The position numbers and the translations under genes are program-made. A model generated the notes under the pieces. That model saw only the letters and a program-made list of their open reading frames with translations, made no database searches and was not told the origin of the DNA. This document shows, piece after piece, positions 1 through 64,000 of a DNA stretch of 64,000 bases (the first letter of the stretch is position 1; every line of letters starts with the position of its first letter). The DNA lies in contig NZ_CP132942.1 in the NCBI RefSeq assembly GCF_040359615.1, positions 496,001-560,000 of the forward strand, written 5' to 3'. The DNA is from Tunturibacter psychrotolerans. GTDB taxonomy: Bacteria > Acidobacteriota > Terriglobia > Terriglobales > Acidobacteriaceae.

Positions 1-857
1 TTCTGGAGCAGTACACCATCCTGGTTGATGATGAAGGTCATCACACCGGAGTTTGCATACTCCGCAGGGTAGGCGACGAACGCGTAGCCGCCGGTCATCT
101 TTCCTTCGATCACATAGTCTTTTGCTCCGCCAGGTGCCCTTTCGGTCTGGCCCTTTAGCATATGGAAGTAATAGCCATGGAATGCAGTGTGCCCGGTTGC
201 GTGGGCGACATAGCCATCCGATGATGCCGCAGCCGCCAATGGTCCGAGTGGACTCGTCGGCTTGCCATTCACAGGCTTCCAGTACAAGCCATTCTGCTTA
301 TCAGGATCGCTGATGAACTTCGACGCGTACTGCTTCACCTTTTCACCATCGTGAAGATGATTGAAGTAGTCTGCCTCCGCTGCAGCGGCCGCCTGACAGG
401 CATTGATGATCGCCAACTCGTTCCTGCCGATACGGCGGTTTAGAACCTCTTCTCTACCTGCATCCGTATCAAAGAACCAGCTACCATCACTGTCTTTCTT
501 CAACGGAATCGGAAATTGAAAGTTATCAGCTCCGACCAGTAGCATCTGACCGCCATCGGGCATTGTGCGCCAGCGGTGCATAACACCATACTCAGCGACA
601 AACGAATCTGCCGTGTATTTGTCCTGTACGGCATCTCCAGAGAGAATCAGTTCCTTTGAGTTCGGACCGAAGATTGCCATAAGCGCATCCACATCTCTGG
701 TCTTCGCCGCGGTGAGCAGAGCGTTCCCCGCCTCGTCCGGCGACGCAAATACGCGCGTCGAAGGTTTCTCATAGGCCTGACACGGAACAACGGGAAGGAT
801 CACAAGCAGAAATAAGAGTCTCAGTGTGAGTATAAATTTGCGGCATGTAAGCGACAT
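1..857 (-). CDS. DUF2950 family secreted protein (partial, runs off left edge)
   Basis: The minus-strand reading frame is open from an ATG at 857 to the window edge, giving 285 codons without the C-terminus. The start is preceded by a GGAG ribosome site. The first 25 or so residues form a signal peptide (basic MSLTCRK, then a leucine-rich core ending near PVVPCQA). The mature part contains FASPDEAGNALLTAAKTRD and a central W-F-F-D-T-D-A-G-R-E-E-V stretch that I recognise as typical of DUF2950. The molecular function of this family is unknown. It lies 44 bp downstream of the DUF3300 gene, and these two families are recurrent neighbours, so they are probably cotranscribed as the distal end of the sigma-54 operon. 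An exported or periplasmic location is inferred from the signal peptide. Confidence 0.85.
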   Translation of the reverse strand, partial: MSLTCRKFILTLRLLFLLVILPVVPCQAYEKPSTRVFASPDEAGNALLTAAKTRDVDALMAIFGPNSKELILSGDAVQDKYTADSFVAEYGVMHRWRTMPDGGQMLLVGADNFQFPIPLKKDSDGSWFFDTDAGREEVLNRRIGRNELAIINACQAAAAAEADYFNHLHDGEKVKQYASKFISDPDKQNGLYWKPVNGKPTSPLGPLAAAASSDGYVAHATGHTAFHGYYFHMLKGQTERAPGGAKDYVIEGKMTGGYAFVAYPAEYANSGVMTFIINQDGVLLQ

Positions 858-901
858 TGCATTCTCCGGGATCGACTTTGTTCCTGTTAGCGTCATTTGT
901 G

Positions 902-2308
902 TCACCTTCTACCCCCCCAGCCGCCACCACCACCGCGGCTCGCTGAACCACGAGCGCTCTCCTGCCGTGATTGCCATCCGCTACTGCCTCCTCCAAAGGC
1001 TGAAGATCCGCTGCTCTTTTCCTGTCCCCCGTAACCTTTAGCAGCGGCGGAGTTGGCTCCTGAGTAACTCGAAGTGTTGTGACTCGTGCCTTGTGTCTGG
1101 TTCCATCCGCTTCCCGTGTTTTTGTAGACATTCCCGTTCGCCGTCGCGTATTTATTGCCGTTTGCGGTTTGTCCCGCTGCTGCATTGTTGCCGTAGGTGC
1201 CCGATGCAGCTACGCCCTTTCCACCAGCTGACGTTTGTACCGATCCTACCGAACCGGCTGCTGTGGTTTGATGTTGCGTGTAGGCTGTATTGCCATTTTT
1301 CGAAACCACGGAACTGCCATAACTCCCATAGGCGTTCGACGTTTGATGAGTGGCGGCATATGCTCCGGTATTCGGGTTGTAAGCTTGACCAACCTTTTGG
1401 GTGCCGTACGCTGTCGTGGTCGATGCACCTCGTGCATACGTACCAGTCGACGGATTGTACGCATTACCTGCTTTCGCTACTCCGTTTGGCCCGTAGGCCG
1501 TCGCGCTGGAGCCGTAGTAGCCGCCATGCCATGCACTGTTTCCGTAGTAGCCACTGCTGTGATAAACCACCGTCCCACCGTGCCAGTTGCAATTCCAGTA
1601 GCTGTACCCCCAGCTGTTATTACTCATCGCTGCCCCTACGGCGATGCCGACTCCAAATGCGAGTACCGCGGTCGTCACAACTGCCGCCGTACTGTATCCC
1701 GGTGTCACGTACGGCGTGCCATATACCACAGTGGGGTTGTACGTCGGCACATACACCACTTGCGGATTAGTTGGTTGAATCACGATTACTTGAGGCGCTT
1801 GTTGCACTACTGTAATTTGCGATCCGGATTTCAAATTGCCGGCAGCTTGCGCTTTGGCCCGCAGAAACTGAACGGCAGACATGATGTCGCTCGGCTGGGT
1901 ATGGTAGGCCTCTCCTAACGCTGAGGTCCAACTGAGATTACTTGCTAAATTGTTGAGGACCGATGGGAACTGAGTGAGAGCCTTTACACTGGGATCCCAT
2001 TGCTGAGTATTAACAAGATTTGCAAGAGGTGCGCCAGTAAGATATTGATTCTTAAGCCAGCCAGCTGCAGCAACGATCTGATCCGGAAACGTCGCAGCGC
2101 CCAAAATCTGAGCAACCAAGGCGTCCGGATACAGCGCAATCGGCGCGACTAACTGTTGCAAGTCCGCGGCCGACAGCGGAGCGCCCTGACCAGGATATGC
2201 TGACGGCGCTGCCTGCTGAGCTACGGCTTCCACCGGTGCACCTTGAAGGACCAGCAGTGACGAGAGCGCTATCGCCAAAATTTGCTTCGTGTTAGCTCTG
2301 ATCATCAT
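902..2308 (-). CDS. DUF3300 family secreted protein with Gly/Ser/Asn-rich tail
   Basis: 468 residues from an ATG at 2308 (a second ATG follows at once) behind GGAGAAG. A signal peptide occupies about residues 1-30. The DUF3300 domain (about 45-190) is recognisable by LVAPIALYPDALVAQILGAA and the later VIQPTNPQVVYVPTYNP. A hydrophobic Ala/Val-rich segment (about 205-230) follows. The last 240 residues are low-complexity Gly, Ser, Tyr, Asn and Ala, with repeats of the AYNPNTGAY type, and the protein ends in Gly/Arg. Such a tail suggests a surface-exposed or wall-associated filamentous region. Function is unknown. It sits 59 bp after yceI and 44 bp before DUF2950 in the same direction. Confidence 0.88.
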   Translation of the reverse strand: MMIRANTKQILAIALSSLLVLQGAPVEAVAQQAAPSAYPGQGAPLSAADLQQLVAPIALYPDALVAQILGAATFPDQIVAAAGWLKNQYLTGAPLANLVNTQQWDPSVKALTQFPSVLNNLASNLSWTSALGEAYHTQPSDIMSAVQFLRAKAQAAGNLKSGSQITVVQQAPQVIVIQPTNPQVVYVPTYNPTVVYGTPYVTPGYSTAAVVTTAVLAFGVGIAVGAAMSNNSWGYSYWNCNWHGGTVVYHSSGYYGNSAWHGGYYGSSATAYGPNGVAKAGNAYNPSTGTYARGASTTTAYGTQKVGQAYNPNTGAYAATHQTSNAYGSYGSSVVSKNGNTAYTQHQTTAAGSVGSVQTSAGGKGVAASGTYGNNAAAGQTANGNKYATANGNVYKNTGSGWNQTQGTSHNTSSYSGANSAAAKGYGGQEKSSGSSAFGGGSSGWQSRQESARGSASRGGGGGWGGRR

Positions 2309-2367
2309 CTTCTCCGTTTGACAAACGTTTTAAAGCCTAAAGCACTACCAGGTTCACCTTTAGGTCC

Positions 2368-2955
2368 TTACTTTTTCAGTGAAACTGGCGGACCGCTAAC
2401 ACGCTTCGCGAAGATGTCGACATTGACCTCAACGCGGTCGGCGATTTTGATGAACGGAATTCCGCTATTCATGCCGAACTCTTTGCGGTCGAAGGCCATT
2501 GTGCCCTTGATATCACCCGAGCCAGTTCCGACGCCGCTAACGGTTAGAGACAGGGTTTCAGGTTTAGAAACACCTCGTATGGTGAAGGTCCCTGGCACAT
2601 CAAAGGTGTTTGGGCCAGTCTGGACGATTTTTGTCGACTTGAATGTAATGACCGGATCTTCCGTGACGTCGAAGAAGTCCTTGCTCTTGAGCTTGTCGTC
2701 CTTCATGCCACTTCCACTATCTACCGATGCGGCCTGAATCTCGATATCCAAAGCGCCCGACGTGACGTCGGTTGAGGTGAAGGTTAAGTTAGCATCCCAC
2801 TTCTTGAAGTCACCCGCGAGAGCGACTGAGGACTTCACGAAAAATTTAACGGAGCTCTGTTGCGGGGTGACTTTGAAGACAGGAACTTGTGAATGAGCTG
2901 ACAACGAGAGCGAAGCTATCAGAAAACCGAAGATGGATAGATATTTGATCTTCAT
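2368..2955 (-). CDS. YceI family periplasmic protein
   Basis: 195 residues, ATG at 2955 with AAGGAA upstream. A signal peptide (about 1-23, cut after SLSAHSQ) precedes a YceI-like lipocalin barrel. Recognisable family features are the opening FKVTPQQSSVKFFVKSS, the central KDFFDVTEDPVITFKST and the C-terminal FDRKEFGMNSGIPFIKIADRVEVNVD. YceI proteins bind isoprenoid or amide lipids in a hydrophobic cavity in the periplasm; the ligand here is unknown. It lies between the patatin and DUF3300 genes in one direction (gaps of 98 and 59 bp) and so belongs to the envelope operon. A second, leaderless-type YceI gene occurs at 14888-15445 under a different regulator, so the two paralogues probably differ in location and trigger. 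Confidence 0.9.
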   Translation of the reverse strand: MKIKYLSIFGFLIASLSLSAHSQVPVFKVTPQQSSVKFFVKSSVALAGDFKKWDANLTFTSTDVTSGALDIEIQAASVDSGSGMKDDKLKSKDFFDVTEDPVITFKSTKIVQTGPNTFDVPGTFTIRGVSKPETLSLTVSGVGTGSGDIKGTMAFDRKEFGMNSGIPFIKIADRVEVNVDIFAKRVSGPPVSLKK

Positions 2956-3053
2956 TAAGAATTCCTTTCGGTGAAGCTGTTGTCTAAACTCGTTGAATTC
3001 GAAACGAGAGTGTTTGGTCGTAAAAAGCTCCGTTACGGAAATGATTCGTCACG

Positions 3054-5267
3054 CTAAAAGACACGCCCTATGCGGAAGTAGAACCGTGCATGACCGTAGT
3101 CTCCTACTGAACCGGCTACCAGGACGGGTCCAAAGATTGTGTTGACCAAAAGTCCCGCCGCGGCATCCATGGGAAGATTTGGCGGGCTCGGACCGTTGGG
3201 GAGTTTATACGTCTTCCCCACCTCCAAGACACCAAGGAAGTCCACTGTGCTACCGAGCAAAGGTGGCAGGTGAGCCAGTTCTCGGATGTAGCCTATCTGT
3301 CCGAGGAAATATTGGTTTGTGAGCAGCTCATTGGTGCTCCAGGCTACCAACCGTTGAGAGCCACCGAGAGAGAAGGCGGGTACGCCGGCCTTGTAGCCGT
3401 AGGTACTACCACCATACGCACCTACAAATATTGAAGACGGCTTGTTCAAGCGGAAGAAGTCCTGCGCTTGAATCTCGGTCACTGGAAAGGGGCCCGGCGC
3501 AGCGGGATTGACCGTGTATCCTTTTGTGTAAGCCAAGAGACTGACTCCGGAGCGTGGGATAACGGGTTGATCCAGTGTCGTCAGCTGATATTGAATCCTG
3601 ACGTCTCCGGTCGCTCCTGAAGTTGTAGGCAGAGTCGGCACGTTGCCGATCTCTGGATAAATCTTTTGATAACCACCTTCATATCCAAGTCGGAGTTCGC
3701 CCGTTCGTCCGAAAGCATATCCTGTGTCGATGCCGCCAAGAAACTCTCGTAGGCGGTAGCTTGCCTGCAACGTATTGCCTGAGTAGACATTCAATTGCTG
3801 ACTGTTGAGCCCCGCTCTGGGTGCGATAAACCAATTGCTGGATGGGGTGTACGGGTGGTAGTACTCAGTATCCAGAAGGTACTGAGATCCGACAACAACG
3901 TCAGTGCGTAACTCGGATCGGTAACTCCCAAAGTCCAGAAATGTTACACGAGCACCAATACTGAATAAGACATTGTTGTAGTCCGACCCGTCGATCAGGA
4001 TGAGTGGCCGTACGATAGGAGGCGCATAGGCCTTCTGTTCGGTCTGAATCTGAAGACCCTGTTGGCCATCCTTCTCAACCATTGAATACGTGGAGGTTGA
4101 GAAGCGACCCTGTCCGATGATGGACATCATGTCCTGACCCAACGTCTCTGTGTCGATTGGTTTCCCCACCAGCCCAGACAGCTGCTTTTCCATTCCCTGC
4201 TTCATTACAGGAGAAGCTGTGCCGGTGACTTCGACAAAGGTCGGTATCGGTACACTCTTGCGCCGCGAATTGCGTACTGCGAGATATTCCTCCCATTCGC
4301 CCGGGCTTACCGAGTACGCTGCTAAAACGGCTGCTTTTGCTGCTGCGGCGTCATAGCCTACTTTGATAATGGCATCGGCCTTATCGTAATCAAGAGTCGT
4401 GTACTTCTGGAGGGGCACTGTCACCAAGATGTCGGCTTGCTCCATCGACCGCAGTTCGTTGGCTGCAATCATGACGGAGATGGACTGTCCTAGCACACCG
4501 TAGCTGGGTAGAGTTGCTTTTGGACTTAAGGGCTCAGTCTCAAGGTGAATTCCGAGGACTACATCGGCGCCCATATCTCTGGCAACGTCGATCGGAATAT
4601 TGTTGAGCAAGCCACCATCTGCATAAAGATGGTCTCCCGACCGGACCGGCGAAAAGATCCCAGGTAGCGACATGGTCGATCTCATTGCGAGGGAGAGAGA
4701 ACCATCATGAAAGACATGCGGCTTGCCGGAGACCAAGTCTGTCGCTACGCATGCGAAGGGGATAGGCAGATCGTTGAAGGTAGGGAGCTCTGAGTAAGGG
4801 AGCGCAACACGGTCGAGAATCAGGTCAACCTGTTCGCCGGTATTGAAGCCCGCCGGGAATTGCAGACCTTTCCGCAAGCCAAACTCAAGAGAACCGGGAA
4901 CCTCGTGAGCGTCTTGTTTGCGCCGGAAAGAAAGATCGGTGAATGGAGTTTCGCCGCTCAGCACCTGATCCCAATCGATCCCGTTGATAAGTTCTCTGAC
5001 CTCGGCTGGAGAGCGCCCTGTCGCATAGATTCCACCGACTAAGCCACCCATGCTGGTTCCTGCGACATAACTCACCGGGATGTGATGCTCCTCCATCCAG
5101 GTGATGACTCCAATATGAGCGAGTCCCAGGGCTCCCCCGCCTTCGAGCACCAAACCTAGCTTGGGTCGCGTCGCGCTATCCCGCTTGGGTGGTACCTGTG
5201 AATAGCCGCAGCTGCTGATCGCCAAAGCGCCAAGTAGAAACAATGATCGCATGGCTCTGGAGTGCAT
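3054..5267 (-). CDS. patatin-like phospholipase with C-terminal outer-membrane barrel
   Basis: 737 residues from ATG 5267, chosen over an in-frame TTG 33 bases upstream because GAGAGG sits 5 nt before the ATG. An export signal (about 1-24) ends in ISSC, which could be a lipobox. The patatin domain follows: oxyanion-hole GGGALG (near 44), nucleophile elbow GTSMGG (near 70) and a DGG catalytic dyad motif (LYADGGLLNN, near 220). A POTRA-like segment (about 350-415) leads into a beta-barrel of about 300 residues ending in phenylalanine, as in Omp85-type proteins. This is the layout of PlpD-type type Vd autotransporter lipases. The predicted activity is phospholipase A1/lipase at the cell surface. 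The 42-bp gap to the upstream gene supports cotranscription. Confidence 0.92.
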   Translation of the reverse strand: MHSRAMRSLFLLGALAISSCGYSQVPPKRDSATRPKLGLVLEGGGALGLAHIGVITWMEEHHIPVSYVAGTSMGGLVGGIYATGRSPAEVRELINGIDWDQVLSGETPFTDLSFRRKQDAHEVPGSLEFGLRKGLQFPAGFNTGEQVDLILDRVALPYSELPTFNDLPIPFACVATDLVSGKPHVFHDGSLSLAMRSTMSLPGIFSPVRSGDHLYADGGLLNNIPIDVARDMGADVVLGIHLETEPLSPKATLPSYGVLGQSISVMIAANELRSMEQADILVTVPLQKYTTLDYDKADAIIKVGYDAAAAKAAVLAAYSVSPGEWEEYLAVRNSRRKSVPIPTFVEVTGTASPVMKQGMEKQLSGLVGKPIDTETLGQDMMSIIGQGRFSTSTYSMVEKDGQQGLQIQTEQKAYAPPIVRPLILIDGSDYNNVLFSIGARVTFLDFGSYRSELRTDVVVGSQYLLDTEYYHPYTPSSNWFIAPRAGLNSQQLNVYSGNTLQASYRLREFLGGIDTGYAFGRTGELRLGYEGGYQKIYPEIGNVPTLPTTSGATGDVRIQYQLTTLDQPVIPRSGVSLLAYTKGYTVNPAAPGPFPVTEIQAQDFFRLNKPSSIFVGAYGGSTYGYKAGVPAFSLGGSQRLVAWSTNELLTNQYFLGQIGYIRELAHLPPLLGSTVDFLGVLEVGKTYKLPNGPSPPNLPMDAAAGLLVNTIFGPVLVAGSVGDYGHARFYFRIGRVF

Positions 5268-5309
5268 GACTGCCTCTCTGAAACGGGTATTGATCTTCAA
5301 CGTCTGCGA

Positions 5310-6014
5310 TCAACCGATGGGTTGATAGGAAGAGTTCTGAATCATTACACCCAGCTGTTTACTGACCCCAGTCACCTGATTCGAAGTGACGTGATTGGTA
5401 CCGTCGGGCAGCTTATCGTACTGCACGGCAATTCTCACTGCGTCGCTCGGATCTGTAAGGTAACTGGCAACCTGTACGGACAAGAGTGCCTTCTGCTGCC
5501 GATTGAATACGAGAGTGACGGAATCGCCGGGCTTCAGGTAGTTCTTGATGATCAGGCTGACCGTACCGGCTGCCCCGTTGGGTTGCAGTGAGATATCGCC
5601 GCGTTGGTAAGCCTGGTCGAGCGCCTGCGAATCAACCTGTGCATACTGTTTGCCGAGCTCTGCGATTTGCTGTCCATAATCTTTAAACTCTTCCGTCTTC
5701 TTAGCGACTATACGTTGCTTAAATCGTCCCCCGCTGGGGGCGGGAGGTGCCTGCGGATTGAGCTCGATCTTTTGCTGCTGACCGTCTGGTCCTATTCGAA
5801 CTTGAAACTGTTGTGTCTTTTTAACTTCACCTTTAATGCTGGTCGTCTGCTGTTCCATCCATGTGTAGCGTGCGAGGGATTGTTTGTTAGCCGCTGCAGA
5901 CTGTTTGATCTCCATCAACTTTTGCTGCATCTCGGGATTTTGAGCCCAAATTTGAGGGACAGAGCTAAGAAGAGAGGTCGCGATTAGCGCTGTCAATAAT
6001 GAATGTCTAAACAT
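5310..6014 (-). CDS. secreted protein of unknown function
   Basis: 234 residues from ATG 6014, preferred over a TTG at 6050 because GGGAGA lies just ahead of it and the signal peptide then begins immediately (MFRHSLLTALIATSLLSSV, cut near IWAQ). The mature protein is Gln/Lys-rich with a predicted helical N-terminal half (QQKLMEIKQSAAANKQSLA) and a C-terminal beta-rich half (SVTLVFNRQQKALLSVQVAS). I do not recognise the family, though similar secreted proteins starting with a Y-x-W-x-E-x-x-x motif occur in soil bacteria. It lies between DUF4136 (43-bp gap) and the patatin gene (42-bp gap), which makes it a member of the envelope operon. Confidence 0.8.
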   Translation of the reverse strand: MFRHSLLTALIATSLLSSVPQIWAQNPEMQQKLMEIKQSAAANKQSLARYTWMEQQTTSIKGEVKKTQQFQVRIGPDGQQQKIELNPQAPPAPSGGRFKQRIVAKKTEEFKDYGQQIAELGKQYAQVDSQALDQAYQRGDISLQPNGAAGTVSLIIKNYLKPGDSVTLVFNRQQKALLSVQVASYLTDPSDAVRIAVQYDKLPDGTNHVTSNQVTGVSKQLGVMIQNSSYQPIG

Positions 6015-6057
6015 ATATTCTCCCGGTTTGTTCATTCGTAAACTCGTCAATGAGTAA

Positions 6058-6567
6058 CTAGCTCTTTGGCCACTGCTTGAACATCTTCGTCACAGCCTTC
6101 TGAACCAACTGCTGGTTCTTATTGCCATTGTTGTCCAAGGTGTTTTGTGCAATGCCACGCCAGACTAAGCTCTGACCCTTCGCGTCATACAGATCTACGA
6201 TCAACGTGCCAATCACGTTTTGCTGCGGGGTGATGCTCCCCATACCGCCTCCAAACCCGCGCATTCCCATCGCGGTGTAGGAGGTTTGCTCTTTCATTCC
6301 ACCGTTGGCCGTGACGAGTATGTCAGGCTTCTGTGATTCTTCGACTTTTTGAAGCCCCTTACTCTGGAGTGCGGCATCGATATCCTGTACCGCTACCTGT
6401 GCCAGGATCGAGTTCTGAACCTTATTAGCGTTGTCTGAACCCCAAGCGTAAGTGTGGTACTGGGAAAAACTCTGGCTCTGGTTGTAGTTCACGGAGACTG
6501 TTTGTCCGGTAGCAACCGCGACCGTCGAACACAGTATCATCACGCACAATGCGAATTTAGTTTTCAT
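6058..6567 (-). CDS. DUF4136 family exported protein
   Basis: 169 residues, ATG 6567 with GAGAGG upstream. A signal peptide (about 1-21, ending VATGQ) is followed by the DUF4136 pattern: an early F-x-x-Y-x-T-Y-A-W segment, an internal DIDAALQSKGL motif, PDILVTANGG, and a distal GTLIVDLYDAKGQSLVWRG strand pair. Members are exported, often lipoproteins, but this one lacks a lipobox cysteine. Function is unknown. It sits 87 bp after the sulfatase gene and 43 bp before the next secreted protein. Confidence 0.85.
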   Translation of the reverse strand: MKTKFALCVMILCSTVAVATGQTVSVNYNQSQSFSQYHTYAWGSDNANKVQNSILAQVAVQDIDAALQSKGLQKVEESQKPDILVTANGGMKEQTSYTAMGMRGFGGGMGSITPQQNVIGTLIVDLYDAKGQSLVWRGIAQNTLDNNGNKNQQLVQKAVTKMFKQWPKS

Positions 6568-6654
6568 TGTTGCCTCTCTTACTACCGGTGTTCAGGCAGA
6601 TCGTTGCTTCTCGCCGTGAATTAGACGCTTACTTATCGTTTCATACCATCCGAC

Positions 6655-8316
6655 TTACTCATTGCCCGCCGATGCTGCTTTCTGTGCGGCCTCTACTTTT
6701 TCTCTCAAATCCTGGATACTGAAGTTTCCGCCCGCTTGCATTGGGGGATATTCAATCATCGACGGAATGTATTTTGCGATGACCTGTCCGGGCACGACGA
6801 ACCGCCACATCTCGTGTTTGAACGAGTCCCAATATGCGATAGAGCCGTTAGTGAAGCCGTTGGAAGGCCAACCCATGCGTTCGAAAGGATCCTGCCGAAG
6901 GTTTGTGAGAATGGGCATGTTTGGATAGACAGTCGGCCCTATCCATCCTTGTGGCTGAACAATGAACTGGTATTTGTAGTTGTCATACCGAAGTGCCCCG
7001 AGCTTTGTCTGGGCGAAATACCAGATCTCATGCCGCTTGGAAGGTCCGTTGCCGGTCAGCATATCAGTCTGGTCGTACCCGTCGAGATGAACCTTGTAGC
7101 TGCGGTCGCCCAGCTTCACACCTTTGAGTAGTTGACCGTTGATATCCGGATTTCCCGCTGCTGCAACCAGCGTCGGAAACCAATCGAGGCCGGACATGAT
7201 GCCATTCGATACCGTGTCGGCTCTAACGTGTCCTGGCCAACGGATCAAAGCTGGAACCCTGAAAGAGCCTTCGGTGACCTCTCCCTTTGCGCCCGCGAAC
7301 GGGGTTGTGCCGCCATCGGGCCAGGTGTATACCTCAGCGCCGTTGTCGGTGGTAAACACAACGATCGTATTGTCCTCTTCACCGGAATCATGAACCCACT
7401 TCAGGACTACGCCAATGTTGTCATCCATCTGCTTGAGTGCCGCTTCTTCCAATCCGAAGTCGGTCTCCGTGTTGCGCATTCCGTCGTACTTCGGCGACAG
7501 ATGAGTTAACACGTGCGCCCGTGTGGGATTCATCCAGACGAAGAACGGCTTATCGTCCTTCTTGGCTTTCTCCATGAATTCGATGGTTGATTGTGTAATC
7601 ACCTCATCAAACGTGCCCATGTCGTATTTAATTCCCGGCCTTGGGTCCGGCGGCAGAGGTCCTTCATCCACTATCTTCTGTTTACCCACCTCTCCCCATC
7701 GCGGCTGTACCGTGGAGTCAGATGTGTCATTTGCCCAGCAATGAATCAGATTTCGGGGACCAACCGTGTCCTTCCATTCGGCGGGGTAGGTGTAATAAAA
7801 GGGATCTTCCATCGCGTTAAGGTGATAAAGATAGCCGAAGTATTCGTCGAAGCCGTGTACGCACGGTAACGCGGAGTTGTGGTCGCCGAGATGGTTTTTG
7901 CCAAATTGGCCAGTCTCATAACCAAGTGACTTTAGCGCGGTTGCGATCGTTGGCGCTTGTGCTGGCAAGCCGATCAACGAGCCTGCTTGACCGACCGTGG
8001 TCAAGCCTGTACGTATCGGCAGTTCGCCCGTAATGAAGTTGGCGCGACCGGCAGTGCAACTAGCCTCGGCGTAGTAATCGGTAAGCCTCATCCCCTGCTT
8101 AGCGAATTTGTCGAGATTAGGAGTCGCGTTCAGCATGATGCCAGAGTTGTAAGAGCCGAGATTGAACCATCCGATATCATCCCCCATGATCACGATGATG
8201 TTTGGCTTTTTGGCGGATGGAGCTTGCGCTTGCAGAACCTGGCACACGCTAACGAAGAGCATTACGACGGTAAAAAGAAGTACCGCCATCTGCTTGCTTC
8301 CTGCTTTAAAGTTCAT
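6655..8316 (-). CDS. secreted type I sulfatase (arylsulfatase family)
   Basis: 553 residues from ATG 8316, chosen because GAGGAGA precedes it; a longer in-frame reading would overlap the upstream gene. A signal peptide (about 1-30, cut after VLQAQ) precedes PNIIVIMGDD, whose Asp pair (about 46-47) binds the metal. The modification site is CTAGR (residues 87-91), fitting C-x-A/P-x-R, so the Cys is expected to become formylglycine in the export pathway. TTDNGAE and the K/H-bearing strands of the alkaline-phosphatase fold are also present. It should hydrolyse sulfate esters outside the cytoplasm; the substrate is unknown. No formylglycine-generating enzyme is in the window. It is the second gene of the sigma-54 operon, 37 bp after the ABM gene. 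Confidence 0.93.
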   Translation of the reverse strand: MNFKAGSKQMAVLLFTVVMLFVSVCQVLQAQAPSAKKPNIIVIMGDDIGWFNLGSYNSGIMLNATPNLDKFAKQGMRLTDYYAEASCTAGRANFITGELPIRTGLTTVGQAGSLIGLPAQAPTIATALKSLGYETGQFGKNHLGDHNSALPCVHGFDEYFGYLYHLNAMEDPFYYTYPAEWKDTVGPRNLIHCWANDTSDSTVQPRWGEVGKQKIVDEGPLPPDPRPGIKYDMGTFDEVITQSTIEFMEKAKKDDKPFFVWMNPTRAHVLTHLSPKYDGMRNTETDFGLEEAALKQMDDNIGVVLKWVHDSGEEDNTIVVFTTDNGAEVYTWPDGGTTPFAGAKGEVTEGSFRVPALIRWPGHVRADTVSNGIMSGLDWFPTLVAAAGNPDINGQLLKGVKLGDRSYKVHLDGYDQTDMLTGNGPSKRHEIWYFAQTKLGALRYDNYKYQFIVQPQGWIGPTVYPNMPILTNLRQDPFERMGWPSNGFTNGSIAYWDSFKHEMWRFVVPGQVIAKYIPSMIEYPPMQAGGNFSIQDLREKVEAAQKAASAGNE

Positions 8317-8353
8317 GCTGTCTCCTCGAATGTCTTCAGCTTCTACTACTCGC

Positions 8354-8683
8354 CTAGCTGTCGGAATAACGTACGGCCTCGATGTAATTGATCCCAAACA
8401 CATCCCTGATTGAATGAATCTCAAGTACCGGTACCTCGGGGGATGTCTCCATAAGCATCAACAGATCAGTGAAGCAGTTCGATCGAATGTGCGATTTCAA
8501 CTCTGGTTCGCTCGACCAGTCCTGCTCAAAGCAGAGAGCGTCTGGATTATCGACTTCCTGGTAGATCCGGCCCGCAATGAATCCCCGGTCCATTCGCGAG
8601 GCAACTCTGATAGATCGCAGGGCCTCGACAGCTTCCATGGAACGATTGGGTCGAGCCATCATTCTTAGGCTGATTTGGAACAT
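8354..8683 (-). CDS. antibiotic biosynthesis monooxygenase (ABM) fold protein
   Basis: 109 residues, ATG 8683. The pattern of a single ABM ferredoxin-like domain is clear: an N-terminal strand (MFQISLRMMARPNRS), a helix (MEAVEALRSI), a central strand with CFEQDWSS, and SHIRSNCFTDLLMLME. Small ABM proteins act as quinol or heme monooxygenases or as dimeric ligand binders. The reaction here is unknown, and the His/Asn residues of a catalytic site are not certain. It is cytoplasmic, with no signal peptide, unlike its exported neighbours. It is the first gene behind sigma-54 promoter P2. The predicted transcript would start about one base before this ATG, so either the message is leaderless or translation begins at Met8/Met9. 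Confidence 0.82.
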   Translation of the reverse strand: MFQISLRMMARPNRSMEAVEALRSIRVASRMDRGFIAGRIYQEVDNPDALCFEQDWSSEPELKSHIRSNCFTDLLMLMETSPEVPVLEIHSIRDVFGINYIEAVRYSDS

Positions 8684-8694
8684 GACTCTCTAAG

Positions 8695-8711
8695 AGCAAT
8701 CGAGTGACCAA
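8695..8711 (-). promoter_or_regulatory. sigma-54 promoter P2 for the ABM-sulfatase operon
   Basis: Read on the minus strand the site is TTGGTCACTCGATTGCT, with GG (8709-8708) and GC (8697-8696) exactly 10 nt apart and a TTGC core, matching the -24/-12 consensus. Predicted +1 is near 8684. Twin activator palindromes lie about 132 and 152 bp upstream. Confidence 0.75.
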
Positions 8712-8808
8712 CTTTCTTCGTATGAGCGCAGAGATCTTAAGTAGCGAAGGGTAAGAGGCTTATGAACTAAAGCCTCCAATGCATCCTGTTTGTCGCGTTC
8801 CCCTGAGG

Positions 8809-8847
8809 CTCCGACTAATCGGAGGAGACTCCGAAGGGTCGGAGTCT
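8809..8847. promoter_or_regulatory. twin upstream activator palindromes of P2
   Basis: There are two inverted repeats with a 4-nt spacer. CTCCGA-CTAA-TCGGAG spans 8809-8824. The other, with 9-bp perfect arms around ACTCCGA-AGGG-TCGGAGT, spans 8826-8847. Their centres (8816.5 and 8836.5) are 20 bp apart, so they lie on the same DNA face. The same sequence and geometry recur at 10812-10850, next to the sigma-54 activator gene. Confidence 0.78.
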
Positions 8848-8936
8848 GCGAAGATATCTCCTGCTTATGAAGAACTCTCTCAACGGGCAGCATGCGCCGG
8901 GCGCTAGGCCCGAGATGTGTACGATCAAACGGCTAC

Positions 8937-9653
8937 TCATTTCACGGAAAAGAACATATTCAGCTTGAGTCCAATGCCTTCGAGTTGGCTGTTCGGACTC
9001 TTACCGGTGTTGTTCTGATGTTCGTAGTAGAGATCGAATTCGTATCTCTTCTTTATAGGAAACAAGCAACCTGCATAAAGTTCGGTTGTACCCCATTTTT
9101 GATACTGTTCCTGGTAATAAACCTCGGCACTGATGTAGGGGATTGGGTGATAGGAACGAATGTTCATTGGCCTCTCGGTCTGAAGCCTGTTGCGATAGCG
9201 CCACTTGAATGTTCCGTTCGTCCAGTCCAGGTCGGCACGATTTCTGTCTGTGAGCAGAAGTTGGAGCCTCAGCGGATAGTGCCCTGTTATCGTCAGCACC
9301 ATTCGATTGGTTGAGGGCGAGCCGGGGGTTGCAAGATACCGGTATCCCTCAGTGAAGATCAACGGACGAGCCTTTGCCTCATCGAGGTCAAACGCTGTTA
9401 TCTTCTTCAATCGGACTAGAGGCTTTAGATAGAGCTCCAGATCTGGGCCTATCGTTAATTGAGTTGGATCGCCACCCTCTCTGGTATTTGCGGCCTGCAG
9501 TCTGAATCGCACGCTTGCATTCACCTTGAGATATGGGTCCAGCTCGGGCAGAGCTTCTGTCTGCTGCGCCAACGCGGCAGCCGTGCACGTCGTCAGCAGT
9601 GCTAAGGACAACGTGAGCTTCGGAAGGGACATCAAGATGGTGTGGCGATCCAT
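8937..9653 (-). CDS. DUF2490 family outer-membrane protein
   Basis: 238 residues from ATG 9653; an ATG at 9632 (231 residues) is equally possible. Longer in-frame readings begin at a TTG next to the preceding stop and would bury the signal peptide. The signal sequence (TLSLALLTTCTAAALAQ) is followed by DUF2490 hallmarks: alternating beta strands, DRNRADLDWTNGTFKWRYRNR, PYISAEVYYQ, and a FPIKKRYEFDLYYEHQNNT strand near the end. The protein ends in phenylalanine-rich strands, consistent with a small outer-membrane barrel. Function is unknown. It directly follows the other barrel gene (stop at 9738), so the two form a pair behind sigma-54 promoter P1. Confidence 0.82.
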   Translation of the reverse strand: MDRHTILMSLPKLTLSLALLTTCTAAALAQQTEALPELDPYLKVNASVRFRLQAANTREGGDPTQLTIGPDLELYLKPLVRLKKITAFDLDEAKARPLIFTEGYRYLATPGSPSTNRMVLTITGHYPLRLQLLLTDRNRADLDWTNGTFKWRYRNRLQTERPMNIRSYHPIPYISAEVYYQEQYQKWGTTELYAGCLFPIKKRYEFDLYYEHQNNTGKSPNSQLEGIGLKLNMFFSVK

Positions 9654-9737
9654 GTGTCCACAAGTTGAAGATTGCCTTGCAACAAAGACCTCCCATAGTG
9701 AGAGCTGGCGTCTGCAACGGTTTGAGACGTGGCGCAA

Positions 9738-10589
9738 CTACTTGAGATTAATGGTGACTCCGAGCAATATGCCTTGCTGAGCAGCGTCATAGACAAAGTT
9801 GGAGGCCGGACGATAGTTGATGTCCAGATAGCGCCAGCCAACCCCAAGCATGACCGCGGGTTTAATTCTGTAACCCAAATACGCCGCCACTTGATAGTCC
9901 AGGTTCGCCTGGCCGGCTCCCGCATCGCCAAGGATCGTCACCGAGGCCTTCGGTGAAAGTGCCATACTGATCTTTGCTCCAGCAATCACGTCCACGAAGT
10001 TAGCTGCTTGGGAGTAGTTGTCCAAAAGCCCTGAAGGCTGGAAGCTCAGATTTTCGCCCAGATGCCAATACCTAAGTCCCACCAGTGCGTCAGCTTTTAG
10101 CTTTGGACTATCCAGAAGGCGGTAACCGACCTTAGGCGTAAAGATAGTCTGAGTTGCCTTCGCCTTGATAGAGGTCAACCCAGGGAACGGACTCTCTGGA
10201 GTCGCTGTGTCATCGGAGAGCTTGATCCACATGAAGTCAATCGGCACAACAAAACGTCGCTTGCGAGCTTCAACTGCACCCATGAGACCAATGTTCAACT
10301 TCGAGATTACGTCTCCGGCGCTTGCGTGAAAGCTAGCGGAACGGTCGCGTGCGCCGATCGTGCCATGCACCCCCGCAAACCATAGATAAGGGCTGATTGC
10401 GAGATGCCAGTTGTCGTCGTTTGCGGGATTAACCGCCTGTGCGCCGGTCGCGCTGGCGGTCTGATCTTGAGAAGTCATACCCACAGCCTGCTGCCCAATC
10501 GCAGTAGTAGGTGCAAATGACCCAAGCAAAGCCGCCAGCACAACAAAACATGTCGGCTGTCGCCGTTGAAACCGTACCGATCGAGTCAT
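9738..10589 (-). CDS. outer-membrane beta-barrel protein
   Basis: 283 residues, ATG 10589 with AGAGGA four bases upstream. A signal peptide (about 1-33, cut near AIGQQ) and a short Gln/Ser/Ala linker precede a region of amphipathic strands (WHLAISPYLWFAGVHG, FVVPIDFMWIKLSDD, VGYRLLDSPKLKADALVGL, AYLGYRIKPAVMLGVGWRY). It ends GVTINLK, typical of OmpA-like or OprB-like barrels of unknown substrate. No plug or peptidoglycan-binding domain is visible. It is the first gene of the P1 unit, with an untranslated leader of about 100 nt between the predicted +1 (about 10692) and the start codon. Confidence 0.82.
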   Translation of the reverse strand: MTRSVRFQRRQPTCFVVLAALLGSFAPTTAIGQQAVGMTSQDQTASATGAQAVNPANDDNWHLAISPYLWFAGVHGTIGARDRSASFHASAGDVISKLNIGLMGAVEARKRRFVVPIDFMWIKLSDDTATPESPFPGLTSIKAKATQTIFTPKVGYRLLDSPKLKADALVGLRYWHLGENLSFQPSGLLDNYSQAANFVDVIAGAKISMALSPKASVTILGDAGAGQANLDYQVAAYLGYRIKPAVMLGVGWRYLDINYRPASNFVYDAAQQGILLGVTINLK

Positions 10590-10700
10590 AGGATCCTCTT
10601 ATAAGGTTGAACCTGCGTTGTTTGGTCAGTCGATCTGGTCCTCGTTGCTTCGCAAAATGCGCCGCTTCATCGATCCGGAATCGCAACGAGTTACATCACT

Positions 10701-10720
10701 AATGCACCCTTAGGGCCAAA
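10701..10720 (-). promoter_or_regulatory. sigma-54 promoter P1 for the beta-barrel/DUF2490 pair
   Basis: On the minus strand the site reads TTTGGCCCTAAGGGTGCATT. GG (10717-10716) and GC (10705-10704) are separated by exactly 10 nt, and the -12 element is TGCA. Predicted +1 is near 10692. The twin palindromes at 10812-10850 lie about 130 and 150 bp upstream, nearly the same distances as at P2. Confidence 0.75.
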
Positions 10721-10811
10721 GGCTGCGGATGATAACTTTCGTCCAGGTCGCTGTTATAGAAAGACTTACCTTCTCTTTCCAATAAAGACGCAGTACCTCC
10801 TCAATGAAATT

Positions 10812-10850
10812 AACTCCGACCGTTCGGAGTTAGCTCCGACTCTTCGGAGT
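10812..10850. promoter_or_regulatory. twin upstream activator palindromes of P1
   Basis: AACTCCGA-CCGT-TCGGAGTT (10812-10831, 8-bp perfect arms) is followed by a second copy, CTCCGA-CTCT-TCGGAG (10834-10849). The centres (10821.5 and 10841.5) are 20 bp apart. They lie between the minus-strand barrel gene and the divergent activator gene. They are the best candidates for that activator's binding site, and autoregulation is possible. Confidence 0.78.
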
Positions 10851-11052
10851 TTGGCCGTAGCGCCAAAATTACTGCATCCGTCAATTTTTGATGTTCGCTA
10901 ACCGACAAATAAATGGGCAAGTCTTCGACTTGCCGTGATACCTTACGCTTGCTCACAACAACTGAATTTAGTAGGTTTCAGGCGGCAATCATTGCTGTGA
11001 GCCGGAACCGCCAGCATCGGGCCCGTTCGTGTACTCAGGAGAGAAGGTCGTC

Positions 11053-12687
11053 ATGACCCATTCAGCTCTGCATGTCACGGAAGAATTGTGTGAAGAAAAG
11101 CTACCGATTCAGGGGGGACCCTATCCTTCAGCCACGCTGAGTTCATATCTAGACGATAGACTCAGATTCGAAATGTTGATGACGGAGCTTTCAACGCAGT
11201 TCGCAGGCGTGACCTCCGCGTCCATCGATGAAAAGACCGTCTGTGCCCAAAAGCGAATTGCAGAAACCCTGGAGCTCGACCGCAGCACTCTCGTTCAATT
11301 ACGTGATAACGAGCGTTTCGTGCTAACCCACAGCTGGCAACTCCCTGACCTAAAGCCATTTCCTGGATTCGCGATCAAAGATCTCCCTTGGATGGCGAAC
11401 GAAATTCTCTGTGGTGAAACGGTCTGTTTCGCCTCCATCGACGATCTTCCCGCCGAAGCGTACATGGAGAAGGAAGTCGCACGTCGGTTCGGACCACGCT
11501 CCAACGCTACCTTCCCACTTAGAGTAGGGGGCAAGGTCATCGGAGCGTTGGCGTTCGGGACAGTACACCATGAGCGAGTTTGGCCAGAGACGCTCATTAC
11601 CCGGTTGAAGTTTTTTGTCGAGATGATTGGGAGTGCTCTTGCGCGAACCCGCGCAGAAGATGACACGAAGAAAGCGCTCGAGGAAGTGCAGCGCCTTCGC
11701 GATCAGCTTCAACGTGAAAACATCTATTTGCAACAGGAAGTGAAGTCTGCTCGCGGGCACAGAGGCCTGATAGGCAATAGCACAGCGCTCCGAAAGGTGC
11801 TGGAACAGGTCGATCAGGTGGCCGGCACTAACTCCAGCGTTCTCTTGTGTGGTGAAACAGGAACAGGAAAAGAGCTCATCGCGTCCGCTATCCATGAACT
11901 AAGTCCGCGCGGCAAACGGCCCATGGTCAGGTTGAACTGCGCAGCGATCCCGGAAACTCTTATCGAGAGTGAACTCTTTGGCCGCGAGAAGGGTGCCTAC
12001 ACAGGGGCGCTTTCAAGGCAGGCTGGGCGCTTTGAAGTGGCTCACGGCTCGACGCTCTTTCTGGATGAGATCGGAGAGCTACCTCTTGACGTGCAATCCA
12101 AGCTGCTGCGCGCACTCCAGGAAAAGCAGGTCGAACGCCTGGGCAGCTCCAAGAGCATATCTTTTGATGTGCGAATTGTTGCGGCGACCAATCGTCATCT
12201 GGAGACAGAGATCCGGGAGAAACGATTCAGGAGCGATCTCTTCTATCGATTGAATGTATTCCCGATCCACATGCCAGCTCTGCGTGACCGCATCGAGGAT
12301 ATTCCTTTACTTGTCGAGGCCTTTGTTCATGAGTTCTCAAAGTCCTTCGGTAAGCCAATCGAATCGATAGACAAAGACTGCATGCAGGCTCTGCAAATGT
12401 ATCGATGGCCGGGCAATATCCGTGAACTACGCAATACTGTTGAACGGGCCATGATTCTTGCCAATGGTCCAAGACTCCGTATCTACCCTCCATCAAGCGC
12501 TTTGGGGGAGCTCACACATAGCATGCTTCTAAGCGATGCAGAGCGTGGGCATCTACGCAATGTTCTTGAAATCACAGGTGGAAGGATACGAGGCAAAGGT
12601 GGAGCGGCGGAATTGCTCGGTCTGAAACCGACGACTCTAGATTCCATGTTGGTTCGCCATGGCATCACTTCGAAACTCGAACACTGA
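11053..12687 (+). CDS. sigma-54-dependent activator, GAF-AAA+-Fis (FhlA/NorR type)
   Basis: 544 residues from ATG 11053, preferred over an in-frame GTG at 11029 because GAAGG sits just upstream. Layout: a GAF sensor (about 35-198), a coiled-coil linker (about 200-235), an AAA+ domain with Walker A GETGTGKE (267-274), the sigma-54 loop GAYTGA (314-319, the Phe of GAFTGA being Tyr) and Walker B LFLDEIGE (335-342), and a Fis-like helix-turn-helix at the end (GRIRGKGGAAELLGLKPTTL). The GAF ligand is unknown. The C-terminus resembles FhlA-family regulators. It is divergent from the barrel operon, with matching twin palindromes and GG-N10-GC promoters at both minus-strand units. The inferred role is to switch on the envelope block in response to a small-molecule or redox signal. 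Confidence 0.95.
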   Translation: MTHSALHVTEELCEEKLPIQGGPYPSATLSSYLDDRLRFEMLMTELSTQFAGVTSASIDEKTVCAQKRIAETLELDRSTLVQLRDNERFVLTHSWQLPDLKPFPGFAIKDLPWMANEILCGETVCFASIDDLPAEAYMEKEVARRFGPRSNATFPLRVGGKVIGALAFGTVHHERVWPETLITRLKFFVEMIGSALARTRAEDDTKKALEEVQRLRDQLQRENIYLQQEVKSARGHRGLIGNSTALRKVLEQVDQVAGTNSSVLLCGETGTGKELIASAIHELSPRGKRPMVRLNCAAIPETLIESELFGREKGAYTGALSRQAGRFEVAHGSTLFLDEIGELPLDVQSKLLRALQEKQVERLGSSKSISFDVRIVAATNRHLETEIREKRFRSDLFYRLNVFPIHMPALRDRIEDIPLLVEAFVHEFSKSFGKPIESIDKDCMQALQMYRWPGNIRELRNTVERAMILANGPRLRIYPPSSALGELTHSMLLSDAERGHLRNVLEITGGRIRGKGGAAELLGLKPTTLDSMLVRHGITSKLEH

Positions 12688-12867
12688 GCATAATTAGTCA
12701 GTTACCTACGTGGCTCAACCCATTTGAAATGCCTGATTGAGTCCAGGCCCTAATGGATTGCGGCTTTGGAACAATGAGCTCTGCACAAGTGAAACAAAGC
12801 CCCTAGGCACTCCCACCGGGAATTCAGCTGGAATACTTTGAGCCGAGAATCAATCATGAACCCATCG

Positions 12868-13853
12868 CTAGAACTCGCTATCTCTAGAGCATGGAATCAT
12901 TGCAACCCTTTCCGCCCGTTCGTACCAGCTCGGTAGGTCCTTAAACGAATGGAGATGATAATGCAATGGATTTGTCGATCTAAGGGTCTCAATTAAATGA
13001 TTTGGCCAGTCTGCGAAGAGACTCACAACTGCCTGGCGCATGTAGGCTCTCGATTTCACATCGAGATATTCGAAATTCATCGGCGCACCACTCGGATGTC
13101 TGGAAGTGATTTGGTGCGAACCTGGCAGCATTTGCGCCCTCAGGTTCTCCGCTGAGGTAGAGGGACGGCACATAACGTAGAGAAGTCTCGCCAACACCCC
13201 GAAAAAACTTTCACAACTGGATTTCCTGGCCAATGAGCCCAGCACGTGACACAGTCTCAAAGTCCTTTTGTCCGCGCGCTCGGATGGTGCGCAACTAGCG
13301 ACTGATCGATTGCAGTAAGCGCACCGTTGCAGGTCCTTTCCTGGATTAACCAAGCTCGAGTTGAGAAATCGAGACGCACTTCGAAATGGTTTCCGCAGTG
13401 AGGACAGCTTTCTCGAAGGAAGCAACTGTGCCTTAAACAGCAGGTGTATATGGCGATAGACCACGGGAGCTGATGGTGACCCTTCTCCCCAAGACAAGTT
13501 GGGCAATACTGGTTACCCATAACACCGTATGACCCTTGCCATAGACGCCACGGCATAGGCGCGGCTCCCAGTGGTCGATAGACCGGTGTCCTCGACAGTC
13601 CATGAAGGCTGGAAGGTAGGCATTCAATTACCTGTTCTTTTTCGACTCCAATCGCCTCTGCGATGGAGTCTATGAACGGACTTGTGTACGCCATGCGATC
13701 CAACGCTGCAACAGGTTGGTCGTTCCCAAGCCATGCACAAAGGCTTCTAACGGACACGTTATTCCCGGCTGCAATCCTAAGAATCCAGGAAGACAAAATC
13801 TCGTCGTCAAGACGGCGTGGGTGCCATGGTAAGAGATTTGACACGTTCGTCAC
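12868..13853 (-). pseudogene. TniQ-like transposition protein, frameshifted (copy 1)
   Basis: The upstream frame (start GTG at 13853) gives the TniQ N-terminus: NLLPWHPRRLDDEILSSW, then a zinc-binding region CPTCL...CCLRH...CPHCGNHFEVR. Near 13350 the coding sense moves to the other frame, which supplies the next zinc pair (NPGKDLQRCAYCNRS) and the C-terminal part ending at 12868 (RAYMRQAVVSLFADWPNHL, FKDLPSWYERA). A single indel about two-fifths of the way in therefore splits the gene. TniQ/TnsD-type proteins choose the target site for Tn7- and Tn5053-like transposons. No TniA/TnsB transposase or TniB/TnsC ATPase is present nearby. A shorter copy, about 90% identical by eye, lies at 35606-36016. 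Confidence 0.7.
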
Positions 13854-13873
13854 CCCTAATCAGGCTGGCCGAT

Positions 13874-13936
13874 TACAACGCTATTTCGTACTGGAAGACC
13901 CATTTCGAGCTCAATTTACACCGATATTCTGTACTG
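13874..13936 (+). repeat. transposon-end-like 20-bp repeats beside TniQ copy 1
   Basis: TACAACGCTATTTCGTACTG (13874-13893) and a degenerate direct copy TACACCGATATTCTGTACTG (13917-13936, 16 of 20 matching) lie just outside the TniQ start. The first is identical to a site at 36034-36053 beside TniQ copy 2, and similarity between the two loci stops right after it. Short repeated sites of this kind mark the ends of Tn7/Tn5053-like elements, where the transposase binds. Confidence 0.55.
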
Positions 13937-14328
13937 GACTCAGGGCTATTGGATACCAGATGGAATTCTTCAGCGATACGGGAGATTGGCTTCACGGGAA
14001 GCAACTGTACGAGAAGCTGGTTATTCGGTAACGTGCCGAAGGCAGGGACCGACCTGAATAGCTCGATGAGTGCATTGGCCTGATATCGTCATCCGAGGAT
14101 CACGCCCGGACGGATCGGCGGACACAAACCGACATCCCGGCACTAGCCTGACCCTATCTTCCACCGCGCCAATCAGAAAAGCCCACAGAAAATGTGTGGC
14201 TTCGGCGGAAATCCTTCCCCCAGGGCTTTAAAGGCTCACCCGGTTTGGACTGAGCCTTTTTGCTGGTCGCTAACATCCCATCATTCCTCTTGACAATATC
14301 TGTTATAAGGAATATCGTTGGGAAGTAG
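13937..14328. other. non-coding stretch between TniQ remnant and marR
   Basis: No convincing gene. It contains a terminator-like hairpin at 14231-14262 (GGCTCA ... TGAGCC followed by TTTTT) with no matching gene upstream on the plus strand, suggesting remnant DNA. The marR promoter (TTGACA at 14290-14295) and operator lie at the right end. Confidence 0.4.
14301..14320. promoter_or_regulatory. putative MarR operator, copy 1 (marR promoter)
   Basis: TGTTATAAGGAATATCGTTG overlaps the spacer and -10 region of a TTGACA-led promoter and ends 8 nt before the marR ATG. The same 20-mer with three changes recurs at 14812-14831, upstream of yceI. Confidence 0.6.
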
Positions 14329-14793
14329 ATGAAAACCCCTGTCCAAACCGAGTCCAAGCCAAAGCCAGGATCCTCCCCAGAAGAGGTCGCGCACCTTGAG
14401 ATGATGCGGACGATGGAGGTTCTGTCGCACCGGTTTGCGCAGGTGTTGAAAGCCGAAGATCTTTCCGAGACACAGTACAACGTGCTGCGGATTCTGCGGG
14501 GCGCCCCGGAGGGAATTCCGTGCGGCGAGATTGGCAACCGTATGGTGACGCGGGACTCAGATATCACACGGCTGCTTGATCGGCTCGAGAAGCGGTCTTT
14601 AGTCTCCCGTTCCCGGGAGAGTAAGGATCGGCGGACGGTGTGGGCGCGGATTACGCCGGAGGGACTGAAACTGCTGGCGCGGCTGGATAAACCCGTGCTT
14701 GCGACTCATTTCGAACTCCTGGGTCACCTTGGGGCCAAGCGATTGAAGCTTCTGACGGATCTGCTGCGTCTTGCGCGCCAACCTCACGGTTAA
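14329..14793 (+). CDS. MarR family transcriptional regulator
   Basis: 154 residues, ATG 14329 with GGGAAG upstream. The N-terminal 25 residues are polar. The winged-helix core follows: ETQYNVLRILRGAPEGIPCGEIGNRM (helices 2-3), RDSDITRLLDRLEKRSLVSR (recognition helix), and the wing ESKDRRTVWARITPEG. Terminal helices (LLGHLGAKRLKLLTDLLRL) should form the dimer. It is followed after 94 bp by a cytoplasmic-type yceI gene. An almost identical 20-bp site precedes both genes, so it is likely an autorepressor that also controls yceI. This MarR-YceI pairing is common in soil bacteria. The inducer, perhaps a phenolic or lipid-like compound, is unknown. Confidence 0.93.
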   Translation: MKTPVQTESKPKPGSSPEEVAHLEMMRTMEVLSHRFAQVLKAEDLSETQYNVLRILRGAPEGIPCGEIGNRMVTRDSDITRLLDRLEKRSLVSRSRESKDRRTVWARITPEGLKLLARLDKPVLATHFELLGHLGAKRLKLLTDLLRLARQPHG

Positions 14794-14811
14794 TTTTTTT
14801 GCCCTAATAGT

Positions 14812-14831
14812 TGTTGTAACGAATATCCTTG
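14812..14831. promoter_or_regulatory. putative MarR operator, copy 2 (yceI promoter)
   Basis: TGTTGTAACGAATATCCTTG matches the marR upstream site at 17 of 20 positions and lies 57-76 bp before the yceI start. With the next bases it forms an imperfect palindrome (TTGTAA ... TTGCAA). Confidence 0.6.
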
Positions 14832-14887
14832 CAACGCATCAAATAACTGGAGAGCACGGTGCAAGCCACCGGAAAGGAAACACCCTT

Positions 14888-15445
14888 ATGAGCACCACAG
14901 TTGCAACCCCCGCAATCACCACCTGGAACGTCGATTCGACTCACTCCGTTGTCGAGTTCAAGGTCAAACACATGATGATCTCCAACCTGAAGGGTAACTT
15001 CACCAGCGTGACCGGCACACTATCTCTGCATGAGAATGATCTGACGCAGTCGAGCGTGGAGGCATCGATCGAGATTGCTTCGATCCACACACGGGATGAG
15101 GGCCGCGATGCCCACCTGAAGGGTGAGGACTTCTTCGACGCCGAGCAGTTTCCGACGATGCAGTTGAAGTCCACGCACATCGCGCTGAAGTCAGATGGCG
15201 AAGTCGTAGTCACGGGCGACCTGACGATCAAGGGTGTCACCCACAGCGTGCAGTTCGCGGTAGAAGGGCCGTCTCCGGCGACGAAGGATCCGTGGGGCAA
15301 CACGCGCATTGGTCTGTCGGCGACCACGAAGATCAATCGCAAGGAGTTCGGGCTGACCTGGAACGCAGCCCTCGAGGCCGGCGGTTTGATGGTGAGCGAG
15401 GATGTCAGCATCACTCTGGACCTGGAGTTCGTGAAGCAGGCATAA
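14888..15445 (+). CDS. YceI family protein (no signal peptide)
   Basis: 185 residues from ATG 14888, chosen because GGAAAGGAAA precedes it and the family core begins directly (TWNVDSTHSVVEFKVKHMMI). Further family features are the GNFTSVTGTLSLHENDL strand pair, HLKGEDFFDAEQFPTMQLKST, and KEFGLTWNAALEAGGLMVSE, ending in VSITLDLEFVK. The lipocalin-like barrel binds long isoprenoid or similar hydrophobic molecules. Unlike the paralogue at 2368-2955 there is no export signal, so it is probably cytoplasmic. It is controlled with the preceding marR gene. A strong hairpin (15476-15510) follows, which may end the transcript before the LLM oxidoreductase gene. Confidence 0.94.
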   Translation: MSTTVATPAITTWNVDSTHSVVEFKVKHMMISNLKGNFTSVTGTLSLHENDLTQSSVEASIEIASIHTRDEGRDAHLKGEDFFDAEQFPTMQLKSTHIALKSDGEVVVTGDLTIKGVTHSVQFAVEGPSPATKDPWGNTRIGLSATTKINRKEFGLTWNAALEAGGLMVSEDVSITLDLEFVKQA

Positions 15446-15475
15446 GGGCGGCACTGGAGTTGGAAAGATGATCAA

Positions 15476-15510
15476 CCGCCAGAGCACAGCATCAACGCGT
15501 GTTCTGGCGG
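15476..15510 (+). terminator. hairpin after yceI
   Basis: CCGCCAGAGCAC and GTGTTCTGGCGG form a 12-bp stem with one mismatch and an 11-nt loop, 30 bp after the yceI stop. There is no T-run, so it could be a Rho-assisted terminator or an mRNA-stabilising hairpin. Confidence 0.45.
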
Positions 15511-15614
15511 TGCACAAATTGAACTTAGCGCACCTCGTCTCATGAGGATCGTCCCGCAACCCCCAACATTCGGATGTTGGTTCTTTCAAAAGCTGAACAG
15601 AAGGCTAGGTAACT

Positions 15615-16739
15615 ATGGAACTCGGTCTTTACACGCTCTCCGATCTCATCACGGACCCCAAAACGGGCGTTCAGATGAATGCCCATGACCGTATCGACGA
15701 AACAATCAAAGCGGCTACGCTCGCGGATCAGGTGGGGCTCGAAGTGTTCGGCGTTGGAGAACACCACCGCCTCGATTTTGCCGTCTCGTCCCCAGCGATC
15801 GTCCTGGCCGCGATCGCTCAGACGACCAAACGCATTCGGCTCACGAGTTCAGTGACGGTCTTGAGCGCAGCCGATCCGGTTCGGGTCTTTCAAGACTTTT
15901 CCACGGTGGATCTTATTTCGGGAGGTCGTGCAGAGATCATCGCAGGACGAGGAGTCTTTACAGAACCATTCCCGTTGTTCGGAGTCGACCTGCGTGACTA
16001 CGATCAGCTGTTCTCAGAGAAACTCGACCTCCTCAGAAAGCTCAGCCGGACGGAGCGGATCACCTGGAGAGGAAACTTCCGCAGTGCCTTGCAAGATGCG
16101 GAGATCTCCCCGCGCCCCATACAGCGGGAGTTGCCGATCTGGATCGGTGTGGGGGGTACACCGCAGAGTGCGGTTCGCGCGGGGACCTTGGGTCTGCCGA
16201 TGGCACTGGCAGTTCTGGGAGGTCCGATGACTGGCATCAAACCAATCGTTGACCTGTACCGAGAGGCCGGTCAACGAGCCGGACATTCTCTTTCGAATTT
16301 GAAGGTCAGTATCAACAGTCACGCCTACCTCGGTGAGGACGCACAACAGGTACGGGAGTTTCATCGGGCGTTTTACCAGCAATATCTGAGCGAAGCGATG
16401 CCGCGGGGCAAGCGAGCAGTGAAACTCTCGCCGGACGAGTTCCAAAGTATGACCGGACCAGGCACAGGCCTGATGATCGGCTCCGCGCAGGAGATGATCG
16501 ACAAGATTATGCGGGAGTACGAACTCCTCCATCATGATCGTTTTCTCGCGCAGATCGACATCGGACGCCTTCCTTTCCGTGAGGTCGCAAAAGCGATTGT
16601 GCTCTTTGGCGAGAAAGTCGCTCCAGTCATAAGAGCCGAGACAAGGACAGATGCTCCAACGACAGCGGATGAAATTCAACCACCAACATCGGATGGAGAA
16701 TCATCCAATGAAGATGAGTTGGCTGTGACTCGGGCATGA
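15615..16739 (+). CDS. LLM class flavin-dependent oxidoreductase
   Basis: 374 residues, ATG 15615. The TIM-barrel of the bacterial luciferase-like family is clear: MELGLYTLSDL (strand 1), ADQVGLEVFGVGEHH (the E-H-H motif), TKRIRLTSSVTVLSAADPVR, VDLISGGRAEIIAGRG, and PIWIGVGGTPQSAVRAG. It should use FMN or F420 with a reduced cofactor; the substrate is unknown. The last 35 residues after the barrel are polar and rich in Thr, Glu and Ser, an unusual extension. It stands alone, downstream of the MarR-YceI unit, with a 169-bp gap containing a hairpin. Confidence 0.94.
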   Translation: MELGLYTLSDLITDPKTGVQMNAHDRIDETIKAATLADQVGLEVFGVGEHHRLDFAVSSPAIVLAAIAQTTKRIRLTSSVTVLSAADPVRVFQDFSTVDLISGGRAEIIAGRGVFTEPFPLFGVDLRDYDQLFSEKLDLLRKLSRTERITWRGNFRSALQDAEISPRPIQRELPIWIGVGGTPQSAVRAGTLGLPMALAVLGGPMTGIKPIVDLYREAGQRAGHSLSNLKVSINSHAYLGEDAQQVREFHRAFYQQYLSEAMPRGKRAVKLSPDEFQSMTGPGTGLMIGSAQEMIDKIMREYELLHHDRFLAQIDIGRLPFREVAKAIVLFGEKVAPVIRAETRTDAPTTADEIQPPTSDGESSNEDELAVTRA

Positions 16740-16864
16740 TACGGCAGCGATCGGCGTGACCCTGTTGGATTCGCGTAATTCCAAGGATGATAAATCGCCA
16801 ATGCACTCATTCACCGGGGCAGCGGTGACTTGAAGTCGGTTTGAGGAGACTTGTGGAATCTGAT

Positions 16865-17630
16865 TCAGTGCCGCTCTTGAAGCAAGTGTGCCACCCGTTC
16901 GGTGCTTGCTTGTGCCCAGTTCGTATTTGACGCAAAGCCTAGCGCCAACACCACCGCACCACATGCCGTCATCACCCACCAGATTGCGTGCGTCGCCGTG
17001 GTGAAATCCATACCATGCACGCGGCTTGCTGCCACTACCGTTCCCGATACCGCCACCCCCAGAGCTGCACCCACCTGCAGGCTGGTCGATGCGACCGCTG
17101 CTGCGACACCAGCTTGCGACAGTGGCATTCCTGCCACTGCGCTGTTCGTTATTGCGGGATTCACCATGCCGAGCCCCACGCCGAACAATGCGTATGCCAC
17201 CGTCAGCCAAATCATGGGCGTTTGTTGATTCAGTCCCGTAAGCATCAGAGTACTGGCCAGGAATCCGACTCCGGCAACCAGTAGGGAGGGCCGTGGGCTG
17301 CAACCAACCGTCCCGACCATGGTGCGCATACGATCATCGCTATCGCCAGCGGAAGCGTGGCCAGTCCTGTATGAAAAGCGGAAAATCCACGTACCTGCTG
17401 CAGGTATAGCGCATTTAGAAAAAGAAAACCGGCAAAGCAGGAGAAGGCGCTCACCGCCAGAACCGTCGCGCTTGAGAATGGCACGCTATGGAAGAACCTC
17501 AGATCCAACAGCGGATGCTTCCGTCGCTGCTCATATCGCACAAACGCAAAGAGTGCCGATGCCGCAGTAATAAATAGACCCTGGATCAGATCCGATCCCC
17601 AGCCAGCATGCGGCCCTTCAATGCGAAATT
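16865..17630 (-). pseudogene. DHA2-type MFS transporter, truncated and frameshifted
   Basis: One frame (17630 to about 17300) encodes EGPHAGWGSDLIQG and the helices LFITAASALFAFVRYEQRR, SATVLAVSAFSCFAGFLFLN and LYLQQVRGFSAFHTGL. The sense then continues in another frame to 16865 (PSLLVAGVGFLASTLMLTGL, MIWLTVAYALFGVGLG, AGVAAAVASTSLQVGAALG), with the tail VAHLLQERH. Together these are the middle and C-terminal helices of a 14-helix drug-exporter-type MFS protein. The first half is missing, and the remaining part begins beside the 3' end of the response regulator gene. It is therefore a decayed gene with both a 5' deletion and a frameshift near 17300. Confidence 0.78.
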
Positions 17631-17644
17631 CCCTGGTATCGCTC

Positions 17645-18475
17645 TTATGCGGGCAGGGCATCTTGAACGGATTCGGCGATGTAGCTTTTCATTGCTTGGC
17701 TTAACTGTGAATCCACCTCATCGGCAATCGTCATGACGCCGAGAAGCAGAACGCTAAAGTCGATGGTGCCCAGGTTTTTCTGAAGTGTATGGAAGATGGT
17801 CACCTGAAGAATGCGACTCTCTTCCACCATCATGGCCGCCGTGTAGCCCTGCCTGCGTCGGTCAAATCCATGATTCGAAGCTGCTTCTGACTTAAGTTCT
17901 CTGGTGCCGAGCGGATGAAGCGCAAGCAGCCGGCGCCCAAGATCCCGGAAGAGTTGGGGTAGATGCTTGCAACGGGCCGCACGACTAAGAGGCACCGCCA
18001 TCAGGGTCTCTTCCTTCTCGACCTCTTCATACCAGTCAGCAATGCCGTCCTCTGTAGTGCGTTCGAGAATTGCGGCTAAGGTTTCGACCTTACGCTTATG
18101 GAGCGGTCCCTTGGCGAGACGCTGCTTAATCGCGTCGATGAGGTCTGGCACCTTCATCGGCTTGACCAGAATCTCGTCCGTTTGCATCAGAATGGCATTG
18201 GCGGCCGCGGACATCTCGGGAAACGAACTCAAGAGCATCGTCACTGCTTCGGGATTTGCGTGACGCATGGCACTGACAACGGTAAGTCCGTCTCCGGGCC
18301 CCGGCATATGCAAATCACTAAGCAGCACATCGTACTTATGCAAACTGATGAACTTCAGGGCTTCACTGACATCGCCGGCGCAAGTTACCTCGAAACCATT
18401 TTTTTCAAGGATTGCGCAAAGACTCATGCGGATGGCTTGGTCATCATCAACCACCAAAACTTTCGCGAGCGCCAT
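17645..18475 (-). CDS. response regulator with RsbRD-like output domain
   Basis: 276 residues from ATG 18475, chosen for GGAGG five bases upstream. The receiver domain (1-120) has the acidic pocket VVDDD (about 8-12), phosphoacceptor Asp54 in SDLHMPG, and the conserved Lys in ILVKPMK. There is no DNA-binding domain. The C-terminal half (about 130-276) is helical: LAAILERTTEDGIADWYEEV, HLPQLFRDLGRRL, NHGFDRRRQGYTAAMMVEES, SQLSQAMKSY. This resembles the N-terminal domain of RsbRD-type stressosome proteins, but I recognise it only by pattern. The output is therefore probably a protein interaction rather than transcription. No histidine kinase lies alongside. The stop overlaps the edge of the decayed MFS gene. 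Confidence 0.85.
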   Translation of the reverse strand: MALAKVLVVDDDQAIRMSLCAILEKNGFEVTCAGDVSEALKFISLHKYDVLLSDLHMPGPGDGLTVVSAMRHANPEAVTMLLSSFPEMSAAANAILMQTDEILVKPMKVPDLIDAIKQRLAKGPLHKRKVETLAAILERTTEDGIADWYEEVEKEETLMAVPLSRAARCKHLPQLFRDLGRRLLALHPLGTRELKSEAASNHGFDRRRQGYTAAMMVEESRILQVTIFHTLQKNLGTIDFSVLLLGVMTIADEVDSQLSQAMKSYIAESVQDALPA

Positions 18476-18802
18476 GGATACCTCCAAATGGTCGCAGACG
18501 AGTGTCCGAGTGTCCCCAGTTATGTAAAATTGTACACTTTGTCGCATACCGACCGAAAAAAGGGAACTATTAACAGCGACTCATAAATGAGCTTGTCGTC
18601 AGCAGTTCTCGAAGCTCAAAGGCAACACTTTCCTCTCGCACAGACCAGTAGCGATAAGAACGCAACTATAGTCCCAACGGAAAATGACTGTGCTTGCCTG
18701 CGCTGGAAGCCGAGAAGCCATATCGGGAGCACTGTCATATTTGAAAAAGTGCAGAGCCGTTACAACCGCGCTTTTGTTTTGTCCGATCGATCATTCACCT
18801 AA
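18476..18802. other. intergenic region upstream of the response regulator
   Basis: Convergent or divergent spacer of about 330 bp. I see the response regulator ribosome site and AT-rich promoter-like sequence near 18530 (GTAAAATTGTACACT), but no gene or repeat. Confidence 0.35.
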
Positions 18803-19321
18803 TTAGGATCGCCCGGCTAAGGCTGAATAGATGGTGCCACCAAACCGCGATGCCCGTGTTGCCAGTCTTTCTACGCGCTTCAATCCTGCCTCGCTGGAGA
18901 GTTCTCGGAGTCTCTCGAAGCCAACCGGATATGGTCCCCAAGGAGTTGGCCTAGACCGCTCATATTCCACAATCAGGAAACGATCGGTCACAGACAAGAG
19001 TTTTTTCAGGAACAGATGTTGGTCCTCAATGAAGTGCAGAGTGTTTGCCATGAGAATCCCATCTGCCGCGGGAAGCCGAAGGCTAGAGCTGCGTAGATCT
19101 CCCAGAACCTTACGGATTGTGACACCGTGATACTGCTCAGGAATTCTTTTCAGCGCTCCCTGGTCCAGATCAACGGCATGAATGGTACTCCCGGAAGCCA
19201 ACAACTGCGCAAGCGCCGTTGTGAACGTTCCGCTGCCACAACCGAGATCGCACCAGGATTGAGGTTGCGCCCGCTCAATGACGGGAGTACGGATGAGGGC
19301 TGTTGCCTCACTGATCTTCAT
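18803..19321 (-). CDS. class I SAM-dependent methyltransferase
   Basis: 172 residues, ATG 19321. A short Rossmann methyltransferase: motif I is CDLGCGSGTFTTALAQ (about 24-39), the acidic residue after strand 2 is in HAVDLDQGAL, motif II is LGDLRSSSLRLPAADGIL, and the post-II region is NTLHFIEDQHLFLKKLL. The C-terminus has a strand IVEYERSRPTPWGPYPV and GGTIYSALAG. It resembles small-molecule (UbiE/COQ5-like) methyltransferases; the substrate is unknown. It stands alone, with 180 bp to the next gene downstream of its start. Confidence 0.9.
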   Translation of the reverse strand: MKISEATALIRTPVIERAQPQSWCDLGCGSGTFTTALAQLLASGSTIHAVDLDQGALKRIPEQYHGVTIRKVLGDLRSSSLRLPAADGILMANTLHFIEDQHLFLKKLLSVTDRFLIVEYERSRPTPWGPYPVGFERLRELSSEAGLKRVERLATRASRFGGTIYSALAGRS

Positions 19322-19500
19322 CTCTAAACTGTACTTCTCACTGACAAGAAGACGACTTTGAGCAGTAATATTCTCGGGCGTTTCAGGAAGTCACTCCGTC
19401 GAAAGGAAGTGTTCATGTCCATGCCGGCGTCCATCCGCGCAGCAGGCTTCGTGGCCTTCTGGAGGTCTGCGTATGCTCGTATTTGGGCGAAAGTGGTTTC

Positions 19501-19989
19501 CTACTCCGGCGGCCCTATATGAATTATCTCCCCTTCGGGGATTGGCGACGAAGGTATCTGAATTCCTTGCTCGATGGCAATGCAAGTCTGCTTCGAGTTT
19601 TTGTAATCGGCATGGAACGCTCTTGTATAGACGAGCTGAGATGCTACCCGCATTTCAGTGAGGTGATATTCGCCGATCACGGCTTGTTCCCCGACACGGG
19701 CGGTCAGGTTATATCTCTCTTCTGCTATATAAGTCGCATGAACGCTTGTGAATGGGAGGACAATCCCATGCGGATCGACAAAGACGATTATCACATTGAG
19801 TCCATCCGTCGACTGCTTGGTATTAAAGTGGATTGTGATCTCCATGGTGACGGTATTGCCCGGAGTCTTGACAATGCACTCACGCGACTCCCTGTCATCT
19901 CTAAGTGAATTGTTGGAGGGCGAGACCTGCGACTGGAGAATCGCAGGTGCCATGAAAAGCGATAGCAGACCTATTTTTAAGCAACTCAC
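19501..19989 (-). CDS. exported protein of unknown function
   Basis: 162 residues from a GTG at 19989, supported by GAGGAC four bases ahead and by a signal peptide that starts at once (MSCLKIGLLSLFMAPAILQS, cut near SQVS). The mature domain is beta-rich (TVTMEITIHFNTKQ, LNVIIVFVDPHGIVLPF, AVIGEYHLTEMRV), as in small immunoglobulin-like or lipocalin-like folds. It contains only two cysteines (one in RECIVKTPG, one in KQTCIAIEQ), which may form a disulfide. I do not recognise the family. A very small membrane-peptide gene may lie just upstream in the same direction (20009-20122). Confidence 0.65.
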   Translation of the reverse strand: MSCLKIGLLSLFMAPAILQSQVSPSNNSLRDDRESRECIVKTPGNTVTMEITIHFNTKQSTDGLNVIIVFVDPHGIVLPFTSVHATYIAEERYNLTARVGEQAVIGEYHLTEMRVASQLVYTRAFHADYKNSKQTCIAIEQGIQIPSSPIPEGEIIHIGPPE

Positions 19990-20008
19990 GCTGTCCTCAT
20001 TTCGACGA

Positions 20009-20122
20009 CTAGAATCTACTAACTGAAAGCGAATGAACCAATTGACGGAACGCGAGGAAATAGACGACTACAGGCAGGACCAAGTACCCAAAACCGAAGC
20101 AAAGAAAAGGGAAAATTGGCAT
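20009..20122 (-). CDS. possible small membrane peptide, 37 aa
   Basis: ATG 20122 follows GGGGAAG with a 7-nt gap. The peptide begins MPIFPFLCFGFGYLVLPVVV and is dominated by one hydrophobic segment of about 22 residues, with a basic end (RQLVHSLSVSRF). The stop is 19 bp before the start of the exported protein gene on the same strand. It could be a real single-pass peptide or chance; the only evidence is the ribosome site and hydrophobicity. Confidence 0.33.
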   Translation of the reverse strand: MPIFPFLCFGFGYLVLPVVVYFLAFRQLVHSLSVSRF

Positions 20123-20908
20123 TCCGCATCTTCCCCGAGTTTCGTGCGATCTATGTTGGTATTGCATCGGCAAATGTACTGAAAACTGCATCTGTGCCGA
20201 TTGTCTTCGTCGCATACCCCTCGTGACCGGGTAGCATTCACACGCCACGGCGATCAAACCTTGACGATTAAGTATGTGAACACGACCTCGGCTATAACTG
20301 ATGAGCTCGTGCTCATGCAGTACTCCAGCTATACCTGTGACCTCGTGGTCCGCTGCTCTCCGATCATCTCCGCTAAGTACTCCTTGGTTGGCCTCGTAGA
20401 GAACGGTTTGTCTGGGTATAGAACCGTAGTATCGTGCGGAGCCAGCGGATTGCGGCTCACTTCGAGCAACCTAGATAGATAAAGATTATTGTGGCGAAAA
20501 ACATAGGCACGCCCCTAGCATCAGTTCGCAAGGTCGACCGTCTGCGGGCACGGAAGCAAATCACGTCTCTGACAAGACAAGGCAAATTCTGGTTTTGCCG
20601 GCATTATATGAGATGCGCTCTGTTCGCCTCTGTCGGCAACCTTACATAAGTATTACTGTCCAGATAAAACCTGGCTCTTTGGAAGGACGCGTAGAGATAT
20701 ATGGAGGAAGTTCTATGCCTTACCTCTTACGAGCGCTGGCCGCCTGAAAGAGCAGATGGATGTGATAAGTGGTCAGCGGCGGCGTAGTGGCGGATCAAAG
20801 CGTATCCTATAAGGATTAGCGAGTCTCTTCGCATCTCGCCTTAAGCAATCATTTGCTCCGCGCTAGACGAGCACCCTCCAAGTACGCAGCGGAAATACTG
20901 GAGCAGCT
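20123..20908. other. long intergenic region with no clear gene
   Basis: About 785 bp without a supportable gene on either strand. One oddity is a near-consensus ribosome site (GGAGGAAG) before ATG 20714, opening a frame of only ten codons that ends at 20746. It could be a leader peptide, a remnant or chance. No tRNA- or terminator-like structure was recognised. Confidence 0.3.
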
Positions 20909-21100
20909 ATGTTAAATAAAGGATCGGATGTAAGAAATCATCTTTCGAGTGCCCACAAAGCACACCTGGTCACATCACCGTCGGAACATCCCCGCGACGT
21001 CGATCTGAAAGCCAACGACTCACGCCCAGAAAGCGGGAGTATGAATCCAAGACCGCTCGATGAGCAGCGGGAAGCGAATGCGGGAAGCCAAACAAAATAA
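20909..21100 (+). CDS. small hydrophilic protein, 63 aa
   Basis: ATG 20909 preceded by GGAG at a good distance. The product is short, polar and probably disordered (MLNKGSDVRNHLSSAHKAHL, then Pro/Ser/Arg/Glu-rich), with no membrane segment or motif. A clean stem-loop followed by T residues (21168-21196) lies 68 bp downstream in the right orientation, which favours a real short transcript. Such small basic/acidic proteins near stress genes are frequent in this type of genome, but I cannot name a family. Confidence 0.45.
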   Translation: MLNKGSDVRNHLSSAHKAHLVTSPSEHPRDVDLKANDSRPESGSMNPRPLDEQREANAGSQTK

Positions 21101-21167
21101 GGGCGATCCAAACTGCTTGTTTCGGAGCACCCGGCAACTCAACCATTGAGCCGTTAAAAAAGTAGGA

Positions 21168-21196
21168 GCCAGCGGTCTACGCGACTGCTGGCTTTT
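21168..21196 (+). terminator. Rho-independent terminator after the 63-aa gene
   Basis: GCCAGCGGTC and GACTGCTGGC form a 10-bp stem with one mismatch and a TACGC loop, followed by TTTT. An A-run precedes the stem, so it could also work on the minus strand. Confidence 0.65.
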
Positions 21197-21361
21197 GTAT
21201 TGGTTTCAAGTGAACATGCTCGCTGATGGTCCTATGTTGCCCAACCTGAATGGTGAAGTTCGGCTCGCGGAGATGCATAGCAGGTTTAGGTTCGACACTC
21301 ACTTCGGCACTCTGAGCGATTCGATTTTTCGCATTACTTGCCGCAGATGCGACCGGCATGT

Positions 21362-21375
21362 GTGATGACGGTCAC
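21362..21375. promoter_or_regulatory. Crp/Fnr-like palindrome, site A
   Basis: GTGAT-GACG-GTCAC, a 5-4-5 palindrome of the same type as sites at 25739, 28293, 28372 and 32028. It lies 224 bp upstream of the amidohydrolase start, so which gene it serves is unclear. Confidence 0.5.
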
Positions 21376-21598
21376 TGCAAATGCTCGTGCTCCCTCATAG
21401 ACTGAGCCTGTAGTTCATACAGGAGAGCGTCACGGTGATCTGTACGGTGTTGGCCGACGGCATTTACCCGCTGTCAGATGATCGTTGGGACGCAAGCGAT
21501 TCGGCCGCTTTGGAGTTTCGGGCTCGTTTGTAGCTCAGACCGCGCGAGCGTCGCAACAGGTTCACACAACAGAACAGAAATATATAAAGGAGTTTCAA

Positions 21599-22666
21599 GT
21601 GACTCAATCCAGAACAGCCACAAGCATCATCGACACCCACCGGCACATTTTCGGGCCTAAACTGCGTCAAAAATTTGTCGAAAATATAGGCCTTGACGAT
21701 TCAAAACCGTTGCCGCAAGCCAATGATGGAGAGATGTTTTTCTATCGCGAGTCGGTTGACGTTGATTATTCGATGGAGATTCAGCGGCAGAGTGGGGTGT
21801 CTTCTTGCATAAACAGCTATGGCGGGGAGGTAGAGACCTTCGCCCAACACATCATTAAAACGAACACCGTGGACACGCTCAAGTTTTTGAATGACGAGTC
21901 CTTCGAGCTTCGGGATCGGTTCCCCGAGGACGTTGCCTGCATGGCCAACGCTCATGCTCTGGAAGAGAATACGCGTGATGTGATTGATCCGCTAATCTCG
22001 AACAAAGAAGCCTGCGCTATCAGCATTTCAACCAGCTATGGAAGCGGTACAGATCAGATCTTCCTCGATTCGCCCCAAGCCGAGTGGCTATGGGAATACG
22101 CTCAGGATAAGGATGTCCTCGTTCATATTCATCCACCACTGGTATCGATAGGCGCTGCTGCAATGCAGCAGTATAGGCTCATCGAAGCCGTAGGCCGGCC
22201 ATTCGATACGGCGCTGTCGGCAGCTCGCATGATCTACAGCGGCGTCTTCGATAGATACCCAAAGCTGAAGGTTCTTTTCGTTCACATGGGCGGGGCCCTC
22301 GCACCCGTGATTTGCAGACTCGATTGGAACTGGGAGTTGAACTACAAAGGCATCCAGAACCCTCCGATCCACAAAGCGGATAAGAACCTTCGTAAGCCTT
22401 CGGAGTACTTCAAGTCGAATATCTATGTGGATACGATGGGTCCCAGCGCGATCGGCCTCAAGGCCATGGTCGAGATGTGCGGTATTGACCGCATACTGTT
22501 TGGAACTGACTTCGGGCCGGTTCCAATGAGCCCAAAGTTGCACATCGATCTTGTAAACGAAACGATCCCCGATGCTGGAGATCGCAAGAAAATTTTCTCA
22601 ACCAATACACTCGCCTTGCTCCGTTTGGCTGAGAGTGCACCTCGCCTCGTTTCCCAAGCTGCTTAG
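21599..22666 (+). CDS. amidohydrolase-2 family enzyme (ACMSD-like decarboxylase/hydrolase)
   Basis: 355 residues from GTG 21599, chosen because AAAGGAG precedes it by 6 nt and the metal motif then sits at the N-terminus. A longer in-frame reading exists but its first 38 residues look non-coding. Metal-binding and catalytic signatures are DTHRHIF (first strand, H-x-H), VLVHIHPP (middle), VLFVHMGG, and ILFGTDFG with the catalytic Asp. This is the TIM-barrel of the ACMSD/4-oxalomesaconate hydratase/gamma-resorcylate decarboxylase group. The substrate is unknown, but an aromatic or hydroxyacid degradation step is plausible given the neighbouring 2-hydroxyacid dehydrogenase. A GC-rich hairpin (CCCCCGG...CCGGGGG, near 22681-22712) follows. 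Confidence 0.9.
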   Translation: MTQSRTATSIIDTHRHIFGPKLRQKFVENIGLDDSKPLPQANDGEMFFYRESVDVDYSMEIQRQSGVSSCINSYGGEVETFAQHIIKTNTVDTLKFLNDESFELRDRFPEDVACMANAHALEENTRDVIDPLISNKEACAISISTSYGSGTDQIFLDSPQAEWLWEYAQDKDVLVHIHPPLVSIGAAAMQQYRLIEAVGRPFDTALSAARMIYSGVFDRYPKLKVLFVHMGGALAPVICRLDWNWELNYKGIQNPPIHKADKNLRKPSEYFKSNIYVDTMGPSAIGLKAMVEMCGIDRILFGTDFGPVPMSPKLHIDLVNETIPDAGDRKKIFSTNTLALLRLAESAPRLVSQAA

Positions 22667-22830
22667 TCTCGATACGCGAGCCCCCCGGAACCATGTAGAA
22701 GGTCCCGGGGGCAGGTTGCCATCGAGCAGGTGCGACAAATCGAGTCGCGCAGAGGTAGCTTCAAGGATCGGTCCGTCTCCTGAGCGGACAATGATCCAGA
22801 AGCTGGAGCAGCATCCTGAACTGAGATGGG

Positions 22831-22849
22831 TTTATGTTGGTCCGTCAGA
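22831..22849 (+). repeat. 19-bp direct repeat, left copy
   Basis: TTTATGTTGGTCCGTCAGA is repeated exactly at 23942-23960. The two copies flank the 2-hydroxyacid dehydrogenase gene. Each copy contains an ATG, and both read MLVRQ from it. Confidence 0.85.
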
Positions 22850-22887
22850 CTGAGCTGTCGGAATCTTCATTGGGATTGAGGCTGGTC

Positions 22888-23922
22888 ATGAAGATCGGAT
22901 TTTTCGGAAAGCAGAATGCATTTGCTCTGGAGATGTTTAGGCGACTTCAGTTGGACCACTCACGAGACGAGTTTTCTAAATGGCAGCCGGATGAGGAGGC
23001 TCCATCGACGGAATTGGAGGTGATCATTGCTTTCGATAGAGTCGTGTCTACGGAAATGGAAGCACAAGCGAACCTTGGTCTGATCCAGATGGCCTCTGCT
23101 GGGTACGAGGGAGTGGATGTTGATGCGGCAACGAAGGCTGGCGTCTGGGTGGGAGCAGCGCCTACGACGAAGACCGGCAATGGTGAATCGGTGGCTGAAG
23201 TTGCTGTGTTGTTGATGCTTGCAGCCTCTCGCAGGCTGAATGAAGAACTTTCCTTTACACATGGCACCCCGCAGGACCGGTCCGAGAAGCTGCAAGAGAA
23301 TATGGCGCTTTTCGGCAAGACCGCTTGCATTGTAGGGCTCGGAGGAATCGGAGATCTGCTGATCGAAAGGCTCCGAGGATTCGGGATGATCTTGACGGGC
23401 GTCGATGATCACCCGGAGCACGCGCCGAATGGAGTTCGAGCATATGGACGCCACGAGTTGAAGATCGCAGCGGCGGCTGCTGACTATGTGGTCCTGGCCA
23501 TTCCGGGAACGACAGAAAATGAAAACATGATCGATGGAACGGTACTAGCGGCAATGAAAAAGAATGCGGTGTTGGTCAATGTAGGTCGCGGGACCTTGGT
23601 GGATGAACCGGCTCTGCTGGCGGCAGTGAAGAGCGGCCACCTCTTTGGGGCCGGTTTGGATGTGGTGAAAGATGAGCCTCTCAGCGGAGAGAACCCACTT
23701 CTCGGGGAGCCACGTATCTTTGTCACGCCACATATCGCGGGATCTACAGATGTGATGCTCGATGGCACTTTGAGGTATCTGGGTGAGGTCTTGGCCGAGT
23801 ATCGAAATGGATTGCGATCAGCGGGAATAATCAATGACCCTATAAAACCTAGAGTGCTTCTGCGAAAGCCTTTTAACGGTGACAAATCGCACAACAAAAG
23901 CTCTCTAGTGGCGGCAGGCTGA
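22888..23922 (+). CDS. D-isomer-specific 2-hydroxyacid dehydrogenase
   Basis: 344 residues from ATG 22888 (GAGG seven bases upstream). A longer in-frame start at 22834 lies inside a 19-bp repeat and adds 18 residues unlike the family. The NAD-binding motif is VGLGGIGD (G-x-G-x-x-G). The catalytic Arg is in VNVGRGTLVDEPAL, the Glu in VVKDEPLSGENPL and the His in VTPHIAGST. It should interconvert a 2-oxoacid and its D-2-hydroxyacid with NAD(P)H. The last 40 residues are a basic polar extension. The gene lies after an amidohydrolase in the same direction and is bracketed by 19-bp direct repeats, as if carried on a small duplicated or inserted cassette. Confidence 0.93.
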   Translation: MKIGFFGKQNAFALEMFRRLQLDHSRDEFSKWQPDEEAPSTELEVIIAFDRVVSTEMEAQANLGLIQMASAGYEGVDVDAATKAGVWVGAAPTTKTGNGESVAEVAVLLMLAASRRLNEELSFTHGTPQDRSEKLQENMALFGKTACIVGLGGIGDLLIERLRGFGMILTGVDDHPEHAPNGVRAYGRHELKIAAAAADYVVLAIPGTTENENMIDGTVLAAMKKNAVLVNVGRGTLVDEPALLAAVKSGHLFGAGLDVVKDEPLSGENPLLGEPRIFVTPHIAGSTDVMLDGTLRYLGEVLAEYRNGLRSAGIINDPIKPRVLLRKPFNGDKSHNKSSLVAAG

Positions 23923-23941
23923 ATCCTGAACGGAGGTTGAT

Positions 23942-23960
23942 TTTATGTTGGTCCGTCAGA
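23942..23960 (+). repeat. 19-bp direct repeat, right copy
   Basis: An exact copy of 22831-22849, 1111 bp away. Here the repeat's ATG follows a good ribosome site (GGAGG) and opens a 23-codon frame (MLVRQIALPYTRRLPV...) that stops at about 24016. This may be a broken 5' end of a lost gene. Confidence 0.8.
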
Positions 23961-24070
23961 TCGCTTTGCCCTACACGCGAAGGTTACCGGTGTCCGTCGT
24001 AATCCGCGTCAGTTAGTGATTTCGCCCGAGCGAAGAGGTTGGCCAAGACTGATACAAGCAATCTCGAAGT

Positions 24071-24553
24071 TCATCCGGCTTTGGCACTTCGTAGTAGAAG
24101 AATCGGACACTTCGCAAGTCTTACGACTTTTTCGGCGATCGATCCGAAGACAGTGGGTCTCCATCCGGAAGTACCATGTGTGGAAATAACAACCATGTCG
24201 ATGTGCTCCCGATCGATCACCATCAAGAGATTCCCCACGATATCGTTTCCGACTTCGACCAGAGAGGAGGCCTGCACACCCATCCCGGCAAGATGGTGAG
24301 TGCACGTAGCCAATCGCTCTGATGCCTTTTTTTTCGCCTCCTCCAAGAACTCCTGTTGAGGAAAGTAGCAGCTGGAAAACTCGTCGGCAGAGACAATCGG
24401 GATCACGGGCAAGATGTTGAGTAACACGAGCTGCGATTGAAAGTGCTGTGCGAACTCCGTCGCGGTCTTAAGCGCGGCATCGGATGAAGGACTGAAGTCG
24501 ACCGGGAGGAGAATCTTCTTAGGGTGAAGCTGCATTTTGTCATCGTGTGACAT
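24071..24553 (-). CDS. universal stress protein (UspA family), single domain
   Basis: 160 residues, ATG 24553, with AGAGGA upstream. The Usp fold is clear: KKILLPVDFSPSSDAALK (strand 1 with the conserved Asp), LVLLNILPVIPI, then the long helix, DMVVISTHGTSGWRP and VFGSIAEKVVRLAKCPILLL. The G-x2-G plus GS motif indicates an ATP-binding member. It lies alone on the minus strand, between the dehydrogenase repeat and a BON-domain gene, at the start of a run of stress-type genes. A tandem Usp protein occurs at 28450-29472. Confidence 0.94.
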   Translation of the reverse strand: MSHDDKMQLHPKKILLPVDFSPSSDAALKTATEFAQHFQSQLVLLNILPVIPIVSADEFSSCYFPQQEFLEEAKKKASERLATCTHHLAGMGVQASSLVEVGNDIVGNLLMVIDREHIDMVVISTHGTSGWRPTVFGSIAEKVVRLAKCPILLLRSAKAG

Positions 24554-24622
24554 GATCGATCCTCTTCGTGTACGTCATTAGGGGTAGTGCATCCAGGATG
24601 CATCCGGGAAGCTGTGAGGGAA

Positions 24623-24853
24623 TCAGCGCATGCGATTGAGCCAACGGGAATTGATCCTCACCAGCCCTACGCCTTCGGCGGATGTAAATGCCCGCGCATC
24701 GTAGGCAGTGGCCGGGCGAGTGCTCTCGAGCGCCCCGATATGAAGCGTGCTTTGACGTTGCAGGCTGCCTCCGGTGGGTAGCTGAAGCGCTGGGAGGCCT
24801 TGAGAAATCACATACATTTCTGGATAGTCGATTGGTTTTAGCATGATGAGCAT
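24623..24853 (-). CDS. possible small hypothetical protein, 76 aa
   Basis: ATG 24853 with AAGGA four bases before it. The sequence (MLIMLKPIDYPEMYVISQGL...) has a mixed composition and ends basic (RINSRWLNRMR). No motif or membrane segment. It is co-directional with the BON gene upstream and the Usp gene downstream (70-bp gap to the Usp start). The only support is the ribosome site and position. Confidence 0.4.
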   Translation of the reverse strand: MLIMLKPIDYPEMYVISQGLPALQLPTGGSLQRQSTLHIGALESTRPATAYDARAFTSAEGVGLVRINSRWLNRMR

Positions 24854-24958
24854 CCCATCCTTCTAAATCAATTCCTCGAGCAGAACCGAGCCAGATAATC
24901 ACAGATGCGTGTTGATGTTTCTCCCCCCGCATCCGTGCGAGTTTTACAACTGCGGATC

Positions 24959-25612
24959 CTAGATCGCAACTTGCAGGTTGTTCTCTACCTGCCAGACTCC
25001 AGGCGCTGACCACGCGGCATGCTCTGCCTCGCGTCGTTCTGCCCATGAGCTCACATTTCCACTCATCACAACTTTGTTCCCCATCACCTTTAGGCCAATA
25101 TGCGAGGCGTCGACCTGGGCCGCTCGCCCAAAGGCACTCTCAATATCCTTTTTCAGGCCTGAAGCTGAGACCGCAGCTTTGAGGATGATGAGATTATTGA
25201 CCGCGATGACACCCGTCAGGTGCCGAACCGCGTTCTCTGCTGCCTGCCGCTCGAAGTTGTAATCGACTGAACCGTCGAGTGTGACCCAACCGTTATCGAC
25301 TCTGACCTGAATCGCACCTGAGGGCACTCGCACCTGCCAGCTCATTGCGTTCAGAGCCGCGGCCGCGATGTCCTGGTCGCTCCTCTTATGGAGCGAAGGA
25401 AGGTCGACCTTGGTCTCGTCTGCTACCGCCCTCACCCCTGCGACACGCTCTGCCGCATGTTCGGCTGCATATCGGCCTGGATAGCTTGGCACCGTGCCTG
25501 TAAGAGTGATAACACCGCCATTCGCCACAACGCCAACGTTCGACGCGTCAAGCCCAGGTTCGTAAAGCAACTCATCTATGACATCCTGCTGCAACATGGA
25601 ATCAGTTTTCAT
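24959..25612 (-). CDS. BON-domain protein (three BON domains)
   Basis: 217 residues from ATG 25612, chosen for AAGGAG just upstream. There are three tandem BON domains of about 65 residues (about 8-70, 80-145 and 150-217). Each has the pattern V-x-N-G-x-V-x-L-x-G-x-V: NGGVITLTGTVPSYPGRYAA, NGWVTLDGSVDYNFERQ, GNKVVMSGNVSSWAERREA. Each is followed by a helix with A-x-x-x-x-G-V and a closing strand. BON domains bind phospholipid or act in osmotic-stress protection. There is no signal peptide, so it is probably cytoplasmic, as are other acidobacterial BON-triplet proteins. A Crp-like palindrome (25739-25752) lies 127 bp upstream, between it and the divergent SulP gene. Confidence 0.93.
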   Translation of the reverse strand: MKTDSMLQQDVIDELLYEPGLDASNVGVVANGGVITLTGTVPSYPGRYAAEHAAERVAGVRAVADETKVDLPSLHKRSDQDIAAAALNAMSWQVRVPSGAIQVRVDNGWVTLDGSVDYNFERQAAENAVRHLTGVIAVNNLIILKAAVSASGLKKDIESAFGRAAQVDASHIGLKVMGNKVVMSGNVSSWAERREAEHAAWSAPGVWQVENNLQVAI

Positions 25613-25963
25613 AAAGCTCCTTGAGAGTATTAGCGTTGAGCGGTTGTTGTGAACTTGCTGATGGACTAAAAAGCTGCCCAACCAAGCTCGTTGCTGACTG
25701 TCTGAGACTGAGCTTAGGATCTCTAAGCGAACATGTCAGTGACAGCCGTCACACGGCTGCAAGCTTAATGAATTGCCACGTCTTAGGAAGTTGTACTGTC
25801 ACAACTGAAGCTTCTCCTTGTGCGAAGAAGCACCCGCTTCGTGGCACAGCTTATCAAGTTGGCGACTAGTAAAGCGTAGACTGACTTCCAGGCGCTGCGC
25901 GATGCATCTCTCAACTTGCTTGTTCATTACATAACTTGGATGGTGCCGCCTAGAAGGGTTTCA
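25613..25963. other. divergent promoter region between BON and SulP genes
   Basis: 350 bp with no gene. It holds a Crp-like palindrome (25739-25752), the BON ribosome site and the SulP ribosome site (AAGGG at about 25953). Either or both divergent genes could be controlled from it. Confidence 0.5.
25739..25752. promoter_or_regulatory. Crp/Fnr-like palindrome, site B
   Basis: GTGAC-AGCC-GTCAC, a perfect 5-bp-arm palindrome with a 4-nt spacer, between the divergent BON and SulP genes. It is the same motif as at 28372 (GTGAC-CGCC-GTCAC). Confidence 0.6.
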
Positions 25964-27673
25964 ATGGAGCTCTTGAATCAATGGATTCCGCGATCGATTG
26001 AATGTCTACATGACTACACTGCGAAACAATTCGCTCAGGATCTCGTCGCAGGAATAACGGTGGGACTTGTAGCTCTGCCGTTAGCCATGGCTTTTGCCAT
26101 CGCCTCCGGCGTCCCACCTCAGGCGGGCATCTACACGGCAGTAGTCGCCGGGTTTTTAATCTCGGCATTAGGCGGTTCGAGGACGCAGATAGGTGGCCCT
26201 ACCGGCGCGTTCGTTGTGATTGTCGCGGGAATTGTGGTGAAGTTCGGCCTATCCGGGTTGGCGCTTGTAGGGATCATGGCAGGTATTTTGCTTCTGATCA
26301 TGGGATTGACCGGTTTAGGGACTGCGGTTAAGTACATCCCACGCCCGGTTATCATCGGCTTCACCAATGGGATTGCACTTCTCATCGCATCCACACAGAT
26401 CAAAGATTTTCTAGGCTTAAGAACGCCTCCAGTACCGTCTGACCTCCTGTCTCGAATGGAGATGTTGGTCCACTATGTCGGGAGCACGCAGTGGCAGACG
26501 GTTGCTACTGCCGCAACTTCACTAGTGGTGATCGTATTCTGGCCACGCATCACCAAGCGCGTCCCCGGTTCTATCGTTGCGCTCTTTCTTGCAACAATAG
26601 CTGCCGCCTATTTTCACTTACCTATCGAGACGATTGGCAGCAAATTCGGGGGAATCCCTCAAGGCTTTCCTCGCTTCGCGATACCCAGCTTTCAGTCAGC
26701 ACACATCCTTGCTCTGCTTCCTTCGGCTTTTACTGTTGCTCTTCTCGCGGCGGTGGAGAGTTTGCTATCGGCCGTCGTCGCTGATGGAATGAGCGGGGAT
26801 CGGCACAACTCCAACATGGAGCTTGTAGCTCAGGGAATCGCAAATATAGCGTCTCCCCTTTTTGGTGGCATACCCGCTACCGGAGCGATTGCGCGTACGG
26901 CAACTAATATTCGCTCGGGAGCTCTGACTCCGATTGCCGGGATAATCCACGCGTTAACCCTGCTTACCATTCTGCTAGTCGCGGCTCCCCTGGCACGTTT
27001 CATTCCCCTCGCGGCGCTCGCGTCGGTCCTCTTTGTTGTGGCCTACAACATGGGTGAGTGGCGTGAGATCGCCACCATTCTTCGGCTTTCGATGGCAGAC
27101 ATTGCGGTCTGGTTTACGACGTTTACTCTGACTGTGTTTGCTGACTTGACTGTGGCCGTGGGAGTCGGCATGGCGCTCGCGGCTCTGCTCTACATACACC
27201 GCGTCGCAGAGACAACAACAGTAGAATCGGTCACTCCACAGTATCTGGAGGACGGGGAGGCACACATTCTTCAGGGGAAGACCATCCCTTCAGCGGTCAC
27301 CATCTTGCGTATACATGGGCCTTTTCTTTTCGGCACGACGGAAAAGCTCGCTGAAGCTACGAAGAATCTTGATGAATTTGGAAGTGTTGTAATTCTGCGC
27401 CTACGGAACATGACCGCACTCGATGCGACTGGCATTCATGCCTTGGAACAGTTTTCGCACCGGCTAAGGAAGGCAGATAAGACGCTTCTGCTCTGCGGGG
27501 CCAGGAATCAGCCATCACGACTGCTGTCTAATTCAGACTTCCTCAAACAGGTGGGCCCCTTGAACGTGTTACCACACGTTCAAGGGGCGCTGTCGCGCGC
27601 TAATCAAATTCAGGCAGAATTTGGCGGAATAGGACCTGAGATTGCACGCGAAATGGCACATTTGCCTCTTTGA
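25964..27673 (+). CDS. SulP family anion permease with STAS domain
   Basis: 569 residues from ATG 25964 (AAGGG six bases upstream). An in-frame TTG at 25916 would add 16 residues. The transporter domain begins FAQDLVAGITVGLVALPLAM and holds the family's early substrate-site signature (ASGVPPQAGIYTAVVAGFL, SRTQIGGPTGAFVVI), with 10-12 membrane helices up to about residue 420. The cytoplasmic STAS domain (about 450-550) has VVILRLRNMTALDATGIHAL. It should carry sulfate, bicarbonate or another anion. A link to the sulfatase operon is not indicated, because position and regulatory motif tie it instead to the BON and Usp stress genes. Confidence 0.95.
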   Translation: MELLNQWIPRSIECLHDYTAKQFAQDLVAGITVGLVALPLAMAFAIASGVPPQAGIYTAVVAGFLISALGGSRTQIGGPTGAFVVIVAGIVVKFGLSGLALVGIMAGILLLIMGLTGLGTAVKYIPRPVIIGFTNGIALLIASTQIKDFLGLRTPPVPSDLLSRMEMLVHYVGSTQWQTVATAATSLVVIVFWPRITKRVPGSIVALFLATIAAAYFHLPIETIGSKFGGIPQGFPRFAIPSFQSAHILALLPSAFTVALLAAVESLLSAVVADGMSGDRHNSNMELVAQGIANIASPLFGGIPATGAIARTATNIRSGALTPIAGIIHALTLLTILLVAAPLARFIPLAALASVLFVVAYNMGEWREIATILRLSMADIAVWFTTFTLTVFADLTVAVGVGMALAALLYIHRVAETTTVESVTPQYLEDGEAHILQGKTIPSAVTILRIHGPFLFGTTEKLAEATKNLDEFGSVVILRLRNMTALDATGIHALEQFSHRLRKADKTLLLCGARNQPSRLLSNSDFLKQVGPLNVLPHVQGALSRANQIQAEFGGIGPEIAREMAHLPL

Positions 27674-27724
27674 AGTAGCTGTCTACGCCGGAGCTGTAAC
27701 GAGGATCGCGATAACGTCAGGAAT

Positions 27725-28069
27725 CTAATGACTCTTGAGCACAAGATTAATTGTTGCGTTATGATGATCGTCGAATTGACTCAACTCCCTAACCCCTGAT
27801 CTTTGCCCGCGGTAGGTGAACCAGACGCGGTAATCAACTTCGCCTTGGATCCGCTTGAAGCTGTATCGCCCGCTTCGATCGGTGATGTAGGAGGTGACGC
27901 CTTTCGTATTTTCATTTTCGATCTCCACTACCGCATCGTTCAAGGGTTCATGGTGTCGATCTTGCACTGTTCCAGTCAGGTTGCGTAAAGAAGGTTGCCC
28001 AGACAGGGGGGTGCCGCGTAGCAAGAGGGCCATAACCGCCAACACTGCGACGAGCAATCTAGTGTTCAT
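27725..28069 (-). CDS. secreted carboxypeptidase-regulatory-like (CarboxypepD_reg) domain protein
   Basis: 114 residues from ATG 28069 (GGAGAT upstream), preferred over an upstream in-frame start because the signal peptide (MNTRLLVAVLAVMALLLRG, cut near LSGQP) then begins correctly. The rest is a single Ig-like CarboxypepD_reg domain: LTGTVQDRHHEPLNDAVVEI, NTKGVTSYITDRSGRYSFKR, VDYRVWFTYRGQRS, and TINLVLKS at the end. Such small exported domains are abundant in Acidobacteriota, and a role in surface or carbohydrate binding is only a guess. The gene is convergent with the SulP gene, 51 bp from its stop. Confidence 0.85.
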   Translation of the reverse strand: MNTRLLVAVLAVMALLLRGTPLSGQPSLRNLTGTVQDRHHEPLNDAVVEIENENTKGVTSYITDRSGRYSFKRIQGEVDYRVWFTYRGQRSGVRELSQFDDHHNATINLVLKSH

Positions 28070-28292
28070 TGCAGATCTCCGTTGCATTGATGACCAGAAC
28101 TGAAGTATCACAGTTTGCGAGAACGGCTAAGACGATGAGGGGTGGACAGCTGCTGCTGCTGTCATAGCCAGTGCAAGGGCCAAGGCATGAGCACTGTGTT
28201 CGAGATGGTCCCGTCGGGGACGTCAAAAGCTTGGATATAGATGTCATCGAGAGCCTCAGTAGCGAGAATGAGCCTTTTGTATCCCGTCGTAT

Positions 28293-28306
28293 GTGATAGC
28301 GATCAC
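28293..28306. promoter_or_regulatory. Crp/Fnr-like palindrome, site C1
   Basis: GTGATAGCGATCAC has perfect 5-bp arms around AGCG. It lies about 150 bp upstream of the tandem Usp gene. Confidence 0.55.
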
Positions 28307-28371
28307 CGAAGATTTTGTGGAAGTGACCCTTCTAAGTCCTCCAAGCAGCCTCTGTCGTTAGGCGTTCGACA

Positions 28372-28385
28372 GTGACCGCCGTCAC
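28372..28385. promoter_or_regulatory. Crp/Fnr-like palindrome, site C2
   Basis: GTGAC-CGCC-GTCAC, about 65 bp upstream of the GTG at 28450, a position suited to class I or class II activation. Confidence 0.6.
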
Positions 28386-28449
28386 AGACCGTTCGAGAGT
28401 TGACAGGTCTAATTAGGAAGAAATAAGTCTCAGGCATTCGCGATCTGGA

Positions 28450-29472
28450 GTGCCTGCTTCGAGAGGCACTTTATGTCCAACGTTCAGAAATGTGTTTGCT
28501 GTGGCTAATTTCCTACCGAGGCGAGTGCTTCTTGCAACAGACTTCTCCGCGGCTTCTCGGGCAGCTTTCCAGGCCGCGCGTTTGCTCTGTCTGTCCTTTC
28601 AGGCGGATTTTTACATCCTCAATGTCTTCGATTATGCCAACGCCAATCCTCCCGAATCCGGAGGAATGTTGCTTGAACTTGATAACTTCTATCACGATGC
28701 GGAGCAAGGCCTCCAAAATCTGATACAAGAAGCGAGGCGATCCGGTATTAAGTGTGATGGCAAGATAGGCAATGGAACCTCTCATTCCACCATTCTCGAA
28801 ACAGCAGAGATCGAACACATCGACGTCATCGTGTTGGGAACGAGGTCCATTCACGGTTTCGAGCGTCTTGTTTTCGGTTCGACTGCCGAAGCCGTCCTAC
28901 GAAGAGCGAGTTGTCCTGTGTTCACGGTCGGTCCCCGAGCAGCTTCGCAAAAACCAGGGGACGCTGGCGGTTCAGGGGCCGTGGTATTCGCAACAGACTT
29001 TCACAGCGCAACGACAGAAGCACTACAAATTGCTGCTTCGTTCTGCTCTTCGATGAATTTGTCGCTGCATTGTTTGCATGTGTTACCCAGAGGAGTTCAA
29101 GACAGTTTTCATAAGGGAATTATCCCTGTGATCATCACCGAGGCTTTACATCATCTGGTGGCAACGGTGGAGGATAAGGTCGGTCCACCGATATGTGCAG
29201 TCACCTACGGTAGTGAAATCTCTAGTGCGGTCGTCGACTATGCTCGCGCTAACGAAGCCATGCTGATCGTTCTTGGTGTTCGTCGAGCATCTTTAGCGGC
29301 CTCACATATACCGGCGCATATTGCCTACCGGATCATCGCTGAAGCTCCCTGCCCTGTTCTTACGGTGGCGTTTCCGTTGGGGCATGAGGCAGGCAGTCCG
29401 GATCCGATGCGAGATGAGCAAAACGTAAACGAAGGGGAACCATCGATGCTTCAAGCATCCTCGCATCAATAG
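28450..29472 (+). CDS. tandem universal stress protein (two Usp domains)
   Basis: 340 residues from GTG 28450. A GTG at 28495 would remove 15 residues and start closer to the fold; the ribosome site does not decide. Domain 1 (about 24-160) opens RRVLLATDFSAASRAAFQ and ends with VIVLGTRSIHGFERLVFGST and the strand SCPVFTVGP. Domain 2 (about 175-310) opens AVVFATDFHSATTEALQIA and ends LIVLGVRRASLAA and APCPVLTV. Domain 1 keeps a G-x4-G-x6-GS nucleotide loop; domain 2 has lost it. The tail is polar. The gene lies just behind two Crp-like palindromes and 29 bp before oleate hydratase, with which it is probably cotranscribed. Confidence 0.92.
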   Translation: MPASRGTLCPTFRNVFAVANFLPRRVLLATDFSAASRAAFQAARLLCLSFQADFYILNVFDYANANPPESGGMLLELDNFYHDAEQGLQNLIQEARRSGIKCDGKIGNGTSHSTILETAEIEHIDVIVLGTRSIHGFERLVFGSTAEAVLRRASCPVFTVGPRAASQKPGDAGGSGAVVFATDFHSATTEALQIAASFCSSMNLSLHCLHVLPRGVQDSFHKGIIPVIITEALHHLVATVEDKVGPPICAVTYGSEISSAVVDYARANEAMLIVLGVRRASLAASHIPAHIAYRIIAEAPCPVLTVAFPLGHEAGSPDPMRDEQNVNEGEPSMLQASSHQ

Positions 29473-29501
29473 CTAAGTGTTCTATTCAGTGCCTAAGTCC
29501 C

Positions 29502-31115
29502 ATGAGAGAGATGATGTCCATGCAAAACAAACACACTCAGGTCGACGCTGTTGCTTACCTGATAGGCGGCGGCATGGCATCGCTGGCAGCTGCAGCCTTC
29601 TTGATCCGTGATGGCAACTTCAAAGGACACAACATCCGCATCTTTGAGGAGTCGCCTCAGCTCGGAGGAAGTCTAGACGCCTCCGGAGACTCTGAACGGG
29701 GATACGTTATGCGCGGCGGCCGGATGATCGAGAGCAAGTATGTCTGCACTTACGACCTGTTCTCAACGATCCCGACGCTTGACGAGACTCAAACAGTTAC
29801 TCAGGAAATATTCAAATGGAACGAGACGATGAAGACCTCTTCCCGATCCCGCCTCTTCCGCGGCGGTAAAGCAGTCGACACTCCTGACTTCGGCCTGAGT
29901 GACAGACATATCCGTACTATCGAACGCCTGGAGCTCGAGCCTGAAGCGATGCTAGGACGAACGAGCATCGCCCATCAATTCGATTCGAGCTTCTTCAGTA
30001 CGGATTTCTGGTTTATGTGGTGTACGACCTTTGCCTTTCAACCCTGGCACAGTGCTGTTGAGTTCAAGCGATATTTGGTTAGGTTCACTCACATGGTAGC
30101 GGGCTTCAGCAAGCTGAATGGCATTATGCGAACCGTTTATAACCAGTACGATTCGATGGTTCGCCCTCTGAGTAGGTGGCTGGAGCAGCGTGGCGTGCAA
30201 TTCGTCTTCAACGCCAAAGTTGCTGATCTCGCGTTCTGCCATGACTATGAAGGAAGATCGGTTGAACGCATCTCCTATCAGCACGACGGGCGTGGAGAAG
30301 AGATACGGGTGAAAAAAAGTGACTTAGTTGTTGTTACGCTCGGTTCCATGACGGAGGGATCGAGCCTTGGTTCGATGAGTTCAGCACCGATCTCGAAAGA
30401 CAAGCGAGACGGAGGAGCTTGGACGTTATGGGAAAGGATAGTGGAGCGCGAGTTGGATTTTGGCCATCCGGAAAACTTTTCCACTCACATAGATGAGTCG
30501 AAGTGGGTTTCTTTTACAACTACTCTTCAAAACTCAACCTTTTTCGACCTTATTCGAGATCACACCGGCAATGCCCCGGGCGAGGGAGGCCTCATTACGT
30601 TTCCCGATTCCAACTGGCTGGCATCGATCGTGCTGCCACACCAACCACACTTCATTGGTCAGCCTGCAGGAGTGAATGTCTTCTGGGGCTACGGTTTGCA
30701 CGTCGATGAGCCCGGGAACTTCGTCGCAAAACCCATGTCAAAGTGCAACGGTCAAGAAATCATGACGGAACTACTGGGTCATCTTCGCGCCGAGGCACAA
30801 ATGGATAACATTCTTGAAAGTTGCATCTGCATACCATGCATGATGCCCTTTATCACAAGCCAGTTTTTATGCCGGGAAAAGGGCGACCGACCAAAGGTCA
30901 GGCCTGAAGGCGCGAAGAACTTTGCCTTCGTAGGTCAATTCTGCGAACTCCCGGACGATGTCGTATTCACAGTTGAATATTCCGTTCGCTCCGCCCAGAC
31001 GGCGGTATATTCGCTCCTTGGTCTCAATCGCGTTGTACCGCCGGTCTTCAAAGGCAACCATGATCCCCGAATCCTCCTTAGGGCGTTCGAAGCTCTTCAC
31101 GCAATTAATACTTAG
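29502..31115 (+). CDS. ohyA: oleate hydratase (FAD-dependent fatty acid hydratase)
   Basis: 537 residues, ATG 29502; a Met five or seven codons in is an alternative. The N-terminal FAD-binding motif is AYLIGGGMASLAAAAFLIRD, with the following acidic residue in IRIFEESPQLGG, then GGRMIESKYVCTYDLF, a hallmark of the family once called myosin-cross-reactive antigen. Also visible are FSTDFWFMWCTTFAFQPWHS and GQFCELPDDVVFTVEYSVRS near the C-terminus. The length matches the family. The enzyme adds water to the cis-9 double bond of oleate and similar acids, which detoxifies free unsaturated acids. The gene is 29 bp after the tandem Usp gene in the same direction. Confidence 0.95.
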   Translation: MREMMSMQNKHTQVDAVAYLIGGGMASLAAAAFLIRDGNFKGHNIRIFEESPQLGGSLDASGDSERGYVMRGGRMIESKYVCTYDLFSTIPTLDETQTVTQEIFKWNETMKTSSRSRLFRGGKAVDTPDFGLSDRHIRTIERLELEPEAMLGRTSIAHQFDSSFFSTDFWFMWCTTFAFQPWHSAVEFKRYLVRFTHMVAGFSKLNGIMRTVYNQYDSMVRPLSRWLEQRGVQFVFNAKVADLAFCHDYEGRSVERISYQHDGRGEEIRVKKSDLVVVTLGSMTEGSSLGSMSSAPISKDKRDGGAWTLWERIVERELDFGHPENFSTHIDESKWVSFTTTLQNSTFFDLIRDHTGNAPGEGGLITFPDSNWLASIVLPHQPHFIGQPAGVNVFWGYGLHVDEPGNFVAKPMSKCNGQEIMTELLGHLRAEAQMDNILESCICIPCMMPFITSQFLCREKGDRPKVRPEGAKNFAFVGQFCELPDDVVFTVEYSVRSAQTAVYSLLGLNRVVPPVFKGNHDPRILLRAFEALHAINT

Positions 31116-31270
31116 TTACTCTTCTGCGACTGCTGAGTTCGTGAGGTCGAGGCATAAACATAGGGGTTAGCGGCGTCTTTGGCGAAAAGATAATCAGCAG
31201 ACGAAGCGTTAGGTAATAGATTTGCAATACACGCCGAACCCTCAAGCAAGAGGTATATAGTCGCATCCAT
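31112..31270 (-). CDS. possible small protein, 52 aa
   Basis: ATG 31270 with AGGAGA seven bases upstream; the start lies inside the inverted repeat at 31265-31289. The sequence opens MDATIYLLLEGSACIANLLP and has a polar tail rich in Ser, Thr and Gln. Its stop overlaps the last codon of the oleate hydratase gene on the other strand. No motif. Real or chance cannot be decided from the sequence. Confidence 0.3.
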   Translation of the reverse strand: MDATIYLLLEGSACIANLLPNASSADYLFAKDAANPYVYASTSRTQQSQKSN

Positions 31271-31289
31271 AGGGTTCTCTCCTATGGAT
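31265..31289. promoter_or_regulatory. 9-bp inverted repeat before the Crp/Fnr gene
   Basis: ATCCATAGG and CCTATGGAT with a 7-nt spacer end 14 bp before the TTG start. It could be an operator or a leader hairpin controlling translation of the regulator. Confidence 0.5.
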
Positions 31290-31303
31290 CGGGGGACCAC
31301 CCC

Positions 31304-32023
31304 TTGCCAACTTTATCAGCGCGGCGTCCACAACCACTGGATTGCATCAACTGTGAACACCGCTCCTTCCGCATGTTTTGCAACCTGGACGGAGCCGCAC
31401 TTGCGGACTACGCAGCTATTGGCGTCGAAACGAGCTTTGCCCGCGGCACAACCCTCTTCAATGAAGGCGGACGCAGCAATGGGGTCTTTGTCATCTGTAC
31501 GGGCCAGGTAAAGCTGTTCTGTACCTCTAAAGAAGGCAAAACGCTCATCCTGAAGATCGCCATGCCCGGTGACGTCTTGGGTCTCGGAGCAGTCATCTCT
31601 GGTTCCGCTTACGAAGTGACTGGCGAAACTCTTGAACCCACACAGATCAAGAGCATTCCTCGCGATGACTTTCTTTCCTTCTTGGAGAAACATGGCGAGG
31701 GCAGCTTACATGCGGCCAAGGCACTCTCTGACGACTACAAAGCAGCATTCTTCGATGCTCGTCGCCTTGCTCTGTCATGCTCCTCAGCGGGGCGACTAGC
31801 TGGCGTCTTGCTGGATTGGGGAAAGACCGCGGCGACCTGCGGTAAGTTCGAGATGCGCTTTACCATGGCGCTCACGCATGAAGAGCTTGCGAATATTGTC
31901 GGCAGTTCACGCGAAACGGTCACTCGAATGTTATCCCGCTTCAAGAAGGAAGAGCTTATCCAGATGCGAGGATCTTCTATTCTGATTCTTGCTCCTGAAA
32001 GGTTGGAACGGCTAGCCGTTTAG
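31304..32023 (+). CDS. Crp/Fnr family transcriptional regulator
   Basis: 239 residues from TTG 31304; no in-frame ATG fits, and a G-rich stretch precedes it. A cysteine cluster C14-x2-C17-x8-C26 lies at the N-terminus, similar in place but not in spacing to the Fnr iron-sulfur ligands. The sensor beta-roll spans about 30-150 (GTTLFNEGGRSNGVFVICTG, MPGDVLGLGAVIS). A dimer helix and winged helix follow, with THEELANIVGSSRETVTRML as the recognition region. Its R-E-x-x-x-R is the Crp pattern that reads a GTGA half-site. That fits the GTGAC/GTGAT palindromes near the BON, SulP and Usp genes. It is likely the island's redox, oxygen or cyclic-nucleotide regulator; the ligand is unknown. Confidence 0.92.
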   Translation: MPTLSARRPQPLDCINCEHRSFRMFCNLDGAALADYAAIGVETSFARGTTLFNEGGRSNGVFVICTGQVKLFCTSKEGKTLILKIAMPGDVLGLGAVISGSAYEVTGETLEPTQIKSIPRDDFLSFLEKHGEGSLHAAKALSDDYKAAFFDARRLALSCSSAGRLAGVLLDWGKTAATCGKFEMRFTMALTHEELANIVGSSRETVTRMLSRFKKEELIQMRGSSILILAPERLERLAV

Positions 32024-32027
32024 AACT

Positions 32028-32041
32028 GTGACGCCCATCAC
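32028..32041. promoter_or_regulatory. Crp/Fnr-like palindrome, site D
   Basis: GTGAC-GCCC-ATCAC begins 5 bp after the Crp/Fnr gene stop. No gene start follows on the plus strand, and the minus-strand selO gene ends at 32141, so its target is unclear. Confidence 0.45.
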
Positions 32042-32140
32042 CGACTTCATCGAAGAAACGATCTAGCTTCTTTTAGTAGAGTGATATGCCCAGTCAGATA
32101 AGGTGTGACGAAGGTGTCAAATCTCTCGCGGCCCGACTAC

Positions 32141-33685
32141 TTATGTGCCGCAGAAAGTCTGTCGGACACATTCCTCGGGGCTGGCTGGCGTGACATAACG
32201 TTCCAAGCCCGGCCTTTCCTCATAGGGATGTGACAAGATCTTAAGCAAGTCCTCGAATGGCTGGAAGTCCCGGCGCTCGACGGCGGCATCTAGTGCCTCC
32301 TCCACGACGTGGTTCCGTGGGATGTATGCCGGATTTGCCAAGCGCATGGCAGTAGCGCGTGCCTCCGCGGATACGGGCTCTTTCCCGAGGCGTCGGCGCC
32401 ATTGAGCAGCCCATGAATCGTAGGCCCCTCCGTCAGCGAACTGGGAGCGTACTTCCTCGTCTCCTTGTGGTCCGGCGACAGCATCGCACAGCCGGCGGAA
32501 GGTCAGGGTAAAGTCCGCGCCGTTAGTGGCCATCCGCTGCATCAGATCCTCGACCAGCGCTGCGTCACCTTCGAGTTCCGTGAAGAGGCCGAGCTTGCGA
32601 CGCAAGCCGGCGGCGCGAGCGGCTGCGAACATGAGATCGAAGGCAGCGAGTGCCTCGTTGGCCGAGGTTATGGCGGTCGATTCGCTACCCTCCTCGGATT
32701 CCAGAATGGGCAGCAGCGTCTCGGCAAGACGCGTCAGGTTCCAGAGTGCGGCGCGTGGTTGGTTGCTATAGGCGTACCGTCCCTGATGATCGATGGAGCT
32801 GAACACTTTGTCTGGCTCGTATGCTTCCATGAAGGCGCAAGGGCCGTAATCGATTGTTTCGCCCGAGATGGAGGTGTTGTCGGTGTTCATGACACCGTGG
32901 ATGAAGCCGAAGAGCATCCACTGTGCCACCAGATGCGCCTGCCGAGTGATTACGCCATCCAGCAATGCCCGATATGGCCGCTTCCTAGCTGCGGCCTGAG
33001 GATAGTGCCGGGCAATTGCGTAGTCCGCCAGGCTGCGTGTCGCTTCCGTGTCACCCTGAGCGGCGAAGTACTGGAAGGTGCCCACCCGGAGATGACTGGT
33101 CGCGACTCGGGTCAGAACGGCTCCGGGCAAGACTGTTTCGCGAAACACCCGTTCGCCAGTGGTGACCGCGGCCAGGGCGCGGGTGGTCGGCACGCCCAGC
33201 GCCGCCATTGCTTCACTCACGATGTACTCGCGCAGGACTGGACCGAGTGCGGCTCTGCCGTCGCCCCTGCGGGAGAAGGGAGTCGGACCGGAGCCCTTGA
33301 GTTGAATGTCGTAGCGCACGCCGTCAGGCCCCATCAACTCCCCTAACAAGTTGGCACGGCCGTCGCCGAGCTGCGGTACGAAGTATCCGAACTGGTGCCC
33401 GGCATAGGCTAGCGCCAGGGGTTCGGACCCCTCGGCGATTCGGTTGCCCGCCAGGATTTGCACTCCTTGTTCACTTGCCAGCGCGTGTGGGTCGAGCTTA
33501 AGACTACGAGCTAATTCCAGATTCAGCTTCACGAGGCGTGGAGCCGCTACCGGCGTGGGATTTACCCGGGCGTAGAAGCGTTCCGGTAATTTCGCATACG
33601 TGTTATCGAAGCTGAGACGGACGGCCTGGCGGTCGGAGTTGGAGGTGTCGGGTAACGCCATTGCGGGAAGATCTGGTGAACTCAT
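32141..33685 (-). CDS. selO: protein adenylyltransferase SelO (YdiU family)
   Basis: 514 residues, ATG 33685. Signatures of the SelO pseudokinase fold are AYAGHQFGYFVPQLGDGRA, LKGSGPTPFSRRGDGRAAL, GPVLREYIVSEAMAALG, MLFGFIHGVMNTDNTSISGE (Mg-binding Asn/Asp) and TIDYGPCAFMEAYEPD. Instead of phosphate it transfers AMP from ATP to Ser/Thr/Tyr of target proteins, a response linked to oxidative stress. A C-terminal redox Cys-x-x-Cys or selenocysteine is not obvious: the end reads ECVRQTFCGT, with two Cys six apart. It stands alone, convergent with the Crp/Fnr gene and divergent from the GH28 gene. Confidence 0.96.
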   Translation of the reverse strand: MSSPDLPAMALPDTSNSDRQAVRLSFDNTYAKLPERFYARVNPTPVAAPRLVKLNLELARSLKLDPHALASEQGVQILAGNRIAEGSEPLALAYAGHQFGYFVPQLGDGRANLLGELMGPDGVRYDIQLKGSGPTPFSRRGDGRAALGPVLREYIVSEAMAALGVPTTRALAAVTTGERVFRETVLPGAVLTRVATSHLRVGTFQYFAAQGDTEATRSLADYAIARHYPQAAARKRPYRALLDGVITRQAHLVAQWMLFGFIHGVMNTDNTSISGETIDYGPCAFMEAYEPDKVFSSIDHQGRYAYSNQPRAALWNLTRLAETLLPILESEEGSESTAITSANEALAAFDLMFAAARAAGLRRKLGLFTELEGDAALVEDLMQRMATNGADFTLTFRRLCDAVAGPQGDEEVRSQFADGGAYDSWAAQWRRRLGKEPVSAEARATAMRLANPAYIPRNHVVEEALDAAVERRDFQPFEDLLKILSHPYEERPGLERYVTPASPEECVRQTFCGT

Positions 33686-33915
33686 GATTCATTGGATGTC
33701 GGCGCGTTGGAATCGCTCCGGCTCAGGTCGATATACGACGTTGATTTCTCGTTAATGATGGACAACGATATAAGAACGGGCCAACTTCCAGCTAGGCATT
33801 TCTTCGAATTTTGGCAGATGGAACGAAACGACGAGGTGCAGGAGATCTGACCATTCGATTGCGTGCTCGTATGAAGCGAGGGTCTCTTTGTTTCGGGCTT
33901 GATAAGCTTACTCGA

Positions 33916-35541
33916 ATGGATAACCAGCGCCGCAACATACTCAAATTCGCGCCGTTTGCCCTCGCCGGGCTCACCGACAATTCGGTGTTTGGCCAGGCTA
34001 ACAGTCCTGTGATGACTCCTTTGTTTTTCGATGTACGAGTTTATGGAGCGACCGGATCGGGCAGAAGTTTGGATTCCCCGGGCATTAACGCAGCGATCGA
34101 CGCCGCCGCCGCAGCTGGTGGCGGGACGGTCGTATTTCCAGCTGGGACCTATCTCTGTTTTTCCATACGTCTCCGCAGCCGGGTGCATCTGTATATCTCG
34201 CAAGGCGTAACCATCCTCGCTGCCGGTTCCCCATTGCCAGGTCAGACGACAGGCGAGATGGGAGGGACGTACGATGCTGCGGAACCGAAGACCGCTTACG
34301 ACGCTTACCAGGACTACGGCCATAACCATTGGCACAATTCGCTGATCTGGGGAGAGGATCTCCATAACGTAAGTATTAGTGGTCCTGGACTCATCTACGG
34401 CAAAGGACTTTCGTTCGGCGGATGGATCAAGGGTGAACGCCGTGGCGACTATCCGATCTACGAAGCAGAACAAGATGGCGTTGGCAACAAAACCATTGCT
34501 CTCAAGAATTGCCGCAATGTCATTTTTCGCGATTTCAGTATCCTCAAGGGTGGCCACTTCGGCCTGTTGCTTACCGGCGTGGACAATCTGACCGTCGACA
34601 ACATAACCATCGACACAGATCGCGACGGAATCGATCTGGATTGTTGCAAGAACGTACACGTCTCAAACTGTACGGTGAACTCGCCCTGGGATGACGGCAT
34701 CTGCCCCAAGTCGAGCTATGCGCTCGGCTATGCACGAGCGACGGAAAACGTCACTATTACTGGGTGCACCGTCACCGGCTACTACCAGTTAGGCAGTGTA
34801 CTCGACGGAAGCTACAAGATCTTCCCGTCGGGCGAGAACATCTATCGGACCGGCCGTATCAAATGCGGTACGGAGTCGAACGGCGGATTTAAGAACATCA
34901 CAATCACAAACTGCGTCTTTGAGGGTTGCAACAGCCTTTCGCTTGAGAGTGAAGATGGAGCTTTGTGCGAAGACATTACCATCTCTAACATCAGCATGCG
35001 GAACCTGATTTACGGGCCTTTGTTCTTTCGCCTCGGTGCGCGACTTCGTGGACCGAAAGATTCAACGAAAGTGGGCACGCTACGTCGCATCCTGGTCTCT
35101 AACATCGTGTCCTATAACTCAGACGCGAGCATCGGCAACATCCTCTCAGGGATTCCAGGCTACCCTATAGAAGATATCAAGATCGCGAACTTCTACATGC
35201 AGCACAAGGGCGGGATTAGCCCCGAGCAAGCAAAGATCACGCCGCCTGAGGGGGTGGACAAATATCCGGATCCGGGTGTATTCGGTCCCATGCCAGCGCA
35301 TGGTTTTCTCCTGCGGCACCTGCGCAACCTTGAGATGAGCCATGTTGAGATCGCTCCTATGGCAACGGATGGGCGGCCCGCATTCGTTCTAGAAGATGTG
35401 GAGCGCGCGGACTTTTTAGCGATCACGGCTCCAACTTCACCGCCTGCGTTCGCATTACGCCACGCTAAAGATATACGCGTCAATCTGAGCCGCGCCGCCA
35501 AGGACGCGGTTCTGGACAGGGCAGTCAATCAAACACTCTAA
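33916..35541 (+). CDS. glycoside hydrolase family 28 (pectin/rhamnogalacturonan-type), exported
   Basis: 541 residues from ATG 33916. The ribosome site is weak, and in-frame starts at 33811 and 33871 exist but lack a signal peptide at the front. The N-terminus (MDNQRRNILKFAPFALAGL) resembles a Tat-like or simple signal ending near VFGQ. A pectate-lyase superfamily entry strand (FDVRVYGATGSGRSLDSPGI) leads to a right-handed beta-helix. GH28 signatures are seen: DTDRDGIDLDCC, NSPWDDGICPKSS (the DD pair) and GRIKCGTESNGGF (the R-I-K). The usual G-H-G is replaced by a YQLGSVLDG stretch. Substrate specificity is uncertain (polygalacturonase, rhamnogalacturonase or exo-acting relative). Confidence 0.88.
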   Translation: MDNQRRNILKFAPFALAGLTDNSVFGQANSPVMTPLFFDVRVYGATGSGRSLDSPGINAAIDAAAAAGGGTVVFPAGTYLCFSIRLRSRVHLYISQGVTILAAGSPLPGQTTGEMGGTYDAAEPKTAYDAYQDYGHNHWHNSLIWGEDLHNVSISGPGLIYGKGLSFGGWIKGERRGDYPIYEAEQDGVGNKTIALKNCRNVIFRDFSILKGGHFGLLLTGVDNLTVDNITIDTDRDGIDLDCCKNVHVSNCTVNSPWDDGICPKSSYALGYARATENVTITGCTVTGYYQLGSVLDGSYKIFPSGENIYRTGRIKCGTESNGGFKNITITNCVFEGCNSLSLESEDGALCEDITISNISMRNLIYGPLFFRLGARLRGPKDSTKVGTLRRILVSNIVSYNSDASIGNILSGIPGYPIEDIKIANFYMQHKGGISPEQAKITPPEGVDKYPDPGVFGPMPAHGFLLRHLRNLEMSHVEIAPMATDGRPAFVLEDVERADFLAITAPTSPPAFALRHAKDIRVNLSRAAKDAVLDRAVNQTL

Positions 35542-35605
35542 GGTACGACAGATCTGTTGCCCGCTCTTACGTTTTGTTGCTCTGAGCCAATGGCATAAAC
35601 TGTCT

Positions 35606-36016
35606 TCACTGCACGCTCGGCGTCGCAGGCGGCAAGAGCCTTCTCCCAAGACAAGCTGGGCAAAACTGGTTACCCATAGCACCGTATGACCCGTCTTGCC
35701 ACAGATGCCACGGCATGGGCGCGGTTCCCCCCGTTGATCGATAGACCGGTGTCCTAGACACTCCATGAAGGCTGGAAGGAAGGCATTCGATTACCTGTTC
35801 TTTTTCGACTCCAATCGACTCTGCGAGGGAGTCTATGAACGGACTTGTGTACGCCATGCGATCCAACGCTGCAACAGGTTGGTTGTTCCCAAGCCACTCA
35901 CAAAGGCTTGTGACGGACACGTAATTACCTGCTGCAACCCTGAGAATCCAGGAAGACAAAATCTCGTCGTTAAGACGGCGTGGGTGCCATGGTAAGAGAT
36001 TTGACACTTTCGTCAC
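35606..36016 (-). pseudogene. TniQ-like remnant, truncated (copy 2)
   Basis: The N-terminal 120 or so residues of a TniQ-like protein, very close to copy 1 at 13257-13853 (NLLPWHPRRLNDEILSSW, DRMAYTSPFIDS, GVEKEQVIECLPSSLHG, CPACLG). A small indel near the STGGTAPMPW region is present relative to copy 1. Similarity ends near 35637, and the frame closes at 35606 with unrelated residues, so the zinc-binding and C-terminal parts are gone. Upstream of its GTG start lie the 20-bp repeats that run into lipA. Without other transposition genes it is a dead fragment, but it marks one edge of the accessory region. Confidence 0.72.
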
Positions 36017-36033
36017 CCCTTATCTGGCTGGCG

Positions 36034-36091
36034 TACAACGCTATTTCGTACTGGTACGAATTATCGTTGTTCAGTACGAATTAGCGTTGTA
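36034..36091. repeat. three 20-bp transposon-end-like repeats overlapping the lipA 3' end
   Basis: Copy 1 (+, 36034-36053) is TACAACGCTATTTCGTACTG. Copy 2 (-, 36052-36071) reads AACAACGATAATTCGTACCA. Copy 3 (-, 36072-36091) reads TACAACGCTAATTCGTACTG, 19 of 20 matching copy 1. Copies 2 and 3 are direct, with a 20-bp period, and face copy 1. Copy 3 plus one base encodes the last six residues and stop of LipA (YNANSY). The same repeat lies beside TniQ copy 1 at 13874. Confidence 0.7.
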
Positions 36092-37066
36092 TTTGACAGC
36101 CAGCCCCGTCGACTCCGCCTGCTCTTGCGCATGATAACTACTCCGCACCAGTGGTCCGCTCTCCACATGCTTGAAGCCCATCCCCACAGCTTCATGCTTC
36201 AGAAAAGCAAACTCTTCCGGCGTATAGTACCGAGCCATCGGCAGATGATCTCTTGACGGTCGCAGATACTGCCCGATCGTTAGAATATCCACCTTCCGAT
36301 CCGCCAGATCGCGGAACACCGCCAGCAGCTCGTGCATCTCCTCGCCCATCCCAACAATAATGCCTGTTTTGGTTACAATCTGATCCCCATCCCGATCCGA
36401 AAACATCTCCGCAGCAAGCTCCTTCGCATGCTGCAAAAACCGCAACGACTTCTCATACCGGCCGCCCGACTTCGCCACCCGATACAGCCGCGGCACCGTC
36501 TCGATATTGTGATTCAGAATCTCCGGCCGCGCCGCCACCACCATCCGCAGCGCCTCTTCGTTCCCCTGAAAGTCCGGCGTCAGCACTTCAACCCTGCATG
36601 CCGGAGCCTGCATCCGAATCTCTTCAATCACACTCACAAACGCCCGCGCCGCGCCCACATTATCGTCATCGCGGTTCACACTCGTAATCACCGCATGCGC
36701 CAGCCCAAGCTGCGCCACCGCATACGCCACCCGCCGTGGCTCATCGAAATCAATCGGCTCCGGCTTCCCCTTCGGCACCGCGCAAAACCCACAACGCCGC
36801 GTGCAAAGATTCCCCAGCATCATGAACGTCGCCGACTTCTGATTCCAGCACTCCCCAATATTCGGGCACTGCGCGCTCTCGCACACAGTATGCAGGTTCA
36901 GCTCCCGCGCCATCTTCTTCAGGTTATGAAACGTCTCCCCCATCGGAGCCTTCGCCTTCAGCCACGCGGGCTTGGCCGCAGGTTTCCGCGGCGTCAGATC
37001 GATCTGCACCAGCTCAGAGGTGCTCTGCGCAATCAACTGTTCAACCGGAGGAGTCATCCCTTCCAT
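36071..37066 (-). CDS. lipA: lipoyl synthase
   Basis: 331 residues from ATG 37066; an ATG at 37057 is a close alternative, and a longer in-frame reading upstream lacks support. Radical-SAM lipoyl synthase signatures are complete: the auxiliary cluster CESAQCPNIGECW (C-x4-C-x5-C), the SAM cluster CTRRCGFC (C-x3-C-x2-C), GNEEALRMVVAARPEILNHN, and the C-terminal RSSY motif (GPLVRSSYHA). It inserts two sulfurs into octanoyl groups on lipoyl domains. The 3' end is unusual: its final codons and stop are made from a 20-bp repeat shared with two TniQ remnants, so the native C-terminus may have been replaced or may be an insertion target. Confidence 0.97.
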   Translation of the reverse strand: MEGMTPPVEQLIAQSTSELVQIDLTPRKPAAKPAWLKAKAPMGETFHNLKKMARELNLHTVCESAQCPNIGECWNQKSATFMMLGNLCTRRCGFCAVPKGKPEPIDFDEPRRVAYAVAQLGLAHAVITSVNRDDDNVGAARAFVSVIEEIRMQAPACRVEVLTPDFQGNEEALRMVVAARPEILNHNIETVPRLYRVAKSGGRYEKSLRFLQHAKELAAEMFSDRDGDQIVTKTGIIVGMGEEMHELLAVFRDLADRKVDILTIGQYLRPSRDHLPMARYYTPEEFAFLKHEAVGMGFKHVESGPLVRSSYHAQEQAESTGLAVKYNANSY

Positions 37067-37294
37067 TGTATCCAACCCCGCGCAACCAAGCGGATCAGGC
37101 CGTCCCCACACCCTCGCATCGGACAATCTCGCATTGCACAACCAGGATCGTCATGGCACCAAAGTTGTAGCGAGTCACCACGGTGGGTGATCGGGCAGTT
37201 TCGAATCCACGACTATCCTCCTCAATAGCCGACTCTTGGGATCGATACGTGTCCCAGACCGTTACACATCTGAGAGATACGGAGGAGGAGCCTC

Positions 37295-38389
37295 ATGATG
37301 CGGACCAATATTGGATCACTTTCTGGAGTGCTTGCGTTCGCGCTGGCATTCTCCTCGTCGGGACGCGCTCTGGCACAGGAACCTCAGCCTGCGCCCTCCA
37401 CCACCCCGCAGTCTTCTCAACCGGCCTCACCAACCGACGCCACACAGCCCGCATCCGATCCCGAAAGAACCGTCGCTTCAACAGCAGATGGGAAAGAAGC
37501 CGCCGCCTCCTCGGCGCCGCAACCCAAACCCGCCACCAAGGGCAAGAAAGGGAAGCAGGAGTACACAGGGCCCATGACTCTGGTCATCCTGTCGCCAACC
37601 CCGATGCTCGACGAAGAAGGGAATCAGCGCCAGGACCCCGACGGAAAGCTGATGTTCAATCCGCCGGTCAAGCAGCAGCGCGACAAGTTCGGACACCCCC
37701 TCTTCGATGAGCACAACAAGCCCGTCATGCAGACCAAAGAAAACCTCGGCTACGACGAAAACGGGAAGAAGCTGCACCCCTCAAAAGAGAAACCCCCCAA
37801 ACTCGTCTCCGTATCCATAGCTCGCGGAACACTCACCGTCGATGGAATGACAGGCAAAGCAGCACTCAACTACGAGATCAAAGATCTCAAGTACATTTAC
37901 TTCTACGTCCCCGGCGTCGGCACCACGGTCGTCTCGAACGCTCCATTCCCCGCCGCAGTCGAACAGAAGAAGGCCTTCGACGACAAGACCCTTACTGTAA
38001 CCGTGAACGATCATATTGTGCAGTTGACCTCAGACCAACGCCTCCTTGGCAAAGCGCCGGAGTCTGCTTTTGTACTCGTAGACAAAAACTTCACGGTACC
38101 GACCAAATTCCCGGTGATGGGTTACGGGCCGATCCGCGTAGCTCCCTACGCGTGGCCGGGCTCGAAGCAGAATGACCAGAAGGATTCAGCCGAAGCCCCA
38201 CCCCTGCCCGCCGATCTACGGCCAGTGCCACTCCTGCAAGGATGCCCCGCCGGGCAGATGCGCGCTCCAGGTGCCCCCACGCTACCCGGCCAGGTAGCCG
38301 CCCCGCATCCGTGCGTTCCCATCGCAGCCGTGGTGACGACGACAAGCGCGAATCAACCCGCTCCGCCGAATACCCAGGCAACAAAGTAA
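37295..38389 (+). CDS. exported proline/alanine-rich protein of unknown function
   Basis: 364 residues, ATG 37295 (or 37298), with GGAGGAGGAG upstream. A signal peptide (about 1-28, cut after RALAQ) is followed by a low-complexity Pro/Ser/Thr/Ala/Gln segment (about 29-90) ending in a basic KGKKGKQ patch. A central domain (about 90-290) includes KYIYFYVPGVGTTVVSNAPF and VTVNDHIVQLTSDQRLLG. A short C-terminal tail contains two Cys (QGCPAG, PHPCVP) and Pro/Ala. I do not recognise the family; it looks like an exported acidobacterial protein with a disordered linker. It is divergent from lipA. Confidence 0.75.
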   Translation: MMRTNIGSLSGVLAFALAFSSSGRALAQEPQPAPSTTPQSSQPASPTDATQPASDPERTVASTADGKEAAASSAPQPKPATKGKKGKQEYTGPMTLVILSPTPMLDEEGNQRQDPDGKLMFNPPVKQQRDKFGHPLFDEHNKPVMQTKENLGYDENGKKLHPSKEKPPKLVSVSIARGTLTVDGMTGKAALNYEIKDLKYIYFYVPGVGTTVVSNAPFPAAVEQKKAFDDKTLTVTVNDHIVQLTSDQRLLGKAPESAFVLVDKNFTVPTKFPVMGYGPIRVAPYAWPGSKQNDQKDSAEAPPLPADLRPVPLLQGCPAGQMRAPGAPTLPGQVAAPHPCVPIAAVVTTTSANQPAPPNTQATK

Positions 38390-38682
38390 GCGACCGCGGA
38401 GCTACCTCCGCCTCGCCCGCGATCAAATGCCCTACTCTCAACTTGAGCTGTGGGGCATTCGCGCATAACGCGAGCACTTCCCCAAAGACACAATCAGACC
38501 CTCACCTCGCGGGTCCCAAAATAAATGTGAAGAAGTTGGCGTAATTTTCAGCCCTGAAAAACACGCGGCGAAGCACCACATTCGCACCATCAATCCACCA
38601 CAAACTCACCACCAAAACACCACACCCAAAACCTCATTCTCCCCACAACCCCCTTCAAAAACATCAGAAAATCACCAAAAGC
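38390..38682. other. G-poor A/C-rich spacer
   Basis: About 290 bp between two genes pointing the same way towards it. From about 38565 to 38700 the plus strand is almost free of G (CACCAAAACACC-type runs). No gene, hairpin or motif is seen. Confidence 0.4.
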
Positions 38683-39159
38683 TCACCCCACACCACCCCG
38701 CAATTTTTTTCTCTCCTCATGCGCAATTTTCGTAGCGCAATAGATCACCCTCTCCACCTCCGCGACCACCCCACCCCCATCGTCCTTCACCTCCACCACA
38801 AACCGCACGTCCGCCCGCCCCTCACTATCCACCGCCGCCCGAATCTCCCCCAGCCTCTCCGCCGTCAAACGAAACTCCGCCCGAACCCGCCCCAATCCAG
38901 GCTTTTTGTACTTAATCGAAGCCGCCTTATCCCAAACCACATACTCCGGACCCAGATTCGTAGCCAGCATCACCATGTAGAAAGGATCGGTCAGCGCAAA
39001 CAAAGAACCGCCAAACTGCACCCCCACATAGTTGCGATTCCACGGCCGTAGCGGCATCTCCACATCAATCGCACGAAGATCCTCATCCAGCCGCGTCACC
39101 TTGATCCCCGTCCCAAACAACGGCGGCCACCACCCGATATGCCGCAGCCACCAGCTCAT
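38683..39159 (-). CDS. DUF4442 hotdog-fold protein (thioesterase-like)
   Basis: 158 residues, ATG 39159, overlapping the stop of the preceding gene by 4 bp (ATGA), which argues for translational coupling. Features of the DUF4442/YiiD-like hotdog family are an aromatic N-terminus (MSWWLRHIGWWPPLFG), WNRNYVGVQFGGSLFALTDPF (the helix with the substrate-site Asp), YVVWDKAASIKYKKPG, and paired strands RVRAEFRLTAE and VRFVVEVKDD. Members are thought to act on acyl-CoA or acyl-ACP; the substrate is unknown. It is the last gene of a minus-strand run dacB, cytochrome c, membrane protein, DUF4442. Confidence 0.88.
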   Translation of the reverse strand: MSWWLRHIGWWPPLFGTGIKVTRLDEDLRAIDVEMPLRPWNRNYVGVQFGGSLFALTDPFYMVMLATNLGPEYVVWDKAASIKYKKPGLGRVRAEFRLTAERLGEIRAAVDSEGRADVRFVVEVKDDGGGVVAEVERVIYCATKIAHEERKKLRGGVG

Positions 39160-39533
39160 CGCAGCCGGTCCCTCACTTCCGTCCGCACCAGGTAAAGAAA
39201 GAACACCAGCGCAAACAAACCCTGCACCAGATAAGGCCCCGCGTGCGTCTTCTCAAACACAAACAGATTCCCCAAACACAGCGTCAGACATCCACCCAGC
39301 ACCAGCGCCCATCCCCAACGCCGCAACCGCAGCAACCCAAACACTCCCGCCGCCAGCAGCGTGCACAGCGCCAGCACACCATACTTCGCGCTTCCCACGC
39401 CAAACTTCCCATTCAGCGCGGCAAACGCATTCACCATCGTCAGCACCAGCATAAACAGTGAGATCCCAGCCACACCCGGCAGCATCCCATGCGCTCGCGC
39501 TTCAAGTTTTCTTACTTCCTCGTTCTCGCTCAT
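39156..39533 (-). CDS. small integral membrane protein, four helices
   Basis: 125 residues, ATG 39533. A polar N-terminus (MSENEEVRKLEARAHGMLPG) precedes about four membrane helices (GISLFMLVLTMVNAFAAL, KYGVLALCTLLAAGVFGLL, WGWALVLGGCLTLCLGNLF, YLVQGLFALVFFLYLV). It overlaps both neighbours by 4 bp, so the three genes are translationally linked. I do not recognise the family. Its place between a c-type cytochrome and a hotdog protein gives no firm function. Confidence 0.8.
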   Translation of the reverse strand: MSENEEVRKLEARAHGMLPGVAGISLFMLVLTMVNAFAALNGKFGVGSAKYGVLALCTLLAAGVFGLLRLRRWGWALVLGGCLTLCLGNLFVFEKTHAGPYLVQGLFALVFFLYLVRTEVRDRLR

Positions 39534-39874
39534 AGAGTATGCAGATACGCCAGCAGATCATCCAGATCCTGCTGATCCAGCGTATTTCCCATCGCCGGCA
39601 TCAGGTTTCGCCCATGCACAATCGTCGCCGTCACGCGCTCATCGTTCGCCGGAGCGCCGCTCGACAGATACGGCTTCTTGAAAACTCCAATCATCGCCGG
39701 CCCATGCAACGCAGCATTCTTACGGTCATAGTGGCACTGCGCACAATGTGCCTCATACACCGCATGGCCATGCATCTGCTGAGCATTCAAATCCCCCAGC
39801 GGCGTAGGCGGCGCAACCGACTTACATCCAACAAGAGCCCCCACCAAAATGAACAAAGAAAGAACCCGAATCAT
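39530..39874 (-). CDS. c-type cytochrome lipoprotein
   Basis: 114 residues, ATG 39874 with AAGGGG just upstream. A lipoprotein signal (MIRVLSLFILVGALVGC, lipobox LVGC, Cys17) precedes a single class I cytochrome c domain. The heme site is CAQCH (C-x2-C-H), and the distal Met ligand is in GRNLMPAMGNTLDQQDLDDL, followed by the terminal helix LLAYLHTL. It should carry electrons at the periplasmic face; the partner oxidase is not in the window. It overlaps the next gene by 4 bp and follows dacB by 29 bp. Confidence 0.94.
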   Translation of the reverse strand: MIRVLSLFILVGALVGCKSVAPPTPLGDLNAQQMHGHAVYEAHCAQCHYDRKNAALHGPAMIGVFKKPYLSSGAPANDERVTATIVHGRNLMPAMGNTLDQQDLDDLLAYLHTL

Positions 39875-39903
39875 CCCCTTATTCTCTCATCCGCTCCGTG
39901 AAA

Positions 39904-41562
39904 TCAATTCGCTGCCGCAATCGCCGCCACAATCTTGTTTGTCACATCTCGATCCGCATTCGTCTGCGGCAGATGATTCCCTACCATGATCGAAAAAATC
40001 ACAGTACGCCCACTCGCACACTCCACATATCCACTCAACGCCCGCGCCTCTCCCAGCGTCCCCGTCTTAGCCCACACCTTCCCCTTCAGCGGAGCCTTCA
40101 TAAACCGCCCTTCCAGCGACCCATCCACTCCGCCCACCGGCAGACTGCTATTCCAATCCGCAAACCACGGCTGCGTCGCCGCATACTGCAACAGCCGCAC
40201 AGTAGCCCGCGGCGTTACAAGATCATGCCCACTCAACCCCGACCCATCGAAGAAAACAAAATCATCTTTATCAATCCCTGCACTCAACAAAAACTGCCGC
40301 ACCACTCGCGCACCCTGCGCAATCGTCCCATCTCTCCCTCGCGCCGCTCCCAGTTGGCGAAGTAGCAACTCCGCATGCAGATTCTGGCTCATCTTGTTCG
40401 TCACTACAACGTCCTGCAAAAGCTCAACAGACGTATGAGTCGCCAGGGTCTTCTCTTCGCCCCGCATCGCAACCTCAAACGCCGCATCATCTGCCGGTTC
40501 AATTCTCTGTTGTGGTGACACACCTGTCGCCTCCCCCACCGCACCGGACTCGCGGCCAAAACTCTCCGCATCCAACAACACCCGATGCCGTGCCTTCGCC
40601 ACTCCACTCACATGAATTCCACGAGCCTCCAGCATTCCCTTCAAGGCCACCGCCGCATACTCAGCGGGATCCTGAATCGCAATCTCCTCCACATCCGGCT
40701 GCCCACGCAATCCAACCGTCCCGTAGATTCGCAGCACCTTCGATCCCGGCGCCCGCTCCATCTGCACCGTGCTCCCACTCTTCACCGCCCCGGTAGTCAC
40801 CACGGTATCCAGCGTGTAATACGGCACCGCCGGATCGATCTCCACGCTCGCAGGCGCCCCCACAACATCTCCAGGCGTCACCGTCACTTTGATCTGATTA
40901 TCATTGATCGACAGAGCCGACACCGGCGCGCCATATCCCCAGACAGCATCATCGATAACCCAGTCCTGCGCATAAGGCTCCCACGGAAACGCCGTGTCAT
41001 CCCCAATCACGTCGCCCTCGACACTCTCCAACCCAGTCGCAGCCACCTGATCCGCCATCTCCTCCAGATACCGCAAAGGCACAGGACCCTCGTCGGCCGC
41101 AGCCGCCTTCTGCCCCGGCACCGGCGCGACATACGGCAACACTCTTCCCGACAAATTTGCATCGCCGTTTCCGACCAGCACAAGATGTCCCGTCAACTTG
41201 CCACCGTCAGCAAAAACGCCCCGCGCCAAAACCTTCGTCTGATATGTTGTCTTCTCGCCCAGCAAAGCCATCGCTGCAGCTGTCGTAAATAACTTCTCGT
41301 TGCTGGCTGGCTGAAACAGCTGCCCTTCGTTCACCGAATAAATCGGGGCATCATCCATCCCCACGACAGCGATCCCCCAATGATCCCGCGCGACCGCAGG
41401 CTCCTCCAGCAACCCGGCAATCGTCTGCGCCAACTCTGTACAAGCCCCGCTCCGACCATCCTTCAGCACCACCGGCCCATCGCACCCAACACCCTGCGTT
41501 TGTGCACAAAGCGGCTGAGTCCCCAGCAAACAAACCACGATCCATCCCAGAAGCCTCGCCAT
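39904..41562 (-). CDS. dacB: D-alanyl-D-alanine carboxypeptidase/endopeptidase (PBP4 type)
   Basis: 552 residues, ATG 41562. The signal peptide is MARLLGWIVVCLLGTQPLCA. Penicillin-binding signatures of the peptidase S13 family are PASNEKLFTTAAAMALLG (S-x-x-K nucleophile), DGSGLSGHDLVTPRAT (the second motif, with Asp where Asn is usual) and VWAKTGTLGEARALSGY (K-T-G). The large insert typical of PBP4 lies between the first two motifs. It trims or cleaves peptidoglycan cross-links in the periplasm. It begins an apparent operon with cytochrome c, a membrane protein and a DUF4442 protein, an unusual set of partners. Confidence 0.95.
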   Translation of the reverse strand: MARLLGWIVVCLLGTQPLCAQTQGVGCDGPVVLKDGRSGACTELAQTIAGLLEEPAVARDHWGIAVVGMDDAPIYSVNEGQLFQPASNEKLFTTAAAMALLGEKTTYQTKVLARGVFADGGKLTGHLVLVGNGDANLSGRVLPYVAPVPGQKAAAADEGPVPLRYLEEMADQVAATGLESVEGDVIGDDTAFPWEPYAQDWVIDDAVWGYGAPVSALSINDNQIKVTVTPGDVVGAPASVEIDPAVPYYTLDTVVTTGAVKSGSTVQMERAPGSKVLRIYGTVGLRGQPDVEEIAIQDPAEYAAVALKGMLEARGIHVSGVAKARHRVLLDAESFGRESGAVGEATGVSPQQRIEPADDAAFEVAMRGEEKTLATHTSVELLQDVVVTNKMSQNLHAELLLRQLGAARGRDGTIAQGARVVRQFLLSAGIDKDDFVFFDGSGLSGHDLVTPRATVRLLQYAATQPWFADWNSSLPVGGVDGSLEGRFMKAPLKGKVWAKTGTLGEARALSGYVECASGRTVIFSIMVGNHLPQTNADRDVTNKIVAAIAAAN

Positions 41563-41583
41563 CCGCGCAGTCTAGCATCCTGC

Positions 41584-41776
41584 AAAGCCTGTCCTGCCGG
41601 ACGGACCCACTCCGCGTGGTGCGGCCACTTCGTGGCGGGTATACCTTCCCTCGGTTGTATGAAACGTTACGTCCTCCCGTTGGTCAGAGTGAAGATAATC
41701 CCGACCAACGGGAGGGCCACGCGAAGCTTTAAAAGGGCGTGCGAACGCCCGCCCCACGCGCAGTGGGGACGTTCAG
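41584..41776. repeat. interspersed REP-like element, two inverted units (left of folP)
   Basis: A unit containing TCCTGCCGGACGGACCCAC, CACTTCGTGGCGGGTATACC and CCTCCCGTTGGTC is followed by its inverted partner. CCTCCCGTTGGTC (41673-41685) and GACCAACGGGAGG (41703-41715) are perfect inverted repeats. Diverged copies occur on the other side of folP (42733-42839, inverted) and at 49852-49922. Confidence 0.7.
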
Positions 41777-41800
41777 CAAAGACAAGTCTAAAATCCAACC

Positions 41801-42721
41801 ATGCCTTTCACCCCGCGCCGCCATCACGACTGGCAACTCCGCACCCGCACACTCCCGCTGGGCAAGCGGACCATCCTCATGGGCATCCTCAACGTCACGC
41901 CCGACTCCTTCTCCGACGGCGGCTACTTCTACTCCCCCCAACACGCCCCCGAAAGAGCCCTCACCCAAGCCCTCAAGCTCCTCGAAGAGGGCGCCGACAT
42001 CCTCGACCTGGGCGGCGAATCCACTCGCCCCAACGCAACTCCTCTCACCCCCGACGAAGAACAATCCCGCATCCTCCCAGTCGTCGAATCCATCCTCAAA
42101 GAAAAACCCAACACCATCCTCTCCATCGACACCTTCCACGCCGCCACCGCTCGCCGCGCTATCGAAGCCGGAGCCGAGATCATCAACGACGTCAGCGGCC
42201 ATCTCTGGGACTCCGATATGTCGAAAGCCTGCGCCCAGTCAGGCTGCGGAGCCATCCTCATGCACACCCGAGGCCGCCCGCAGGACTGGCCCACTCTCCC
42301 GCCACTCCCCCCCGAAGCGGTCCTTCCTCTTGTCCTCAAAGAATTAGCCGAGCGACTCGAAGCCGCCACCACCGCAGGCATCTCGCGCAATAGAATCGTT
42401 TTCGATCCGGGCTTCGGCTTCGGCAAGCGCCTCGACGAAAACTACCCACTCCTCGCGCACTTCGACCAACTCAAGCAGTTCGATCTTCCGCTCCTCGCCG
42501 GCGTCTCCCGCAAAGGCTTTCTCGCCCACACCCTGGCCCAGAGCCCAAGCCTCTCTATCCTTCTCGAGGGCGCAACTCCTTCCATGGACGACCGTCTCCA
42601 CGCCACCACCGCCGCCAACGTAGCCGCCATCCTCGCCGGAGCCCACATCCTCCGCACCCACGACGTGCGCCCCGCAGCAGAGGCGGCCGCCATCGCCGAC
42701 CAAATCCTAGCAACCCTCTAA
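41801..42721 (+). CDS. folP: dihydropteroate synthase
   Basis: 306 residues, ATG 41801, with no strong ribosome site. The TIM-barrel signatures are all present: ILMGILNVTPDSFSDGG, GADILDLGGESTRPNA, ILSIDTFHAATARRA, EIINDVSGHLWDSDM, RIVFDPGFGFGKRLDENYPL and LLAGVSRKGFL. It joins p-aminobenzoate to dihydropterin pyrophosphate in folate synthesis. The gene is flanked on both sides by copies of the same repetitive element in opposite orientation. The rest of the folate pathway is not in the window. Confidence 0.97.
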   Translation: MPFTPRRHHDWQLRTRTLPLGKRTILMGILNVTPDSFSDGGYFYSPQHAPERALTQALKLLEEGADILDLGGESTRPNATPLTPDEEQSRILPVVESILKEKPNTILSIDTFHAATARRAIEAGAEIINDVSGHLWDSDMSKACAQSGCGAILMHTRGRPQDWPTLPPLPPEAVLPLVLKELAERLEAATTAGISRNRIVFDPGFGFGKRLDENYPLLAHFDQLKQFDLPLLAGVSRKGFLAHTLAQSPSLSILLEGATPSMDDRLHATTAANVAAILAGAHILRTHDVRPAAEAAAIADQILATL

Positions 42722-42732
42722 AATTTCATCTC

Positions 42733-42839
42733 CGACCAAAGGGAGGACCACATCCTTAATCCGCCCAAAACAGGTACACAAGTCACGAAGTGACCGCGCC
42801 ACGCGCAGTGGGCCCGTCCGGCAGGACACGCGCCTTTAA
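42733..42839 (-). repeat. interspersed REP-like element (right of folP)
   Basis: An inverted, diverged copy of the element at 41584: GACCAAAGGGAGG (42735-), CACGAAGTGACCGCGCCACG and CGTCCGGCAGGAC. It starts about 12 bp after the folP stop and ends at the stop of the DUF2278 gene. Confidence 0.65.
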
Positions 42840-43519
42840 ACCGGATTCCCCGACGAATCCGTGCTCCAACTCTCCGTCTGAAATGCAATAAACACCCCAG
42901 TCCAAGTCCCCTTTGACGGCAGATTGATAAACAGCGCCCCATCCTGCCACACGCCGTTATCCTTACTGAATCCGCCCCCTTTACCACCCACCGGATTCCC
43001 CTGATTCATATGAATATCGTGGATCCCATCCACCTTCCCCGAGTCGGAAAACGAGCTGCCGAACGCATAGATCACGCCATCCTTATCCGCAACCGTCATA
43101 TTCAGCAGCGTCACCACAGCATTCTCAAGCGCCTTTGCCCGAGCCCGCTGCACCATCTGTTCCTCCGCGTTCCCCCTCGACTTCGTCGTCGCCTGAGGCA
43201 ACAGAATCATCTGTTCCTTCGTAATCATCGGTTGGCCGTTCACAGTACTCCGCACGAAATCCAACGCTGACCCACCCGGCTCACTCTTCAACGCCGTCAT
43301 CCCCATCGGCAACGCCGTCAGTTCAGCCAGATCCGGCGGCGTAAAGTCCTCAACGATGTCATATAAAACCTCCGACCCATCCACGGACTGAATATTGACC
43401 GCCACCGTAAACGGGCCGCCCGGAGCCTGCATTGTGATCTGGTAGTGCGTACTAGCCCCCGTCACCACCTTCCCCGCCGTAGGCTTCCCCGCCAGCACAC
43501 TGTAATTAGTAATCGGCAT
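42836..43519 (-). CDS. DUF2278 family protein (YukJ-like)
   Basis: 227 residues from ATG 43519 (GGGAGG four bases upstream), which gives the expected start MPITNYSVLAGKPTAGK; a start four codons earlier is less likely. Family features are HYQITMQAPGGPFTVAVNIQ, EVLYDIVEDF, GSALDFVRSTVNGQPMI, VIYAFGSSFSDSGKVDGIHD (an Asp/His motif), DIHMNQGNP and a C-terminal WTGVFIAFQTESWSTD strand. The biochemical function of DUF2278 is unknown. There is no signal peptide. It is convergent with folP across a repeat element. Confidence 0.88.
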   Translation of the reverse strand: MPITNYSVLAGKPTAGKVVTGASTHYQITMQAPGGPFTVAVNIQSVDGSEVLYDIVEDFTPPDLAELTALPMGMTALKSEPGGSALDFVRSTVNGQPMITKEQMILLPQATTKSRGNAEEQMVQRARAKALENAVVTLLNMTVADKDGVIYAFGSSFSDSGKVDGIHDIHMNQGNPVGGKGGGFSKDNGVWQDGALFINLPSKGTWTGVFIAFQTESWSTDSSGNPV

Positions 43520-43571
43520 AGACCCTCCCATTCTCTTTCTTCAATCGCTTGCAACAGCACGCAATCAAGAT

Positions 43572-44237
43572 CTACTCTTCCGCGTAAACCACCTCGAGCA
43601 ACTCCGCAGCTAGACGATGCAGAGGTTGCAGCAACGGAAGCCCAGCCAGTCTCAGCGTCACCAGAATCATCTTCAAGGTTTTTTGATAAAGCAGCATCGT
43701 CCTCCGCTGGCCATCGCTCCGGTCATACACCCAGAATAAGATCAAACCCATCTGGTACATCCACAGCAGGCGCGGTAAATAAGGCTTGAGATTGACGGGC
43801 AGCCTGACCTTGGAATCTACAACCGCACTCTCAAAGAAACCGATGTCCTGCTCTCGGATCGCCGCGGTTTCTTTGCTAAATGGCGAAAGCGGATGTTCCG
43901 GATCAGAATGAGCAGACAGTGCACCTAGCAGCTTCCGGTTTGGTCCAAAGCATTCAAATTTTGTTGAAATAATCGCCTGCAAGCGCTGCTCTAACGTCTT
44001 GCTCTGAGCCAGAGAAGCCTCGATCCGGGGTTTCATCTCACTCTGCGAGCGCTCATAGAACGCCATGACGATCGCGTCCTTCGACTCGAAGTAATAGTAA
44101 GCCGCACCAACCGCCACCTCAGCCGCTGTGGCAATCTCACGCATCGTGGCACGCTCAAAGCCGCGCTCGCGAAACACAGCAAGCGCAGCCTCAAGGATTC
44201 GTGTGCGCGTCTCTTCGGACTTCTTGATCTTCGTCAT
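43572..44237 (-). CDS. TetR family transcriptional regulator
   Basis: 221 residues from ATG 44237; an in-frame TTG at 44252 would overlap the upstream gene. The N-terminal DNA-binding domain is typical: EETRTRILEAALAVFRERGF, ATMREIATAAEVAVGAAYYYF, ESKDAIVMAFYERS. The helical ligand domain (about 75-221) includes LLWMYQMGLILFWVYDRSD. It begins 7 bp after the stop of a small membrane-protein gene, forming a two-gene unit. Two near-identical palindromes (TTGAACATGTTCAA and TTGAACACGTTCAT) lie upstream of that unit and are likely its operators. The ligand is unknown. Confidence 0.93.
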   Translation of the reverse strand: MTKIKKSEETRTRILEAALAVFRERGFERATMREIATAAEVAVGAAYYYFESKDAIVMAFYERSQSEMKPRIEASLAQSKTLEQRLQAIISTKFECFGPNRKLLGALSAHSDPEHPLSPFSKETAAIREQDIGFFESAVVDSKVRLPVNLKPYLPRLLWMYQMGLILFWVYDRSDGQRRTMLLYQKTLKMILVTLRLAGLPLLQPLHRLAAELLEVVYAEE

Positions 44238-44244
44238 TGAGAAC

Positions 44245-44619
44245 TTACGCAATCCGCGGTGGCGGCGCTGAGCCCAAGCCGGCTGACCGGCCTCTCATCT
44301 TCGCAAAGACAAGAATGTTAAAGAAGTGCATTGCTCCAAGAATCAGCAGCACCACTCCTATCTTGACACTCTCCAGTTCGATCACCTGTCGGAAATTGGA
44401 AAGTGGGTCGGTCGTCTTCAACGCCAGCGCGATATAACCGATGTTGATCAAGTAGAACCCAACCACCAGCAACTGGTTTACGGAATCCGCCAGCGCTTCG
44501 TTACCGCGAAACGCATCCACCAGAAATACCCGGCCATTCCGATGAAGGGTACGCGCAACCCAAAAAGTAAGCGCAATGCTTATAACGAGATAGCTGAAGT
44601 AGCAGCTCGCGACGATCAT
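44245..44619 (-). CDS. small membrane protein cotranscribed with TetR
   Basis: 124 residues from ATG 44619, chosen because AAGGAGAA precedes it. Hydrophobic segments are MIVASCYFSYLVISIALTFW (with WVAR at its end), NQLLVVGFYLINIGYIALAL and IGVVLLILGAMHFFNILVFA, about three membrane helices. The end is Arg/Gly/Pro-rich. I do not recognise the family, though similar small proteins linked to TetR genes are seen. It is the first gene after the twin operators, so it is probably the regulated target, with the regulator second. Confidence 0.8.
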   Translation of the reverse strand: MIVASCYFSYLVISIALTFWVARTLHRNGRVFLVDAFRGNEALADSVNQLLVVGFYLINIGYIALALKTTDPLSNFRQVIELESVKIGVVLLILGAMHFFNILVFAKMRGRSAGLGSAPPPRIA

Positions 44620-44643
44620 AGTTAATTCTCCTTTACAACAATT

Positions 44644-44657
44644 TTGAACATGTTCAA
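44644..44657. promoter_or_regulatory. TetR operator candidate 1
   Basis: TTGAACATGTTCAA is a perfect 14-bp palindrome 25 bp before the membrane-protein ATG. It overlaps the likely core promoter. Confidence 0.65.
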
Positions 44658-44699
44658 TTATGAGATTAGCTTTCTTTATCAACAGCGTAAAGCACTATT

Positions 44700-44713
44700 T
44701 TGAACACGTTCAT
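44700..44713. promoter_or_regulatory. TetR operator candidate 2
   Basis: TTGAACACGTTCAT has 12 of 14 positions in common with candidate 1 and lies 56 bp further upstream, in the rmuC-facing half of the intergenic region. Confidence 0.6.
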
Positions 44714-44800
44714 TATTTTCTTTTTGAGCCCAGATACCCCTCTCGAAACACGCACCGCTCAAGCTGAGCCTGGTGCTATCCTTGGCGAAGGAAAATCGAA

Positions 44801-46294
44801 ATGCTTACTACCTTCCTCGCCCTGCAAATAGTCATCCTGATCGGCCTCGCCGTTCTGCTCCTCCGCAGACCAGCCCCCACGCGGGCGGAGGATCCTCGCC
44901 TCGCTCAGCTCCCTGATCAGCTCACTCGCCTTGATGCTCGCAACGAGGCCCTCGACGCCCATGTTCGTGCCGCCTTCGCCGACATGCGCCGCGACCTCGC
45001 CGCCGAAGCCGAAAACACCCGCAAAGCCAACGCAGCCAACTTCGCCGCTCTCCGCAGCGAGATCACTGCCACAATCGCTGAACTCAGCGGCCTCCTGCAG
45101 AACGGCCTCAATGCATTTCGAACTGACAATAAGACTTCCGACGAAGTCCTCCGCACCGCTGTACAGCACAATCTCGACTCGATCGCACAACGCCTCACTT
45201 ACTTCATCAGCGACGTAAACCACACGCTGGGCGAAGCGCGCGAGGCATTACACACACGCCTCAACGAGCTCTCCGGCCAGGCCAACGACCAACAGGAAAA
45301 GCTCCGCTTCACCGTGGAAGACCGCCTTTCAAAACTCAACGATGCCAATACCGCGAAGCTCGAGGAGATGCGCGTCACAGTCGACGAAAAACTGCACGCC
45401 ACGCTCCAGACGCGGCTCACCGAATCCTTCGGTCAGGTCACCACGCACCTCGGCGAAGTCCAGAAGGGCCTCGGCGAAATGAAGGAGCTCGCCACCGGCG
45501 TGGGAGATCTCAAAAGAGTTCTCTCCAACGTCAAGTCGCGCGGCGTCGTAGGCGAGTTCCAGCTCGGCCAACAGCTCGAGCAGATGTTCTCTCCCGAGCA
45601 ATACATCAAAAACGCCCGCATCAAGCCGGGAACACTTGAGTCCGTCGAATACGCCCTTAAATTCCCCTCCGGCGAAGGTGCCGACAGCCACACCCTCCTC
45701 GCCATCGACGCAAAGTTTCCCAAGGAAGACTGGGAGCGCCTGGAACACGCCTACGAAACCGGCGAAGGCATTGACGTAGCCGGAAAGGCCTTCGAACGCT
45801 CCATCCGCGCCGAAGGAAAACGCATCTGCGACAAATATATTGACCCTCCCACCACCATGCCGCACGCCATCATGTTTCTTCCAACGGAGAGCCTCTACGC
45901 CGAAGTCGTCCGTCGCCCCGGCCTCCAATCCGAAATCCAATCCAGCTGCCGCGTGACGATCGCCGGACCATCCACCTTCATGGCCATCCTTACCAGCTTC
46001 CAAATGGGCTTTCACACCCTCGCCATTCAGAAAAAAGGTGATGAGGTCTGGCGCGTTCTTTCGAGCGCCAAAAAAGAGTTCGAGACCTACGGCGGCCTCA
46101 TGCAAAAGGTCGAAGACCAGGTCGGCACCGTCCAGAACACGATTCAAAAGTTAGGCGTCCGCACCCGGGCTATCAACAAAGCCCTCAAAAACGTCTCCTC
46201 CCTCGACACCGGCGCCCCTATTTCCAACCTCATCGGCTTCGACGACATCTCAGGGATCTCCCCGCTGCTCGCCGCTTCGGCCGAGGAAGACTGA
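44801..46294 (+). CDS. rmuC: DNA recombination protein RmuC
   Basis: 497 residues, ATG 44801, with AAGGAAA upstream. One N-terminal membrane anchor (TFLALQIVILIGLAVLLL) is followed by a long coiled coil (about 45-245, Arg/Glu/Ala-rich with heptads). The RmuC nuclease-like domain (about 255-460) has SRGVVGEFQLGQQLEQMFSP, LLAIDAKFPKEDWERLEHAY, DPPTTMPHAIMFLPTESLYA and PSTFMAILTSFQMGFHTLAI. It limits inversions at short repeats; the fold belongs to the PD-(D/E)XK group. It stands alone, divergent from the TetR unit, with the two palindromes in the shared spacer. Confidence 0.96.
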   Translation: MLTTFLALQIVILIGLAVLLLRRPAPTRAEDPRLAQLPDQLTRLDARNEALDAHVRAAFADMRRDLAAEAENTRKANAANFAALRSEITATIAELSGLLQNGLNAFRTDNKTSDEVLRTAVQHNLDSIAQRLTYFISDVNHTLGEAREALHTRLNELSGQANDQQEKLRFTVEDRLSKLNDANTAKLEEMRVTVDEKLHATLQTRLTESFGQVTTHLGEVQKGLGEMKELATGVGDLKRVLSNVKSRGVVGEFQLGQQLEQMFSPEQYIKNARIKPGTLESVEYALKFPSGEGADSHTLLAIDAKFPKEDWERLEHAYETGEGIDVAGKAFERSIRAEGKRICDKYIDPPTTMPHAIMFLPTESLYAEVVRRPGLQSEIQSSCRVTIAGPSTFMAILTSFQMGFHTLAIQKKGDEVWRVLSSAKKEFETYGGLMQKVEDQVGTVQNTIQKLGVRTRAINKALKNVSSLDTGAPISNLIGFDDISGISPLLAASAEED

Positions 46295-46335
46295 AAAAGT
46301 CCCGCCGCCCCCTTCTGCAGCCACAGCCGCTTTGC

Positions 46336-46364
46336 TTTACACTCACTGAGGCGCTCAGTATGCT
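46336..46364 (+). promoter_or_regulatory. acpP-fabF promoter with internal palindrome
   Basis: TTTACA (46336-46341) and TATGCT (46359-46364) are spaced exactly 17 nt apart. The spacer carries ACTGAG-GCG-CTCAGT (46345-46359), a 6-bp-arm inverted repeat placed to block RNA polymerase, so it may be an operator for a fatty-acid regulator. Confidence 0.6.
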
Positions 46365-46438
46365 TGAGATTGGCCGTGTCGACCTCAATAGCGACAAATA
46401 TCCAGGCTTCAGATTCCAGATGTAAACAGGAGAACGAA

Positions 46439-46681
46439 ATGGCAGCAGTAGACGAGAAGGTAAAGCAGATTATTGTCGAACAGCTTCAGGTGGATGAAGC
46501 GGAAGTCACCCCGGGCGCAAGCTTTCAGGAAGATCTCGGCGCAGACTCCCTCGACGTCGTCGAACTCGTCATGCAGTTCGAAGAAGCCTTCGACATTCAG
46601 ATCCCCGACGAAGATGCCGAGAAGATCAAGACCGTCAAAGATGCTGTCGACTACATCGAAAAGAACCAGAAGGCCAAGTAA
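46439..46681 (+). CDS. acpP: acyl carrier protein
   Basis: 80 residues from ATG 46439, with CAGGAG six bases upstream. A canonical type II fatty-acid ACP: an acidic four-helix bundle with the phosphopantetheine serine in [10 protein letters not shown] (Ser40), [20 protein letters not shown] and a basic end NQKAK. It carries growing acyl chains for the fatty-acid synthase. fabF follows after 3 bp, so the two are cotranscribed from the promoter at 46336. An in-frame upstream extension has no support. Confidence 0.98.
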
Positions 46682-46684
46682 ACA

Positions 46685-47935
46685 ATGGAGCATCGTCGCG
46701 TAGTCGTCACCGGCCTTGGCCTGATCTGCGGGGTCGGCAAAACCGCCCCTGAGGTCTGGGAAGGTCTCATGGCCGGCCGCAGCGGTATGGCCGAGATCAA
46801 AGCCTTTGATCTGACCGGCCATCCAGTCCGCTTCGCCGCAGAGGTCAAGGACTTCGATCCTCTCCTCTTCGTCGAAAAGAAAGAGTCCCGAAAGATGGGC
46901 CGCTTCATCCACTTCGCTCTGGCCGCTGCCGCCGAAGCGATGGCCCACTCCGGTCTCAAAATCACCGAAGAGAACCACGATCAGGTCGGCGTCCACATCG
47001 GCTCAGGCATCGGAGGATTCGATGTCATCGAGCGCGAACATTCCAACCTGCTCTCTGGCGGCCCGCGCAAGGTCTCGCCCTTCTTCATCCCCGGCTCCAT
47101 CATCAACCTCGCCGCAGGCCACGTCTCCATCAAGTACGGCGCGCGCGGGCCGAATGAAGCAACGGCCACCGCCTGCACCACCTCGGCGCACTCCATCGGC
47201 GACGCCTTCCGCATCATTCAGCGCGGCGATGCTGACGCCATGATCGCTGGCGGGACCGAAGCCTCCATCACCCCCCTCGGTGTGGCAGGATTCGCCGCCA
47301 TGCGCGCTCTCTCCACCCGTAACGACGACCCCGAACATGCCAGCCGCCCCTTCGACAAGGATCGCGACGGCTTCGTGGTTGGCGAAGGCGCTGGCATCCT
47401 CATCCTCGAAGAGCTCGAGTCTGCCAAGGCTCGCGGCGCGAAGATCCTCGCCGAGGTCCTCGGCTACGGCCTCTCCGCCGACGCCTTCCACATGACCGGC
47501 ATGGCTCCCGAAGGCGAAGGCTGCTACCGCTCCATGCAGCACGCGCTCAAAGTCGCCGGCATCTCACCCGACCAGATCGACTACGTCAATGCACACGCTA
47601 CCTCGACCCCTCTCGGTGACGCCCTCGAATCGAAGGCCATCGAGAACGTCTTCGGCCAGCGCGCCATTGACGGCAAGCTCCTGGTCAGCTCCACCAAATC
47701 CATGACCGGCCACCTCCTCGGCGGAGCCGGCGGACTTGAAGCCGGCATCACCATCCTCGCCATGCAGCACCAGATCGCGCCACCGACGATGAACATCGTC
47801 GAACTCGATCCCCAGTGCCGCCTCAACTACGTCCCCAACAAGCCGCTGCCCGCAAAGATCGACTACGCACTCTCGAACTCCTTTGGCTTCGGCGGCACCA
47901 ACGGCTCCCTCGTCTTCAAACGCTGGACCGAATAA
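46685..47935 (+). CDS. fabF: beta-ketoacyl-ACP synthase II
   Basis: 416 residues, ATG 46685, 3 bp after the acpP stop. Thiolase-fold signatures are VVVTGLGLICGVG, the active-site Cys in ATACTTSAHSIGDAFR, the first catalytic His in NAHATSTPLGD, the Lys/His pair in SSTKSMTGHLLGGAGGLEAG, and the terminal NSFGFGGTNGSLVFKRW. It elongates acyl-ACP with malonyl-ACP and is needed for cis-vaccenate-type chains in model species. A perfect hairpin terminator (47957-47980) follows the stop. Confidence 0.98.
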   Translation: MEHRRVVVTGLGLICGVGKTAPEVWEGLMAGRSGMAEIKAFDLTGHPVRFAAEVKDFDPLLFVEKKESRKMGRFIHFALAAAAEAMAHSGLKITEENHDQVGVHIGSGIGGFDVIEREHSNLLSGGPRKVSPFFIPGSIINLAAGHVSIKYGARGPNEATATACTTSAHSIGDAFRIIQRGDADAMIAGGTEASITPLGVAGFAAMRALSTRNDDPEHASRPFDKDRDGFVVGEGAGILILEELESAKARGAKILAEVLGYGLSADAFHMTGMAPEGEGCYRSMQHALKVAGISPDQIDYVNAHATSTPLGDALESKAIENVFGQRAIDGKLLVSSTKSMTGHLLGGAGGLEAGITILAMQHQIAPPTMNIVELDPQCRLNYVPNKPLPAKIDYALSNSFGFGGTNGSLVFKRWTE

Positions 47936-47956
47936 CCCGCATCAACCGCACTCACT

Positions 47957-47986
47957 GAGGCCCGGCAAAAGCCGGGCCTCTTCGTT
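47957..47986 (+). terminator. Rho-independent terminator after fabF
   Basis: GAGGCCCGGC-AAAA-GCCGGGCCTC is a perfect 10-bp stem, followed by TTCGTTTCTC, 21 bp after the fabF stop. Confidence 0.85.
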
Positions 47987-48264
47987 TCTCTCTCGCCCCC
48001 TCAAACAATCGTCATCCTGAGCGAAGCCGAAGGGAAGGATCCCTGTATTCGCAGTTGCCTTTGCTTTTACCCAAAACCCCGTCATCTCCACCGAGTCACT
48101 TCACAGTCTCCCCGTGAAGCGCGTAGTGGAGAGACCCCGTATTACGTTGTAACGCCCAACTCCAAAGCGTTCTCCCGCTCCACCTACACCAAAACGGAAA
48201 CCTTCCCCACCCCAGCCTCGTCAACACACTCGCCGCCCAGTTATAAAGTAGTTGGAGACCCTGA
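47987..48264. other. intergenic region with a common short repeat
   Basis: No gene. It includes GTCATCCTGAGCGAAGC followed by GAAGGGAAGGATCCCTG (about 48010-48043), a short element whose core (GTCATCCTGAG) recurs at about 51143 and 52097 in the XRE duplication. The left half otherwise shows no structure. Confidence 0.4.
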
Positions 48265-49782
48265 ATGAAGCTTCGCCTTACCCTCTGCCTCCTCGCCGCC
48301 ACCCTCACCACCCAGGCCGAAGTCTCCCTCCCCAAAATCTTCTCCAGCCACATGGTCCTCCAGCGCGACATGCCCATCCACATTTGGGGCAGCGCCACAC
48401 CCGGCGAGTCCATCACCGCCACCTTCCACAACCTCACCAACACCGCCATCACCGACGCCGCCGGCCGCTGGAGCCTCTATCTCCCCCCACAACCCGCCGG
48501 GGGGCCCTATACCCTCACCGTCCGCAGCACCAACACCATCACCTTCGACGACATCCTCCTGGGCGATCTCTGGTTCGCCTCCGGCCAATCCAACATGGAG
48601 ATGCCTCTCTCCGGCTTCCCCCCCGACACCCAGATCGAACACGCCGACAAAGAAATCGCCGCCGCCAATTTGCCCGACATCCGCCTCCTCCGCATCGACA
48701 AGGACACCTCCGACTACCCCCGCGAAGACGTCAAATCCGCCACCGGCTGGTCCCTCTGCACCCCCGACACCGCAAAAGACTTCTCCGCCGTCGCCTACTT
48801 CTTCGCGCGCGATTTACAAAAGGCCCTCGCCGACAAGCAGCAGCACATCCCCATCGGCCTCATCGACTCCACCTGGGGAGGCACCCCCGCCGAAGCCTGG
48901 ACCAGCATGGACGCCCTCGGCGCCAACGCCTCTCTCACACCCGTCTTCGCCACACGAGCCGAAAAGATGGACCGCGAGCCCACTGTGATCCGCTTCGAGG
49001 CCCTCGACAAACAAGCCCACGCCGAAGGCAAGCCCACCCCTGAGCGCGACTGGCATCCCAACCCCGACTCCTGGCGCCCCGCCGCCCTCTACAACGCGAT
49101 GATCGCCCCCTTCACCCCGCTACCGATCAAAGGCGTCATCTGGTATCAGGGCGAAGCCAACTCCGCTCTCAACATGGTGAACCTCTACGACAAACTCTTC
49201 CCCGCAATGATCGAAGACTGGCGCCACCACTGGGCTCAGGGTAACTTCCCCTTCCTCTTCGTCCAGATCTCCTCCTATGGCAGCGACACTAAAGAAAACT
49301 GGGGAGAGCTCCGCGACGCCCAGCGCAAAACCCTCTCCCTCACCAACACCGGCATGGCCGTCACTATCGACATCGGCAACGAACACAACGTCCACCCCGC
49401 CAACAAGCAAGCCGTAGGCGAACGTCTCTCCCTCCTCGCCCGCCGCCTCGTCTACAACGAAGACATCGCAGCTTCCGGCCCTCTCTTCCGCCTCGCCTAC
49501 CCCGACAAAGGCGCCATGCACGTCTGGTTCGACAACGCCCAGGGCCTCCACGCCAAACTCGGTGCTCCTGAAGGCTTCGAAGTAGCCGGCGCCGACCGCG
49601 TCTTCCTCCGCGCCAACGCCCACATCGAAGGCGACACCGTCATCGTCGCCAGCCCCGCCATTCCCAACCCGCAGTACGTCCGTTACGCGTGGCCCAACTT
49701 CCCTCAGGCCAACCTCTACAACGGAGCCAACCTCCCCGCTGCCACTTTCACTTCACTCCAGCCAGCAACTCAGCCTTACTAG
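48265..49782 (+). CDS. sialate O-acetylesterase-type carbohydrate esterase, exported
   Basis: 505 residues, ATG 48265, with GGAG upstream. A short signal peptide (MKLRLTLCLLAATLTTQAEV) precedes a beta-sandwich (ASHMVLQRD-like opening, about 20-105) and a bipartite SGNH hydrolase: block I WFASGQSNMEMPLSG (nucleophile Ser), block III IWYQGEAN, and block V near NEHNVHPANKQAVGERL (catalytic His). It removes O-acetyl groups from sialic acids or other acetylated glycans. Codons are strongly C-ending, as in the core part of the window. It stands alone, with a repeat element downstream. Confidence 0.93.
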   Translation: MKLRLTLCLLAATLTTQAEVSLPKIFSSHMVLQRDMPIHIWGSATPGESITATFHNLTNTAITDAAGRWSLYLPPQPAGGPYTLTVRSTNTITFDDILLGDLWFASGQSNMEMPLSGFPPDTQIEHADKEIAAANLPDIRLLRIDKDTSDYPREDVKSATGWSLCTPDTAKDFSAVAYFFARDLQKALADKQQHIPIGLIDSTWGGTPAEAWTSMDALGANASLTPVFATRAEKMDREPTVIRFEALDKQAHAEGKPTPERDWHPNPDSWRPAALYNAMIAPFTPLPIKGVIWYQGEANSALNMVNLYDKLFPAMIEDWRHHWAQGNFPFLFVQISSYGSDTKENWGELRDAQRKTLSLTNTGMAVTIDIGNEHNVHPANKQAVGERLSLLARRLVYNEDIAASGPLFRLAYPDKGAMHVWFDNAQGLHAKLGAPEGFEVAGADRVFLRANAHIEGDTVIVASPAIPNPQYVRYAWPNFPQANLYNGANLPAATFTSLQPATQPY

Positions 49783-49851
49783 CCAGTGAAGTGAGATGGC
49801 AAGGATAGTGAAGTGAGATGGCAACGCCCGCGTGCACGCGGAATCTTCCGC

Positions 49852-49922
49852 CGACCAACGGGAGGCCTGTGGCGAAGCCGGTATACCCCCCACGAAGTGG
49901 GCGCCGCCCGCGCAGGGCGAAC
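49852..49922 (+). repeat. interspersed REP-like element (third locus)
   Basis: GACCAACGGGAGG, GCCGGTATACC and CACGAAGTGGGCGCCGCCCG reproduce, in the same order, the blocks seen at 41584-41776. The copy is shorter and diverged. Confidence 0.6.
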
Positions 49923-49972
49923 CCAAAGCAAATCAGAATCGAAGCCGCGGACCCGTAGGTGGCCAGAAGCGC

Positions 49973-50725
49973 CTAGCCGCTCACCGCCGCCGTGATCACG
50001 CTCAACACCAGCACAATCACCCACCACCCGACCACCACAGCCGCAGCCTTCCCCCGGCTCACCTTCGCCACAATCGAGGTCCCAATCACCAGCAGCACAA
50101 GATTCCAGATCCCGATCACATCAAAAAAACTTAGTGCCGTCTTCAGCCAGGGCGCCGCATCCGGCATAAAGTAAGCCAGGTTCGTCCCCACCGGATTCTT
50201 AATGTTGAAGCTCTCCGCGTTCCCCCCAAACAACAGCGTAACCATCGTCAGCAATCCGCTCAGCAGCCTCGGCAGCGACGCATACATCCACACGCAGAAC
50301 ATCTGCGCAAACGTCGTCTTCGCCCCCAGCCCGACGTTAAAGCTCCCCCAGTTAACCAGCGCCCCAATCGCCGAAATAATCAAGATAATCACCGGCGTCG
50401 CGTACGACACATACCTGTACCCGCCCGTCATGGCGCTCACTCTCGCCGCCCGCTGATCCGGCGGCAAGCTCTGCATCTGTTCCTCCTGCTTCGGGCTGTC
50501 CAGAATCACGTTCTCCACCACGCGCCCAAACCCCACATGTTTATCGATCGTGAACGTCACCCCAATCGACACCACCGCCGCCAGCAGAAACGGCAGCCAC
50601 CAGCTCGTATTCCGCAAGATATCCGTGAACGTCTTCGAAGGAGCGACAAACGTATCCACCACCCGCTTCACCTGGCTCAACCCAGGCTGCCCCGACTGCG
50701 CCTCCACCGCCACAACGTCGCTCAT
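49973..50725 (-). CDS. Yip1-family membrane protein
   Basis: 250 residues from ATG 50725 (GAGGAGG four bases upstream), preferred over a start 17 codons earlier. A cytoplasmic N-terminus with QVKRVVDTFVAPSKTFTDIL, the usual Yip1 opening, is followed by five hydrophobic segments (WWLPFLLAAVVSIGVTFTID, YATPVIILIISAIGALVNW, FCVWMYASLPRLLSGLLTM, IGIWNLVLLVIGTSIVAKVS, VVGWWVIVLVLSVITAAVSG). Function in bacteria is unknown. It is a single gene, convergent with the esterase. Confidence 0.85.
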   Translation of the reverse strand: MSDVVAVEAQSGQPGLSQVKRVVDTFVAPSKTFTDILRNTSWWLPFLLAAVVSIGVTFTIDKHVGFGRVVENVILDSPKQEEQMQSLPPDQRAARVSAMTGGYRYVSYATPVIILIISAIGALVNWGSFNVGLGAKTTFAQMFCVWMYASLPRLLSGLLTMVTLLFGGNAESFNIKNPVGTNLAYFMPDAAPWLKTALSFFDVIGIWNLVLLVIGTSIVAKVSRGKAAAVVVGWWVIVLVLSVITAAVSG

Positions 50726-50791
50726 AGACCCTCCTCGAACAAAGTCTTCCGGCCGATCCAGCAAACCACGGCTCACGAATGTCTTCGCATT

Positions 50792-51076
50792 CTAGCCCAC
50801 TGTGACGAACCACCCGTCAGAAAACTTCACCCCAGCCGAACGCTCAATTCGCGGCCCCATCAACTGAATGTTATCCGGTGAACTCGCAGCATTACTAATA
50901 TCTGCAGAGTCACACGTCGCGCTCCGGAAGCCGTAGGGTCGAACGAAATTCCAATCGTGTAGTCGGCTCCGCTTGCCAAAGTGGATTTCCGCACCGAAAA
51001 CATTGCGCACCTCGAGTGGCACGAGATGCGCATCATTTCGACAACCTACCGCCGAGCCTTTGCCCACCCTCATCAC
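50792..51076 (-). CDS. possible hypothetical protein or gene remnant, 94 aa
   Basis: The frame opens MMRVGKGSAVGCRNDAHLVP and ends GPRIERSAGVKFSDGWFVTVG. There is no clear ribosome site, signal or motif. It lies in a patch of duplicated and broken genes beside the XRE repeat, so a remnant of a longer gene is as likely as a functional one. Confidence 0.25.
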   Translation of the reverse strand: MMRVGKGSAVGCRNDAHLVPLEVRNVFGAEIHFGKRSRLHDWNFVRPYGFRSATCDSADISNAASSPDNIQLMGPRIERSAGVKFSDGWFVTVG

Positions 51077-51089
51077 CGAAGAGACAGCA

Positions 51090-51424
51090 CATTACCGAGG
51101 TTTTCAACTTGGCCTATAGGCTATGGTGCAAATACATTTCTGAAGTCATCCTGAGGGTGTGACCCTTCAAAAGACATTCGGTGCCAGGATCGTAAGGCTA
51201 CGAGAAAAGCACGGCATGTCTCAGGAGGCTCTATCAAACAAGACCGGGATCGGTGTGACGCACATCTCAAAACTTGAGAACGGCCACAAAGAGCCGCGCT
51301 TAAACAACATGGCGAGGCTGGGTAGAGCGTTCGGCTTGAACCTCTCCCAGCTCTTGCAGGATGTAGACGGTCCCTGGAATTTTAGATAGCGCAGAACGAA
51401 TCCCCAAAGAGCAGTGTCGGGGCG
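51090..51424 (+). repeat. XRE-containing duplication, left copy
   Basis: About 335 bp repeated in direct orientation at 52041-52372. The copies share flanks outside the XRE gene (AGGTTTTC, TTGGCCTATAGGCTATGG) as well as the coding part. Confidence 0.85.
51159..51389 (+). CDS. XRE-family helix-turn-helix regulator
   Basis: 76 residues from GTG 51159. A compact lambda-repressor-like domain: FGARIVRLREKHGMSQEALS (helices 1-2), TGIGVTHISKLENGHKEP (recognition helix and the L-E-N-G turn), NNMARLGRAFGLNLSQLLQD (helices 4-5). There is no effector domain. Such small proteins control adjacent genes in toxin-antitoxin, restriction or phage modules. Here the neighbours are broken or unknown, so the target is unclear. 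A second copy about 900 bp downstream has a frameshift. Confidence 0.88.
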   Translation: MTLQKTFGARIVRLREKHGMSQEALSNKTGIGVTHISKLENGHKEPRLNNMARLGRAFGLNLSQLLQDVDGPWNFR

Positions 51425-51454
51425 AGGCACTAAATGAGCCGCCTGTACGACTTC

Positions 51455-52004
51455 TTAAGGACTTGGTATTTGGTGCACAAAACGACTCGGACATGCGTAA
51501 AATGCGGTGTTTCCCAACCTAAGGTTACGATGGTCCACCGCCGGGGCTATGGCTATTTCTGCAACAATGAAGAATTCGAAGACTACTGGGGCGACCGGAT
51601 ATGGTAGCTTGATCAATTCTTCTGTCGCTGAGTCAATCGCCTCTTTCACAATCTCAGGATCATTCGTAGAGGGTGCCGCAATGTATTCCGCTTGGCTTAG
51701 CCGTGCGAAATGGTTAGCTGGGGCAGGCCTGCCGTCTGCATTCTTGCACAGCTCGTAGGGGAGAGCGAGGCACATTTCGCAAGTGATCTCTATCGCGGCA
51801 CTTCGCAGTTAGTCCACATACGCCAGGTCCACCCAACATCCTATTCACGCGCATGAACATGGTCTGGTCGCAGGTGCAGCCCATCAGCACGGTATGACCC
51901 TCTGTGATGCCTTCGCGCTCAAATGGTCGGAGGCGCTCCTGGATTGTGTGCTGCCTACTTCGAGCCCGGCTCGAACGTAAGCTCGTCGCAGACGGAGAAC
52001 ACAT
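51455..52004 (-). pseudogene. broken gene of unknown function between the XRE copies
   Basis: Two overlapping minus-strand frames look like parts of one coding sequence. The upstream part (52004 to about 51740) contains EGHTVLMGCTCDQTMFMRVN. The downstream part (about 51775-51455) contains STNDPEIVKEAIDSATEELI. A diverged fragment equivalent to the latter (STNDPETVKDAID-like) lies at 52465-52545, after the second XRE copy. So an XRE-plus-unknown cassette was duplicated and then decayed. I do not recognise the family. Confidence 0.35.
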
Positions 52005-52040
52005 AGACGTGCCCCGCTAGACTTCCGCTGTTGTCGGTTG

Positions 52041-52372
52041 CATTACTGAGGTTTTCGACTTGGCCTATAGGCTATGGTGCAAATACCTTTCAGAAGTCAT
52101 CCTGAGGCGTGACCATTCAAAAGACATTCGGTGCCAGGATCGTAAGGCTACGAGTAAGCACGGCATGTCTCAGGAGGCTCTATCAAACGAGACTGGGATA
52201 GGAGTGACGCACATCTCAAAACTTGAGAACGGCCACAAAGAGCCGCGCTTAAACAATATGGCAACGCTGGGTAGAGCGTTCGGCTTGAAACCTCTCCCAG
52301 CTCTTGCAGGATGTAGACGGTCCCTAGCTACCTAGATAGGGCAGAACGAATCCCCCATGTGCAGTGTCGGGG
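52041..52372 (+). repeat. XRE-containing duplication, right copy
   Basis: A direct copy of 51090-51424, about 90% identical by eye, with several single-base indels. Confidence 0.85.
52105..52335 (+). pseudogene. frameshifted second XRE gene
   Basis: The helix-turn-helix core is intact in sequence (HGMSQEALSNETGIGVTHIS, KLENGHKEPRLNNMATLGRA). However, CGAGAAAAGCACGG of copy 1 has become CGAGTAAGCACGG (one base lost, near 52153), and TTGAACC has become TTGAAACC (one base gained, near 52289). The N-terminal helix and the last helix are therefore out of frame. Confidence 0.8.
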
Positions 52373-52800
52373 CCGGGAGTGAGCCATCTTTAACAGAGCT
52401 GTGTCTGCGTTTATTGTCCTTTTTTTCTATGTGATCTTTGCTATAGAGCACACATGGTTGGCTGCTAAACGATTTCTTCTGCCGCGGCGTCGATCGCGTC
52501 CTTTACGGTTTCTGGATCATTTGTGGAGGGTGTCCGACAGCGATTAGCAACGCGTAATTCGCTTTAGTTATCGATCATCTTGCCTTACGGGCCTGAGCCA
52601 GGACGAAGGAGCTGGTGACGACAAGCGCCGGCGACTCTGCTCATTCGGCCGCTTACTCTCAGCTAAATGGAGTTACTGAAATAAACCCGCAGACCTCGCC
52701 AATAATCCCTCAAACTTCCGAGTTGCCGCCAAACCGCGAGTAAGTGACGACAAGCGCGTTTCCCGGTGCCTACTTATCCCGATCCCGCTATCTATCGGAC
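52373..52800. other. remnant-rich intergenic region
   Basis: Apart from a fragment related to 51612-51680 (at about 52465-52545, minus strand), no coding sequence, terminator or motif is convincing. Confidence 0.4.
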
Positions 52801-53646
52801 TTAGCCTCGCAGGAACAAGCTCGTATGCTCCACGAAAAGCTCTGGATACTGAAAAAGAGAGCCGTGGGCGGCATCCGGATAAAGAATGAGTTGCGCGTCC
52901 GGCAGGTTCTGCTCCAGGTAGAACGAGTTGATGGTGTAGAAGATGATGTCGGACTTACCGCCGACAACGAGAACAGACATCTTGATGTCTTGCAAATAAG
53001 CGAAACGTTCTCCAACCGGCTTGCCCCACTCCTGAAGGGCAGCAAACTGCGCAGGCTGCACCTTTTCGCCGATGACAACATCGCGGCCTTCCACGCGGGC
53101 GTCCCTGCGCATCAAGAACGCTCGTCCGGCAGCCTGGCTCTTAGGTGACGCGGTGAAGAAGCCGTCGATCCAGAAATCGTCGAGATTGCCATACTTGTTC
53201 GTGAAGATCTTCTGCGATTCCGGTGTCAATGGGATGCCGTCTCCATTGCGCGGGCCGCTACCGACGATCACGAGCTTGCGGACGAGATCAGGTCGTTGCA
53301 TAGCGACGTTCTGCGCGATCATGGAGCCGATCGAGAAGCCCAGGACGTCGACCTCCGTGAGGCCGAGCGCATCGATGAAGACCCCTGCGCTCTTGGCCAT
53401 ATCGGCGAAGGTCATGGAAACCTCGCCGCTGGAGCTGGCGACACCGGCATTGTTGAAGAGGATCACTTCGCGGTTCTGCGCGAGGCCGTCGGTCACGAAC
53501 GGGTCCCAGCTATCCATGTTGCCGAGGATATGCGGAATAAAGACGAGGGGTACGCCTTCGTTCTTGCCGAAGCGGCGATAGGCGAATCGGACGCCATTGG
53601 CTTCGACGAACTGGGTCGGTACAGTGTGATGGGTGTAGGTGCTCAT
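52801..53646 (-). CDS. alpha/beta hydrolase
   Basis: 281 residues, ATG 53646, with AAGGA upstream. Canonical alpha/beta-hydrolase order: strand FVEANGVRFAYRRFGKNEGV, the oxyanion region PLVFIPHILGNMDSW (His-Ile where His-Gly is more usual), nucleophile elbow GFSIGS (Ser near 105), acid in VVGGKSDIIFY and His in YPDAAHGSLFQYP. There is no signal peptide. It resembles haloperoxidase-like or carboxylesterase-like proteins of soil bacteria. It stands alone; the upstream region is long and non-coding. Confidence 0.93.
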   Translation of the reverse strand: MSTYTHHTVPTQFVEANGVRFAYRRFGKNEGVPLVFIPHILGNMDSWDPFVTDGLAQNREVILFNNAGVASSSGEVSMTFADMAKSAGVFIDALGLTEVDVLGFSIGSMIAQNVAMQRPDLVRKLVIVGSGPRNGDGIPLTPESQKIFTNKYGNLDDFWIDGFFTASPKSQAAGRAFLMRRDARVEGRDVVIGEKVQPAQFAALQEWGKPVGERFAYLQDIKMSVLVVGGKSDIIFYTINSFYLEQNLPDAQLILYPDAAHGSLFQYPELFVEHTSLFLRG

Positions 53647-53958
53647 ATCGTTTGTCCTTGGATATTGAGTCTGCGATGGACGCGTTCTACGCTCCGATTT
53701 ATTACCGGTTGCAGATGGGAACGGGTCGATCTCGGAGGCTTACGTGGACAAGGTCGCCAGCAGGCTGCGAAAGCCTAAATTAGATTGCCCCAAGGTTACT
53801 ACCGACATGTCGACTTCTCGCCTGCAATCGGCAAGTGACTACAAGAGCGTTTCTATGTAGTGAACCTGCAGGGGCGGCCCATCCTTGCGACCTGATGCAA
53901 AGGCTCGGTTATTCGCTCGAACCGTCATCCAAAGCAGAGACTCCCCATCCCGATATCC

Positions 53959-53988
53959 GTCAAGCCCTGTCAAGCCCTGTCAAGCCCC
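53959..53988 (+). repeat. tandem 10-bp repeat
   Basis: Three consecutive copies of GTCAAGCCCT-type units, the last ending CCCCGA. Copy-number variation between strains would be expected. Confidence 0.75.
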
Positions 53989-54077
53989 GAAACAGCAAAT
54001 CACCGCGTCAATCCAGCACATTCGCATGGCGTATCAGTTATGCTCCAACCGATATAATGGACGTAAGGAAGTAATAA

Positions 54078-54104
54078 GGCCCCCGAGAGAATCGGGGGCC
54101 TTCG
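54078..54104. terminator. stem-loop terminator-like
   Basis: GGCCCCCGA-GAGAA-TCGGGGGCC is a perfect 9-bp stem, with TTCGCC after it on the plus strand and CTTATTACTT after it on the minus strand. The gene it serves is unclear; a minus-strand role behind BCCP is possible. Confidence 0.6.
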
Positions 54105-54305
54105 CCATTAAGAATAACCCCTTTATTTGTAATATTTTGCAAGTAACCCATTTGGAATCAATATTTTGCAGGCACCACCCGTCTTCAAACCCATGATTCT
54201 AAATAATTTACGCGCAAAATACCCCCAGAGAGGGAGGGGGGGTACCAACGAACGGAAAGGAGGACCGATGCTGACTACAACCAACACCAGAAAACCGAAC
54301 CCTCG

Positions 54306-54794
54306 CTACTCCACCACGACCAGCACATCCCCAGACCCGACCGCGTCTCCCACCCCAACCGCGATTTTGACCACTCGTCCGGTCTTCGGCGACTTCAGCT
54401 CATTCTGCATCTTCATCGCCTCAATCACCAGAAGCGCCTGGCCCTCTTCGACCTCATCACCCACCTCAACCAGCACCCGCACCGTCCGGCCCGGCATAGG
54501 AGCCTTCACCGGCCGCGGGCCATCTGTACCCGCTCCGGCCCCACGCCGCCCCTGCAACGACCGCGGATCCGTCACCTCAAACGCGAACCGCCGCCCACCA
54601 ATCACCACCCCATCGCCATCCAGAACACACCGGTACTGCCGCCCCTCAATCAGCAGCGACATCACCCCAGCCTGCAACACCCTCACATCCGCCACGATCG
54701 GGCGCCCATCAACCGAGCACTCCACCCTGCCGCCAATCTCAGCCGGAAGCTCAACCCTCCGCTTCTCTCCCTCTACCTCAAGCCAGACCGTCAC
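54306..54794 (-). CDS. biotin carboxyl carrier protein of an acyl-CoA carboxylase
   Basis: 162 residues from GTG 54794, chosen because it overlaps the stop of the carboxylase gene in GTGA, with GGGAGGGG upstream. The N-terminal part (about 1-75) is a beta-rich linker domain (VTVWLEVEGEKRRVELPAEI). The C-terminal biotinyl domain (about 90-162) has PMPGRTVRVLVEVGDEVEEG and the biotinylated Lys in VIEAMKMQNEL, ending VGSGDVLVVVE. With AccC it should carry carboxybiotin to a carboxyltransferase, but none is present here. It resembles the alpha-subunit tail of propionyl/methylcrotonyl-CoA carboxylases split into its own gene. Confidence 0.93.
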   Translation of the reverse strand: MTVWLEVEGEKRRVELPAEIGGRVECSVDGRPIVADVRVLQAGVMSLLIEGRQYRCVLDGDGVVIGGRRFAFEVTDPRSLQGRRGAGAGTDGPRPVKAPMPGRTVRVLVEVGDEVEEGQALLVIEAMKMQNELKSPKTGRVVKIAVGVGDAVGSGDVLVVVE

Positions 54795-56299
54795 AGACGC
54801 AACCCCTCCCGCCGCCCCGCCACAGCCCATCGGCTCTCCTCGGACAAATCAGCCACCGCCGCCGTCTCCCGCCGCGCTGACGCCGCAAACAACGCCGCTG
54901 CAAGCGCCACCACGTCCTCAGGTACATCCTCACGCACCGGGGCATCCGGTTCAGCCAGCAACCTCTCCAGATATCCCGTATCGATACGGGCCGCACGAAA
55001 ATCCGCATCCATCAAAATCCGCCGGAACAGCCCGATATTGGTCTTGATTCCGCCGATCACATACTCACCGAGTGCCCGCACCATCCGGTCGATGGCCTGC
55101 TCCCGCGTCTCCCCGAACGCCACCAGCTTCGACAGCATTGGGTCGTAGTCGAGCGGCACATTCCACCCCTCATACACCGCACAATCCTCCCGAATCCCCG
55201 GCCCGCTCGGCTGAATCAACCGCGTAATCAACCCCGGCGACGGGAAAAATTGGTTCTCAGGATCCTCCGCATAGATCCTGCACTCAATCGCATGCCCGCG
55301 CAGCCGCACATCCTCCTGCGTCAGCGGCAACGGCTCGCCCATCGCCACGCGAAGCTGCAGATGCACCAGATCCAATCCAGTCACCATCTCGGTCACAGGA
55401 TGCTCCACCTGCAGCCGCGTATTCATCTCCAGGAAGTAGAAGTTCTCCTTGTCGTCCACCAGGAACTCGACGGTCCCCGCGTTCACATACCCAGCCGAAA
55501 GCGCCAGCCGAACCGCAGCCTCGCCCATCCTCCGCCGCAGATCCTCTCCTACAACAGCGGAAGGAGCCTCTTCGATCACCTTCTGATGCCGCCGCTGCAC
55601 CGAGCACTCCCGCTCGCCCAGATACACGCAGCTCCCATGCTCATCCGCCATCAACTGGATCTCGATATGCCGCGGCCGCTCGATCAGCTTCTCCAGGTAA
55701 ACCTCACCCGACCCAAAACTCCGCTCTGCCTCACTACTGGCCGCCGTAAACGCCGCCGCCAGATCCTCTGCCCGCGACACCGCCCGCATCCCCTTCCCAC
55801 CGCCGCCGGCCGCCGCCTTCAGCATCACCGGATACCCAATCCCGACGGCCACGCGCACCGCCTCCGCCACATCCGCCAGCCCAGTCACGCTCCCCGGAAC
55901 ACGAGGCATCCCCGCCGCATCCGCCGCCTGCCGCGCCCTCGTCTTCGACCCCAGCACCCGCATAGCGCTTCCCGGAGGCCCAATGAACGTCACTCCCGCC
56001 GCGGCACAGGCCTCCGCGAACTCCGCATTCTCCGACAGGAACCCATACCCAGGGTGAATTGCATCGGCCCCCGTCCGCCGCGCCACATCCAGTATCAGAT
56101 GCCCCCGCAGGTAGCTCTCAGCCGCCGGTGCCGGACCCAACCGGTATGCCTCATCCGCCTGAAGCACATGCAGTGCCCCCCGGTCGGCATCCGAGTAGAC
56201 CGCGACCGTGGCCACCCCCCCCTCCCGGCACGCGCGAATTACCCGCAGCGCAATCTCCCCGCGGTTCGCAATCAGCACTTTTTTTATCGAGCGTCGCAA
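54791..56299 (-). CDS. biotin carboxylase subunit (acyl-CoA/pyruvate carboxylase type)
   Basis: 502 residues from TTG 56299, with GGAG 12 bases upstream; no good ATG is available. ATP-grasp signatures are KVLIANRGEIALRVIRAC, HPGYGFLSENAEFAEAC, PVMLKAAAGGGGKGMRAV, YLEKLIERPRHIEIQLMAD, GERECSVQRRHQKVIEEAP, FLEMNTRLQVEHPVTEMVTG and the C-terminal EDPENQFFPSPG region. It carboxylates biotin with bicarbonate and ATP. The extra 60-residue tail is typical of acyl-CoA carboxylase alpha chains rather than AccC of acetyl-CoA carboxylase. It overlaps the BCCP gene by 4 bp. Codons are very GC-rich. Confidence 0.95.
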   Translation of the reverse strand: MRRSIKKVLIANRGEIALRVIRACREGGVATVAVYSDADRGALHVLQADEAYRLGPAPAAESYLRGHLILDVARRTGADAIHPGYGFLSENAEFAEACAAAGVTFIGPPGSAMRVLGSKTRARQAADAAGMPRVPGSVTGLADVAEAVRVAVGIGYPVMLKAAAGGGGKGMRAVSRAEDLAAAFTAASSEAERSFGSGEVYLEKLIERPRHIEIQLMADEHGSCVYLGERECSVQRRHQKVIEEAPSAVVGEDLRRRMGEAAVRLALSAGYVNAGTVEFLVDDKENFYFLEMNTRLQVEHPVTEMVTGLDLVHLQLRVAMGEPLPLTQEDVRLRGHAIECRIYAEDPENQFFPSPGLITRLIQPSGPGIREDCAVYEGWNVPLDYDPMLSKLVAFGETREQAIDRMVRALGEYVIGGIKTNIGLFRRILMDADFRAARIDTGYLERLLAEPDAPVREDVPEDVVALAAALFAASARRETAAVADLSEESRWAVAGRREGLRL

Positions 56300-56363
56300 G
56301 CGGCAATTTTACTCCAGTGGGATGATGAAGTCCGAGACCTCACCGAACCCATCCCACGCAAAA

Positions 56364-56390
56364 GAGGCCTCCCGTTCCCAGGGAGGCCTC
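56364..56390 (-). terminator. terminator after the TPR lipoprotein gene
   Basis: GAGGCCTCCC and GGGAGGCCTC form a perfect 10-bp stem with a 7-nt loop, followed on the minus strand by TTTTGCG. It separates the TPR gene from the carboxylase gene. Confidence 0.85.
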
Positions 56391-56414
56391 CAGCCTTGCG
56401 ACAAGCATCAGGGA

Positions 56415-57236
56415 CTACTGCATTGAAACGCCGCCCTGTGTCGCCTTTTCTTTCTTCAATTCATTTTCCTTCCGGGCGCCCATCGCCTTCTGGATCCAGG
56501 AATCGACCTGAGCCATATCGGCCTTGCGAGCTGCTTCATCCCCGCACTCCAGATCAGCCTTACGACGATAGGTCAACTGAAGATACTGCATGGCGTCGTC
56601 ATAGGTTGGGTTCAGCTCGACAGCCTTATTCAGATACTGCAACCCTTCGTTTACCAGATCGGTGTTCGCAGCCTGCAGTTTCTGGCACGCGCCCTTGCTC
56701 TTCTTCGGATTGCCATCGCCCTGATCGGTTAGCCCGTCGGCCGCAAGAATCGTAATCGCGTTCTTATAAGCCAGCGTCCAATCCACGAAACCTACCGTGT
56801 AATAAGCTTCCGGATCATTGGGAGCGATCGCGATTACCTTTTTCTCGTACTCTTTCGCTACATCGAACTTTTTGATGTTGCGATTGATCGACGCAATCTG
56901 TTTTAGCGCCGTCAGGTCGTTAGGGTTTTTTGCCAGAACAGCATTGAACCCGTCCATAGCCTTTTGTGCGATCGCCAGATTCTCCGGCGTATCTAGATTT
57001 GGCACCACCTGATAGGAGTACGCGGTGGCCAGATACAGCTTCGCGTCTTCGTAGTCGGGATCGAGCGCGATCGAATTCTGGAAGTGGTTCACAGCCTCTT
57101 CGTATCGTGCATTCTTAAATGCCTGCACTCCCTTGGTCAGCTGATCCCGAGCCTTCAGGCGATTACACCCGGTTGCAGTGATAAGCAGCAGCGCCAGCAA
57201 AGCGGCCGTAACCGGAATCCGTGCGGTGAATTTCAT
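56415..57236 (-). CDS. TPR lipoprotein
   Basis: 273 residues from ATG 57236, or 57248 four codons earlier; GAAGGAG lies before both. A lipoprotein signal (MKFTARIPVTAALLALLLIT, ending ATGC) is followed by tetratricopeptide repeats: ARDQLTKGVQAFKNARYEEA, VNHFQNSIALDPDYEDAKLY, KNPNDLTALKQIASINRN, AIAPNDPEAYYTVGFVDW, LQYLNKAVELNPTYDDAMQY. The C-terminus is Lys/Glu-rich. TPRs suggest scaffolding of an envelope complex. A perfect terminator follows. The ABC transporter gene pair lies upstream in the same direction, 240 bp away. Confidence 0.88.
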   Translation of the reverse strand: MKFTARIPVTAALLALLLITATGCNRLKARDQLTKGVQAFKNARYEEAVNHFQNSIALDPDYEDAKLYLATAYSYQVVPNLDTPENLAIAQKAMDGFNAVLAKNPNDLTALKQIASINRNIKKFDVAKEYEKKVIAIAPNDPEAYYTVGFVDWTLAYKNAITILAADGLTDQGDGNPKKSKGACQKLQAANTDLVNEGLQYLNKAVELNPTYDDAMQYLQLTYRRKADLECGDEAARKADMAQVDSWIQKAMGARKENELKKEKATQGGVSMQ

Positions 57237-57477
57237 TGGGCGAATCATCTCCTTCAAAATGGGCGCGAGTTTCTGTTGCAGAGACCAGGGAAAACCATCT
57301 AACCAATGTTTCGGTGTTCGCTTGATTGTAATGGCATATGTCCTAACGTGACTAGAGCAGCTTTCTTTCCCTTCCTCAACTAAGGGGACAACGTCGGTCT
57401 TTTGTACTACAACGATGGAGCTTCTGCATAGTTCGAAGTGCTCTTCGCAGATACGATGCATTCCAGCCACTCAGAGA

Positions 57478-58176
57478 CTAGACGAAACGTAATGCAAAGT
57501 GGCCTACTATACGCCCATCCTTCATTTTGACGATCCTATCCGCATAGGAAGCGGCGTCTGCATCATGTGTAATCATCAAAATCGTCTGTCCCAGACGGCG
57601 ATTCAGGTCTTTTAGCAGCTTCAGAACCGCCGCCGAATTTTCGCTGTCCAGATTGCCAGTAGGCTCGTCAGCCAGCAGAATCGCGGGTGAGTTCACGATT
57701 CCCCGTGCAATCGCTACCCTTTGTTGCTGCCCCCCGGAGAGCGCACGAGGTTTGTGCTTCATTCTGTCAGCGATCCCGAGCAGGCCGAGAATCTCTTGAA
57801 ACCCGGGGTCGAACGCCGCATCCCGGCCGGCAATGTACTGCACAATTCGGATATTGTCTTCGGCAGAGAGTGTCGGCAGCAGGTTGTACTTCTGAAATAC
57901 GAACCCTACGGTGGTCTTGCGAAGCTCCGTCCGCTCGGCATTCGTCATTCCCGCAAAATCGCGGCCATTAAGCCACACAGTGCCGGATGTCATCGGCGTC
58001 AGACCGCCGAGAATATGAAATAGCGTCGACTTACCCGAGCCTGAGGCGCCGATAATCGCAACGAACTCGCCCTTCCGTATCTCCAGATCGACGCCACGCA
58101 GCGCATGCACGGCAACCTCGCCTACCTGGTACGTCTTCGTCAGACCTCGAACTTCGATTATCGGCGGCTCACTCAT
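57478..58176 (-). CDS. ABC transporter ATP-binding protein (MacB/LolD type)
   Basis: 232 residues, ATG 58176, overlapping the end of the permease gene by 8 bp. Motifs: Walker A GASGSGKST (about 41-49), Q-loop VGFVFQKYNLLPTLSAEDNI, signature ALSGGQQQRVAIARGI, Walker B LLADEPTGNLDSENSAAV and switch His in MITHDADAASYADRI. The sequence VHALRGVDLEIRKGEF is typical of the MacB/LolD/FtsE group, which drives FtsX-type permeases without moving substrate through a pore (mechanotransmission). No periplasmic adaptor gene lies alongside. Confidence 0.95.
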   Translation of the reverse strand: MSEPPIIEVRGLTKTYQVGEVAVHALRGVDLEIRKGEFVAIIGASGSGKSTLFHILGGLTPMTSGTVWLNGRDFAGMTNAERTELRKTTVGFVFQKYNLLPTLSAEDNIRIVQYIAGRDAAFDPGFQEILGLLGIADRMKHKPRALSGGQQQRVAIARGIVNSPAILLADEPTGNLDSENSAAVLKLLKDLNRRLGQTILMITHDADAASYADRIVKMKDGRIVGHFALRFV

Positions 58177-59263
58177 ACGACAGAGCCTCCGTTACATCCT
58201 GCTTCACCGCTTTGACCCCAGGAACGATCGCACCCAACAGCGCTCCCACAACCGCAATGCCAGTCGCAATCGGCCACCAGTCATACACTGTCTCCTGCAC
58301 CAGGCTTGCCGGTACCGCATGTTTCATAAGCCACTGCGTTCCATAGGTCAAGACAATGCCGACTACCGACCCCAGCAGCGCCAGCAATAACGTCTCCCGA
58401 AACAAGATATTTAAGATGAGCCCTGAAGACCCACCCACTGCCTTCAAAATCCCAATCTCCCTCGTTCGCTCCAGCACTGCCGTGTACATCGCCATAAACA
58501 CCACGATGAAGCCGACGATCACCGCAACTCCAATCACGACCCCGATAAAGCTCTTCAGCATTCCAACGTTGCTGATAGAGAGCATCGACGTGAACTCTTC
58601 CATCGTATAAATCTGGTACCCGTGATACTTGACCCGCAGCGCATCGACCACCGCCTGCGCGTTGTTTGGGTTGTCCACTTTGATAAATATCTGACTGAGG
58701 TGGCCAGGATTTCCAGTTAGTGTTTGCAGCATCTGTAGCTTCACGCAGATGCGCGAAAGCTTCCCTGACTCAGTGATTCCAACCAGCTTCCAATCGTGAT
58801 TTACCAGATTCAGAGTGTCACCGATATGAAGTTTTTTCTGCTGGGCGTAGTACTCATCCACAATCACGTCGTCATCGTTGACCAGCGGACCGCCCTTCAG
58901 GTAACGGAATCCTCCGTTGAGCTTTCGAAAATCGTCCAGATCGAGCCCCGTCATTGCATCGAACCCGGACAAGGGTTGAACCATCGTCCCCATCGCAAAG
59001 GTGACGTGTGGCTCCTTCATCAGCAACGCAGGAATCTTATCGCTCATGGGGGCGGAGCTCAGGCCTATCGCCGAAGATCCCGGCGGTCGAAACCAGACAT
59101 CGGCACCTACGCCACGTGCTCTCTGCGCGGATTGGTCGAGCGTGCCATGGCTGACCCCGACCAACGTCAGGATCATCGTCACCTCGACGGCGATAGCAAG
59201 CACGCTCAGCAGGGTTCGGACCGGCCTGTGACCAAGATTGGCGAAGATAAGTTTATTGAGCAA
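58169..59263 (-). CDS. ABC transporter permease (FtsX/MacB type)
   Basis: 364 residues from TTG 59263, which begins MLNKLIFANLGHRPVRTLLS, the usual start for this family. Four membrane helices are seen: one at the N-terminus (VLAIAVEVTMILTLVGVSHG) and three after a large extracytoplasmic domain (about 45-235). The last three are FIGVVIGVAVIVGFIVVFMA, LLALLGSVVGIVLTYG and WWPIATGIAVVGALLGAIVP. The loop ERTREIGILKAVGGSSGLIL and the MacB-like periplasmic core support an FtsX-family role. It is coupled to the downstream ATPase gene by an 8-bp overlap. Its substrate (lipoprotein, peptide or cell-wall signal) is unknown. Confidence 0.92.
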   Translation of the reverse strand: MLNKLIFANLGHRPVRTLLSVLAIAVEVTMILTLVGVSHGTLDQSAQRARGVGADVWFRPPGSSAIGLSSAPMSDKIPALLMKEPHVTFAMGTMVQPLSGFDAMTGLDLDDFRKLNGGFRYLKGGPLVNDDDVIVDEYYAQQKKLHIGDTLNLVNHDWKLVGITESGKLSRICVKLQMLQTLTGNPGHLSQIFIKVDNPNNAQAVVDALRVKYHGYQIYTMEEFTSMLSISNVGMLKSFIGVVIGVAVIVGFIVVFMAMYTAVLERTREIGILKAVGGSSGLILNILFRETLLLALLGSVVGIVLTYGTQWLMKHAVPASLVQETVYDWWPIATGIAVVGALLGAIVPGVKAVKQDVTEALSYE

Positions 59264-59566
59264 GATCAGATTCTAATAGAAATCAAGGGCTGACAAATAG
59301 AGAGCCGAAGGAATTCCCTTGCGTGATACTCGATACTCTCCTCCGCCCGCATGAGCAGGACGAGCAAGACGTCGATCAGCAGAGTTGATCCGAGTGAACA
59401 ACTCACTCTCTTCAGAGCTTCCAATGATCGAGAATGCCATTAAGCTATCTCCCCACTCGTACGTTGGGCGAGCGAGCACTCGATCACCTCTTGTTCCTTA
59501 ACTTCCAGAAAGCTTCAGGCGGCGGACACGTCGGTCCGCCGCCTGAACAAAAGCTTTCTTTTCGAA
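59264..59566. other. spacer with the terminator of the exbD unit
   Basis: The region contains a long stem, TTCAGGCGGCGGAC-ACGTCG-GTCCGCCGCCTGAA (59514-59547), 20 bp after the minus-strand exbD stop. Otherwise nothing is convincing; a 68-residue minus-strand frame ending at 59273 has no motif. Confidence 0.5.
59514..59547 (-). terminator. terminator of the exbD operon
   Basis: A perfect 14-bp stem with a 6-nt loop, just after the exbD stop. The T-tract on the minus strand is weak (AGCTTTCT). Confidence 0.7.
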
Positions 59567-60001
59567 TTACTGTCCCGCTTCGACTCGAGGCGTGATGAGA
59601 CCGATATTGTCTACTCCAGCCTGGTGACCGAAGTCGATGACCTCAGCAACCTTGCTGAAGTCGAGATCCTTGTCGCCCTTGACGAACATGACCTTCTCTT
59701 GCCGTGTCGCAAAGATCTCGGCAAGCTTCGGCTCAAGATCAGCCTTGTTGAACGAGTTATCGTTGATCTTATACGCCGGCGCTGCGGCTCCGTTCGACAG
59801 CACCTGAACGACGATCGTCCGGTCATTCTCCGGCTCATCGTGATGCTCCTTAGGCGGCTGGGGAACCAGCGTCTCCAGGCCTCGAGGAGTCACCGGCACG
59901 ATGACCATGAAGATGATCAGCAACACCAGAAGAACGTCGATAAGCGGGGTTACGTTGATCTCAGAAACCGCTCCGCCAGTATTTCCACCACCCATTCCCA
60001 T
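59567..60001 (-). CDS. exbD: ExbD/TolR biopolymer transport protein (copy 2)
   Basis: 144 residues from ATG 60001 (GAGGAG upstream). A short Gly/Met-rich cytoplasmic start (MGMGGGNTGGAVSEINVTPL) precedes the single membrane helix with its conserved proton-path Asp (PLIDVLLVLLIIFMVIVP). The periplasmic domain has RTIVVQVLSNGAAAPAYKIN, EKVMFVKGDKDLDFSKVAEV and the final GVDNIGLITPRVE. It forms the proton-driven motor with ExbB and TonB. It lies 59 bp after the first exbD. Two exbD genes behind exbB are common in Acidobacteriota. Confidence 0.95.
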   Translation of the reverse strand: MGMGGGNTGGAVSEINVTPLIDVLLVLLIIFMVIVPVTPRGLETLVPQPPKEHHDEPENDRTIVVQVLSNGAAAPAYKINDNSFNKADLEPKLAEIFATRQEKVMFVKGDKDLDFSKVAEVIDFGHQAGVDNIGLITPRVEAGQ

Positions 60002-60060
60002 AGCAATCTCCTCGGAATTATCCTGTCGCTCCAGCAATGCTAGTCCGACACCTTACCTGG

Positions 60061-60507
60061 CTACTTCTTAGTTGTCGTCGCTCCGCTGTCGTCTGTTCTT
60101 TCGGTCAGCAGGCCAAGCTGGCTTACACCAGCAGATCGGATTCCATCAACCGCATCCATTACCTTGCCGTAGTTAGCGCGTATATCTGCGCGCATAAAGA
60201 CCTCTTTGCTGGTCTTGTTCTCCAGCTTTGCAGCGATCTTAGGGCCAAGGTCATCGAGCGTTACCTGGTCGCCGCCAAGAAATGTCCTGCCATCGCGCGT
60301 CACAGCGACAACGACAGCATCTTCCTTATTGGCATCTTCCATCACCACCGCGGCGTCAGCCTTCGGCAGGTCCACGTTGACCTTGTTGTTCAGCATGGGA
60401 GTGATGACCATGAAGATGATCAACAGTACAAGCATCACGTCCACCATCGGTGTCACGTTGATGTTGGAGTTGACCTTCTTGCCTTCATCCCGCTTATTGA
60501 TACCCAT
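60061..60507 (-). CDS. exbD: ExbD/TolR biopolymer transport protein (copy 1)
   Basis: 148 residues, ATG 60507, with GGAG upstream. A cytoplasmic start with basic residues (MGINKRDEGKKVNSNINVTP) leads to the membrane helix with its conserved Asp (PMVDVMLVLLIIFMVITPML). The periplasmic domain has AVVVAVTRDGRTFLGGDQVT, KEVFMRADIRANYGKVMDAV and GIRSAGVSQLGLLTE. It pairs with the second ExbD, suggesting a heteromeric ExbD pair in one motor. Order in the operon: tonB, exbB, exbD1, exbD2. Confidence 0.95.
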   Translation of the reverse strand: MGINKRDEGKKVNSNINVTPMVDVMLVLLIIFMVITPMLNNKVNVDLPKADAAVVMEDANKEDAVVVAVTRDGRTFLGGDQVTLDDLGPKIAAKLENKTSKEVFMRADIRANYGKVMDAVDGIRSAGVSQLGLLTERTDDSGATTTKK

Positions 60508-60654
60508 AACGTATGCTCCGTCCGGTTTGCTGTATTTACTCTCCCCGCGTATCTGTCCAGCCTCCGGACGCTGTTCGCTGGCAACGTCCGGAGCTGATCA
60601 GTTGTGATTCCCGCAGAGTACTGATGATCGTCTTACGCTTTCGGGACCGAAGCC

Positions 60655-61398
60655 TTACCGGTGGCTCTGCTTGATGAAGTAGTCGACCAGTTCGCTCGAG
60701 CTGTTGTCCATCTCGACATCGAACGCTTCAACCTTACCGGTAAAGTAGTTGAACGTCATAACGGCTGGGATAGCGACGAGCAGACCGAAAGCGGTCGTTA
60801 CGAGGGCTTCCGAGATACCGCCGGCTACGGCGCCGATACCAGAGGTCTTCTGGGTTGCAATCTGTTGGAAGGCGTTCAAAATACCGACGACGGTACCGAA
60901 CAGTCCGATAAAGGGTGCCGTCGAACCGATCGTGGCGAGACCGCCCAGACCGCGCTTCAGCTTGGCATGAACGATGGCTTCTGAGCGCTCGAGCGCACGC
61001 TTGGAGCTCTCAACCTGCTCCTCTGTGATCGTGCCACCCGAACCAAAGCTACGGAACTCCTGCAGGCCAGCCGTCACAACCTCGGCAAGGTGCGACTTCT
61101 TGGAGCGATCTGCAACCTTGATCGCCTCATCCAGACGACCATCCTTCAACGCGCCTGCAACCTTCGGGGCAAACTCACGGGACTGCTTGCGAGCAGCGGA
61201 GAAGTAAAGGGCCCGGTCGATGATCACAGCGAGCGACCAGATCGACATGATGAAAAGAAGAATGACGACGCAACGAGCCAGCCAGCCCATGTTGGACCAG
61301 AGACCCATAACACTGAAGCTAACCTGCGCCTCTTCAAAGTACAGGGCGAGGGAAGCGGGAACGTGAGCGAAAGTTGTTGCGAGATGAGCGAGAATCAC
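60655..61398 (-). CDS. exbB: ExbB/TolQ/MotA proton channel protein
   Basis: 247 residues from GTG 61398, with AGGAGG about 10 bases upstream. Three membrane helices: LARCVVILLFIMSIWSLAVI near the N-terminus, and two in the C-terminal half (TIGSTAPFIGLFGTVVGILN and GGISEALVTTAFGLLVAIPA). The motif STAPFIGLFGTVVGI and ALVTTAFGLLVAIPAV carry the channel's conserved Thr/Ser and helix-packing residues. The N-terminal extension (MILAHLATTFAHVPASLALY) is longer than in E. coli ExbB. With ExbD it converts proton motive force to TonB movement. Confidence 0.95.
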   Translation of the reverse strand: MILAHLATTFAHVPASLALYFEEAQVSFSVMGLWSNMGWLARCVVILLFIMSIWSLAVIIDRALYFSAARKQSREFAPKVAGALKDGRLDEAIKVADRSKKSHLAEVVTAGLQEFRSFGSGGTITEEQVESSKRALERSEAIVHAKLKRGLGGLATIGSTAPFIGLFGTVVGILNAFQQIATQKTSGIGAVAGGISEALVTTAFGLLVAIPAVMTFNYFTGKVEAFDVEMDNSSSELVDYFIKQSHR

Positions 61399-61454
61399 TG
61401 GAATATTTCCTCCTGATAGGAACTCTAACTTTCAGAATCTTTACCCGGGAATCC

Positions 61455-61477
61455 CCCAAAAGTTCGACACTTTTGGG
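61455..61477 (-). promoter_or_regulatory. hairpin between tonB and exbB
   Basis: CCCAAAAGT-TCGAC-ACTTTTGGG is a perfect 9-bp stem in the 117-bp gap. It could set the ratio of TonB to ExbB/ExbD by partial termination or mRNA processing. Confidence 0.55.
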
Positions 61478-61515
61478 AGACCCGCGAGAGACGTTGTTGC
61501 GAAATCAGCCTCGGT

Positions 61516-62250
61516 CTAGCCGCCGCCGAAGTTGAAATTGACAGTGATCTGCGTATCCACCTCGGTGGGTTCGCCGTTCAGAAAATATGGCTTGTACCGC
61601 CACCCTTGAACCGCCGAGACCGCCGCAGACCGAAGCATCTCTGGACCGCTGACAACCTCGAGTTTTTCAATAGTGCCCGCCTTCGAGATCACCGCGTGCA
61701 GAACCACAGCACCCGAGACGTGAGCAGCCCTTGCGATTGGCGGATAGACAGGATTCTGTCCCGAAAGCTTGTTACCAGCCACGACACCGCTCGAGACGCG
61801 CTGAGGGCCTTTCGGCGGAGCAACTTTAACAACCGGGGTCGGCGCATTGCCGATGCCACCCATCACGCCTCCTGGGACGCCGCTTCCGCTACCCATACCG
61901 GCCATTCCGGCAACGCCGGCCACCTGCGGAGGAGGTGCAGCATCTTCCTTCAGCATCTTGATGTCTTTAGGAATCTTTGTAGGAGCGTGAAGACCCGCGT
62001 CGATCTCCGACACCATCTTGATCGGCTTCACGATCTGTTGCGGCGGCGGAGGAGGCGGAGGCGGAGGGGGTGGAGGCGGCGCTGTCAGCATCGCAGTCAT
62101 TGCCGTCTTTGGCAAAGCCTCCGGATACAGCAGCGGAATAAGGATCATGGTTGCCAGGATCGCGCCATTGAAGATAAAGGTCCCAATCATCCAATACTTG
62201 GACTTGGTCTTGATCTGGCCACCGGATTCCATCAACGAGGATTCGAACAT
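61516..62250 (-). CDS. tonB: energy transducer TonB with long polyproline linker
   Basis: 244 residues, ATG 62250, with GAGG upstream. A cytoplasmic part (MFESSLMESGGQIKTKSKYW) and one helix (MIGTFIFNGAILATMILIPL) precede a run of about 13 prolines near residue 60, a Lys-rich segment, a Gly/Met-rich flexible stretch (VAGVAGMAGMGSGSGVPGGV), and the TonB C-terminal domain (about 160-244): PVYPPIARAAHVSGAVVLHA, GTIEKLEVVSGPEMLRSAAV and WRYKPYFLNGEPTEVDTQIT. It transmits ExbB/ExbD energy to outer-membrane receptors. It is the first gene of the operon. Confidence 0.96.
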   Translation of the reverse strand: MFESSLMESGGQIKTKSKYWMIGTFIFNGAILATMILIPLLYPEALPKTAMTAMLTAPPPPPPPPPPPPPQQIVKPIKMVSEIDAGLHAPTKIPKDIKMLKEDAAPPPQVAGVAGMAGMGSGSGVPGGVMGGIGNAPTPVVKVAPPKGPQRVSSGVVAGNKLSGQNPVYPPIARAAHVSGAVVLHAVISKAGTIEKLEVVSGPEMLRSAAVSAVQGWRYKPYFLNGEPTEVDTQITVNFNFGGG

Positions 62251-62347
62251 ATGCAGCCTCTTTACTGTGAAGAAGAGCTATTTTTCTTTAGACACCACGT
62301 CGCTTCATTTTGTTCCCGGGTTATTACATCGGCAGAAGAACCGATCC

Positions 62348-63310
62348 CTACACCTTGGCGCGCTTACCCGCAGGTAACGTCACCGACTTGCCCTTGCTCA
62401 CCCGCCAGTCCTGATACGCCACCAGCATCGGCGCCGCCACAGCGATCGACGAATAAGTTCCGATCAAAATTCCAACGACCAGTGCGAAGGAGAACCCGTG
62501 TAGCACCTCGCCGCCAAACAAGTACAACGACAGCACCGTCAAGAACGTCAGACCCGACGAGATCACCGTTCGACTCAGCGTCTGATTGATGCTCCGATTG
62601 ACGACATCATGCAACGACTCTCTCCGCGACAGCGCCAGATTCTCGCGGATACGATCGAAGACGACGATGGTGTCGTTCATCGAATAACCAATCAGGGTTA
62701 GGATGGCAGCAATAACCGTAAGGGTTATCTCCTGGTTCGTCAAACTGAACGCACCCACGGTGATCAGCGTGTCGTGAAACACCGCCACGACCGCCGCAAC
62801 ACCATAAATCAGCTCAAACCGGAACCAGAGATAGATCAGCATTCCAATCAGCGAGTACAGCGTCGCAAGCCAAGCCTGCTTCTGTAGCTGCTTACCTGCC
62901 GTAGGACCAACAATCTCAACCTGCTCCACGGTAAAGCGGGAATCATGATAGTTGGCATTCAGAGCGCTCTCCACACTCTGCCGTCCTGCATCGTGCGACT
63001 GATCGGTCGCCGTCGATTCAGGCAAAGCGATAATCACCTTGTTTGCCGCGTGTCCACTGGGATCGCTCACACGCTGGATCCTCGCATCATGAACACCCGC
63101 GCGATCCATCGCCTGGCGAATATGATCCTCATTCGGCGCCTTGTCGAACGCCACCCGCACCTGGGTCCCGCCTTTAAAGTCGACGCCCAGTGGAATGTGA
63201 TGCCAGAACAGTATGCTCAACACTCCGAGAACAGAAAAAATCAGGGAAAACCCAAGGAAGAACCACTTCTTCCCGAGCCAATCGATATTCGTTGTACGAA
63301 ACAGTTCCAC
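62348..63310 (-). CDS. secF: protein translocase subunit SecF
   Basis: 320 residues from GTG 63310 (GAGGG upstream). SecF layout: a helix near the N-terminus (WFFLGFSLIFSVLGVLSILF), the first periplasmic domain opening PLGVDFKGGTQVRVAF, and five more helices. Conserved segments are AWLATLYSLIGMLIYLWFRF, VFHDTLITVGAFSLTNQEIT, LTLIGYSMNDTIVVFDRIRE and GLTFLTVLSLYLFGGEVLHG. It helps SecDF pull exported proteins across the membrane with proton force. secD lies immediately upstream in the same direction (52-bp gap). Confidence 0.97.
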   Translation of the reverse strand: MELFRTTNIDWLGKKWFFLGFSLIFSVLGVLSILFWHHIPLGVDFKGGTQVRVAFDKAPNEDHIRQAMDRAGVHDARIQRVSDPSGHAANKVIIALPESTATDQSHDAGRQSVESALNANYHDSRFTVEQVEIVGPTAGKQLQKQAWLATLYSLIGMLIYLWFRFELIYGVAAVVAVFHDTLITVGAFSLTNQEITLTVIAAILTLIGYSMNDTIVVFDRIRENLALSRRESLHDVVNRSINQTLSRTVISSGLTFLTVLSLYLFGGEVLHGFSFALVVGILIGTYSSIAVAAPMLVAYQDWRVSKGKSVTLPAGKRAKV

Positions 63311-63362
63311 GCTTTTGAACCCTCAGCGGCGCCTCCAAAGGCTTCCGCAATCTCTTGAAAAT

Positions 63363-64000
63363 CTAAATAGACAGCGCAGCGCCGCGTTCCTTCTTCTGAA
63401 GGATTGCGTCGAAGATCACACGCGACACCAGCACCGCGGTAAACAGGTTGGCGAATAGACCGAAGGCCAGCGTTATCGCGAACCCGCGCACCGGACCCGA
63501 ACCAAACAGGAACAGGATCATCGCCGAAACAATCGTCGTCACGTGGGTATCGATGATCGTCACCCACGCATGCGCAAACCCCTGCTGCACAGCCGCCGCT
63601 GCCGTTTTGCCGGCCCTAAGCTCTTCACGGATGCGCTCGAAGATCAGCACATTCGAGTCCACGCCCATACCAATGGTCAGGATCACGCCTGCAATTCCTG
63701 GCAGCGTCAACGTCGATCCGGTATATCCCATGAACCCAAGCAGGATCACCAGGTTAAGAATCAGCGCCAGATCAGCGTTAATCCCCGCCCCACGGTAGTA
63801 AATCAGCATGAAGATCATGACGGCCAGCATGCCGGCAATCGCCGCGACGATGCCCTGATGAATCGAAGCGGCACCCAGGCTCGGCCCAACCGTCCGTGTC
63901 TCAAGGTAAGAGATCGAAGCCGGCAGCGCCCCCGTGCGCAACATCAGAGAAAGGTCGTTCGCCTGCTGCTGCGTAAACGCACCGGTAATCTCGCCACTAT
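63363..64000 (-). CDS. secD: protein translocase subunit SecD (partial, runs off right edge)
   Basis: The C-terminal 212 codons are visible; the start is beyond the window. The reading frame stays open to position 64000 (SGEITGAFTQQQANDLSLML at the edge). Conserved features are LRTGALPASISYLETRTVGP, SLGAASIHQGIVAAIAGMLA, LTLPGIAGVILTIGMGVDSN, VLIFERIREELRAGKTAAAA, FAHAWVTIIDTHVTTIVSAM and RGFAITLAFGLFANLFTAVL. Together with SecF it forms the RND-like SecDF complex. An accessory YajC gene, if present, would lie further upstream. Confidence 0.97.
   Translation of the reverse strand, partial: SGEITGAFTQQQANDLSLMLRTGALPASISYLETRTVGPSLGAASIHQGIVAAIAGMLAVMIFMLIYYRGAGINADLALILNLVILLGFMGYTGSTLTLPGIAGVILTIGMGVDSNVLIFERIREELRAGKTAAAAVQQGFAHAWVTIIDTHVTTIVSAMILFLFGSGPVRGFAITLAFGLFANLFTAVLVSRVIFDAILQKKERGAALSI

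Follow-up and report, generated by a model that had tools for sequence, protein, structure and literature searches.

The one-component activator encoded at 11053-12687 likely binds paired CTCCGA-N4-TCGGAG palindromes and would thereby switch on a sulfatase and cell-envelope regulon from predicted sigma-54 promoters. This reading, built on sequence patterns and their conservation, came from an analysis of the window, that is, the whole stretch of 64,000 nucleotides (G000:C1:496001-560000 of a 5.64 Mb genome). A genome-wide pattern scan returned 7 exact sites, which formed three pairs and one single copy, with a centre-to-centre spacing of 20 bp in 3/3 exact pairs. Four of them, making up two pairs (8809-8844 and 10814-10849), lay within the window, and the 20-bp spacing given for them in the original prediction was confirmed to the base:

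10834..10849, no strand: P1 enhancer palindrome CTCCGACTCTTCGGAG, promoter-distal, exact match
10814..10829, no strand: P1 enhancer palindrome CTCCGACCGTTCGGAG, promoter-proximal, exact match, 20 bp centre to centre
8829..8844, no strand: P2 enhancer palindrome CTCCGAAGGGTCGGAG, promoter-distal, exact match
8809..8824, no strand: P2 enhancer palindrome CTCCGACTAATCGGAG, promoter-proximal, exact match, 20 bp centre to centre

The third exact pair, belonging to what we call the P3 unit, was located at G000:C1:487010-487045, 9 kb before the window, and the lone exact palindrome at C1:2361561, within a long reading frame. The backwards-read control pattern gave 0 matches in the whole genome, and allowing up to 3 mismatches revealed no pairs in the 5.64 Mb beyond the three exact ones. 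Single palindromes with up to 3 mismatches were not enriched in the window (51 vs 41 expected, with 10/100 shuffles reaching 51). This indicated that the signal resides in the exact, paired sites.

Each of the three pairs was followed by a TTGG-N10-GC sequence, with 96 (P1), 99 (P2), and 98 nt (P3) between the end of the pair and the first G. Two GG-N10-GC promoters had been proposed on the minus strand, and putative elements were indeed found there, together with that of P3:

10702..10719, minus strand: P1 predicted sigma-54 element TTGGCCCTAAGGGTGCAT, 96 nt from the end of the pair to the first G
8694..8711, minus strand: P2 predicted sigma-54 element TTGGTCACTCGATTGCTC, 99 nt from the end of the pair to the first G
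98 nt past the pair C1:487010-487045: P3 predicted sigma-54 element TTGGTCAGGCGTTTGCT

With the predicted +1 at 10692 for P1 and 8684 for P2, the palindrome centres stood at 129/149 and 132/152, within one base of the 130/150 and 132/152 first put forward. As P3 was absent from the original finding, it represented an independent hit for the proposed layout. In the relative G363, which like G257 belongs to the same genus, the P1 counterpart had an equal pair-promoter distance and a nearly identical element, and the P2 counterpart also stood at 99 nt.

The gene divergent from P1 encodes the activator:

11053..12687, plus strand: activator of 544 aa, GAF + AAA+ + FhlA-like HTH (PF01590, PF00158, PF25601)

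Its reading frame opens at GTG 11029, and we took ATG 11053 as the start, which yields 544 aa, a length shared by several homologues. The Pfam domains were GAF, Sigma54_activat, and AAA_lid_14. The Sigma54_activat match (PF00158, E 6.3e-71) is that of a sigma-54 enhancer-binding protein, with GETGTGKE as Walker A and a GAYTGA loop, the Y variant of GAFTGA. The Pfam scan found neither a separate HTH match nor a receiver domain in the protein. A C-terminal HTH was recognized by alignment, residues up to 548 reaching position 688/692 of the FhlA model, and the C-terminus of this region was aligned in 17/18 rows, the exception being the misframed G805 sequence. The gene had originally been described as FhlA/NorR-type. 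This was right as a class, not as a name, because the protein remained under the cut-off of every NCBIfam model among the 25 listed, the NifA (372.6 of 528.85), NorR (349 of 476), and FhlA (363.2 of 830) equivalogs included. Many of the 120 homologues listed carry the name formate hydrogenlyase transcriptional activator, and the others mostly a generic name or none. The best reading of these features is an enhancer-binding protein of GAF-AAA+-HTH type with a predicted regulon of its own.

The notion of a shared twin-palindrome enhancer upstream of putative sigma-54 promoters held up on examining loci retrieved from ten genomes that carry the activator (G000, G363, G257, G278, and G157, plus Bradyrhizobium G398, G399, G400, G401, and G523), in which we counted pairs with up to 3 mismatches and a 19- or 20-bp spacing. 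A TGG-N10-GC element was present on one or both sides, at a distance of 84-101 nt, in 24/27 pairs, many of which are orthologous and not independent, compared with 5.2% of 20,000 random places within the DNA of the same loci. For distances of 95-100 nt, the values were 21/27 and 1.7%. The remaining three distances were 85 and 89 nt (both in G363) and 93 nt (G401), and 17/24 elements contained both TTGG and TTGC. The three pairs with no promoter were all from Bradyrhizobium (two in G398, one in G523); a two-mismatch pair at G398:C41:3023 lay outside the fetched DNA and is absent from the 27. A five-mismatch pair near the activator of G257, with a TGG-N10-GC at 94 nt, was left out of the counts. 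The spacing was 19 bp in Bradyrhizobium vs 20 bp in the present genome. Loop bases and flanks varied, whereas spacing and distance to the -24 element held. In G398, the pair between the sulfatase and DUF2092 genes had an element at 97 nt on each side, from which it appears likely that a single symmetric enhancer serves two operons. We also looked for a third enhancer site and rejected it: across 24 pairs and 104 offsets, the best upstream offset had a mean of 4.2/12 and the best downstream offset 4.0, for a background of 3.1 (sd 0.44).

A spacing scan of 84,980 species genomes, possibly omitting that of the window, for two exact palindromes separated by 0-30 bp returned 31 stretches, read as 42 pairs. 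Centre spacings of 19-20 bp (14/42) were found only in Edaphobacter (6, two genomes) and Bradyrhizobium (8, four genomes), and 13/14 of these pairs had a promoter element at 85-100 nt. In contrast, the 28 pairs with other spacings, 13 of which come from three Bacteroidota arrays, had a TGG-N10-GC at 84-101 nt in one case only. Being spaced by 22-45 bp or arranged in arrays, the pairs of Bacteroidota, Propionibacteriaceae, Clostridia, Mycobacterium, and Kitasatospora were considered unrelated, with this 1/28 as the sole promoter; only Chitinophaga was set apart and examined further.

That activator and pairs would co-occur in relatives was borne out by an exact match in the genomes sampled. Among 398 Acidobacteriaceae genomes, drawn evenly from a larger group, the activator (E ≤1e-120) was present in five (G000, G363, G257, G278, and G157), and pairs with up to 2 mismatches occurred in exactly these five. 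The Bradyrhizobium sample gave the activator (E ≤1e-110) in 4/213 genomes and pairs in the same 4, and G399, from outside this sample, likewise had both; both E-value limits were set with the gap that separates orthologues from paralogues already in view. The probability of such co-occurrence would be 1.2e-11 for the family and 1.2e-8 for Bradyrhizobium if genomes were independent, which they are not. Finding near-exact pairs only in activator-bearing genomes, 611 having been sampled, suggested that the activator likely binds the pairs. A three-mismatch pair in G315, with no promoter and no activator, was treated as chance. A palindrome with at most 1 mismatch lay within 1,500 nt of the gene in 10/14 homologues vs 1/9 paralogues, the exception being Chitinophaga; in G278, G257, and G398, palindromes were farther than 1,500 nt from the activator gene.

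Searching 376 genomes of the phylum with the activator protein added G729, G849, and G805, and 375 genomes of the order gave no further homologue. Next to the G729 and G849 homologues (48-50% identity), palindromes occurred only singly. The 35 kb and 5.4 kb examined, respectively, contained no twin site with exact arms and none that had a promoter at the right distance. By eye, G849 showed a TGG-N10-GC about 42 nt after its single palindrome, outside the usual distance and not counted. G805, the locus of which is clipped by a contig end, had a variant pair 18 bp apart, with three mismatches per palindrome and arms resembling CTACGA. A TGG-N10-GC followed at 99 nt, and the gene downstream of it was ABM-like by eye. 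In Chitinophaga, an activator with an HTH similar to that of the 11053..12687 protein was immediately followed by an exact pair, but the spacing was 22 bp and the adjoining 400 nt on that side contained no GG-N10-GC. No twin palindrome was found with the Methylomagnum homologue (51% over query residues 198-538). The Gemmatirosa homologue showed 41.6% identity over 89% and a different HTH. A search for any twin palindrome in its 17.4-kb locus, which contains 63 TGG-N10-GC in total, gave two hits, 18 bp apart with CGCGA-type arms, and each was separated by 101 nt from a TGGTCC-N5-TTGC element. When the half-site of these two was used for scoring, a third, weaker hit emerged, also at 101 nt. By our reading, the Gemmatirosa targets differ and comprise hydrolase and efflux genes.

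The genes predicted to be under the control of P1 and P2 were as follows:

9738..10589, minus strand: 283-aa protein, first after P1, without Pfam match, judged an outer-membrane barrel from inspection alone
8937..9737, minus strand: DUF2490 protein, second after P1 (PF10677, E 1.7e-9)
8354..8683, minus strand: ABM-domain monooxygenase-like protein, first after P2 (PF03992, E 2.6e-5)
6655..8316, minus strand: type I sulfatase, 553 aa from ATG 8316 (PF00884, E 2.3e-52)
6058..6567, minus strand: DUF4136 protein, probable P2 operon member (PF13590)
5310..6050, minus strand: 246-aa predicted secreted protein, probable P2 operon member, no Pfam match
3054..5300, minus strand: patatin-like phospholipase, probable P2 operon member (PF01734)

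At the position of the 283-aa gene, G363 had a similarly sized gene with a similar start, and the true start of the DUF2490 protein is probably internal to the interval given. Because only 12 nt separate the -12 C of P2 from the ATG of the ABM-domain gene (12-13 nt across five genomes), a near-leaderless mRNA is predicted for this gene. The sulfatase entry in the ORF list begins at 8424, upstream of ATG 8316. Its formylglycine motif, C-T-A-G-R at residue 123 of the long ORF, conforms to C/S-x-A/P-x-R, and its best solved match was the arylsulfatase 7aj0 (E 4.6e-57). The order of the DUF4136, 246-aa, and patatin genes was kept in G363, G257, and G278. P3 was followed by genes for DUF1254/DUF1214 and OmpA proteins. 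No formate or hydrogenase genes were found among the scanned target genes. A plasmid DNA similarity search gave, among the best 8 of 199 records, partial matches to the sulfatase part only.

Comparing acidobacterial with Bradyrhizobium loci, we found shared sulfatases of about 550 aa (42-78% identical) and large ones of 815-911 aa (50-72%), DUF1254 proteins (30-35%), a HAD-type hydrolase (51-54%), weakly DyP-like proteins of 296 and 513 aa (64% and 73%), and a protein of about 100 aa (39-51%); sharing of DUF2092 was weak (23-24%). Units resembling those of the window stood beside homologous sulfatase genes in other species, and the formylglycine motif was kept in 11/11 sulfatases examined. Between G257 and Bradyrhizobium G398, sulfatases were 78% identical whereas activators were 48% identical, which suggests that target operons have been transferred between lineages. 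Taken as a whole, the predicted regulon likely includes type I sulfatases, DUF1254/DUF1214, ABM-domain, patatin, and envelope proteins. This envelope and secreted theme fits the proposal, made in PMC3162934, that sigma-54 governs the cell exterior.

A possibility was that the twin palindromes are operators of a different regulator travelling on the same island, the activator working elsewhere or not here. Indeed, activator and targets sit in an island-like block flanked by two TniQ copies, so any island gene would co-occur with the pairs, and P2 and P3 do not adjoin the activator. However, the pair-promoter distance of 95-100 nt in 21/27 cases is that expected of a sigma-54 enhancer, and the activator was the only family, of those compared, present in all five Bradyrhizobium genomes. 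Moreover, the stop codon of the activator gene is immediately followed by a pair in G157, G399, G400, and both G523 copies, and the Gemmatirosa homologue, with its different HTH, has twin sites of different sequence in the same place. We therefore consider another island regulator unlikely.

It is more improbable still that the palindromes act as RNA or DNA hairpins, be they tandem terminators or mobile palindromic repeats, with no promoter role. A 6-bp stem closed by a 4-nt loop could form from each 16-mer, some of the pairs sit just past a stop codon, a run of seven T follows 1/24 pairs, and some Bacteroidota have arrays of the same palindrome every 42 bp. Yet the genes flanking P1 are divergent, so that neither terminates there, a run of at least 5 T within the next 8 bases occurs in that 1/24 only, and the genome holds just three pairs in 5.64 Mb; the variable loops and flanks alongside constant spacing and distance to the -24 element also speak against hairpins. 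As for coincidence, GG-N10-GC is common, and 5.2% of random places have TGG-N10-GC at 84-101 nt. The presence of the element at 24/27 pairs, including 3/3 in this genome, with TTGG and TTGC together in 17/24, makes an origin of these distances by chance barely credible.

Under the preferred reading, in which the activator binds the pairs, two activator dimers would dock on the twin palindromes, on one DNA face since the palindromes are about two turns apart, about 97 nt upstream of the predicted promoters. The GAF regulatory domain would restrain the AAA+ ring until a signal frees it, the activator would assemble as a hexamer with the DNA looping toward the promoter, and the ATP-driven ring would remodel the sigma-54 polymerase and open the promoter. 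Binding by the activator, hexamer assembly, ATP-driven opening, and GAF control are all carried over from the enhancer-binding-protein family, for which parts of PMC7175178 and PMC2941729 describe HTH pairs on upstream sites, ring release, looping, and polymerase remodelling. Judging from its targets, the inducer may be a sulfate ester outside the cell or a cue of envelope damage.

Among known systems, E. coli NorR is likewise a GAF-AAA+-HTH one-component protein in which several upstream sites scaffold the oligomer, according to sections of PMC2941729. NorR needs three enhancer sites, whereas we found two and a negative third-site scan. Its GAF has an NO-sensing iron. The present activator falls under the NorR equivalog cut-off. 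The central and C-terminal domains align almost to the end of the FhlA model (NCBIfam PRK15429). However, the FhlA site reported in the consulted part of PMC7658346 is a TGA/TC-type palindrome, unlike CTCCGA, and FhlA targets formate hydrogenlyase whereas the targets scanned here are sulfatase and envelope genes. The GcsR/TyrR-type system of Pseudomonas also places tandem palindromes, each with two arms separated by N4 (TGTAACG-N4-CGTTCCG), ahead of an RpoN promoter, but, as far as the excerpted text of PMC4894688 goes, it differs in having three sites and another half-site, sensor class, and set of targets. The PEP-CTERM response regulator (TIGR02915), a sigma-54 activator too, aligned over 225-546 with 330.2 of the 502.6 bits needed, and differs in that our protein has no receiver domain in the Pfam scan. 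Activator motifs predicted in Desulfovibrio (portions of PMC4641369) were derived in the same way, from palindromes located close to sigma-54 promoters and to genes for activators, and the string TCGGA is absent from the main text of that paper, figures aside. The motif had been thought to be new, and CTCCGA-N4-TCGGAG as an activator site was not found in the open-licence literature searched, which is no proof of novelty; where TCGGAG/CTCCGA strings of the sigma-54 literature were checked in context, they were primers.

Textbooks stress the flexibility of sigma-54 enhancer looping. The strongest hint that spacing itself may matter is the Gemmatirosa layout, predicted with an altered half-site. 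We tentatively propose, and regard as possible while slightly short of probable, that the activator clade keeps a rigid enhancer grammar: two sites, each for one dimer, are spaced by 18-20 bp and end ~96-101 nt ahead of the -24 element. Acidobacteriota, Bradyrhizobium, and Gemmatimonadota would share this grammar, even as the half-site changes along with the HTH (CTCCGA, CTACGA-like, TCGCGA). A single symmetric pair could drive two divergent operons, and new sulfatase operons would be recruited by gaining the 36-bp unit. If this is true, fixed loop geometry, not flexible looping, would be a functional requirement.

The proposed assignment would supply both the binding site and the targets of an activator for which most listed homologues go by the name formate hydrogenlyase activator, a generic name, or none. 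It would link sulfatases, DUF1254/DUF1214, and other orphan envelope proteins in one predicted regulon across two phyla. Finally, the constant layout with its drifting half-site would offer a natural series for studying how sigma-54 activators read DNA and how loop length is constrained.

Ahead of the ABM gene, the −12 C and the ATG are separated by 12–13 nt in five genomes (window 8683-8711; L069, L072, L073 and L074), so that a near-leaderless sigma-54 transcript is predicted. This spacing was not shared by G805, another acidobacterial genome with an activator homologue. As for the activator itself, GAYTGA replaces GAFTGA in the sigma-54 contact loop of six of the eight acidobacterial proteins (window gene 11053-12687); GAFTGA stands in those of G805 and of G849, the latter a distant homologue. 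In NorR, the F-to-Y change partly bypasses repression (PMC2941729).

In Bradyrhizobium G398, two single twin-palindrome units had predicted sigma-54 elements on either side.

L065:8141-8175, twin-palindrome unit, elements at 97 and 97 nt
L064:2548-2582, twin-palindrome unit, elements at 97 and 88 nt

Each is likely a shared bidirectional enhancer. Close to sulfatase operons with twin palindromes, we also observed a conserved gene pair, with identities between G363 (same genus as the window) and Bradyrhizobium G399 of 64% for the first gene and 73% for the second.

L070:11557-14000 and L067:1023-3507, genes of 296 aa and 513-525 aa (the latter weakly DyP-like)

Variant or odd arrangements were found elsewhere.

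L103:11232-11265 and 14124-14157, Gemmatirosa plasmid, CGCGA-type half-site in both twin-palindrome units
L027:7176-7213 / L059:1437-1474, Chitinophaga filiformis, two exact CTCCGA palindromes with a spacing of 22 bp
L002:8562-8577 (G000:C1:2361561), sole unpaired exact palindrome of the G000 genome

The Gemmatirosa palindromes are 18 bp apart, with TGG-N10-GC 101 nt further on, close to what we read as two tandem activator homologues. The Chitinophaga pair immediately follows the stop codon of a gene for a sigma-54 activator whose HTH is similar, and no GG-N10-GC occurred in the 400 nt downstream. In Bacteroidota (L031, L035, L042), the 16-bp CTCCGA palindrome forms arrays with a 42-bp period. 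The unpaired G000 palindrome, inside a 1047-aa reading frame that looks by eye like a sensor kinase, is probably a chance occurrence.

Finally, the G000 genome carries two TniQ genes, 91.8% identical over 1015 bp.

Window 12868-13853, TniQ copy 1, split into two frames
L001:953-2011 (G000:C1:478953-480011), TniQ copy 2

Between them lie the activator and all three palindrome pairs, a block arranged as in a mobile island.
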